Source of the DNA: Sulfurovum sp.
GTDB taxonomy: Bacteria > Campylobacterota > Campylobacteria > Campylobacterales > Sulfurovaceae
Assembly: GCA_027082955.1 (NCBI GenBank)
Contig: JALWTA010000044.1
Coordinates: 1-36,721, forward strand
Length of the DNA stretch: 36,721 nucleotides
Reading direction: 5' to 3'
The notes beneath the pieces were generated by a model. That model had not been told where the DNA came from. It did no database searches and was given only the letters and a program-made list of their open reading frames with translations. Both the position numbers and the translations under genes were made by a program. Shown one piece after another: positions 1 through 36,721 of the stretch (positions are counted from its first letter, which is position 1; each line of letters opens with the position of its first letter).

Positions 1-125
1 TTGAAATACTCACAAACATCGCTCAGATTGAAAATATTGTCAAGGAGAATAAAGATATACTTCAAATTATCGCGCTACTCAGAGCCTACACGCAAAAAGA
101 GCTTGGGTTTATGTGCGAAAGTTGA
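1..125 (+). CDS. 3' end of an unidentified gene (partial)
   Basis: An open frame enters from the left edge (first full codon at position 3) and runs 40 codons to a TGA at 123-125. The visible peptide ends in ...LLRAYTQKELGFMCES and reads like a real helical, charged C-terminus (EILTNIAQIENIVKENKD...). The competing frame starting at position 1 gives an unlikely, Arg/Lys/Cys-rich peptide. I do not recognise the family. The gene is convergent with ubiD, which ends at 240. Confidence 0.5.
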   Translation, partial: EILTNIAQIENIVKENKDILQIIALLRAYTQKELGFMCES

Positions 126-213
126 GAAAAATTTAAATCCAACACATTTTCCTTGTTGTTTCGAGGATTTTTTGTGTCAAGTGACGGGTTTCTCCTGAAA
201 ATGTGTCGGTTGG

Positions 214-233
214 AAATCTCTATTTCGAGATTT
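214..233 (-). terminator. small hairpin after ubiD
   Basis: A 7-bp inverted repeat (AAATCTC / GAGATTT, 6-nt loop) lies 6 nt beyond the ubiD stop. It is placed like a terminator between the convergent genes, but no T-run follows on the minus strand, so the call is weak. Confidence 0.3.
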
Positions 234-239
234 GGGCTC

Positions 240-2063
240 CTATTTAAATGGCAGTAATCCAAACTTTCTTATAAATGTCTCATCAATATCGATGATCCCT
301 TGTGCCTGAAGCCTATCAAGCACCTCTTTGGTACAGAAGGTATCTCCCGGCCACTCTCTCTCAAACCCGTCAAGCGCATTTTTATTGGTGGCATCCACCG
401 CGATAAACCCTTTACGTTTGACATCACGCTGTGCATCAATATTGTTCACCACACGCCAGATCAGCATATAGGGGTCATTGATGTCATTGTTCTGTGCATC
501 GACGACAATCAGCACCTTGATATGCGTTTTGAGCACTCGAAGTTCTTTGATCAGCTTCAACTGTGAACGCTGCTTGTCTACGGCAATGATACAGAGAGGG
601 TTTTTGGTATGGGTCATATACTGTTTGAGTGCAACAATATTGGTATCGATCTCCTGCATCTTTGCAAGCAATGCAGCATCCTCAAGCAGTGCTTCAACCC
701 CTTCTGATACCTCATCGCCCGTTGCATCGATACCAAGCTTCCCTCCGACAAACTGCTCAGGGGCGGAGTGGTCGAGATGATCGACGATCCCTTCGGTAAT
801 GAGTATACGCTCCGGACTAAGACGATTGAGAATATGTTCGCTTATCGCTTCATGATCTTCTAGTGCCGGGGCATCTTCACCCACAAAGATGGCATGCTTG
901 ACAAAACTCATCTGCCCAACCCCCCAAAAGGCATGCATAAACTGCTGTGCATGCCCTGGATAGTGTACTTGCATCTTTGCTAAAATAAGGTTGTGAAAGA
1001 CACCGTTTTCGGGCATATAGTAGTCAATCAGATCGGGAGCCATAGGCTTGAGCATCGGTAAAAAGACCCGTTCGGTCGCCCAGCCCATATATTTGTCCTC
1101 CAGCGGCGGTTTGCCTACCACCGTTGCGGCAAAGACAGGGTTTTGCTTCATCGTAATCGTCTCTACTTCCATGACAGGAAAAGGCTCTTTGAGGGTATAG
1201 TAGCCGGTATGATCACCAAACGGTCCTTCTATCTCCATCTTCTCAGGATCGACAAAACCCTCGATGACCACATCCACATCACGGGGGATATAGATATCAT
1301 TGGTAATCGACTTGACCAGCTGTGCATTGCGGTTACGTACAAAGCCATAAAGCAGCATCTCGAACATCCCATGCGGCATAGGTGCCTGCCCGCACCAGAT
1401 ATAGAGCGGATCGCCGCCTATGGCAACGGAGACCGGCATCTTTTTGCCCACTTTTTGATACTGGTCAAAAAAGTGTGAAGCATCTTTGTGAATCTGCCAG
1501 TGCATCCCAAGGCGGTGTTTGTCATACTGCTGCAAGCGGTACATCCCAAGATTTTGCATCTTGCCGTCAAGACTCTGCGTATAGACCTGCCCCATCGTAA
1601 TGAACGGCCCTCCATCCTCTTCCCATGTTTTGAGAATGGGGAGCCTGTCCAGATCGACCTGATCTTTAGGAATGACCACCTCCTGACACTCGCCTCTAAA
1701 ACTCAAGCGTTTTGGAAATACATTTTTCAAAGAGAAGAGTTTGGGGATCATCGCCAGCTTGGCTTTGAGTGTCTTTGGCGGCTTGAGTTTAAGCAGTTCC
1801 TCTATCCCCTCTGCCACCTCGTCAGGATGTTTGCCAAAGATCTTCTGCGTAATCTCTTTGTTGGCAAAAATATTCATAAGCACAGGCATATCGTACTCGA
1901 TGCCTTTGGCTTTGTTGATCGGCTGGGTAAACAGAAGTGGTCTTGAGTCCTCTTTTTTGACCTCTATGTAGGCAACATGAGGGATTTCAAGTTCCACATC
2001 GAGCGGTTCATCAATAATTTTCAGATTGCCGTTCTCTTTGAGCCATGCAATGACATCTTCCAT
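240..2063 (-). CDS. ubiD: UbiD-family menaquinone biosynthesis decarboxylase
   Basis: A 607-residue UbiD-type decarboxylase, which uses prenylated FMN to decarboxylate an aromatic acid. The length matches the long menaquinone-type subfamily, which in bacteria using the futalosine route removes the carboxylate from the prenylated naphthoate (MqnL role). Visible family motifs are GMYRLQ near residues 173-178, holding the conserved Arg of the R-E-E/D active site, and EGPFGDHTGYY at 279-289, holding the cofactor and metal-site acidic residues. The ATG at 2063 follows GAAGG at 7-nt spacing. It has its own -10 box directly after a terminator that closes hemC, so it can be transcribed independently. 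The same neighbourhood carries a polyprenyl diphosphate synthase, which could make the quinone side chain. The exact substrate is inferred from family and phylum. Confidence 0.9.
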   Translation of the reverse strand: MEDVIAWLKENGNLKIIDEPLDVELEIPHVAYIEVKKEDSRPLLFTQPINKAKGIEYDMPVLMNIFANKEITQKIFGKHPDEVAEGIEELLKLKPPKTLKAKLAMIPKLFSLKNVFPKRLSFRGECQEVVIPKDQVDLDRLPILKTWEEDGGPFITMGQVYTQSLDGKMQNLGMYRLQQYDKHRLGMHWQIHKDASHFFDQYQKVGKKMPVSVAIGGDPLYIWCGQAPMPHGMFEMLLYGFVRNRNAQLVKSITNDIYIPRDVDVVIEGFVDPEKMEIEGPFGDHTGYYTLKEPFPVMEVETITMKQNPVFAATVVGKPPLEDKYMGWATERVFLPMLKPMAPDLIDYYMPENGVFHNLILAKMQVHYPGHAQQFMHAFWGVGQMSFVKHAIFVGEDAPALEDHEAISEHILNRLSPERILITEGIVDHLDHSAPEQFVGGKLGIDATGDEVSEGVEALLEDAALLAKMQEIDTNIVALKQYMTHTKNPLCIIAVDKQRSQLKLIKELRVLKTHIKVLIVVDAQNNDINDPYMLIWRVVNNIDAQRDVKRKGFIAVDATNKNALDGFEREWPGDTFCTKEVLDRLQAQGIIDIDETFIRKFGLLPFK

Positions 2064-2091
2064 GCTTCTACCTTCATATCAAATTGAAGAG

Positions 2092-2097
2092 ATTATA
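2092..2097 (-). promoter_or_regulatory. -10 box of ubiD
   Basis: A perfect TATAAT on the minus strand about 30 nt upstream of the ubiD ATG, immediately after the T-run of the hemC terminator. No clear -35 box is visible, which is common for sigma-70 promoters in this phylum. Confidence 0.55.
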
Positions 2098-2099
2098 GC

Positions 2100-2126
2100 A
2101 AAAAAGGGCTTACTGCGCTGCCCTTT
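2100..2126 (-). terminator. Rho-independent terminator downstream of hemC
   Basis: On the minus strand the stem AAAGGGC / GCCCTTT (7 bp, 10-nt loop) is followed by six Ts at 2105-2100. It lies between hemC and the ubiD -10 box and separates the two transcripts. Confidence 0.7.
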
Positions 2127-2176
2127 AATAATGTACATTTGATGATTTTTAAGTAAGGTAGTTTGTATTGTATATA

Positions 2177-2200
2177 CACTCTCATGAGAATATGAGAGTG
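2177..2200 (-). other. 9-bp hairpin after hemC
   Basis: Perfect inverted repeat CACTCTCAT / ATGAGAGTG with a 6-nt loop, 12 nt past the hemC stop. There is no T-run on either strand, so it is not a standard terminator. It may protect the hemC mRNA 3' end or be a protein site. Confidence 0.4.
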
Positions 2201-2212
2201 GTATTGGAAGCG

Positions 2213-3178
2213 TTAAAGTCTTTCAGGCATCTCATCTTTAAAGGCGATCTTCTCGGCATTTTCGAGAATGTCAAGCGCACCTTTTTCTATCATCTTCTGA
2301 GCGAGTGTATCTCCAAGGATATCGGCTTCATCAAGCGGAGCTTCCATCTGCTCATGCAAAATATGTGTACCGTCCGGATAGCCGATCATCGCTCTGACAT
2401 TCACCTTTTTATGCTCTCCATCAGCTTCAATGGCAGCATTGACCGCTACAGGTGCAGAGCATCCTGCACCGATAACTGAGATAAAATCACGTTCTACTTT
2501 AGTCGCCAAAAACGTATCTTCATCATTAAGACTCATAGCAATCTCTCTGATACGCTCGTTATTGGCAACAATCTCGATTCCCAGAGCAGCCTGTCCCATA
2601 GGCGGGATGAAGAAGTCCAGTTTTTTCACATGAGGGATATCTTTAAGAAGATCAAGTCGTTTAAGTCCGATATAGGCAAGGATAATCGCATCGTACTGCC
2701 CTTCGGCAAGCTTTCGCAAACGGGTGTTTACATTACCTCGGAGGTCTTTGACCTTAAGATCGGGACGTTTTTCCAAAAGCTGCATACGGCGACGCAGAGA
2801 GGTCGTACCTACCACTGCACCTTTTGGAAGTTCCTCAAGACTTTTGTAGGTATGGGAGAGAAATACATCACTCTGGTCTTGGCGTTTGGTAATAGCACAC
2901 AGCTCCAACCCATCGTGGATATAGGTGGGCACATCTTTGAGGGAGTGGACTGCCATATCGGCATTGCCTGCAAGCATCTCATCTTCCAGCTCTTTGGTAA
3001 AATGTCCTTTGCCTCCCACAAGTGCCAACGGCTTGTCTAGGATCTTGTCACCTTTGGAGGTAATCTCGTTTAGCTCTACCGTCACATCCGGAAACGATGT
3101 TTCGATCCGCTCTTTGATATGATATGCCTGCCAGAGTGCCAATGCACTCGCCCGTGTTGCTATGACCAGTTTTTCCAA
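2213..3178 (-). CDS. hemC: porphobilinogen deaminase (hydroxymethylbilane synthase)
   Basis: A 321-residue HemC, cytoplasmic, joining four porphobilinogens into hydroxymethylbilane. The catalytic Asp is in HSLKDVP (D82). GTTSLRRR (124-131) and LRGNVNTRL (145-153) form the acidic-substrate and cofactor-binding sites. The dipyrromethane attachment cysteine is C240 in GAGCSAPVAV. The start is TTG at 3178, preceded by AAGGA at good spacing. Upstream by 17 nt is the thioredoxin-fold gene, and hemA lies in the same transcription unit, so two steps of the C5 heme pathway are together. Confidence 0.95.
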   Translation of the reverse strand: MEKLVIATRASALALWQAYHIKERIETSFPDVTVELNEITSKGDKILDKPLALVGGKGHFTKELEDEMLAGNADMAVHSLKDVPTYIHDGLELCAITKRQDQSDVFLSHTYKSLEELPKGAVVGTTSLRRRMQLLEKRPDLKVKDLRGNVNTRLRKLAEGQYDAIILAYIGLKRLDLLKDIPHVKKLDFFIPPMGQAALGIEIVANNERIREIAMSLNDEDTFLATKVERDFISVIGAGCSAPVAVNAAIEADGEHKKVNVRAMIGYPDGTHILHEQMEAPLDEADILGDTLAQKMIEKGALDILENAEKIAFKDEMPERL

Positions 3179-3195
3179 GAGATTTCCTTTAGACT

Positions 3196-4032
3196 CTATT
3201 TGATAAATTTTTTGTATCCATCACGCATCTTGTCCCACTCACCGTCAATGTATATTGTCGGTGTGCCCGTCACCATCATGCGTGCTGCTGCATCTTCATC
3301 TGCTTTCATCGCTTTTTTTACCTGAGGATCATCGATCTGCGCCTGTGTGACATCAAAGCCTGTATATTTTTTTACCAGTGGCAGGATCTTCTTTGGATCT
3401 CGCAAACGTGTATCGATCTTGAGTGTATACATTTTGTCTATCACATCTTTACGTCCCTTTGTCTGTGCTACATGCATAACGCGTGTCAACACATCCGAAA
3501 CCGGATGGATACGAAGCAGCGGCAGATGATAATAGTACAATGCAATCTTGTCAGGATGTGCCTGCGCTGCTTTTAGGATGCCAGGTACCGTGGCTTGACA
3601 GAAAGGGCACATCGGATCAGAAAATACAACGATCTTGTGTGCAGCATCTTTGTTCCCGTAGAGAAGATGTGCATCATCATACATACCTGCCGGCACTGTC
3701 GGGCGAATATCCTCACGGTAGTCATGCCCTGTCTTTAGATTGACCAGATGACCTGTAATGAGTCCATCTTTGACGAACATCGTCTCGGGCACATGGATTT
3801 GCTGTTTTTGATAGGTAAGATCCATAGTAGTAAGGACAATATCCCATCCCGGAAGTGCTTTATGGGTCTTTACTCCCAATATGGTCACACCATCAACCTT
3901 TACCTGAGGGTTTTTTACAATATTACGCTTGACATAATTGACAAGTAACTTGGTATCCGGGGCACTATTTGCGCTCAATGCGATCGTTGCTACCAATGTT
4001 GTCGTCAACAATTTCGACATCAATGACATCAT
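3196..4032 (-). CDS. periplasmic thioredoxin-fold protein, DsbC/DsbG-like
   Basis: A 278-residue exported disulfide oxidoreductase or isomerase. An N-terminal signal peptide ends near SANSA (residues 20-24). An N-terminal region of about 100 residues resembles the DsbC dimerisation part. The thioredoxin domain has active site CPFC at 142-145 and the cis-Pro loop TGTPTIY at 255-261. AAGGAG lies just upstream of tandem ATGs at 4032 and 4029, so the start is firm even though it puts the first 68 nt inside fxsA in another frame. It sits between fxsA and hemC; whether it serves c-type cytochrome or general disulfide chemistry cannot be told from sequence. Confidence 0.85.
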   Translation of the reverse strand: MMSLMSKLLTTTLVATIALSANSAPDTKLLVNYVKRNIVKNPQVKVDGVTILGVKTHKALPGWDIVLTTMDLTYQKQQIHVPETMFVKDGLITGHLVNLKTGHDYREDIRPTVPAGMYDDAHLLYGNKDAAHKIVVFSDPMCPFCQATVPGILKAAQAHPDKIALYYYHLPLLRIHPVSDVLTRVMHVAQTKGRKDVIDKMYTLKIDTRLRDPKKILPLVKKYTGFDVTQAQIDDPQVKKAMKADEDAAARMMVTGTPTIYIDGEWDKMRDGYKKFIK

Positions 4033-4408
4033 CTTCTCCTTTATGTGTATAAAAATCGTTTGGATGCTCTTGTTCCGGTGTTATTGTAGCTATTAATTGT
4101 AAATAAACCGTGTAAAGCAGAGCAATAACTCCTAAAAAATCACTCAGCACACCAGGGAAAATCAGCAGCAGTGCACCGACAAGATAGGAGGTCGTTGCAT
4201 CCTGAAATTTTCGAACATCCAGTTTTCCTCTGTGTAACGAATACATATTGCCCAGCACGGCATAGGGAGAGTTTTTCAAAAGCAGTGAACCAATTACAAT
4301 CGTCGCGATGGTCCAGACAGTCGCCCAGAATGCACCGATAATCTCAAGCATCTTCAGCGAAAAGTATATCTCAAGAAAAAGATAGGGAAGCAGAACAACA
4401 ATCAGCAT
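3965..4408 (-). CDS. fxsA: FxsA family membrane protein
   Basis: A 147-residue inner-membrane protein of the FxsA family, known in E. coli for relieving phage T7 exclusion by F when overexpressed; its normal role is unclear. Hydrophobic segments are visible near residues 1-18, 22-47 and 75-110, with the family-like GSLLLKN and [13 protein letters not shown] motifs. The C-terminus is polar and acidic. The ATG at 4408 overlaps the proS stop by 7 nt, implying translational coupling. Its 3' end overlaps the DsbC-like gene by 68 nt. Confidence 0.85.
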
Positions 4409-6108
4409 AGCTTCTCTTCGACAAAGGATGCGATCTCCTCTGCCGAGACCTCCTCTTTGATCATCCCGTCACGTGTTACGAACTCTACCAGTCCCTCAGC
4501 CAGTTTTTTTCCGATGATAACCGCATGGGGAATACCGATGAGCTCATAGTCTTTCATCTTGGCACCAAAACGGTCTTTTCTGTCATCAAAGAGCACATCG
4601 ATCCCCTTTAAACGCAATGCTTCATAGAGTTTCTCACCCAGTGCAAGCTGCGCTTCGTCTTTGATGTTGGAGACCATGATGTACAGATCAAACGGTGCTG
4701 ACTCTTTCGTCCAGATGCAGCCTTTCTCATCATGGTGCTGTTCAATAATGGCTGCAAGCAGACGGCTCACACCGATACCATACGTTCCCATCACCATCGG
4801 CTGCGCTTTACCATTTTCATCAAGGAAGGTACACCCAAGCGGTTCAGAGTAACGGGTACCAAGCTGAAAAATGTGCCCCGCTTCGATCCCTTTGGTGTAG
4901 CGCAGGCTGCCGCCGCAGTGAGGACAGCTGTCCCCCTCCTGTACCGCGACCAGATCAGCATATATGAAATCTCCGGAAATGGTATTGCCTGTGGTGTGAT
5001 ACTCCTTCTCATTTGCACCGCAAATCATATCGGTAGCATCTTTGAGGGTATTGTCCACAACCACACGCACCCCTTTAGGCGCATTGAGCGGTGACATAAA
5101 CCCGGCAGCAAGCCCTGCCTGGGCAAGCTCCTCTTCACTCACATCCACCAGTTCGTTGGCATCTACCGCGTTGCAGGCTTTCACCTCCTGCAGCTCGTCA
5201 GAGCCTCTGAGTGCAAAAAGCACGATCTCGCTTCTGCCCTCATCGTAGAGTGCCCGCATCGCAACGGTTTTGACCAGATAGTAAGGATCGACATCAAAAA
5301 AGCTTGCAAGCTCCTCCATCGTTGAAGTGTTGGGGGTATGTACTTTCTCTTTGCCAAGCCGCGGTTCCGGTGCATCACACGGCTTTTCCTGACGTACTGC
5401 CGCTTCGATGTTGGCACCATAGTCACACGCATCACAGACCACGATCGTATCTTCACCGCTGTCGGCAAGCACCATAAACTCTTTGCTTCCCGATCCGCCG
5501 ATCGCCCCGGAGTCTGCTTCGACCACACGGAACGCCAGCCCAAGACGGGTGAAGATCTTTTTGTAGGTCTCTTCCATCAGATCGAACTCTCGCTTCATAT
5601 CTGCCTCATCGGCATGGAAGCTGTAGCCGTCTTTCATCAGAAACTCACGTCCGCGCATCAACCCGAAACGGGGTCTGATCTCATCACGGAACTTGAGATT
5701 GATCTGATAGAGGTTCAGTGGCAGCTGTTTGTAGCTCTTGACACTCTGTCGCACGAGATTGACCATCATCTCCTCATGGGTCGGACCAAGCACAAATTCA
5801 TTCTCTTTTCTATCTTTGAAGCGCAGCAGCTCTTTACCGTACTTCTCATAGCGTCCGCTCTCTTCCCAGAGTGAAGCAGGTGTTACAAACGAAAGGCTTA
5901 CTTCCTGACATCCTGCCGCATCAAGCTCCTCTTTGACCACACTGCGTACACGATCAAGCACCTTTTTGCCAAGCGGGAGGAAATTGTAAAGTCCACTGCC
6001 GCCTACTGACTGGATAAACCCGCCTCTAAGCAGGAAGATATGGCTTGCCAGTGTCGCATCGTTTGGGGTCTCTTTGGTTGTCGGTACTAATAGTCTGGAA
6101 AATCTCAC
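4402..6108 (-). CDS. proS: prolyl-tRNA synthetase (bacterial type)
   Basis: A 568-residue class II synthetase charging tRNA-Pro. Motif 2 is [16 protein letters not shown] (141-156), motif 3 is [10 protein letters not shown] (441-450), and VLGPTHEE is at 106-113. Between motifs 2 and 3 lies the long bacterial insertion with the YbaK-like editing domain (about 225-390), bounded by CDAC (225-228) and CPHC (395-398). The start codon is GTG at 6108, giving a 4-nt GTGA overlap with the hemA stop. The length and domain order are normal. Confidence 0.97.
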
Positions 6109-7412
6109 GCGTTGTATCCTTTGGTATGATGATCGTTTTTGTACTGTTTGAGATCGACATGCTCTGTATCTACATTGAACATCTTTTTGACAGCTTCAAT
6201 ACAGTTGGCATTTTTCTTTTCTGTCGATGATTTTCTGAGATTCTGTGTCGGGTCATGCAGAAAACGGTTGAACATCTGCTCTGCCATTTTACGCATATTG
6301 GCTTCATACTCCGGTGGGACAAATCCCTTCTTCAGTGCCCGCTGCATCTCTTTGTCTATGGCTTCTGAGACATGCTGACGCATCTGTTTGATGACCGGTT
6401 CAATGGAGAGCGCACGCAGCCATGCATAAAACTCTTCTGTATACTGCTCGACGATCTCTGCTGCTCTGATCGCCTGTTCCTGACGCATCGCATGGTTTTC
6501 GTTGGAAATGCTTTTAAGGTCATCGATGCGGTAGAGTTCAAGCTTTGGCAGATCCATATCGGCAATGTCCCGCGGGATCGCCATATCGAACCAGTGTCTT
6601 GGTAGTGTTTCGTTCTCAATAAGCGACTGCGTGATCACCGGTTCGGGCGAAGAGGTAGCTGAGAAGAGCAGGCGGTAACGGTTGAGATATTTGGGAAGAT
6701 TTTCCATCGTATCGGCTTTGACATTCTCACCAAGCAAATCCGAAACCTTCTCGACTTTTTCAAGGTCACGCCCGATGATCACAACATCACATCCGACACG
6801 AAGCAGATGTTTTGCCGCAAGTACACCCATCTCACCGGCACCCACAACGATCCCTTTCATTCCCTGAATGTTATCACCAAGCAGCTTATGTGCCTGAGCT
6901 ACGGCAACAGAGGCAATAGAGATGGGGTTTTGGGAGATGTTGGTCGCGTTGCGCACCTGTGCGGCACACTTGACCGCATGGGAGATGACGCGGTTAAGAC
7001 GCTTGCCTGCCGTACCGTTCTGGAACGATACACGGAATGCATCCTTTACCTGTCCCGTGATCTGCGATTCACCGACCACCAGAGAATCCAGTGACGAAAC
7101 CACCGAAAAGATGTGCCGGATCGCCTCTTCATCATCATAGCGCTTTGCCGTGTTTTTCAGATCATAGAAACTAAGTCCGCTTTTTTGGCTCATCAATCCC
7201 AAAACAGCATGAAAACTGGAGAAGTTATCACGCGTAGCAAGTACGATCTCAACGCGGTTACAGGTCGAAATGATGAACGCTTCATGAATAAACTCAAAAT
7301 GGATCAGTTGATCTAGGATCTCTTTCATCTCTTCATTGTTAGCGAACGCCAGCTTCTCACGCATGGCAAGATCACAGTTTTTATGAGAGAAACTTACTAC
7401 CTGATAGTACAT
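6105..7412 (-). CDS. hemA: glutamyl-tRNA reductase
   Basis: A 435-residue enzyme that reduces Glu-tRNA-Glu to glutamate-1-semialdehyde with NADPH, the first committed step of C5 heme synthesis. The catalytic cysteine is C51 in STCNRVEI. The conserved [11 protein letters not shown] is at 113-123 and the nucleotide-binding GAGEMG near 192-197. The ATG at 7412 shares its A with the stop of the upstream prenyl synthase gene (TAATG), and the 3' end overlaps proS by 4 nt, so the three genes look translationally coupled. Confidence 0.97.
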
Positions 7413-8308
7413 TAAAACTCCCTATCTATCATTTCCGTTGCAATCTCAGAAAGCGCATCTTCACCAAGACGGTTCATCAATTCTACTGCTTCTTCAATCA
7501 ATTCGCGCGCCTGAGCATAGCATTTCATGGGTATCTGGTGCATCTGCATCTGTGCCATGATCCACTGCTGCTCTTCTTCGGAAAGTACCTTCGCATGCAT
7601 GTTTTTCAGCTTTTCCCTGTCTGACTCACCAAGTGCATCATAAAGGTAAATATACGGCAGTGTCGTTTTGCCTTCGGCAAAGTCATGCAGTGCCGGTTTG
7701 CCAAGCGTGGCACTGTCAGCAGTAATATCAAGCAGGTCATCTATCATCTGAAATGCCAACCCAAGGTTACGACCATAGATCATAAACGGCTCTTTAGGCT
7801 TGCCTGCCAGCAGTGCGGCAGCTCCGGCACTCGCTTCAATAAGCGATGCGGTCTTTTGATAAATCATATCAAGATAAACCGAAGTATCGGTATTAAACAT
7901 TTTGGAAAGCGAAACATCTTTCAGCTCACCCAAACTCAGCTGTGTAACCGCATTTGAGATCACTTTGGCAACATCGGGTGAGATGTTGTTCAATTCAAAG
8001 AAGCCTTTGGAGTAGAGAATATCTCCAAGCATAATAGCCGTTTTGTTGCCATAAAGCGCATTGAGAGAGGGTTTGCTGCGGCGTGTATCGGCATCATCAA
8101 TCACATCATCGTGCAGCAGGCTTGCCGCATGGATCATCTCAACAATCGCTGCAGTTTTGACTGCAGAGAGTTTTTCACCCGCAATTTTTAATATGAGTTT
8201 GGCACGCAGCCGCTTGCCTTGAGGAAGTTTGGCATAGAGCGCTTCGACCTCTTTATCGTCAAGCTCTGCAATAAACTGTTCTATCTTTCTCTCAACGGCA
8301 CTTAACAT
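7412..8308 (-). CDS. polyprenyl diphosphate synthase
   Basis: A trans-isoprenyl diphosphate synthase, probably for the menaquinone side chain. The two aspartate-rich motifs are DDVID followed by DTRR (about 67-76) and DDLLD (about 190-194). I choose the ATG at 8308 (298 residues). The first ATG of the frame, at 8323, lies over AAGGAACC, which is the ribosome-binding site of the second ATG, 8 nt downstream. Chain length cannot be assigned from sequence. It is coupled to hemA (TAATG) and follows the RND gene after 46 nt. Confidence 0.9.
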   Translation of the reverse strand: MLSAVERKIEQFIAELDDKEVEALYAKLPQGKRLRAKLILKIAGEKLSAVKTAAIVEMIHAASLLHDDVIDDADTRRSKPSLNALYGNKTAIMLGDILYSKGFFELNNISPDVAKVISNAVTQLSLGELKDVSLSKMFNTDTSVYLDMIYQKTASLIEASAGAAALLAGKPKEPFMIYGRNLGLAFQMIDDLLDITADSATLGKPALHDFAEGKTTLPYIYLYDALGESDREKLKNMHAKVLSEEEQQWIMAQMQMHQIPMKCYAQARELIEEAVELMNRLGEDALSEIATEMIDREF

Positions 8309-8354
8309 CTTGGTTCCTTGCATGCAAAAAGTGGATAATTATAGCCAAAAAAAG

Positions 8355-11300
8355 TTAACCTTTTTTGACGCGGTAGATCACAGCATACATCAATGGAACA
8401 TAGAAGAGATTCAAGACAGTCGCCCAGGCGACACCAAAACCAAGCGATACTGCCATCGGCTGAAGGATCAGTGCCTGTCCACTGGCGAAGAAGATCAAGG
8501 ATGAGAGTCCAAGAACGGTCGTAACCGATGTAAGAACAATGGGACGCAGCCGCATACCGGCTTTTTCGACCATCTCAACATAGCTCTTGCTGCCTTTTAC
8601 GAAATCGAGCATGATCAGCCCATCATTGACAACCACTCCCGCCAGTCCTATAAGTCCCATCACTCCCGGCAGTGTCATATGCAGTCCCATCAGTTTGGTT
8701 CCCGCAAGCGCACCCAGAACCGACAGCGGAATGATCGAAAGAATGATCAGCGGCATGATCATCGAGTTGAACATCCATACCAGTGTCAGGAAGATCAGGA
8801 AAATAGCGATGATCGCTGCTTCACCCATCTCTTTTTTAATCTGTTTATTCTCTTTCTCCTCTCCTTTGATATGCACTTTCCCCCCTGCTTTCTCAAATGT
8901 TTTAAGCATAGGGCGTATCTTGTCCATGACCTCGGAAGGGGTAATGACATGCTTATCTACACGCGCGAACAGGGAACGTACCTTCTCACCATCCTCTTTG
9001 AATATTTTGACAAAACTCTTACGGTATTTAAAGTCACAAATATCTTTTAAGCGCACCATTTTTGTTCCGTCCGGTGTCGTCAGCCTGAAACTGCCCAGTG
9101 CACTGTGCTTATGCCTGTACGCATCCTCTATACGAATGCGTATCAACCCTTTGTCATTGAACATCTTGCCGTATTCGGCTTTGAGAAAGGCTCCGCGAAG
9201 TGCATTGACCACATAGGTCTCCGTAAAGCCGAGCTGTTGTCCATAGCTGTTGACACGCAGTTTCAGCTCCCGTTCACCTGCATTGGCATTGTCAGAAATA
9301 TCTTCCACGCCTTTGATATGTGAAAGTGCCTCCTCAACCTTGTGCAGCGCATCAAGTGCCTTTTTCATATCATCTGCACCAAACCCGATTTCAATGTCAT
9401 GGCTGACAATCCCCGCCTGCTGAACATAGATATTGAACTCTTCATACAGCGGTTTGCCTTCTATCTGAATATTTTTGAACCGATCCACAACATCATGCTG
9501 TACCTCTTTGAGTATCTGCTGCGCTTTTCGTTTTCGTATCATATCGCTGGCATCATACTCCAAAGAGAAAATAGGATTGATATAACGGTCGAAAAAGTTC
9601 TCCGGAGCTTTTTCATGCAGATTGATAAAGATCTGGAACAGGTTATCGCCCACTTCAAAACTTGCATCTGGATTGAACTTGAAGCCGATCACAGAAGTGA
9701 CAGAATCCACTTCCTCTTTATTGAGGCGCTTGAGCAGTGCCTTCTCGATCTGCGTCACATACCCTTCTGTTTCATTGAGATCATGGTTGATATCGATCTT
9801 GCCGTTCAAATAGATCTGCTGTGCATCGAACTCAGGGAAAAGCTGAAACTTGGTCACCTTTGCCAATGCCATCGTACCAAGCACAATAAAAAGAACAATC
9901 AGCAGCAAGGAAAGCCATTTCCGAGACAACATCCGTTCCAGAATTTTGCTGTATGCAGCATTGAAACGCAGCCAAAAGTCACTTTGGGAGTGTACTTGTC
10001 GCATCTTTTTGCCAATGCTGAAGAACTCTTTTGCATGCAGTGGGAGAAAATAAAATGCCTCAAAGAGTGAAGAGAGCAGCAAAATAGAGATCATAACTGG
10101 AAGCACCTGCATGAACATGCCCATCTTTCCACTCATGATCAAAAGCGGTAAAAAAGCAAAAACGGTGGTCAACGTTGCAGTCAATACGGCAGGGAACATC
10201 TCTGCGGCACCTTCCACTGCCGCTTCACGGGGAGATTTGCCCATTTCCATATGACGATAGATATTTTCCGCTACTACAATAGCTTCATCGACTAACATCC
10301 CCAGTGCGATCAAAGCACCCAGCATCGTCAGCATGTTAAGACTGTATCCAATGGCATCAGCAGCAATGAGGGTAATAAAAAATGAGGTAGGAATCCCAAT
10401 AGCAACTACCAAAGCAATGCGGGCATTGACAGAGAGAAAAAGTGCAGCAAAGACAAGGATTAGACCGAAGAGAATATTGGATGAGACCAGATTGAGACGA
10501 TTTTTAACCCAGACAGACGTATCAGTATAGGCATCAAATGTCACTTCGGGATACTTTTTGGCAAAATGCTTCAGTATCTTCTTGACTTCACGACTCAATG
10601 CAATGGCATTGCCTTCTTTGGTTTTATTGATATTCAACGAAATATTCGGTTTGCCGTTAAAGTGAGAGATCTGCTTGGGATCTCCCAATCCTATGCGTAC
10701 CTGAGCAATATCACCAAGACGTATATGTTTGCCATTGATCCCTATGAGCGTATCACGGATCGCTCCAACCGATTTTTCACCATTGATGGTTGAAATATAC
10801 AGATGGTTGCCTGTACTCTCAAGTGTTCCCGCCGGATAGATGGATGCAATCTGTCCGATGGCTCTGTAGACTACCGTTTTTGGAAGTCCGTATGCGTCAA
10901 GTTTCTTCTGATCGAGGGTAATCAGTACCTCTTCGTCCGCATCTCCCCGTATCGCGATCCCGCTCAGATTTTTAATGAGTGATAAACGGCTTTTCAGATC
11001 ATCTGCGATATCTAGCAAACGGTGTTTGGACACATCTCCGGAGATAGCCACCAGCAGCAGAGGATAGTCGTGTACAACCACTTTTGCTACAGGTTCATCC
11101 ATATCGGAAGGAAGATCACGGCGAATATTGGCAATAATATCCTTGACATCCGAGAGCACCAACTGTTTGTCGTTGCCCGGTTTAATATCTGCTGTAATCC
11201 TGAAAAGCCCGTTTTGAATGGTCGTATCGATGGTATCGATCTGTGAAAGGCTTTTGAGCTCATCCTCAATCTGCCGCACTGCCATTTTATCCAGTACATC

Positions 11301-11474
11301 TGCACTGGCACCAACATATCCTCCGCTGATAGAGATCTCATCAAGCGTCGATGCGGGGAATATCTCTTTGGCAATATTTTGATAGGCAAAGATGGCCATC
11401 AGAAGCATAAAAACCATTAATATATGGTTCAGTATCGGACGGTCTACAGCAAATCTGATAAAACTTCGTATCAT
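8355..11474 (-). CDS. RND-family efflux transporter (AcrB-like permease)
   Basis: A 1039-residue inner-membrane pump of the resistance-nodulation-division superfamily with duplicated halves: one N-terminal helix (about 13-31), a large periplasmic loop, a six-helix block (about 333-480), then the repeat of this plan. The proton-relay motif of TM4 reads LVDEAIVVAEN, so the first Asp (D396) is kept and the second is Glu (E397) where AcrB has Asp. It starts in a 4-nt ATGA overlap with the ftsL-like gene. No membrane-fusion or outer-membrane partner is adjacent, so partners must be elsewhere or the protein works alone. The substrate is unknown. Confidence 0.9.
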   Translation of the reverse strand: MIRSFIRFAVDRPILNHILMVFMLLMAIFAYQNIAKEIFPASTLDEISISGGYVGASADVLDKMAVRQIEDELKSLSQIDTIDTTIQNGLFRITADIKPGNDKQLVLSDVKDIIANIRRDLPSDMDEPVAKVVVHDYPLLLVAISGDVSKHRLLDIADDLKSRLSLIKNLSGIAIRGDADEEVLITLDQKKLDAYGLPKTVVYRAIGQIASIYPAGTLESTGNHLYISTINGEKSVGAIRDTLIGINGKHIRLGDIAQVRIGLGDPKQISHFNGKPNISLNINKTKEGNAIALSREVKKILKHFAKKYPEVTFDAYTDTSVWVKNRLNLVSSNILFGLILVFAALFLSVNARIALVVAIGIPTSFFITLIAADAIGYSLNMLTMLGALIALGMLVDEAIVVAENIYRHMEMGKSPREAAVEGAAEMFPAVLTATLTTVFAFLPLLIMSGKMGMFMQVLPVMISILLLSSLFEAFYFLPLHAKEFFSIGKKMRQVHSQSDFWLRFNAAYSKILERMLSRKWLSLLLIVLFIVLGTMALAKVTKFQLFPEFDAQQIYLNGKIDINHDLNETEGYVTQIEKALLKRLNKEEVDSVTSVIGFKFNPDASFEVGDNLFQIFINLHEKAPENFFDRYINPIFSLEYDASDMIRKRKAQQILKEVQHDVVDRFKNIQIEGKPLYEEFNIYVQQAGIVSHDIEIGFGADDMKKALDALHKVEEALSHIKGVEDISDNANAGERELKLRVNSYGQQLGFTETYVVNALRGAFLKAEYGKMFNDKGLIRIRIEDAYRHKHSALGSFRLTTPDGTKMVRLKDICDFKYRKSFVKIFKEDGEKVRSLFARVDKHVITPSEVMDKIRPMLKTFEKAGGKVHIKGEEKENKQIKKEMGEAAIIAIFLIFLTLVWMFNSMIMPLIILSIIPLSVLGALAGTKLMGLHMTLPGVMGLIGLAGVVVNDGLIMLDFVKGSKSYVEMVEKAGMRLRPIVLTSVTTVLGLSSLIFFASGQALILQPMAVSLGFGVAWATVLNLFYVPLMYAVIYRVKKG

Positions 11475-11752
11475 GGCTGTGCTTCATCGATCACAAAAAT
11501 GGTATCGGTGACCCGGTTTTTGTAGGTAAGTGCTTCTACTTTCTCCTGCAGAATTTTATGCTCCGCTTTCAATGCCTCTACCTGTCTGTACATTTTATTT
11601 ACCTTCTTACTCTCATAATAAATCTGATTACTCAAATATATCTTGAACATCGTAAGAATAAGAACGATGCTCATTGAAATAAAAATGACGCTTATCATTC
11701 CCCATGTAATGCCGTTGGGTGTTTTTTTACGCCTATGTACCGACGCCATCAT
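11471..11752 (-). CDS. ftsL: FtsL-like division protein
   Basis: A 93-residue bitopic protein: a basic N-terminus (HRRKKTPNG), one transmembrane helix near residues 17-40, then a coiled-coil periplasmic part (about 46-80, KKVNKMYRQVEALKAEHK). Size, topology and position directly after rsmH match FtsL, which joins FtsB and FtsQ in the divisome. Sequence alone is too divergent to prove it. GGAGGG lies very close to the first ATG (11752), so the second ATG at 11749 may be the real start. It overlaps the RND gene by 4 nt. Confidence 0.7.
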   Translation of the reverse strand: MMASVHRRKKTPNGITWGMISVIFISMSIVLILTMFKIYLSNQIYYESKKVNKMYRQVEALKAEHKILQEKVEALTYKNRVTDTIFVIDEAQP

Positions 11753-12672
11753 CCCTCCTGTCCAAAGCGAAAACTTCTCAGCTTTGCCGAACGGCTACGC
11801 GGATTTTGTGCCAATTCTCTTTTGGATGCCACCACCGGTTTGCGTTGAAGCGGTTTACCAAGCGCATGGTTCTTTCCGCAGGTACATCTCATCGCCTGCG
11901 GATCGCAGATACAATCGGTCGCCCACTTCTTAAAACGGTTTTTGACCAGTCTGTCCTCAAGCGAGTGGAAGGTGATCAAAGAGACAACCTCACCTTCATA
12001 GTGTTTCGCCTCGATTGCATCGAGCAGTCCTTCTATCTCTCCAAGCTCATTATTGACCTCTATACGTATTGCCTGAAACGGCAGTGTTGAGGGGTGTATC
12101 TTGCCGCCGGAGGGGATGACCATGGCAATGATATGGCTTAACTCTTGGGCGCTCTCTATGGGTTTTTTGCTGCGTGCCTCTACGATCGTAGCTGCGAGCT
12201 TTCGGTAGGAGCGTACCTCTCCGTATGCATCAAAGATATACTCCAGCTTCTCTTTGGGATAGGTGTTGACTACTTCGTAGGCACTTAAACTTGCGGAGGC
12301 ATCCATACGCATATCCAGACGCTTGGCATCAAATGCAAATCCGCGCTCTTTTTTGTCAAGCTGCAGTGAAGAGACACCAAAATCGGCAAGCAGTGCCGTT
12401 ACCGGAGCCTCTGTAAGCGTAGGAAGTACAGTAGCAAAAGTACCTTTGTAGAGTCGGCTGCGTTCACCAAAAGGCGCGAGCCTCTCTTTGGAAAACGACA
12501 ACGCCTCATCATCTCTGTCGATACCGATATGCCGCAAGTGAGGATAACGTTTAAGCACTTCACTGCTGTGCCCGGCATACCCCAGCGTACAATCGACAAA
12601 ATATCCTTCAGGCACATTTTTGAAGCTTTCCAAAACCTCATCCAGCAGTACCGGTATATGCGGACTCTCCAC
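11749..12672 (-). CDS. rsmH: 16S rRNA (cytosine-1402-N4)-methyltransferase
   Basis: A 307-residue RsmH (MraW) that N4-methylates C1402 in the ribosomal P site. The SAM-binding motif appears as DCTLGYAGHS (about 27-36), followed by HIGIDRDDEAL. Other family signatures include ALLADFGVSSLQLD and the C-terminal ITFHSLEDRLVK. The start is GTG at 12672 with AAGGA upstream. It is the first gene of the long minus-strand unit and is followed by ftsL, the usual dcw-cluster order, although the rest of the dcw cluster is not here. Confidence 0.95.
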   Translation of the reverse strand: MESPHIPVLLDEVLESFKNVPEGYFVDCTLGYAGHSSEVLKRYPHLRHIGIDRDDEALSFSKERLAPFGERSRLYKGTFATVLPTLTEAPVTALLADFGVSSLQLDKKERGFAFDAKRLDMRMDASASLSAYEVVNTYPKEKLEYIFDAYGEVRSYRKLAATIVEARSKKPIESAQELSHIIAMVIPSGGKIHPSTLPFQAIRIEVNNELGEIEGLLDAIEAKHYEGEVVSLITFHSLEDRLVKNRFKKWATDCICDPQAMRCTCGKNHALGKPLQRKPVVASKRELAQNPRSRSAKLRSFRFGQEG

Positions 12673-12772
12673 CTACTCTTTCCTTTTTTGTATGTAGTGT
12701 ACTGTACCCCTACAGCACCAAACCTAATATAATACACATGGTGTTGTGAGGGTGACAGAAGGAAGTGCCTGT

Positions 12773-12836
12773 GGTGCACAGCACCCTACATTATTCTTAT
12801 CAAAAATTCTAATTTCTAATTTCTAATTTCTAATTT
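12773..12836 (+). repeat. palindrome plus heptad tract A
   Basis: A short palindrome GGTGC-ACA-GCACC followed by CTACA at 12773-12790, then after 15 nt a tract with a 7-nt period: ATTCTAA once and TTTCTAA three times (12806-12833), then TTTA. It lies between divergent rsmH and the aldolase-like gene, ending just before the TATAAT of the latter. It shares its plan with the elements at 24299, 24904 and 25523. Confidence 0.7.
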
Positions 12837-12842
12837 ACCCGT

Positions 12843-12848
12843 TATAAT
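12843..12848 (+). promoter_or_regulatory. -10 box of the aldolase-like gene
   Basis: Perfect TATAAT 31 nt before the ATG at 12879; AAAGG at 12866-12870 is the ribosome-binding site. In the same divergent gap, another TATAAT at 12728-12733 (+), overlapping TATTAT (12734-12729) on the minus strand, may supply the rsmH promoter. Confidence 0.55.
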
Positions 12849-12878
12849 ACCGAAATTATCCTAACAAAGGTTCTGCCT

Positions 12879-13451
12879 ATGGACAAACACCTCATCGACG
12901 ATATCAAACATGTTTCCCTTTCGCTTTTTGAAAAAAACTTTTTCGGTGTCTATCACGGTTCCATCTCTGCACGTGTCTCGAAAAACAGTTTCATTATAAA
13001 CTCTAAAGATACGATTCTTAACGAAGTGACAGAATCCTCTCTTGTCAAACTTGACTGCCAAAAACGTGACTATCGATGGAATCTGGCCAATACCGATGTG
13101 CATATTCACGAACACATTTATGAGAGTATCCCCAATGCAAAGTATGTCTCCTATACCATGCCTCCCTATGCTACGGCATATTCACTAAAACACGGGAAAG
13201 TATCACCGCAGGATTATTATGGGAAACAACTTCTTGGGGAGATCATTATCTTCGATCCAGGACATTTCGATGACTGGATTGAACGGGCACCCTATGAAGT
13301 GAGCCGATTTTTTCAGGACCATGAAAGCCATCTGCTTCTTATCAAAGGCTTTGGAGTGATTGCCTACGATCGTGACATTACTGAAATGGCAAAGAAAATT
13401 GCCGTTTTGGAAAATAGTTGCAGGCTCCTTGCTCTCTCTGCTTCCGTTTAA
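12879..13451 (+). CDS. class II aldolase/adducin-like protein without metal ligands
   Basis: A 190-residue protein with the class II aldolase/adducin fold signature: GSISARV (27-33, family GNISxR), an HIYESIPNAKYV helix-strand unit and PPYATAYSL (95-103). True enzymes bind zinc through H-x-H before PP(Y/H) and a third His in NHG. Here these are Y92-T-M94 and G-F158-G, and the catalytic Glu position appears to be D73. It is therefore probably a pseudoenzyme or a differently acting family member. Clear TATAAT and AAAGG precede the ATG. It is divergent from rsmH. Confidence 0.8.
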   Translation: MDKHLIDDIKHVSLSLFEKNFFGVYHGSISARVSKNSFIINSKDTILNEVTESSLVKLDCQKRDYRWNLANTDVHIHEHIYESIPNAKYVSYTMPPYATAYSLKHGKVSPQDYYGKQLLGEIIIFDPGHFDDWIERAPYEVSRFFQDHESHLLLIKGFGVIAYDRDITEMAKKIAVLENSCRLLALSASV

Positions 13452-13553
13452 TCTTGACTAATTCTATCGATTATATTTTATATTAAGTTTCATTCCGATA
13501 TACTTCCCTGACGTTCAAATTGATACACTAAAATAGTCACACAGGAGGGAACG

Positions 13554-13910
13554 ATGATGGAGAAAAAAAAGATGATCGAAATGATCAAAACGAAATTTGA
13601 AATGATCGGCATTGTACTCAACCAAAGTCTGCATGTTGACGATATTGCCCACAGTAAATATCTTCGTGCACTGATCGATGCAACGGAAAACACCTATGTA
13701 CACTTAAATGACAGTTTATGTGAAAGCCTGACCATGTGTCAAGAGTGTGCCCAAAAACGTGACATTCTCATGCAATATTTGACACTGCTTGATGATATTG
13801 AGAACGGGACACAGGTTACACCGCAAATGTCAGAGCAATTGACAGCCTACCCCGAAGTTGTCAACAGCATTATTCAAAGAATTGACAAAGTCCTGCTTAG
13901 TATGCACTAG
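13554..13910 (+). CDS. hypothetical 118-residue protein
   Basis: I do not recognise this family. It is predicted soluble and mostly helical, with a basic N-terminus (MEKKKMIEMIKTK) and four cysteines, three of them in CESLTMCQEC (76-85). A strong AGGAGG (13543-13548) precedes tandem ATGs at 13554 and 13557; the second has the better spacing. The gap to the preceding gene is about 100 nt with AT-rich sequence, so it may be transcribed separately. A role cannot be assigned. Confidence 0.7.
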   Translation: MMEKKKMIEMIKTKFEMIGIVLNQSLHVDDIAHSKYLRALIDATENTYVHLNDSLCESLTMCQECAQKRDILMQYLTLLDDIENGTQVTPQMSEQLTAYPEVVNSIIQRIDKVLLSMH

Positions 13911-13979
13911 TATCTCCGCTCCCAGCGTCTCACTATTGCCATTGTTCTGATGATACTTTTGTGTAAAGCATAAATCTGT

Positions 13980-13985
13980 TATACT
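13980..13985 (+). promoter_or_regulatory. -10 box of the Sel1-repeat gene
   Basis: TATACT 28 nt before the ATG at 14014, with AGGA at 14003-14006 as ribosome-binding site. The 100-nt gap before it contains nothing else I can identify. Confidence 0.4.
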
Positions 13986-14013
13986 TTTTCATTATATATG
14001 ACAGGATACATGT

Positions 14014-15195
14014 ATGAACCAGACACAAAAACGTTTAAGTATCATCAGTCTTGCCATCTCCATTGGAGATACCGAAACCATTCAACTTCAGATTCTAAAA
14101 CTCGCTCCGTTAAAAAACGATGAAAGAATACAGGAGATTATTCGAGGGCTTCAGGCAGAGAATTATGCACAAACCCAATCACTTATTACAAACTACCTCA
14201 ATACACCTCCCGAGGAGATACACCAAAGAAGTATGGACACATCATCCGAAGAGGATGCCATTATCGAAGAGTTCGACCTTTTTCGTGTCAAACCGGACAG
14301 TGAAACAGAAGTCGAAGAGATGCTTGAGATCGATACTGCCAACCCCCTGTCTGACAATCAAGAACACGCTGACTATGATGCATTGCTGAACCTGCAAAGC
14401 GAAGATGTACTTCCCAATACCCTTGAGATAGGACAAACACTTTCTGACATAGAAGACGACAACTTCTTTACACTTCCTGAAACAGAACAGACATCCAACA
14501 TCACCGAAAACATTGAAGAGGACGACTTTTTTGTACAGGAGGATACTACGGCTTGCGACACTGTATCATACGACTCAGATCATACTTCTAATGATCTCTC
14601 AACGCCGCTGAATGCACATGAAAACACAACATCAAATGTGTTATCTGACAAAGAGAAGCTTCCCGAGTATGAGGCGATCACCTATATTGACCAGAAACTT
14701 AAAAATATGCAAACACAATACCCTCCTCTGGAAACAGCAGCGGCATCCTACACATCCTTAGAGCAGTGGCTGCAAAAGATCAGAGAGGGACGATACAACG
14801 AAGAGGACGTTGAAAAATTGCTTCAAGAGGTACAGGAGTGTGCCGCAGAAGGTAAAACAGCAGAAGCTGCCCAACTGCTGCTGCTTGCAGCTGCGACCCC
14901 ATCAGTCTATGCACAGTTCATGCTGGCACGCTCTCTCTTTAAAGGGGATCTGCTGCAGAAGAATGTCCCCGAAGCATTTACTCTCATCAACAGATTGGCA
15001 ATGGATGAAGACTACCCTGAAGCGATATGTGATTTGGGACAATTGTACGAGTACGGTATAGGTATTGCCAAGGACAGACATCGGGCAGAAACGCTCTACA
15101 AGGAGGCAATGGAACTTGGCATCAAACGTGCCCAGTCACACTATGAACGCCTGCACAAACAGAATAAGGGACTATTCTCCTTTCTGAGACATTAA
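14014..15195 (+). CDS. acidic Sel1-repeat protein
   Basis: A 393-residue protein with three parts. The N-terminal 70 residues are helical (MNQTQKRLSIISLAISIGD...). Residues about 75-215 are strongly acidic and probably disordered, with many Asp/Glu runs. The C-terminal third carries Sel1/TPR-like helical repeats, clearest in AICDLGQLYEYGIGIAKDRHR (roughly 335-355), the family pattern A...LG.LY..G.GV..D...A. Sel1 repeats mediate protein-protein contacts. No signal peptide or membrane segment is visible. Its 3' end overlaps the 3' end of bioA by 24 nt on the opposite strand. The partner and role are unknown. Confidence 0.8.
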   Translation: MNQTQKRLSIISLAISIGDTETIQLQILKLAPLKNDERIQEIIRGLQAENYAQTQSLITNYLNTPPEEIHQRSMDTSSEEDAIIEEFDLFRVKPDSETEVEEMLEIDTANPLSDNQEHADYDALLNLQSEDVLPNTLEIGQTLSDIEDDNFFTLPETEQTSNITENIEEDDFFVQEDTTACDTVSYDSDHTSNDLSTPLNAHENTTSNVLSDKEKLPEYEAITYIDQKLKNMQTQYPPLETAAASYTSLEQWLQKIREGRYNEEDVEKLLQEVQECAAEGKTAEAAQLLLLAAATPSVYAQFMLARSLFKGDLLQKNVPEAFTLINRLAMDEDYPEAICDLGQLYEYGIGIAKDRHRAETLYKEAMELGIKRAQSHYERLHKQNKGLFSFLRH

Positions 15196-16488
15196 CGCTT
15201 CTATAGCACGGTACGCAACAGACATCATCACGTCGATCTGTGCATACTCGATCACATACGGCGGCATAAAATAGATCACATTTCCCAGTGGGCGCAGCAG
15301 TACGCCGTTTTGTAATCCATAACGGTACACCTGAAGACCGACACGTTCTTCAGGAGCATATCCCTTAAGCTCCACGGCTGCTACCATTCCCTGTTGCCTG
15401 ACGGAGGCGACATTATCAAGCATTTTAAACTGCTTAAGTTTTTCTGCAATATAAAGACTTTTTTGCTCATTTTCTTCAAGAATATTGTCCGTTTCAAAAA
15501 TAGAAAGGCTTTCAAGAGCAGCACAGCATGCCAACGGATTTCCAGTATAGCTGTGAGAATGTAGGAAGGCTTTGTATTCATTGTAGTCACAATAAAAAGT
15601 ACTATAGACTTCGTCGGTTGTCATAACCACAGACAGCGGCAGATACCCGCCAGTCAAACCTTTAGAGAGCGCCATAAAATCCGGGGATATCTCCGCATGT
15701 TCACAGGCAAACATTTTCCCGGTACGTCCAAATCCAGTCATGATCTCATCGGCAATCAGATGCACACCATATGCTTCCGTCATCTTACGAGCACCTTGCA
15801 GATAGCGTGGGTGGTACATATGCATTCCTCCTGCTCCCTGAACAAGCGGTTCTACGATCAATGCAGCGATTTTTTCACCCTCTTCTTCCAAAACGTCATG
15901 CAGTATATCGAGTGCTTCATTCGCGGCTGCTTCACTCTGATCCTTTGGAACAGGTACCTGCCTATTGGCTATCAACAGCGGTTCGTAGGTCTCTTTGTAA
16001 AGGCTGACATCACCCACAGAAAGCGCACCAAGCGTCTCACCATGATAGGAGTTGGTTAACGAGAGAAAAAGCGAACGCTCTTCTCCTCTGTTGCGATGAT
16101 AGTGATAACTCATTTTAAGTGCTGCTTCTATAGCACTTGAACCATTGTCAACATAGAAAACTTTTTTCAGCTTTTCAGGTGTAATCTCAACCAATTTATG
16201 TGCCAATTCAACAGCAGGCTCGTGTGTAAATCCTGCCAGCAGCACATGTTCGAGCGTGTCCAACTGTGATTTGATACGTTTGTTGATACGCTCATTTGCA
16301 TGTCCAAACAGATTGACCCACCATGAGCTGACAGCATCAATATAACGGTTGCCGTCAAAATCGTAGAGATAGATACCTTTTGCCGATTTCACAGGGATAA
16401 GCGGCAGTGTTTCATGGTCTTTCATCTGTGTACAGGGGTGCCATATCACCTCAAGATCACGCTGCATCATGCTATTGTTGTCAACCAT
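15172..16488 (-). CDS. bioA: adenosylmethionine-8-amino-7-oxononanoate aminotransferase
   Basis: A 438-residue class III PLP aminotransferase of biotin synthesis, transferring an amino group from SAM to KAPA to give DAPA. It has the BioA signature WHPCTQMKDHE (16-26), SSWWVNLFGH (54-63), NGSSAIEAALK (115-125), the cofactor Asp in IADEIMTGFGRTG (245-257), and the PLP lysine K276 in LSKGLTGGYLPL. AGAGG precedes the ATG at 16488. No other bio gene is adjacent. It is divergent from the ppiD-like gene, with a palindromic site in the shared promoter region. Confidence 0.95.
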   Translation of the reverse strand: MVDNNSMMQRDLEVIWHPCTQMKDHETLPLIPVKSAKGIYLYDFDGNRYIDAVSSWWVNLFGHANERINKRIKSQLDTLEHVLLAGFTHEPAVELAHKLVEITPEKLKKVFYVDNGSSAIEAALKMSYHYHRNRGEERSLFLSLTNSYHGETLGALSVGDVSLYKETYEPLLIANRQVPVPKDQSEAAANEALDILHDVLEEEGEKIAALIVEPLVQGAGGMHMYHPRYLQGARKMTEAYGVHLIADEIMTGFGRTGKMFACEHAEISPDFMALSKGLTGGYLPLSVVMTTDEVYSTFYCDYNEYKAFLHSHSYTGNPLACCAALESLSIFETDNILEENEQKSLYIAEKLKQFKMLDNVASVRQQGMVAAVELKGYAPEERVGLQVYRYGLQNGVLLRPLGNVIYFMPPYVIEYAQIDVMMSVAYRAIEALMSQKGE

Positions 16489-16553
16489 TCTTCAACCTCT
16501 TTTCCCATTCCTGAATTTTTGACACCACACATACGGTATCACAAGCTTATTTA

Positions 16554-16578
16554 GGTAAAATATTATACAAATTTTACC
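16554..16578. promoter_or_regulatory. inverted repeat in the bioA/ppiD divergent promoter
   Basis: GGTAAAAT, 9 nt, ATTTTACC: perfect 8-bp arms with centres about two helical turns apart. TATTAT lies inside it, so a protein bound here could control bioA, the ppiD-like gene or both. The regulator is unknown. Confidence 0.4.
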
Positions 16579-16598
16579 ATAGAAGGCAGATAAAAATC

Positions 16599-18074
16599 AT
16601 GATTAGTTGGATGCAAAGACACAACAAATACCTGGTATGGACCATCTGGATCGCCACCATTGCATTTATTGGTGCGGGATTTGTAGGATGGGGAAGCTAC
16701 CATTTCGGATCGCAGGCGGGCAGTGTTGCAAAAGTGGGAGACATCGAAATCAAACAATCCAAACTCAATATGGTTTACAGCAACCTTTACAACCAGTACA
16801 ACCGCATGCTTCAGGGACAGCTGGATGAAAAAAAGGCAAAAGAGATGGGTCTGGTACAGCAGGCATTTGCCACCATTGCTACACAGGCAAAACTGCTCAA
16901 TTATGCAAAAGATACAGGGCTGATCGTATCGGATGAGGAGGTCGCTCAGGCACTAGAATCCATCAAGGGTTTTCAGAGCCATGGTGCATTTGACAAAAAA
17001 GCATATGAGATGTACCTCAAATCACAACATCTCAAAGCCAAGACATTCGAAGATACACTGCGCGATGAACTCACCATCACCAAACTGCTGAACCTTCTGC
17101 ATGTTCCTGCCCTTCCCCTTGAGATAGAAACAATTGGAGCTGCAGTCGGTTCGGCAGACAAAATTGTCTATACTGTCCTTACTCCTGAAGATGTCAACAT
17201 CAGCACTGACGATGCGGCATTGAAACAATATTGGCAAGCACACAAGGAGATGTACAAAACTCCAACTACCTACAGCCTTGGTGTAGTTTGGACAGACAGC
17301 AGCAACACACCGGTCACGGAGGATGAGCTCAAATCTTTTTACAATGCAAACAGCTATAACTACACAGATGCATCAGGCAAGCAACTCTCTTTTCAGGATG
17401 CAAAAGCGGATGTAACCAAAGATCTCAGACTCAAAAAAACGAAAAAAAGCGCTCAAAAAGCCTATATTGCATTCAAGAAAGGGAAACGTGACAATGATGA
17501 AATTCTTGTCCTGCCTGTCAACGACATGAAACTCTCCAAAGAGGTTTGGGATGCGGTACGTCAAAAGCAGCCTGGCGATATTGTCAAACCTAAAATTGTC
17601 AACAACCGGTATGCCACTGTCAAGATCATCAAAGTACAACAGCCTAAAATCATGACTTTTGAACAAGCCAAAGCGCTGGTTCAACCAAAATATGAAGCAG
17701 ATGAACGCAAAAAAGCACTTTTTGCACTTGCGGAAAAGACGCTCAAAAACATAGACAAATCTCACACAAATATCTCAAACTTTATGACACTGGATCATTT
17801 TGACAACCTCGACAAGCTAAATTCACAAGAAAGTTTACAATTTTTACAAAAACTCTTTACATCTTTGAAAGAAAAAGGTATTATTACTGTATCGAATAAA
17901 GTTGTAGTTTACAATATTATCGCGCAAAAGTACCAGCCTCTGGATCAAAATCAGACAGCACTTGTCACGCAGACAGTAAATACAGCAAAAAAACGGGTAT
18001 TTGAAAATAACTTTCTCAAAGCACTGGATGAGAAATATCCGACGAAAGTTTACATGGGAGGACTCACAAATTGA
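16599..18074 (+). CDS. PpiD/SurA-like membrane-anchored periplasmic chaperone
   Basis: A 491-residue protein starting MISWMQRHNKYLVW, with one transmembrane helix near residues 13-32 and the rest in the periplasm, the plan of PpiD. The SurA-type N-domain spans about 40-190 (VAKVGDIEIKQSKL, DTGLIVSDEEVAQAL). I see no convincing parvulin (rotamase) domain in the middle, only remnants such as VWDAVRQKQPGDIVKP (about 312-327) and YATVKIIKV. It may act only as a chaperone for outer-membrane proteins. It ends in a 4-nt overlap with ftsA, the gene order I recall for this phylum. Confidence 0.8.
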   Translation: MISWMQRHNKYLVWTIWIATIAFIGAGFVGWGSYHFGSQAGSVAKVGDIEIKQSKLNMVYSNLYNQYNRMLQGQLDEKKAKEMGLVQQAFATIATQAKLLNYAKDTGLIVSDEEVAQALESIKGFQSHGAFDKKAYEMYLKSQHLKAKTFEDTLRDELTITKLLNLLHVPALPLEIETIGAAVGSADKIVYTVLTPEDVNISTDDAALKQYWQAHKEMYKTPTTYSLGVVWTDSSNTPVTEDELKSFYNANSYNYTDASGKQLSFQDAKADVTKDLRLKKTKKSAQKAYIAFKKGKRDNDEILVLPVNDMKLSKEVWDAVRQKQPGDIVKPKIVNNRYATVKIIKVQQPKIMTFEQAKALVQPKYEADERKKALFALAEKTLKNIDKSHTNISNFMTLDHFDNLDKLNSQESLQFLQKLFTSLKEKGIITVSNKVVVYNIIAQKYQPLDQNQTALVTQTVNTAKKRVFENNFLKALDEKYPTKVYMGGLTN

Positions 18075-19456
18075 GTGATACAGTTTTAGCGATCGACATC
18101 GGCTCAACAAAGATATGTGCGATCATAGCTGAAATTGACGACGAGAAAATACAGGTACTCGGTCACGGTCTTTCCAAATCACAGGGTATCAAAAAGGGTG
18201 CCATCACCAATATAGAACTAGCATCCAAGTCTATAAAAAAAGCTATCAGCGATGCTAAACGCATTGCCGGCAGCAATATTACTTCCGCTACCGTCTCCAT
18301 CTCCAATGCCTATGCCAAGAGTCTAAACTCCACGGGCATTGTCAATATTCCTCACAAAGATATCTCTATCAAAGAGATCAACCGTGTCATGCAAACCGCA
18401 CTCTACAATGCCAACGTACCAAACGAATATGAAGTGATCCATGTCCTGCCTTACAACTTCCGTGTAGATGATCAGGATTTTATCGAAGATCCGTTCGGTA
18501 TGAATGCCAGCCGTATGGAAGTGGATGTCAACATCATTATGACACAAAAATCAAACCTCTCCAACCTTAAAAAAGCGGTTCGTTCCGCAGGTGTTGAGAT
18601 TGATGGTATTGTACTGAGCGGTTACGCTTCTGCCATTGCTGTCATAGACGATGATGAAAAAGAGCTTGGTGTCGCCGTCATCGATCTGGGAGGGCAAACA
18701 AGCAACCTTGTGATCCATGTAGGCAACTCCATCCGCTACAACGATTTTCTGGGTGTAGGCTCCAACCATATCACCAATGACCTTTCTATGGCACTGCATA
18801 CTCCGCTTCAGATCGCCGAAAATGTCAAGATACGCCATGGCAACCTTATTGAAACCAGCAATGAGATCATCGAACTGCCTATTATCGGTGATGAAGAGAA
18901 CCGTAACGGTGTCTCCCTTGAGATTGTCCATTCCGTTATTTTCGCACGGGTAGAAGAAGCACTTATGCTGCTTGCGAAATCACTGGAAAAATCCGCACTG
19001 AGAGAACAGATAGGTGCAGGTATCATTCTCACTGGGGGGATGACCAAACTCAAAGGGATCAGAGAATTGGCACAGTCCATCTTTCCTGCAATGCCTGTAC
19101 GTATTGCCAAGCCCAAAGAGCTCGAAGGACTCTTTGATGAGCTCAAAGATCCTGCCTATGCTACAGCGGTAGGTCTGCTACTCTACCGTGCGGGACAGCA
19201 TACCCAGTATGAGATCAATTTCAACCAGGAGATGATGCATTCGAAAAATGTGCAAGAAAGCCTGCGCGATATTGATCTTGGTCAACAGCACTACGAAACA
19301 CAGGCTCAGCCTGAGCCAAGAGAGGAAGAGACTGCACCGCTTCAGCAAACAGAAAGACAGGCTGAAACCATCGTATTTGAAGATTTGCCGGAAATTGGGA
19401 AAGAGGACAGTAATCCCATCAAAAAACTGGGAAACTGGGTCAAACAATTATTTTAA
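18071..19456 (+). CDS. ftsA: cell division protein FtsA
   Basis: A 461-residue actin-fold protein that tethers FtsZ to the membrane and recruits the divisome. ATP-site motifs are IDIGSTK (8-14), VIDLGGQT (203-210) and GIILTGGMTKL (317-327). After residue about 390 a variable acidic linker leads to a C-terminal amphipathic helix (KKLGNWVKQLF) that acts as the membrane anchor. The start is TTG at 18071, with GGAGG at 18057-18061; TTGA overlaps the stop of the previous gene. ftsZ follows after 26 nt. Confidence 0.97.
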   Translation: MSDTVLAIDIGSTKICAIIAEIDDEKIQVLGHGLSKSQGIKKGAITNIELASKSIKKAISDAKRIAGSNITSATVSISNAYAKSLNSTGIVNIPHKDISIKEINRVMQTALYNANVPNEYEVIHVLPYNFRVDDQDFIEDPFGMNASRMEVDVNIIMTQKSNLSNLKKAVRSAGVEIDGIVLSGYASAIAVIDDDEKELGVAVIDLGGQTSNLVIHVGNSIRYNDFLGVGSNHITNDLSMALHTPLQIAENVKIRHGNLIETSNEIIELPIIGDEENRNGVSLEIVHSVIFARVEEALMLLAKSLEKSALREQIGAGIILTGGMTKLKGIRELAQSIFPAMPVRIAKPKELEGLFDELKDPAYATAVGLLLYRAGQHTQYEINFNQEMMHSKNVQESLRDIDLGQQHYETQAQPEPREEETAPLQQTERQAETIVFEDLPEIGKEDSNPIKKLGNWVKQLF

Positions 19457-19482
19457 ACACATCACAAAAAGGGAGGGAAGAA

Positions 19483-20643
19483 ATGGAAGAGTTTGAAATC
19501 GACATCGTCGAAACGAAGTGCCACACAAACGGTGCAAAGATTAAAGCCATAGGTGTCGGAGGCGGCGGCGGAAATATGATCAACCACATGATCCAGGAAG
19601 GGATCAACAGTATCGATCTGATTGTTGCAAACACCGATGCTCAAGCACTGGAAAGTTCACTCGCACCGTACAAAATGCAGCTTGGTATGAATGCTACACG
19701 CGGTCTGGGTGCGGGTATGGTACCTGAAAAAGGACGTGAAGCGGCACTGGAGAGCTTTGAAGATATCAAAGCGATGCTCGAAGGTTCCGATATTGTCTTT
19801 ATCTCCGCAGGACTTGGCGGCGGTACAGGAACCGGTGCGGCACCTATCATTGCACAGGCGGCAAAAGAGGTTGGTGCATTGACCGTTTCCATTGTCACAA
19901 GCCCGTTTAAATTTGAGGGGCGCAAACGTACCAAACTGGCAAAAGAGGGACTTGAAGAGCTCAAACGTGAAAGTGACTCTATCATTGTTGTTCCCAATGA
20001 AAAACTGCTCTCCATCGTCGAAAAGAACCTCGGGATCAAAGAGAGTTTCAGAATGGTCGATGACATTCTTGCACAAGCAGTTGGCGGTATCTCAAAGGTG
20101 ATCCTCTCTCACGGTGAGAATGACATCAACCTTGACTTTGCCGATGTCAAAACCGTTATGAGCCACAGAGGACTCGCACTCATGGGTACAGGCTACAGCA
20201 CCGGAACAAACGCGGCATACGATGCTGCAAAAGCTGCCATAGAGTCACCACTGCTTGACAATATCTCAATTGACGGTGCTATGGGTGTGCTGGTACACTT
20301 CGATATCCACCCTGACTATCCTATCATGGAGATTGGTGAAGCAATGAGCATTGTCGAAGAGAGTGCCGATGAGGATGCTTCTGTTATCTTTGGTACTACT
20401 ACCAACCCTGACATGGCGATTGATGAAGTAAAAATTACCATTATCGCCACAGGCTTTGAGGACAAAAATGCCATTCCTGACCCTTCTGTAAAGCCGGCAA
20501 CACAAAAGACGCTGATTAACAGTAACAGCACGACAAATACCATCAACACAATGGCAGGTACAAGACGTATGGTCGTCGGAAGCGACTATGAAAACGAGGA
20601 TATCCTTGATGTACCAACATTTCTGAGAAAGCAGATGGACTAG
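19483..20643 (+). CDS. ftsZ: cell division GTPase FtsZ
   Basis: A 386-residue tubulin-like GTPase forming the Z ring. The nucleotide motifs are GVGGGGGNMI (24-33) and the tubulin signature GGGTGTG (112-118). The C-terminal linker ends in the conserved tail DVPTFLRKQMD, which binds FtsA. A strong GGGAGG lies 8-9 nt before the ATG. It is co-transcribed with ftsA. The length is typical. Confidence 0.98.
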   Translation: MEEFEIDIVETKCHTNGAKIKAIGVGGGGGNMINHMIQEGINSIDLIVANTDAQALESSLAPYKMQLGMNATRGLGAGMVPEKGREAALESFEDIKAMLEGSDIVFISAGLGGGTGTGAAPIIAQAAKEVGALTVSIVTSPFKFEGRKRTKLAKEGLEELKRESDSIIVVPNEKLLSIVEKNLGIKESFRMVDDILAQAVGGISKVILSHGENDINLDFADVKTVMSHRGLALMGTGYSTGTNAAYDAAKAAIESPLLDNISIDGAMGVLVHFDIHPDYPIMEIGEAMSIVEESADEDASVIFGTTTNPDMAIDEVKITIIATGFEDKNAIPDPSVKPATQKTLINSNSTTNTINTMAGTRRMVVGSDYENEDILDVPTFLRKQMD

Positions 20644-20675
20644 ACACCTTTTTTCTTCCCCCTCTTCCAACCAAG

Positions 20676-20696
20676 ACAGCAGTGTCTCACTGCTGT
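20676..20696 (+). terminator. hairpin downstream of ftsZ
   Basis: A perfect 9-bp stem ACAGCAGTG / CACTGCTGT with a TCT loop, 33 nt after the ftsZ stop. A T-run occurs at 20710-20716, 13 nt beyond the stem, which is farther than usual. It probably ends or stabilises the ftsAZ transcript. Confidence 0.45.
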
Positions 20697-20757
20697 GCAC
20701 TATTAACCCTTTTTTTGCTATGATTCTCCATTAAAATTTCCAACAAGGAACAAGACA

Positions 20758-21351
20758 ATGAAACATATTAAAACCCTATCAACCATCGCAATGACTGGTA
20801 TGGCTGCCGTACTGGCTACCGGTGTGACAGGATGCGGACAAAAACAGCAAGAGGAACAGCCACAAGCCAAAGGCGCGTTTGTTGTCATTGAGGAGACAGC
20901 ACCCGGGAAATATAAAATCAAAGATGAATACCCTTCCGATGAGACACGTATCATTCTTAAAAAACTGGATGGTTCTGAAAGAGTATTGACAAAAGAGGAG
21001 ATGGATGCACTAGTCAAACAAGAAGCTGCCAAGATTGACAACGGTACTTCGCCCCTGACACAGCCTGATGCACAGATGCAGATGCAAGGGGGAATGGGAC
21101 TTGGAGAGGCGATCCTCGCTTCGGCAGCCGGTGCCATCATCGGTTCATGGATAGGCAGCAAACTCTTTGGCAACCAAAACTACCAAAACAACAGAAAAGC
21201 AGGTTACAAATCACCGTCAACCTACCAACGCAGCAAAAACAGCTTCAGCAAAGCACGCAAAAGCACAACCAAACGCAGCGGCTTCTTTGGCAACAAAAAA
21301 ACATCTGGAAGGAGCGGCTTTTTCAAAAGTGGCGGCTTCTTTGGCGGTTAG
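20758..21351 (+). CDS. UPF0323 family lipoprotein
   Basis: A 197-residue lipoprotein: signal peptide with lipobox VTGC (Cys at about 26), then a soluble part with KGAFVVIEETAPGKYKI and SERVLTKEEMDAL, a Gly/Ala-rich segment (about 115-140, GEAILASAAGAIIGSWIGSKLFG) that may insert in a membrane, and a low-complexity basic tail rich in Ser, Lys, Phe and Gly (SGFFG-type repeats). It matches the UPF0323 family I know only from Campylobacterota; its function is not established. AAGGAA precedes the ATG and TATGAT (20719-20724) is a possible -10 box. The next gene begins 2 nt after its stop. Confidence 0.85.
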   Translation: MKHIKTLSTIAMTGMAAVLATGVTGCGQKQQEEQPQAKGAFVVIEETAPGKYKIKDEYPSDETRIILKKLDGSERVLTKEEMDALVKQEAAKIDNGTSPLTQPDAQMQMQGGMGLGEAILASAAGAIIGSWIGSKLFGNQNYQNNRKAGYKSPSTYQRSKNSFSKARKSTTKRSGFFGNKKTSGRSGFFKSGGFFGG

Positions 21352-21353
21352 GT

Positions 21354-22532
21354 ATGATAGAGCTTAAGAAAGTAAAATCTCTCGATCCTGCATACTTGGA
21401 AAAACTTGGGTTTGTGTGGCATACCGACAGTGACGACACCCCCTATGTCTCTGACTCACTTATTGTCTTGTCAGAAGCAGAGGCAGAAGCCTACTACGAA
21501 GCCGGCAACACACTCTATGATATGTTTATTGAAGCGGCACAGTATGTCATTGACAACAACCTCTTCCATGAGATTGGCATCCCGTTCAATCTGGTAGAGC
21601 TCATCAAAGAGAGCTGGGAGAGTGATGTCCACTGGCACCTTTATGGCCGTTTCGATCTTGCAGGAGGGATCGACGGCAAGCCGATCAAACTGCTTGAGTT
21701 CAATGCCGACACCCCCACTGCCCTCTTTGAAACTGCAATAATACAATGGGCAATGCTCAAACAAAACGGCATGGAAGAGACTGCACAGTTTAACGGTGTC
21801 TATGAAGCCCTGTTTGAAAACTTCAAACGACTGGTAACGCTCGATGAGGATGTGAGCGATTTTGAGACTCGCTATGAGGGATGGAAGTTTCTCTTTACCT
21901 CCATCCGCGGCAACAGCGAAGAGGAAAACACTGTTCGGCTCTTACAGCATATCGCCACTGAAGTAGGTTACGAAACAGCGTTTGCCTACATCGACGAAGT
22001 AGAGTTTGATGCGCAGGAAGGCATCTTTTATAACGATGAACAGTATGAACTCTGGTTCAAACTCATTCCGTGGGAAGACATTGCCCTTGAAGAGCCCGAC
22101 CTTGCTATGATGCTGACAAATATCATCAAAAACCAAAAAGCGATCATCTTCAACCCTGCCTATACCCTGCTCTTCCAGAGCAAAGGTCTGCTGCCGATCC
22201 TATGGCAACTCTACCCCAACCATCCGCTGCTTTTGGAAAGCGCTTTTGAGCCACTCGATGCAGCAAAACAGGTACAAAAACCGGTCTTTGGACGTGAAGG
22301 AGAGAGTGTACGCATCCTTGAAAACGGTGCAGTCACCTCCGGCAGTGAAGGCGACTACGACAACCATAAAATGGTCTATCAGGCATACACCCCACTGCCA
22401 CAGGATGCCGAGGGCAACTGCTATCAGGCGGGGGTATTTTTTGCTTATGAAGCGTGCGGAGTCGGCTTTAGAAAAGGTGGGAAGATACTCGACAATATGT
22501 CCAAGTTTGTGGGGCATATTGTAGAGTCGTAA
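21354..22532 (+). CDS. glutathionylspermidine synthase-like ATP-grasp protein
   Basis: A 392-residue protein with the C-terminal (synthetase) domain of glutathionylspermidine synthase, similar in size to E. coli YgiC and YjfC. These are ATP-grasp ligases whose true substrates are not known. Family-like segments include YGRFDLAGGIDGKPIKLLEFNADTP written in part as RFDLAGGIDG and LLEFNADTPT, VFGREGESVRI near the C-terminus and AGVFFAYEACGVGFR. The ATG at 21354 lies 2 nt after the UPF0323 stop. No strong ribosome-binding site is visible, so translation is probably coupled. An in-frame extension to 21147 only overlaps the lipoprotein and is rejected. Confidence 0.85.
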   Translation: MIELKKVKSLDPAYLEKLGFVWHTDSDDTPYVSDSLIVLSEAEAEAYYEAGNTLYDMFIEAAQYVIDNNLFHEIGIPFNLVELIKESWESDVHWHLYGRFDLAGGIDGKPIKLLEFNADTPTALFETAIIQWAMLKQNGMEETAQFNGVYEALFENFKRLVTLDEDVSDFETRYEGWKFLFTSIRGNSEEENTVRLLQHIATEVGYETAFAYIDEVEFDAQEGIFYNDEQYELWFKLIPWEDIALEEPDLAMMLTNIIKNQKAIIFNPAYTLLFQSKGLLPILWQLYPNHPLLLESAFEPLDAAKQVQKPVFGREGESVRILENGAVTSGSEGDYDNHKMVYQAYTPLPQDAEGNCYQAGVFFAYEACGVGFRKGGKILDNMSKFVGHIVES

Positions 22533-22621
22533 AAGAAGCCCTACTCTCTCCTTTCTCTATCATTCCAATGACCTTTATGCCTATTATCTGATACATACAT
22601 CCCATATCAAAACCAATCACT

Positions 22622-22648
22622 GAAAATATGTCAATTTGACATATTTTC
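22622..22648. promoter_or_regulatory. 27-bp perfect palindrome upstream of the toxin-antitoxin pair
   Basis: Arms of 13 bp (GAAAATATGTCAA and its complement) around a single central T, 75 nt before the toxin start. It contains TTGACA, so it may overlap a -35 element. Its placement fits an autoregulatory operator for the antitoxin. A terminator for the upstream gene is less likely because a stem around a one-base centre has almost no loop and no T-run follows. Confidence 0.5.
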
Positions 22649-22704
22649 TCTCTCTAACACAGTAATATGGCACTATATCATCATAACATTACATTGACAA
22701 TCTG

Positions 22705-22710
22705 TATAAT
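22705..22710 (+). promoter_or_regulatory. -10 box of the toxin-antitoxin operon
   Basis: Perfect TATAAT 12 nt before the toxin ATG, with AGGA at 22713-22716. If it is used, the transcript has a very short leader. Confidence 0.4.
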
Positions 22711-22722
22711 TTAGGATACACT

Positions 22723-23031
22723 ATGGAGTATATTGTTTATGAGACAGCTCAATTTAGTGCATGGCTGGAACGTCTCAAAAATGTCTCAGCCAAGATTGCT
22801 ATAGTACGTCGCATTGAACGTATCAAGAAAGGCAACTTTGGTGACCACAAACGGATAGAGACACATCTGTGGGAACTGAGATTGACACTTGGTTCCGGAT
22901 ATCGCGTTTACTATACTATACAAGAAAATCGGGTTGTTTTGCTCATAAACGGTGGTGATAAATCCACACAACAAAAAGATATAAACACAGCACGCATACT
23001 TCTTAAGGAGATAGAAGATGAAAACAGATAA
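22723..23031 (+). CDS. RelE/ParE-superfamily toxin (HI1419 type)
   Basis: A 102-residue protein of the putative addiction-module killer family related to RelE and HigB. Typical features are the basic helix RRIERIKKGNFGDHKRIE (about 29-46), the strand motif LWELRLTLGSGYRVYYT (49-65) and LLINGGDKSTQQKDI (73-87). Such toxins usually cleave mRNA on the ribosome. The toxin gene comes first and overlaps the antitoxin by 14 nt, the order known for this subfamily and for HigBA. Confidence 0.9.
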   Translation: MEYIVYETAQFSAWLERLKNVSAKIAIVRRIERIKKGNFGDHKRIETHLWELRLTLGSGYRVYYTIQENRVVLLINGGDKSTQQKDINTARILLKEIEDENR

Positions 23032-23299
23032 AAGTCGGGAGTTTGATATTGCCAACTATCTGACATCCCAAGAGCTCATTACCGAATATATCAATCAGGT
23101 ACTTGCTGACGGTGATACCGATGAACTTCTTGAAGCCATCGGGCACATTGCCAGAGCACGCAGCATGACACGTGTTGCTAAAGAGACAGGACTTCAAAGA
23201 GAATCTCTCTACAAAAGTCTCAAAGCCGGAGCCAACCCGAAATTTGATACCGTAGTGAAAGTTTTGAACAGTTTTGGAGTGAAGCTTCAGGCTGTATAG
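23018..23299 (+). CDS. antitoxin with Xre-like HTH (HI1420 type)
   Basis: A 93-residue partner of the preceding toxin. The N-terminal part is FDIANYLTSQELITEYINQ. A helix-turn-helix follows at about 51-85 (TRVAKETGLQRESLYKSL, then the conserved PKFDTVVKVLNSFGVKL). It should neutralise the toxin and repress the operon. AAGGAG lies 7 nt before the ATG, within the toxin gene. Confidence 0.9.
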   Translation: MKTDKSREFDIANYLTSQELITEYINQVLADGDTDELLEAIGHIARARSMTRVAKETGLQRESLYKSLKAGANPKFDTVVKVLNSFGVKLQAV

Positions 23300-23323
23300 G
23301 TTATATACTTTTAGGATACCCTA

Positions 23324-24169
23324 TCATTTTGAATCTTCACTTTCAGGCTTCATACACCCCGAACACTCATAAGAGATAATCTTTGGTTGTGGCAGATCGA
23401 TGCGTGCGGCTGTCAACTTTCCGCCCCAAAGACATCCCGTGTCAAGCGCCAAGACATTTTCATCCTCATAAAAGCCAAGCGTTGACCAGTGCCCAAAAAC
23501 GATCTTTAGTTCAATCTCTTTGCGGTTTTCACACTCAAACCACGGTTTCATCCCTTTTGCACGTACTTGAGGTGTTGGTGCGCCTTTTTGTTTAAAATCA
23601 AGCCTATGGTCTTTGTAACAGTAACGCATACGGGTAAAGGCACTGACAATATAACGGTCAATATCCTCTTCACTCGCCTTGCGCTCAAAACGCTCTACTC
23701 CGTTTTGAAACATCTTTTTTAGCCATACATCGGCATGATCGCTGCGCAGCTTCTCCTCTATACGTTTGGCATACGCCATCGCCATACCAAGGTCAAACTC
23801 CGGGCTGATACCCGCATGTGCCATACAGTAGCCAAGTTTGAAGTCGGTATGCAAAAAGGGCTGAGAGCGCAGCCAGTCAATAAGCTCTTTGGCTTTGGGA
23901 GAGGCAAGGATAGGATCAATGGTCGGATTGGATTTTTTGATGCCGTAGTAGGCAGCTATGAGTGTGAGGTCGTGATTACCAAGTACCATATGTACTGAGT
24001 CTTTGATGCTGTAGAGATACTCCAAAACCGCTAACGAATCATCCCCACGGTTGACAACATCCCCCGCCAGCCACAACCTGTCATAACGCGGGTCAAACTG
24101 GATTGTTTGCAGCAATTTCTGAAAAGAGCTGTAACACCCCTGAATATCGCCGATAGCCCATGTACTCAT
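23324..24169 (-). CDS. apaH: symmetrical bis(5'-nucleosyl)-tetraphosphatase
   Basis: A 281-residue metallophosphatase that splits Ap4A into two ADP, and may act on Np4-capped RNA. Motifs are GDIQGCY (7-13), GDVVNRGDDS, LGNHDLTL and MAHAGISP. I use ATG 24169, which gives the typical family length and starts MSTWAIGDIQGC. An in-frame extension to 24232 adds only a peptide encoded by intergenic heptads. GGAG is 8 nt before the ATG, but both lie inside a perfect hairpin, suggesting controlled translation. It is downstream of the glycosylase gene on the same strand. Confidence 0.92.
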   Translation of the reverse strand: MSTWAIGDIQGCYSSFQKLLQTIQFDPRYDRLWLAGDVVNRGDDSLAVLEYLYSIKDSVHMVLGNHDLTLIAAYYGIKKSNPTIDPILASPKAKELIDWLRSQPFLHTDFKLGYCMAHAGISPEFDLGMAMAYAKRIEEKLRSDHADVWLKKMFQNGVERFERKASEEDIDRYIVSAFTRMRYCYKDHRLDFKQKGAPTPQVRAKGMKPWFECENRKEIELKIVFGHWSTLGFYEDENVLALDTGCLWGGKLTAARIDLPQPKIISYECSGCMKPESEDSK

Positions 24170-24188
24170 TGGAGGAACTCCAATGAGT
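24164..24188 (-). promoter_or_regulatory. hairpin sequestering the apaH ribosome-binding site and start codon
   Basis: Perfect inverted repeat with 11-bp arms (ACTCATTGGAG / CTCCAATGAGT) and a 3-nt loop. In the mRNA the 5' arm ends with the GGAG ribosome-binding site and the 3' arm contains the AUG at 24169-24167, so both signals are base-paired. This would inhibit initiation until melted by temperature, a protein or upstream translation. A DNA operator is the alternative. Confidence 0.55.
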
Positions 24189-24218
24189 GAGTGAAGAGTG
24201 AATAGTGAAGAGTGAAGA
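24184..24218 (-). repeat. heptad tract F (opposite orientation)
   Basis: Five 7-nt units on +: TGAGTGA, GTGAAGA, GTGAATA, GTGAAGA, GTGAAGA. Read on minus they are CTCTTCA-type heptads running into the apaH hairpin. Unlike the other tracts they lie at the 5' end of a gene and no GGTGCGT palindrome is adjacent. Positions 24219-24298 hold nothing I recognise. Confidence 0.6.
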
Positions 24219-24298
24219 GTTGTGGTATGCATTGCAAGGCAAAGCTAAAATCTAATTTTAATTCCTCATTCAAATGCAGCTCCTCATTTTTATTTCTT

Positions 24299-24383
24299 GG
24301 TGCGTGGTTACGCACCCTACCTTAACCCTAAATTCTAAATCCTAAACCCTCAGCACTCAACACTCAACGCTGATCACTGATCC
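24299..24383 (+). repeat. palindrome plus heptad tract B
   Basis: Palindrome GGTGCGT-GGTT-ACGCACC (24299-24316), then CTAC, then nine consecutive heptads each starting with CT (24321-24383), such as CTAAATC, CTAAACC, CTCAACA and CTGATCA. The stop codon of the DNA glycosylase gene (24364-24366) is inside the seventh heptad, so its last five residues (ISDQR) are encoded mostly by the tract. Confidence 0.75.
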
Positions 24384-24861
24384 CCAAAGCTTCCTTGTAT
24401 TTCGCTGCTTTCTCCTCAAGCTTCATCGCCGCATACGCCGGAGAGGGAGAAGGCAGATAGACCCGTTCTATCTCAAGGTAGCCAAAGTGTGTTTCAAAAA
24501 GTGCTTGTGCCTTTTTGCCTGTAAAAGCGATCTTTTGGATGCTTGGGTAGGATTCAAGCAGTGAGGGAATATCATTGACTATCTCATCTTCAAGCGAACT
24601 GTCAAGCGAATTCTCACGGCTGCAGCTGCCTATCATATCCCAAAGTCCAAGCTTCATCTCTTTGAGCAGCCACAGCTTTTGGTCACGGTTGTGAACTGGA
24701 TATCCTGTAATCCCTTCAAGAATCTTCCAAAACTGGTTTTGAGGATGGGCATAGTAGAAGTTGTTTTCAAACGATTTGATACTTGGAAAAGAGCCGAGTA
24801 TTAGCGTATGGGTATCGCTAAAAACAATAGGATCAAACGGGTGTTGTAACGTTTTATTCAC
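24364..24861 (-). CDS. DNA-deoxyinosine (hypoxanthine/uracil) glycosylase, UDG superfamily
   Basis: A 165-residue base-excision repair glycosylase of the UDG fold, closest to the family 6 hypoxanthine-DNA glycosylases. Signatures: HPFDPIVF at the N-terminus, ILGSFPS (21-27), FYYAHPQNQFW (35-45), GLWDMIGSCSRENSLD (72-87) and the minor-groove loop LPSPSPAYA (136-144). It removes deaminated bases from DNA. The start is GTG at 24861 with AGGAG 6 nt before. The C-terminal residues lie in heptad tract B. The exact substrate within the superfamily is inferred. Confidence 0.85.
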   Translation of the reverse strand: MNKTLQHPFDPIVFSDTHTLILGSFPSIKSFENNFYYAHPQNQFWKILEGITGYPVHNRDQKLWLLKEMKLGLWDMIGSCSRENSLDSSLEDEIVNDIPSLLESYPSIQKIAFTGKKAQALFETHFGYLEIERVYLPSPSPAYAAMKLEEKAAKYKEALGISDQR

Positions 24862-24903
24862 GATCTTCTCCTACAAAAATATAGTATTATTTTAAACCTA
24901 TTC

Positions 24904-24981
24904 GGTGCGTGATTACGCACCCTACCTAAATCCTTAAACCTTAAACCTTAATCCTCACCCCTCAGCGCTCATCACTTACAC
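24904..24981 (+). repeat. palindrome plus heptad tract C
   Basis: GGTGCGT-GATT-ACGCACC (24904-24921), CTAC, then eight CT-initial heptads (24926-24981), for example CTTAAAC twice, CTCACCC, CTCAGCG and CTTACAC. The stop codon of the downstream-reading minus-strand membrane-protein gene is at 24972-24974, in heptad seven. Confidence 0.75.
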
Positions 24982-25451
24982 GCCTTCTGCATATTCCTCA
25001 CCATCAACACCAACAACGCCAACGCAAAAATCTTGAAGTTGATCTCACTCCCTTTATGTGTAGCGACAAATGCAGCAGACTGGGTCATCTTCTCCCCTGC
25101 AAGCTGCATGGTCAAGATATCTGGCAGATAGTAGTGCCCAAACATCAATCCTGTTGCTACCACAAAAAAGGTCGCCACCTGCGTAATGGTATCACGCTCG
25201 AACTTTTTGTACTTGTACCCCTCATAGAGCACTACGGCAATGACCGTAAAGTCCACCAGATAGGAGAGCCGTACAAAATTCTGCGTCATGATCAGCCCTT
25301 CTTGAAAGTGACTTAACACATCTGAGCCAAGCCACTGCTCGGTATGGAACGTAACCGGTGCTACCACGATCCCGGCAAAGAGTCCTGCTCCAAGTGTTAC
25401 TCCAAGCAGTATAAGATAGGCTATCGTTACGCGTCTAAAAATTGGTTTCAT
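24972..25451 (-). CDS. DUF4149-like four-helix membrane protein
   Basis: A 159-residue integral membrane protein with four hydrophobic segments at about 10-33, 60-80, 88-110 and 135-152. The first contains LGVTLGAGLFAGIVVAPVTFH, quoted in part as AGLFAGIVVAPVTF, the pattern of DUF4149/TMEM205-like proteins, and a conserved-looking FVRLSYLVDF follows. The function is unknown. AAGGAAA lies 7 nt before the ATG at 25451. The last codons and stop lie in heptad tract C. Confidence 0.7.
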   Translation of the reverse strand: MKPIFRRVTIAYLILLGVTLGAGLFAGIVVAPVTFHTEQWLGSDVLSHFQEGLIMTQNFVRLSYLVDFTVIAVVLYEGYKYKKFERDTITQVATFFVVATGLMFGHYYLPDILTMQLAGEKMTQSAAFVATHKGSEINFKIFALALLVLMVRNMQKACK

Positions 25452-25522
25452 ATCTGTTTCCTTTTGTTTCTCTTTTGATATTTTTGCCTGAATATCAAAA
25501 ATTTATATTGTGATCTATTTTT

Positions 25523-25584
25523 GGTGCGTGGTTACGCACCCTACATTCACTGTTCACTACTACTTACTACCTGCTACCTACTCA
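25523..25584 (+). repeat. palindrome plus heptad tract D
   Basis: GGTGCGT-GGTT-ACGCACC (25523-25540), CTAC, a short irregular spacer, then five 7-nt units at 25550-25584: CTGTTCA, CTACTAC, TTACTAC, CTGCTAC, CTACTCA. The prmC stop codon (25578-25580) is in the last unit. Confidence 0.7.
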
Positions 25585-26399
25585 AATGCTATCACAAATC
25601 CACGGTCAAGTCCCGCAAGATCCTTGTAAAATGTAACGGATTTTACTCCAACTTCATTAACAAACGCTTGGATGGGTGCTTTTTGGTCATACCCCATCTC
25701 ACATGCCAGCCACTTGATACGCCTTTGTTTCACCTCCAAGATGATCTGCTTGAGCAGTTCATCCCCCACGTTGCCGCCAAAGAGCGCCTCTTTAGGCTCA
25801 TAGTGGGCAACATTGGCTTCCAAAAGGGCATCTTGGGCAATGTAGGGCGGGTTGGAGACCACCATCTCGACAGATTCAGAAACTTCATCGAGTAAATTGC
25901 TCTTGCGCAGTTCTATCTGCTCCGAAACTCCCAAATGTTTTGCATTTTGTGCTGCGATCTTAAGCGGTATATCGCAAATATCCGTAGCGATGATATGCAA
26001 ATGCGGAAACTTGCGTGCAAGAATGATACTGATCGCTCCGCTGCCTACGCCTATCTCAGCAATGGATGTAATCTTCTCTCTTTCAATGATCTTGGCAGCA
26101 TGATCAATCAGAAGCTCCGTCTCCGGCCTGGGGATGAGTACTCCCGGAGCTACTTTCAAATGCACATCATAAAAACTCGCCTCACCGACTATGTACTCAT
26201 AGGGCTCGTGCTTGGCACGTCTTTCTACCAGTCTTTCAAAGCCCGCTGCATCTGCCACAATCTCATCCGGATGCAAGATCAGATAGGTACGATCTTTACC
26301 AAGGTGATGCGCCAAAAGCAGCTCCGCTTCAAACTGCGGACGTTCACAACTTGTTTGGAGCTTTTCTCGCGCCCAGTTTAGGGCTTGTGTTACTGTCAT
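25578..26399 (-). CDS. prmC: peptide chain release factor N5-glutamine methyltransferase
   Basis: A 273-residue SAM-dependent methyltransferase that modifies the GGQ glutamine of RF1 and RF2. The substrate motif NPPY is at 183-186, the SAM loop EIGVGSGAISI at about 115-125, and the linker motif VLIPRPETE at 87-95. It starts 3 nt after the DUF5615 stop, so it is in one transcript with the toxin-antitoxin pair and perhaps the M48 protease. Its stop lies in heptad tract D. Confidence 0.95.
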   Translation of the reverse strand: MTVTQALNWAREKLQTSCERPQFEAELLLAHHLGKDRTYLILHPDEIVADAAGFERLVERRAKHEPYEYIVGEASFYDVHLKVAPGVLIPRPETELLIDHAAKIIEREKITSIAEIGVGSGAISIILARKFPHLHIIATDICDIPLKIAAQNAKHLGVSEQIELRKSNLLDEVSESVEMVVSNPPYIAQDALLEANVAHYEPKEALFGGNVGDELLKQIILEVKQRRIKWLACEMGYDQKAPIQAFVNEVGVKSVTFYKDLAGLDRGFVIAFE

Positions 26400-26402
26400 T
26401 TT

Positions 26403-26756
26403 TTATCCATGCACAATAATACTCTCGCTCGTCAATTCTACAAACCTGTTCTCTTCCAGTACTTCTACAATCTTTTCCAAGTTTGCGACAAATAGCGCTT
26501 GTAACTCTTTATTGCGAATATTTCCTGTATTGATATACAAAAGTTTATAGGGTTTATTTGAAATGAGCAGTGACTCTACAAAATCCATATCTTTTGAGAT
26601 GAGTACACGTTCATCTTTAAGTGAAAGTGCATTCAACTCACTGTCTTTACTTCTGTTTTGATGGGGCAGGTCCAATGTATGTAAAGCATCATGACCTCTA
26701 TAGGAGAGGAACAAAGAGAGTTTTCGCGGAAGTTGTGCATCTAAAAGAAACTTCAT
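26403..26756 (-). CDS. DUF5615 PIN-like toxin candidate
   Basis: A 117-residue protein of the DUF5615 family, a PIN-like (VapC/Mut7-C related) nuclease fold. The N-terminal MKFLLDAQLP stands where the family usually has LxDENLP; acidic residues D6, E40, D56 and D58 (ISKDMDF) could form the metal site. It overlaps the DUF433 stop by one base (TAATG), the usual partner arrangement, so it is presumably the toxin. Activity is inferred, not shown. Confidence 0.8.
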   Translation of the reverse strand: MKFLLDAQLPRKLSLFLSYRGHDALHTLDLPHQNRSKDSELNALSLKDERVLISKDMDFVESLLISNKPYKLLYINTGNIRNKELQALFVANLEKIVEVLEENRFVELTSESIIVHG

Positions 26757-26992
26757 TAAGCAGCATCAACCTTGTAAATAGACTTCACTTGAGACAGTTT
26801 CGAGGCATATTGCAATACCGCCAAAATATCATCATGCTCCAGATCTTCGAAGTCATCCAGTATCTCATCAGGACTCATACCCGAACCCAGAAGTTCAAGT
26901 ATCATCTCTACAGGATAACGCAAACCGCGTATCGTCGGCTTACCGTGACAAATCTCTGTGTCTATTGTAATACGATTAAGCAAATTTTTCAT
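26756..26992 (-). CDS. DUF433 antitoxin candidate
   Basis: A 78-residue DUF433 protein with the family signature ITIDTEICHGKPTIRGLRYPVEMILELL (seen from residue 8; core GKPTIRG at 17-23) and SGMSPDEILDDFEDLEHDDI. DUF433 has a winged or homeodomain-like DNA-binding fold and is commonly paired with DUF5615. It precedes and is coupled to the toxin candidate, as in VapBC-like order. The ribosome-binding site is weak (AGAGA). Confidence 0.8.
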   Translation of the reverse strand: MKNLLNRITIDTEICHGKPTIRGLRYPVEMILELLGSGMSPDEILDDFEDLEHDDILAVLQYASKLSQVKSIYKVDAA

Positions 26993-27029
26993 CGTTATCT
27001 CTTTTTTTTCTCTATTTTACCTAAAAAAA

Positions 27030-28313
27030 CTACTCTCTGTCCATATAGGCAAATATCCCCTCATTGGGCAGTGCCGGCTCTTCAAGCTTTTCTTCTTCAC
27101 CGACAACTGTGTTGCTTGCATCATATCCCATCGCTTTAAGACGCTCGATGATCGGCGGGTGGGTATAGTAAAAGAAGATCACCAGCGGATGCGACTTTGG
27201 AAAAGCTTTGTTCTCAGTAACCAGCTTGAGCAGTGCGGAAATGAGATTTTCCTCTCCGCCCATCTGGGAGCCAAAGGCATCTGCTGCATACTCATTGTGA
27301 CGGCTGACATAGCTCATGAACGGCGTAAAGACAAAGCTTACTAACGGCAAGAGCAGCATCAGCATCGCGATCTTCACTCCCGCATGCGGCACCACACCCA
27401 TTTGGGTAAAGAGGCTCTCAGGCAGGTGACCAAAGAGGAAAAAGACCACAAAGAGCAGTCCGCCCATAAGAGCGATATTTTTCCAGATATCCCCGTGGCT
27501 GTAGTGTCCCAGTTCGTGTCCGAGTACCGCCAAAAGTTCCTCTTTGTTGAGTTTTTCCAGCAGCGTATCAAAGAGCACCACACGTTTACTCTTGCCAAGT
27601 CCGCCAAAGTAGGCATTGAGGCGGCTGTCACGCTTGCTTGCATCCATGACGAAGATGCCGTCACTCTTAAGCCCTACTTTGTGCATCATATCGGTAATGG
27701 CATCTTTGAGCTCACCCTCTTCAAGCGGGTTGAACTTGTTGAAGATAGGTGCAATGAGGGTCGGATAGAGCACATTGACCAATATGGCAACGGCAAAAAG
27801 CAACACAAACCCCCAAAGCCACCACATCTCATAGTTGCTTATGATCCATGCCAACAATGCAAAGAGCACTCCGCCAAGCACAAAAAACATCACCGCAGAC
27901 TTCAACGTATCGGCCACAAACATTTTGGGTGTCATCTTGTTGAAGTGGAAATCATCATCTATCTTAAACTTCTGATAAAGCTCAAAGGGCAGCCCCACAA
28001 TATAGTTGATGGTCACAAAACCATACAAAAAGAGCACTGCCTGCCATACGGTACCCTCCACCTGTACCAGCGAAGAGAGCCACGCAAACCCCTTAATGAC
28101 CCACCAGACAAACATCAGGTAGTCCACAAAATGCTCCACAATCGCCAGCTTCTCCTTGGCAACCGCATAGTTTGCCGCTACCATATATTTGCCCTGCGGC
28201 ATCAGTACCGGTGCCCTTCGCTTTTCTTGATTGATATACCCAATCTGCATCACAGAGATATAGACCCGCATAAAGACATAGAGCGAATAAAGCCCAATAA
28301 TCCATTCCAGCAT
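27030..28313 (-). CDS. M48 family metalloprotease (Ste24/CAAX protease 1-like)
   Basis: A 427-residue multi-pass membrane zinc protease. The zinc motif HELGH is at 266-270 (in LGHELGHYSHGD), with the downstream Glu ligand in EYAADAFG. About six or seven hydrophobic segments are visible, matching the Ste24 plan. I choose ATG 28313, preceded by AAGGA at 8 nt; the frame is open 68 codons further upstream but that part looks like non-coding divergent promoter DNA. The 37-nt gap to DUF433 suggests co-transcription. In bacteria these proteins are thought to serve membrane protein quality control. Confidence 0.9.
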   Translation of the reverse strand: MLEWIIGLYSLYVFMRVYISVMQIGYINQEKRRAPVLMPQGKYMVAANYAVAKEKLAIVEHFVDYLMFVWWVIKGFAWLSSLVQVEGTVWQAVLFLYGFVTINYIVGLPFELYQKFKIDDDFHFNKMTPKMFVADTLKSAVMFFVLGGVLFALLAWIISNYEMWWLWGFVLLFAVAILVNVLYPTLIAPIFNKFNPLEEGELKDAITDMMHKVGLKSDGIFVMDASKRDSRLNAYFGGLGKSKRVVLFDTLLEKLNKEELLAVLGHELGHYSHGDIWKNIALMGGLLFVVFFLFGHLPESLFTQMGVVPHAGVKIAMLMLLLPLVSFVFTPFMSYVSRHNEYAADAFGSQMGGEENLISALLKLVTENKAFPKSHPLVIFFYYTHPPIIERLKAMGYDASNTVVGEEEKLEEPALPNEGIFAYMDRE

Positions 28314-28480
28314 ACATTCTTTCCTTGTATATAAATGCGGCAAAATCACACTTCGATTGTCACTAGTGTATTGCTTGACAATGGCGGTACAACGACAAGA
28401 CGACAGTGCATCAGCCTTTCTTTTCTGAAGATCAATAAAGGGTAATATAGCAAGACGGACTTTAGCAAGCCTTAAAAGAG

Positions 28481-28486
28481 TATAAT
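28481..28486 (+). promoter_or_regulatory. -10 box of the ABC-F gene
   Basis: TATAAT 24 nt before the ATG at 28511, with AGAGG at 28501-28505. The remaining divergent gap (28314-28480) contains an ATTGTCA / TGACAAT inverted repeat around 28357-28382, with CACTAGTG inside, and otherwise nothing I recognise. Confidence 0.55.
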
Positions 28487-28510
28487 TCCACAAAAACAAC
28501 AGAGGCAAAC

Positions 28511-30460
28511 ATGGCACTCATCGACCTTTTCGATATCAAAAAACAGTACGACATCAAGTTGCTTCTTGACGGGGTGGACTTCCACCTCAATGAAGGTGAG
28601 CGTGTCGCCATCGTCGGCAAGAATGGATGCGGTAAATCGACACTCATGAAGATCGCCATCGGTGAAGAAGAGCCCACTGAAGGCAAACGAGTTGTAGACC
28701 GCTCCATCCAGATAGAGATGCTCTCGCAGCAGCCTCTGTTTGACAGTAGCCTCAATGTACGCCAAGCCATCGAAAACGAACTGACCGAACTCAAAGCGGC
28801 AAAGGAACGTTACGATAGCCTCACCGCACAGGTTGCCGAAGATTTTGAGAACAAACAACTGCTTGCCGAGCTTGAGGAGGTTACTGCCTATCTTGATCAC
28901 CACAATGCATGGAGTCTGGATGACAAGATAGAACGCGTTTTGCAGGAGTTCAAACTTAAAGCCTATGAGGACCGTCTGGTTGTCTCACTCTCAGGGGGTG
29001 AGCAGCGGCGTGTGGCACTGGCATCACTTATTTTGAAAAAGCCTGACGTACTGCTGCTTGACGAGCCGACCAACCACCTTGATGTCTATATGGTTGAATT
29101 TCTTGAGGATATCCTGCTTAAAGAGAAGTTTACGCTGCTATTCATCTCCCACGACCGTCACTTCATCGACACCATCGCCACCCGGGTCATCGAGGTTGAA
29201 AACCAAAAACTGGTCTCCTACAAGGGAGGCTACCGTGACTACCTTGCGCAAAAAGAGGCACGCATGCAAGCGTTAGCCAAACAGCACGAAAACCTGCTCA
29301 AACTCCTCAAGCACGAAGAGGAGTGGCTGGGCAAAAGCGTCCGGGCACGGGAGAAACGTAATCAGGGACGTAAAGCCAGAGTCTTCAAGCTAAGAGAAGA
29401 GGCAAAGAAGAACCCTACCCTCATACGCAAAATGAAACTCGAACTCGAACGGGAGAAGAAACACTTCAACCGCGAAAAGAGTGTGGGCAAAAAAAAGATG
29501 CTCTTTGAGATCGAACACCTCCACTACACCATTGCAGGGAAAGAGCTCATCAAAGACTTCTCTACACGTATTTTGCAGCGTGACAAGATCGCTATTGTCG
29601 GTGTCAACGGAGCGGGAAAATCAACCCTGCTTAGACTCCTACTTGGCAGACTCAAACCTGACAGTGGTACCATCAAAAGAGGAGAGTTTTCCATCGGCTA
29701 CTTCGACCAGCACAGAGAGATGCTCAAAGAAGAAGAGACCCTCATTGGCACCTTCTGCCCCAACGGCGGAGACCACATTCAAGTGCGCGGCAGCAATATG
29801 CATGTCTATGCCTACCTCAAACAGTTTCTTTTCCCCGAAGAGTTCCTGACCAAAAAGATAGGACAGCTTAGCGGCGGAGAGAAAAACCGTGTCGCCCTCG
29901 CGCTGCTCTTTACCAAAAATGTCGACTGTCTCATCCTCGATGAACCCACCAACGATCTGGACATCCAAACCATCAACATCCTCGAAGAGCAGCTGCTTAA
30001 CTTCCCCGGTGCCATTCTCTTTGTCTCGCACGACCGCTACTTTGTAGACAAGATCGCCTCCAAACTCTTCATCTTCAAGGGCAACGGCATTGTCGAAGAG
30101 TCCTACCAAAGCTACACCGAATACCTTGAGATTGAAAAAGAGATCAAAGAGATAGAACAGATCGCACAGGATGCCCAGACTTCTGCAACAAAAACGGAAA
30201 AAGCACCCAAGGCAGAGAAGAAAAAACCGACAAAACTCAGCTACAAAGACCAGCGTGATCTTGACATCCTCCCCGATGAGATAGAGGCACTGGAATCCAA
30301 AATAGACGAGCTCAACGCCTGTCTTGCTGATCCAGAGTGTTATGGACAGAAAGGGCTTACTGCATTGAGTGAGGAGCTTGCTGAGGTGGAAAGAATCTAT
30401 GAGGAAAAGAGTGAACGGTATCTTGAGGTGTTAGAGATGTATGAGGCATTGCAGAGTTAG
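28511..30460 (+). CDS. uup: ABC-F ATPase, Uup type
   Basis: A 649-residue soluble protein with two ABC domains and no membrane part. Domain 1 has Walker A GKNGCGKST (36-44), signature LSGGEQRR (160-167) and Walker B LLLDEPTNHLD (181-191). Domain 2 has GVNGAGKST (364-372), LSGGEKNR (453-460) and LILDEPTNDLD (474-484). A charged linker lies at about 245-320, and the C-terminus ends in a coiled coil (about 580-649, DEIEALESKIDEL), as in Uup. ABC-F proteins act on the ribosome; Uup is also linked to DNA structure and ribosome assembly. It is a single gene with its own promoter. Confidence 0.9.
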   Translation: MALIDLFDIKKQYDIKLLLDGVDFHLNEGERVAIVGKNGCGKSTLMKIAIGEEEPTEGKRVVDRSIQIEMLSQQPLFDSSLNVRQAIENELTELKAAKERYDSLTAQVAEDFENKQLLAELEEVTAYLDHHNAWSLDDKIERVLQEFKLKAYEDRLVVSLSGGEQRRVALASLILKKPDVLLLDEPTNHLDVYMVEFLEDILLKEKFTLLFISHDRHFIDTIATRVIEVENQKLVSYKGGYRDYLAQKEARMQALAKQHENLLKLLKHEEEWLGKSVRAREKRNQGRKARVFKLREEAKKNPTLIRKMKLELEREKKHFNREKSVGKKKMLFEIEHLHYTIAGKELIKDFSTRILQRDKIAIVGVNGAGKSTLLRLLLGRLKPDSGTIKRGEFSIGYFDQHREMLKEEETLIGTFCPNGGDHIQVRGSNMHVYAYLKQFLFPEEFLTKKIGQLSGGEKNRVALALLFTKNVDCLILDEPTNDLDIQTINILEEQLLNFPGAILFVSHDRYFVDKIASKLFIFKGNGIVEESYQSYTEYLEIEKEIKEIEQIAQDAQTSATKTEKAPKAEKKKPTKLSYKDQRDLDILPDEIEALESKIDELNACLADPECYGQKGLTALSEELAEVERIYEEKSERYLEVLEMYEALQS

Positions 30461-30463
30461 CAC

Positions 30464-30510
30464 CTCCGGTTTCGAGCCTATGAACGACACGCAGGTGTCG
30501 TTTGCTTAAC
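30464..30510. repeat. 47-bp direct repeat, copy 1
   Basis: Identical over 47 bp to 30551-30597. It begins CTCCGGTTTCGAGCC and ends TTTGCTTAAC, and contains the hairpin AACGACAC-GCAG-GTGTCGTT. It starts 4 nt after the ABC-F stop. It is more GC-rich than the flanks. Confidence 0.85.
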
Positions 30511-30550
30511 AGGGTTGCCCAGCCTTCGCGGCTTCGCTTCGCTACGACCG

Positions 30551-30597
30551 CTCCGGTTTCGAGCCTATGAACGACACGCAGGTGTCGTTTGCTTAAC
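30551..30597. repeat. 47-bp direct repeat, copy 2
   Basis: Second identical copy, 87 nt downstream of the first. The 40-nt spacer is GC-rich with CGCGGCTTCGCTTCGCT. Copy 2 ends 5 nt from the stop of the LysM gene, so the pair fills the whole convergent gap. Its hairpins could terminate both transcripts. Confidence 0.85.
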
Positions 30598-30602
30598 GGG
30601 TC

Positions 30603-31643
30603 TCACCAATAAATCACAACGCTTCTTCTTCCCCATCTTAGGGCTTTTTGTTTGTTCATTCCCATGTAAATATCAATACGTCTTTCGTAGCGTTTGTTCA
30701 TTTTGTCGCGCACACGGTAGGTACCACGCAAACCGCTAATGTGCACTTTGGTACCGTTGCGAAGCCCATAGCGATAGATCAAATCACGGGAAACCGCGAT
30801 AACTTTCATACCTGGGCACAGGCGGTTGTTCCACGCAGCAAGAAACGGTGTTGTATCTGTTTGATGCGGATGTGAAGTATAAGCAGTTGCAATAACTCTG
30901 AGTTTGTGTTTCCCAACTCTTTTAAAAAAACGGGATTGCTTTGATGTAGAGGGGGTTGGACAGATAGGTCTTGTCAGTATATGATGTTCTTTTGAGAAGG
31001 GGATAATCATAATTCTCCCCGGATAGATATCCGCACTGTTAATGATATTATTCTCCTCTGCTAAACGTTTTGGATCAACCTTAAATGTGTTAGACAGTGC
31101 AATCAGTGTATCTCCTTCTTTAACCTCATACGCTCCAGTTAAAAAGGCATCGACCACATCCTGAGGGCGTGGGATTTTCAACACTTGTCCTACTTTGATG
31201 GTATCTTTTTTTTCTAACTTATTGAGCTCTGCCAAACGTTTCAGTTCAATATTGAACATCAATGCGATCTTACTCAATGTATCGCCATTACGCACCTTAT
31301 ATGATCCATATTTTTTCTCTGGAACCTCTTTAGGCTCAACAGTAGGATAGAGGTTTTCAGGAGAAATACCGTTTATATTTCCGGGATAAGCGGTACCTTT
31401 ATAACGTAGAGGAGATTCAATATTAACATAACGGTCCAATACATGGTCGGAACGCTTTTCATAGGAATTTGGTTGATTGCCTGGCTTCGGCTCTTCATTA
31501 GCAGGAGGAAAATATGTATTGTTGTTTTCAGGAAAAGAATGATTTGGCGGTTTCTGATTGTTTCGTATTGTCCAAAACATAATCAACATAAGAAAAACGG
31601 TGACCCCTATCATCCACTTTGACTGGAGTGCTCGTTTTCCCAT
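30603..31643 (-). CDS. LysM and 3D-domain cell wall protein
   Basis: A 346-residue protein with an N-terminal membrane anchor (about 9-26), a Pro/Asn-rich linker (30-110), two LysM modules (about 115-158 and 171-215, with VRNGDTLSKIA and VKEGDTLIALS) that bind peptidoglycan, and a C-terminal 3D (three-Asp) domain at about 248-330. The 3D aspartates appear as D263 (TDTTP), D313 (VRDKM) and D324 (RIDIY), the fold shared with MltA and Rpf-like lytic transglycosylases. It is probably a periplasmic murein-remodelling enzyme. It follows thrC by 18 nt on the same strand. Confidence 0.88.
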   Translation of the reverse strand: MGKRALQSKWMIGVTVFLMLIMFWTIRNNQKPPNHSFPENNNTYFPPANEEPKPGNQPNSYEKRSDHVLDRYVNIESPLRYKGTAYPGNINGISPENLYPTVEPKEVPEKKYGSYKVRNGDTLSKIALMFNIELKRLAELNKLEKKDTIKVGQVLKIPRPQDVVDAFLTGAYEVKEGDTLIALSNTFKVDPKRLAEENNIINSADIYPGRIMIIPFSKEHHILTRPICPTPSTSKQSRFFKRVGKHKLRVIATAYTSHPHQTDTTPFLAAWNNRLCPGMKVIAVSRDLIYRYGLRNGTKVHISGLRGTYRVRDKMNKRYERRIDIYMGMNKQKALRWGRRSVVIYW

Positions 31644-31661
31644 AGTGCCATGTATGTACGC

Positions 31662-33128
31662 TTATAAAAAGCGCAACATCTCCTCTTTGATACCCTCTTT
31701 TTCAACCACCACTGTATGAACGATTGGCTTCTCAAACAAACCTCGTATCATTGGCGGTACAGAAACATGGGCATGCCCACTCACCCATGTCAGCGCTTCA
31801 ATGTCTCCTTTTACCGGATGACCAAGTGCCTTTGCAACAGTAGGAGAGAACTTTGTCCACTCTGCAGTAGAGTAGATAACCGTAGGCAGCGGATTGTCTC
31901 GCAGTGTCTCATAGGCTTTGATACAGGTTGCCGTATGCGGGTCCATCATGTAGCCCTTTTTGACATAGCGTGCGATCTCATTTTCACATTCACTATCATC
32001 AGACCAGCTTGCGGCAAAATCCTCCTGAATAGCGGCACGTTCTTCATCTGTCAAGACAAAACGCCCTTCATCCGCAAGTGCTTCCATCAGGACTTTAGTA
32101 CGCGCTGCACCAAACTTGTCATACATAATACGCTCGATATTGGAGCTTTTCAAGATATCCATCGCCGGTGATTCAGTCAGCACAAGCTCTCTGCCGTTAA
32201 GGTCATACTCACCCTTTTCAATCCAGTCTGTCAGAATGTTGTTTTCGTTGGAACTGATGAGTATCTTTTCAATAGGCAGCCCCGCTTGTTTGGCATAGTA
32301 TCCACCCAAAGCATTGCCGAAGTTGCCGCTTGGGACAACAAGATAGATCTTCTCTCCCATAGTGATCTTCCCGCAGCGCACCATCTCAAGGTAGCTGTGG
32401 ATATGATAGATGATCTGGAAAATGATACGCCCGAAATTGACGGAGTTGGCTGCTGAGAGTTTGATGTTGCGTGCGGCAAGTTCCTCTTTGAAATCATCAG
32501 AGGCAAGCAGTGCTTTTAGGGTATTTTGCGTATCGTCAAAGTTCCCTTTGACACCAATCACTTTGAGGTTTGACGCATCTTCTGTCACCATCTGCAAACG
32601 CTGCACATCGGAGGTTCCTCCCTCAGGGTAGAGACAGGCAACCTTGACATTGGGCTGGTTTTTGAAAGTCTCAAGGGTTGCAGGGCCGGTATCGCCGCTT
32701 GTCGCTGCCATAATGAGATAATTTTCACCTCTTTGCTGGGCAAGTTTGGAGAGGATGTATCCAAAAGGCTGAAGTGCCATATCTTTAAACGCACGGGTAG
32801 GACCGTGGTAGAGTTCGGAGACACAGCAGTCTGTTTCTATCTCACTGAGCGGCACAGGGTTTTGAGGATCATCAAATGCATCGTAACGGCTCAGTGCCGC
32901 TTCTATGACCTCTTTTTCAATGTCGATCCCAAATGCTGTCAGGAAATCGAGTGCCAGCGTTTTATAGTGGCTTTCAAGATGTTTGGTTAAAAACGCGTTG
33001 TCGATTGTCGGAATGTCTGTAGGTACATACAGACCTCCGAAACTGGCACTCGGACTGAGAATGGCTTCCGAAAACGTAACAGCAGCGGGCTTTACCCCGT
33101 CATTGCCGCGTGTCTCAATAAATTGCAT
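31662..33128 (-). CDS. thrC: threonine synthase
   Basis: A 488-residue PLP enzyme turning O-phosphohomoserine into threonine. The PLP lysine is K115 in HGPTRAFKDMALQPFGYI (quoted core FKDMALQ). The phosphate cup follows in VPSGNFGNALGGYYAKQAGL (part: SGNFGNALGG). The length fits the fungal/gamma-proteobacterial long type. AGGAAA precedes the ATG at 33128. The LysM gene follows closely. A small transposable element lies immediately upstream of its promoter. Confidence 0.96.
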   Translation of the reverse strand: MQFIETRGNDGVKPAAVTFSEAILSPSASFGGLYVPTDIPTIDNAFLTKHLESHYKTLALDFLTAFGIDIEKEVIEAALSRYDAFDDPQNPVPLSEIETDCCVSELYHGPTRAFKDMALQPFGYILSKLAQQRGENYLIMAATSGDTGPATLETFKNQPNVKVACLYPEGGTSDVQRLQMVTEDASNLKVIGVKGNFDDTQNTLKALLASDDFKEELAARNIKLSAANSVNFGRIIFQIIYHIHSYLEMVRCGKITMGEKIYLVVPSGNFGNALGGYYAKQAGLPIEKILISSNENNILTDWIEKGEYDLNGRELVLTESPAMDILKSSNIERIMYDKFGAARTKVLMEALADEGRFVLTDEERAAIQEDFAASWSDDSECENEIARYVKKGYMMDPHTATCIKAYETLRDNPLPTVIYSTAEWTKFSPTVAKALGHPVKGDIEALTWVSGHAHVSVPPMIRGLFEKPIVHTVVVEKEGIKEEMLRFL

Positions 33129-33161
33129 ATTTGTTTCCTGTTATCGTGGATATTGGATGAA

Positions 33162-33167
33162 ATTATA
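33162..33167 (-). promoter_or_regulatory. -10 box of thrC
   Basis: TATAAT on minus, 33 nt upstream of the thrC ATG. The 17-nt-spaced -35 position falls inside the left terminal repeat of the MITE and reads GATGTG, not TTGACA. Confidence 0.5.
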
Positions 33168-33181
33168 GCCAAAAAAGATAA

Positions 33182-33447
33182 GGGCACATCTAATAACCCT
33201 AGACACTCATAATGGGTTTTGCAGATGTAAGATTTTGCAAGAGGCTTTCAAGTCCTAGCCAAAGCTAAGACGAAGGAAGCATCTTGTGAAAGATTGCGTC
33301 TGCAAAACCCACCCTTCGGGCAATGCCAGCTTTGCCCTATGCGGCGTTACACTTTTTCGACTTAGCTACGGCTAGGACTTCAAAAGTGTGCCTTGCCTAG
33401 AACAAAGCCGGCAATGTTATGAGCATCTAGGGTTATTAGAGGTGCCC
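33182..33447. mobile_element. MITE-like non-autonomous element, 266 bp
   Basis: Terminal inverted repeats start GGGCAC at both ends. The outer 22 bp match at 21 positions (33182-33203 against 33426-33447) and the similarity runs to 31 bp with three mismatches. A direct repeat ATAA flanks the element (33178-33181 and 33448-33451). Inside are nested inverted repeats: 33214-33225 with 33299-33310 (12/12), and 33250-33273 with 33357-33380 (21/24). There is no open frame for a transposase. It fills almost all of the 334-nt gap between the beta-propeller gene and thrC. The parent transposon is unknown. Confidence 0.8.
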
Positions 33448-33462
33448 ATAAGGAAGCACGCC

Positions 33463-34662
33463 CTACTGCTTTTTCAGCTTGATCATATAGAAATCTTTTG
33501 CCAGACGGAAACTCTCTGTCTCCCCGACAATCATCATACTGCCGTCTGTCATACGCGCAACCCCGTGCCCGACATCCTTGCGCTCTCCGCCGTAGACATG
33601 CGACCAAATCAGTTCACCGTGTCTGTCCAGTGCCAGCGCATACAGACTGTGGTTGCCTTTGCCAAGAGTATTGGTACCCCCTACAAGCATAAAGCCGCCA
33701 TCAGGTGTGGTTGCTGCTGCATTGCCGTACTCGTAATATTTAAAGCCATAGATCTTATGCCAAATTGTTTTGCCTTTTGCATCGATCTTCATCACTGTCA
33801 GATCGGTTTGGGAACTGCCGTAGGAGCGGGTACTGCCTATGGCAACAATCCCGTTGTCTATCGTCGGGGTAACACCGTTTAGTATATCTTCAGAATCACC
33901 CCCAAACTGCTTACGCCACCGCATTTTGCCGTTTTGATCCATCTGCATAATAAGAAAATCACTGTCGCCGGCATAGGCACCTTTAACCTCACGGTAACCG
34001 ACCATGACCATTTTGCCGTCACGCGTACGTGTCAGTGCGGTAGCCACATCATCTTTGCTGCCACCCATGGTATGGGCGTTGATCAGCTTTCCGTTTTTGG
34101 AGAGTTTGGCAATATAGATATCTTTGTCTCCATCCCCATACGATTCGGTGGCACCGACAACCAGCATACCGCCATCATCAGTACCGGCTATGCCACCGGC
34201 ATACTCGTCACGGTCACCACCCAAAGTGGTTTCCCACATCTTCTTCCCATCAAGCGACACTTTGGCAACGTAGAGATCGTACGCATAGGCTTTGGAGAAG
34301 GATTTGGTACGTCCCAGCACCACAATGTTCCCATCTGCTGTTCTGGCGATCGCCTTGCCCTCATCTTTCTTCTTGCCACCCAGCCACAGCCGCCACTTCA
34401 TCTCTCCGTTGGCATTCATACGCGTCACACAAATATCACTGCGCTGCGCACCGTACGATTTGCAGGTACCCACAATGGCACTGTCGCCATTCTCAAGGGC
34501 GACAATCCCGTAAGCAATATCATCCTCTTTGCCCCCGTAGATCTTCTGCCAGACATCGGTGTAAACCTCTTTTTTGTGTTTTTTTATTTTGACTGGTTTC
34601 GCCTGTAAGGTTATAGTTACTGCCAAAAATGCTGTTGCTATATACAATAATTTTTTTATCAT
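33463..34662 (-). CDS. exported seven-repeat beta-propeller protein
   Basis: A 399-residue protein with a signal peptide (MIKKLLYIATAFLAVTITLQA) and then seven repeats of about 52 residues from residue 37 to the end. The repeat pattern is W..xxGG..D......T.DGG.xxxG.T.S.....D.Y..KxD..GK, the kind found in Kelch/PQQ-like and bacterial secreted propellers. Seven repeats fit a seven-bladed propeller. No catalytic residues can be named; it probably binds a ligand or protein in the periplasm or on the surface. TATAAT and AAAGGGA precede the ATG. Confidence 0.8.
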   Translation of the reverse strand: MIKKLLYIATAFLAVTITLQAKPVKIKKHKKEVYTDVWQKIYGGKEDDIAYGIVALENGDSAIVGTCKSYGAQRSDICVTRMNANGEMKWRLWLGGKKKDEGKAIARTADGNIVVLGRTKSFSKAYAYDLYVAKVSLDGKKMWETTLGGDRDEYAGGIAGTDDGGMLVVGATESYGDGDKDIYIAKLSKNGKLINAHTMGGSKDDVATALTRTRDGKMVMVGYREVKGAYAGDSDFLIMQMDQNGKMRWRKQFGGDSEDILNGVTPTIDNGIVAIGSTRSYGSSQTDLTVMKIDAKGKTIWHKIYGFKYYEYGNAAATTPDGGFMLVGGTNTLGKGNHSLYALALDRHGELIWSHVYGGERKDVGHGVARMTDGSMMIVGETESFRLAKDFYMIKLKKQ

Positions 34663-34691
34663 ATTATTCCCTTTAATAAATTTAATGTTTA

Positions 34692-34697
34692 ATTATA
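34692..34697 (-). promoter_or_regulatory. -10 box of the propeller gene
   Basis: TATAAT on minus, 29 nt upstream of the ATG at 34662, with AAAGGGA close to the start codon. Confidence 0.5.
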
Positions 34698-34732
34698 CAA
34701 TGATTGAATAAGAGTTGTCTTCCAAGAGGAGA

Positions 34733-34750
34733 AGGGTACCAAAGTACCCT
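34733..34750 (-). terminator. hairpin after argB
   Basis: A perfect 7-bp stem AGGGTAC / GTACCCT with a 4-nt loop, 15 nt past the argB stop. A run of seven Ts precedes rather than follows it on minus, so termination is uncertain. Confidence 0.35.
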
Positions 34751-34765
34751 GTCAAAAAAAGAGGT

Positions 34766-35617
34766 TTACAATTCGATACAGGTTCCCACACCGGAACTAG
34801 TCAAGATCTCCAGCAGCAGTGAGTGTTCCACCCTGCCATCAATGATATGCGCTTTTTTGACACCTCCGCGCAGCGCTTCGATACAGGCATCTACTTTCGG
34901 TACCATACCGCCACTGATCGTACCGTCTTGTTTCAGTGCCTCTGTCTTGGTAATATCAAGATTGGTAATCAGTTTCATCTCTTTGTCAAGTACCCCCGCT
35001 GTATCGGTCAGGAAGAGTATCTTACGTGCTTCCAGAGCAACAGCGATCTGGCTTGCGGCAAGGTCTGCATTGATATTGAAGCCCGGATGTCCTACGCTGC
35101 TGCTTGCCGCTATAGGGGCGATGACCGGCACAAATCCGTCCTCAATAATATTGTCAACGATTTCAGGGTTGACCTGTTCGATGACTCCTGTATAGCCAAA
35201 GTTGTCAAAATCTTTGGGACGTGCCTCAAGAAATTTGGCATCTTTTCCCGAAATACCAATCGCTTTGCCCCCGTGATTGTTCAACAGAGAAACGATCTCT
35301 TTGTTGATCTCGCCGCTGAGTACCATCTCGGCAATGCGCATCACCTCTTTGGTCGTTACCCGCTGCCCGTCAACGAACTTCGTCTCAACACCAAGATCGG
35401 CAAGCAGATTGGTAATGCTCTTGCCTCCGCCATGCACAATAATAGGCTTCATACCTACCAGATGCAGCAAAACAATATCTTGTGCAAACTGCTCTTTGAG
35501 CTCAGGCGAAGTCTGTGCCGAACCGCCGTACTTGATGACAATCTTTTCATTGGAGAATTTTTTGATGAACGGCAGTGCATCAAGCAGGGTCTTTACTACT
35601 TCGAATTTACGCTTCAT
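34766..35617 (-). CDS. argB: acetylglutamate kinase
   Basis: A 283-residue amino-acid kinase, the second step of arginine synthesis, phosphorylating N-acetylglutamate. Family motifs include IVIKYGGSAQ near the N-terminus, VHGGGKSIT, GEINKEIVSLLN, DLAASQIAVAL and GGMVPKVDACIEAL. I choose ATG 35617 (MKRKFEVVKTL), which has AAGGA 5 nt upstream. An in-frame ATG at 35671 lies deep in lpxK and would add a non-homologous 18-residue leader. The chosen start overlaps the lpxK end by 11 nt, so the two are coupled. Confidence 0.95.
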   Translation of the reverse strand: MKRKFEVVKTLLDALPFIKKFSNEKIVIKYGGSAQTSPELKEQFAQDIVLLHLVGMKPIIVHGGGKSITNLLADLGVETKFVDGQRVTTKEVMRIAEMVLSGEINKEIVSLLNNHGGKAIGISGKDAKFLEARPKDFDNFGYTGVIEQVNPEIVDNIIEDGFVPVIAPIAASSSVGHPGFNINADLAASQIAVALEARKILFLTDTAGVLDKEMKLITNLDITKTEALKQDGTISGGMVPKVDACIEALRGGVKKAHIIDGRVEHSLLLEILTSSGVGTCIEL

Positions 35618-36530
35618 AACTATCCTTATATTTTTTAATATATGAGTCAATTTTTTGAAGTTTTTCTTCACTGATCTCTAATTTTAACCTCATTTGAACG
35701 ATAGGCAACTTAAATCGTTCCATTTTTACGGCATCTTTTTCTGTCACAAGCAACGCCTCTGCTCCTACCTCTTCCATTTTCTGTGTCAGCCGATCTTCAT
35801 CAAAGTAGGCATGGTCTTCAAGATAGAATCTACCCACGACATTTTCAGGAAGGTAAGGCTCCAGCCGTGAAGGATTGGCAATCGCCGTTGCCAAAAGCAG
35901 TCGCATCCCTTTCCCATCTACTTCTACCACCCGCTTGAAGTCTATTCCCTCTCGCAAAACCATATCGGCAAACCGCTCACTGAAAGCAAACTCACGCAAT
36001 GGTCCGGCAGGGAACGGCAATGGATTTGGAACAAAAACAGGTTTCAAAAGAATATCATATTTTTCAATATTAACACGATTAAATCCATCATCCAGCAGAA
36101 TGATCTCTACACCATGCTCACCTGCCAGAGCAATGGCCGATTCACGATCCTCACTCACAATCACCGAAGCATTCGGCAGTGACTTTGCCATTAGCATCGG
36201 CTCATCACCACTCTGTGTAGCATCGGTCAGTATCTTCCCTTCACGGCTAACCTCCACCATCCCACTGCTCTGCCTGCCATACCCGCGTGAAATAACAGCC
36301 ACATTCTCATAACGTGAAGCCAGCGCAATCACAAATGGTGTTTTACCACTTCCTCCTACGATCAGGTTACCCACTGAAACAATAGGAACAGAAAAATGTT
36401 TTTTACGAGCAATCAGCCGCCGTACAAACATATAACTGCCATACACAACAGACAAAGGAAAAAACAGTGCTATCCACAGATAGTCCACTCCTCGTGGTCT
36501 AAAGTAGATTTTTTCGAAAAATTGTTTCAC
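35607..36530 (-). CDS. lpxK: tetraacyldisaccharide 4'-kinase
   Basis: A 307-residue inner-membrane-bound kinase that adds the 4' phosphate of lipid A. An N-terminal membrane segment (about 17-35) precedes Walker A VGGSGKTP (58-65). ISRGYGRQ and LLDDGFN follow, and LVTEKDAVK lies near the C-terminus, all typical of LpxK. The start is GTG at 36530 with GGAG 5 nt upstream. It is the first visible gene of the pair with argB. Confidence 0.95.
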   Translation of the reverse strand: MKQFFEKIYFRPRGVDYLWIALFFPLSVVYGSYMFVRRLIARKKHFSVPIVSVGNLIVGGSGKTPFVIALASRYENVAVISRGYGRQSSGMVEVSREGKILTDATQSGDEPMLMAKSLPNASVIVSEDRESAIALAGEHGVEIILLDDGFNRVNIEKYDILLKPVFVPNPLPFPAGPLREFAFSERFADMVLREGIDFKRVVEVDGKGMRLLLATAIANPSRLEPYLPENVVGRFYLEDHAYFDEDRLTQKMEEVGAEALLVTEKDAVKMERFKLPIVQMRLKLEISEEKLQKIDSYIKKYKDSYEA

Positions 36531-36561
36531 GATATCTCCATATTTAAAAATATTACCATTT

Positions 36562-36624
36562 CTACCTTCTACCTTCTACCTTCTACCTTTTTAATTTTTA
36601 ATTTCTAATTTCTAATTTCTAATT
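36562..36624 (+). repeat. heptad tract E
   Basis: Nine 7-nt units: CTACCTT four times (36562-36589), TTTAATT twice (36590-36603), TCTAATT three times (36604-36624). It has no GGTGCGT palindrome. The stop codon of the right-edge gene (36619-36621) is in the last unit, and the tract fills most of the gap to lpxK. Confidence 0.75.
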
Positions 36625-36721
36625 TTCCCCGCACTCTTTCGCTCCAAGCCTCAATATCTCCTCACACGCAAACCCCGCCGCTTTACGCGCCTTGACATTG
36701 ATGTGTGGACGATGTTTCTCC
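36619..36721 (-). CDS. 3' end of an unidentified gene (partial)
   Basis: An open minus-strand frame enters from the right edge (34 full codons) and ends with TAG at 36621-36619. The visible peptide includes RPHINVKARKAAGFACEEIL and ends GAKECGEN. It reads like a genuine protein C-terminus, but I cannot name the family. In some relatives nadE lies next to lpxK, but the peptide does not clearly support that. Its last codons and stop lie at the edge of heptad tract E. Confidence 0.6.
   Translation of the reverse strand, partial: EKHRPHINVKARKAAGFACEEILRLGAKECGEN

Follow-up and report, generated by a model that had tools for sequence, protein, structure and literature searches.

Heptad repeats at gene borders in Sulfurovum as the middle module of a polar three-part element

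Heptad repeats and related elements described at gene borders

Tandem heptanucleotides that respect gene borders have been described before. The GGGAATC heptads of Xanthomonas and the GGGGAYT heptads of Nostoc are intergenic and lie at most 50 bp downstream of ORFs on the coding strand, some of them overlapping the stop codon; upstream of ORFs they lie on the non-coding strand, and Xanthomonas also has convergent inverted pairs (Rehm et al. 2015, PMC4692102). The Xanthomonas unit is free of stop codons in all three frames (PMC4692102). The TAACTGA repeats of marine Beggiatoaceae carry stops in all frames and are confined to ORF ends and intergenic DNA, and the argument that such heptads are tolerated since they close all frames was made first for them (MacGregor 2015, PMC4679880). 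GTAG REPs often provide the TAG stop of flanking ORFs, and Sulfurovum NBC37-1 is among the genomes listed with GTAG repeats (Di Nocera et al. 2013, PMC3733652). Tandem repeats with units of 52 or 20-21 nt in Bacillus combine a constant length with a variable sequence (Subirana and Messeguer 2021, PMC8161180).

The Sulfurovum repeat described here shares period 7, intergenic location and border geometry with the heptads of Rehm et al. However, those have one G-rich unit per genome and a proposed G-quadruplex, whereas Sulfurovum has many units and no G-quadruplex requirement, the commonest (AAGAGTG, AAATTAG and AAAAATT) being without GGG and so lacking runs of at least three G per unit. It differs further in having stops in the unit, palindromes at the gene edge and, at the far end, a conserved hairpin; the word "hairpin" does not occur in PMC4692102. 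Like the TAACTGA repeats, it places stop-bearing heptads at ORF ends, but TAACTGA is one fixed unit, directed mostly towards start codons and reported, in the part of PMC4679880 drawn on here, without a hairpin partner; the Sulfurovum unit differs, and TAACTGA is absent among 28 consensus units. The likeness to GTAG REPs and their RAYT system (PMC3733652) is that the far-end module at three tracts is itself a GTAG-tagged palindrome; unlike them, a second hairpin, GGTWTGC, carries no tag, heptads precede it, and the element does not track Y1_Tnp genes. As in the Bacillus repeats, sequence varies both within and among species but unit length does not; the unit here, however, is of 7 nt, and the abstract of PMC8161180 reports neither border polarity nor a hairpin.

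Earlier papers already cover heptad abundance, the geometry at borders, the argument from stops in all frames, and GTAG REPs (PMC4679880, PMC4692102, PMC3733652), and generality across phyla rests on this literature. A search of the open literature returned no description of a three-part element, of gene-edge inverted copies or of unit turnover at a fixed period. The Xanthomonas and Nostoc geometry was reported without an accepted cause; Sulfurovum has the same geometry with unrelated units and offers two clues beside the heptads, namely perfect inverted copies of gene edges and renewed hairpins. With sequences changing under a constant period and polarity, the focus moves from the repeat's content to its making, a question that the make-up of the hisA, ruvB and purH borders across species renders testable. 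For annotation, the border repeat accounts for the variability of C-termini and of start regions among these bacteria.

Period-7 tracts in the window and in the genome

The window is the whole stretch of 36,721 nt that was analysed, a contig (C44) of a Sulfurovum MAG assembly of 2.10 Mb in 48 contigs. Together with 800 kb of further stretches it forms an own-genome sample of 837 kb, about 40% of the genome. Comparison drew on 80 prmC loci of relatives (by PrmC nearly all Sulfurovum), on other genomes sampled as 20 stretches of 20 kb, and on three genes at 90 orthologous loci; the genomes compared are MAG assemblies. Genes were called with a home-made caller built on a codon-pair model, and a tract was counted as dense at 16 of 21 period matches. 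A purine consensus, (TRRNRRK)n, was dropped as a pattern for scanning the collection, as its reversed control matched about equally often.

The window holds six period-7 tracts (Table 1), and other non-triplet periods give no comparable tracts. The preliminary description had three adjacent minus-strand genes ending within such tracts. This is so for the glycosylase gene, whose stop and final codons (C-terminus GISDQR) are supplied by heptad units; the DUF4149 stop, in contrast, lies at the gene-side edge of its tract, and the prmC stop falls in the first unit of a weaker one. A further gene said to end likewise at the right edge is a minus frame that does close at 36619, adjoining its tract, but it is cut by the contig end (36721). 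Overlooked at that stage were a REP hairpin joined to each of the three tracts on the same strand, a tract at a start border, and the genome-wide abundance of such tracts.

Table 1. Border features of the window (positions in the 36,721-nt stretch)
Feature	Position	Strand	Basis
Heptad tract of AAATTAG units; gene 12879-13451, to which the purine strand is antisense, starts 42 nt further on	12799..12836	(-)	period-7 scan
Calcineurin-like phosphoesterase (metallophosphatase) gene, start codon within module A	23324..24169	(-)	gene calls, Pfam
Module A at phosphoesterase start border: ACTCATTGGAG-gaa-CTCCAATGAGT	24164..24188	(+)	11-bp perfect palindrome
Heptad tract, AGTGAAG-type, at phosphoesterase start border, opposite orientation	24189..24224	(+)	period-7 scan
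Match of covariance model R1: last heptads and GGTATGC hairpin	24203..24254	(+)	47.7 bits, E 7.6e-10
GTAG-tagged REP hairpin GTAGGGTGCGTAACCACGCACC, far end of glycosylase tract	24299..24320	(-)	exact-sequence search
Heptad tract, graded units, purine strand minus, leading off glycosylase gene	24320..24384	(-)	period-7 scan
Uracil-DNA-glycosylase-family gene	24364..24861	(-)	ORF list, Pfam PF03167
GTAG REP GTAGGGTGCGTAATCACGCACC, far end of DUF4149 tract	24904..24925	(-)	exact-sequence search
Heptad tract immediately 3' of DUF4149 gene	24925..24971	(-)	period-7 scan
DUF4149 membrane protein gene	24972-25451	(-)	stop 24972-24974
GTAG REP GTAGGGTGCGTAACCACGCACC beyond prmC tract	25523..25544	(-)	exact-sequence search
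Weaker heptad tract, GTAGCAG/GTAGTAA units, at prmC stop (25578-25580)	about 25543..25584	(-)	period-7 scan
Heptad tract, AAATTAG then GGTAGAA units, at stop (36619) of open minus frame	36560..36625	(-)	period-7 scan

The glycosylase tract equals the orthologous tract of one relative (L055) plus exactly one 7-nt unit, while orthologues without heptads have other C-terminal ends with the next gene abutting; between the glycosylase and phosphatase genes, which abut or overlap in most distant relatives, the heptads yield new C-termini. At the DUF4149 border, two relatives (L051 and L056) have orthologous tracts with common graded units, and in L056 another GTAG REP occupies the same place after related heptads. 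At prmC, the stop TAG coincides with the GTAG tag of a REP in many relatives (L052, L056, L062, L065, L070, L072, L075), the stem sequences of these REPs varying from species to species.

Period 7 is the sole non-triplet period with dense tandem tracts, 33 of them against 0-2 for any other non-triplet period in the first 437 kb. The full 837 kb hold 75 period-7 tracts, of which 59 lie outside confident genes, each with a purine-rich strand. Of 58 usable tracts in the own genome, 51 turn the 5' end of this strand to a gene and the 3' end away from it, in line with the fixed orientation relative to genes that had been anticipated, and the purine strand likewise runs outward in 27 of 29 tracts from stretches of other genomes and in 18 of 26 tracts at the prmC-area loci of relatives, where gaps are very short. 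The clustering at stop codons foreseen in the preliminary description exists as a clustering at gene ends, but start codons are bordered likewise; period 7, a mostly intergenic position and a purine-rich strand pointing outward from ORFs at both ends mark these heptads as border repeats of the type described by Rehm et al. At 33 of the 35 stop borders the purine strand's 5' end lies -28 to 25 nt from the gene, and at the 23 start borders mostly 7 to 65 nt; the closeness at stop borders is partly a given, as the ORF is closed by the tract itself, and that at start borders is not. Whole border repeats often occur in pairs facing one another within a single intergenic gap.

A border holds 3-10 copies of a purine-rich 7-mer whose sequence varies among loci and species. 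Units drift gradually along a tract, adjacent units having an identity of 0.846 against 0.776 after shuffling, with neighbours more alike in 28 of 30 tracts. The remaining 16 of the 75 tracts lie within confident coding sequence in both orientations (for example, C14:17595 in L040; C38:47210, 49248, 55732 and 55831 in L136; C12:16367 in L036; all G000) and give heptapeptide-like stretches such as KLGMRNEELGIEDNE; their units are mixed and the reading frame stays open.

Anatomy of the three-part border repeat

The heptads are the middle module (B) of a polar, three-part, non-coding border repeat of the Sulfurovum lineage. Outward from the gene, the order is a gene-edge palindrome (module A, often present), the heptads, and a hairpin (module C). 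Module A lies between gene and heptads and repeats the gene's own edge as a perfect inverted copy, in many cases with the start or stop codon included. Of 36 elements, 14 (about 40%) have a stem of at least 8 bp, a length reached by 0.4% of the 1508 control edges (p 3e-20); other genomes add 7 such cases among 34 tracts. With stems of at least 6 bp, the palindrome is found at 54% of 26 start borders (3% of 1355 controls) and at 17% of 52 stop borders (4% of controls), and it is missing at this length from roughly half of the elements. In many start-border cases the loop holds or adjoins the Shine-Dalgarno sequence and the stem includes the start codon. For example, the phosphoesterase palindrome takes in the start codon (24167-24169) and a putative Shine-Dalgarno GGAG.

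Two hairpin types are enriched 3' of the tracts as module C. The first is the GTAG REP, and the three listed in Table 1 are palindromes with GTAG at one foot and many intergenic copies; the form GTAGGGTGCGTnnnnACGCACC, seen at all three of these tracts, has 37 exact matches in the genome against 0 for its reversed control. The second, GGTWTGC-N5-loop-N5'-GC, has a renewed 5-bp stem and a T-rich tail, often TTTTATT, and lacking the GTAG tag it does not belong with the GTAG REPs. All of the roughly 22 genuine GGTWTGC hairpins in the sample come after heptads in a fixed phase, and the reversed sequence gives one chance match. The example at the phosphoesterase border (24229-24245) has one stem mismatch. 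With a covariance model of this hairpin, the own genome yields at least 75 copies and 54 of 78 Sulfurovum genomes have matches, and outside the family there is almost nothing. As the model was trained on perfect stems, it is backed by a search with the end anchors only, in which pairing is not required: hits that bear heptads have perfect stems except one with a single mismatch, and hits without heptads pair randomly. In the sample the model has 37 hits, whose cells are paired in 98.8% of cases and include 44 two-sided changes and just 2 G-U pairs, a pattern that suggests copying at the DNA level over selection on RNA. Heptad tracts number 34 in 200 kb of element-bearing genomes and 0 in 120 kb of congeners without the element. 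A known RNA family was excluded, as the window has no Rfam 15 match above the gathering score. In one 200-bp gap upstream of ruvB (C38:99025-99222, L138) three GGTWTGC units occur together, one facing the other two.

Modules A and B also mostly occur together at orthologous borders. In a comparison of ruvB (start), hisA (start) and purH (stop), each with as many as 30 species, 20 of 27 borders that have heptads show the palindrome, against 6 of 60 that lack them (p 4e-9, a nominal value given that the species are related), and 3 of these 6 are elements with only 1-2 heptads. The units of hisA change from species to species (GATTGAT, AGTGAAT, AGGAGGT, AGTGATG, GAGTGAA and AGTGGGT) and the arms differ too, while the architecture is constant.

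Origin of the border repeat and the place of its stop codons

Taken together, the outward polarity, the edge palindromes, the drift of units at a fixed period and the renewal of both hairpin arms could all be yielded by one outward-copying process. We hypothesize that DNA synthesis both creates and renews the borders, extending the strand that leaves the gene 3' end first. This 3' end would fold back and copy the gene edge, giving module A; repeated slippage by 7 nt would then give module B; and the copying would be bounded by a gene edge that selection preserves on one side and by a dispersed hairpin repeat, module C, on the other. The stop codons would follow from a unit of purines plus T, permitting harmless overwriting of 3' ends without being a function. 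We infer both the copying and its action on DNA rather than RNA, and we give roughly even chances to the proposal that polar DNA copying of this kind, foldback followed by 7-nt slippage outward from gene borders, makes the three-part repeat and that the stops are not its function. Foldback copying alone explains neither why the outward strand is purine-biased nor why the period is constant, and the perfect arms could alternatively be kept up by selection on RNA or DNA hairpins.

The main rival, though an unlikely one in our judgement, is control at the RNA level, with a hairpin over the Shine-Dalgarno sequence and start codon and a terminator-like hairpin beyond the heptads regulating translation or ending transcription in both directions. 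The Shine-Dalgarno position in or near the loop of start-border palindromes fits this reading, as do the predicted fold of the phosphoesterase palindrome with its flanks (-16.2 kcal/mol, z -4.0) and the frequent TTTTATT after hairpin C; in E. coli, moreover, REPs no more than 15 nt from a stop codon can stall ribosomes (PMC12306157). Yet the same palindromes occur at stop codons, and hairpin C, despite its T-rich tail, is not a favoured RNA fold (z -0.3 in the one case folded), has almost no G-U pairs, and draws no intrinsic terminator prediction at the window tracts. The functions of the bordering genes are also unrelated. Hairpins with GGA in the loop have a natural reader in CsrA, but the CsrA gene was not found and this candidate was rejected.

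A mobile non-autonomous element of the REPIN or MITE kind, inserted whole beside target hairpins and moved by a Y1/RAYT transposase, also seems improbable. The dispersed, patchy occurrence across species, the inverted pairs of units, the Y1_Tnp genes in many of the genomes and the one unit that adjoins a GTAG REP would suit such an element. In relatives the adjacent genes are found without the repeat, although precise filled and empty junctions were not seen. Hairpin A was rejected as a pre-existing insertion target, since heptad-free orthologous borders are mostly without the palindrome, and the variation of units and arms at one locus between species is unlike that of a moved copy. The Y1/RAYT transposase is itself unlikely as the mover and was rejected: Y1_Tnp does not track element count, the element-rich G012 (42) and G037 (53) having 0 Y1_Tnp genes and G055 (5 Y1_Tnp) and G073 (8 Y1_Tnp) having no element, and no copies of the element flank the Y1 loci of the own genome. 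At these loci (L151-L153) no GTAGGGTGCGT REP lies within the 3 kb examined, unlike a RAYT gene flanked by its REPs.

More doubtful is a dedicated, telomere-like 3'-end extension activity at gene-border breaks, which would combine foldback, purine-rich 7-nt additions and terminal hairpins and so rewrite intergenic DNA while the period stays 7.

The preliminary description proposed that the heptads are kept, or tolerated, as a frame-independent translation stop, three units closing all frames at gene ends. All three minus-strand frames are indeed shut in each of the four tracts it named, and its expectation of a stop excess over shuffled units is borne out: with bases permuted within each unit as control, 73 of 75 consensus units hold a stop on the purine strand against 56.8 expected, and at stop borders 35 of 35 against 29.2. 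The TRR trinucleotides of the units are skewed to TAG (171), TGA (153) and TAA (64) over TGG (20). Because a unit consists of purines and one or two T, about three in four shuffled units already hold a stop. What already contradicts a stop function is that start borders have the same polarity and the same excess (23 of 23 units against 17.2 expected) on the strand antisense to the bordering gene; thus the stops are a property of unit make-up (purines and T, with TGG rare) and not an adaptation of gene ends. The start-border tract of the phosphoesterase gene has 0 stops on that gene's sense strand, its stops being antisense only, and in Xanthomonas the border geometry recurs with GGGAATC heptads, whose unit is stop-free (PMC4692102). 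Translation stop is unlikely as the purpose of the tracts, and as a function it was rejected on account of the start-border tracts, which bear the same stops on the wrong strand; the reading as a whole has become very improbable. Toleration because every frame closes is a fair account of 3' borders, where 22 of 35 tracts start before the gene's stop: the stops make a tract harmless at gene 3' ends and so let the repeat overwrite them.

Least credible are ordinary heptanucleotide slippage repeats surviving only in intergenic DNA, for although in many bacteria no long simple repeat is commoner than the heptad (Mrazek 2007, as cited in PMC4679880) and orthologous tracts differ by one unit, slippage predicts neither the outward polarity at both ends, nor the gene-edge palindromes, nor the fixed link to hairpin C.

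A few period-7 arrays stand apart. The plant-type telomere repeat TTTAGGG, in about 8 copies, lies in intergenic DNA distant from both genes (L045:4820-4883; G000 C15:24820-24883), and about 9 copies of GGATTAA lie at C15:21419; both arrays are long and perfect and have no hairpin partner. In one other genome (G135), four heptad tracts share 300 bp inside one called gene (L196:7829-8131), and the same 20-kb stretch also has two tracts with a period of 8 nt. In a genome from another family of the order (G211), two heptad tracts lie between convergent genes (L210:3241-3348) and the GGTWTGC model gives only one marginal match, so that border heptads reach beyond the family of Sulfurovum.
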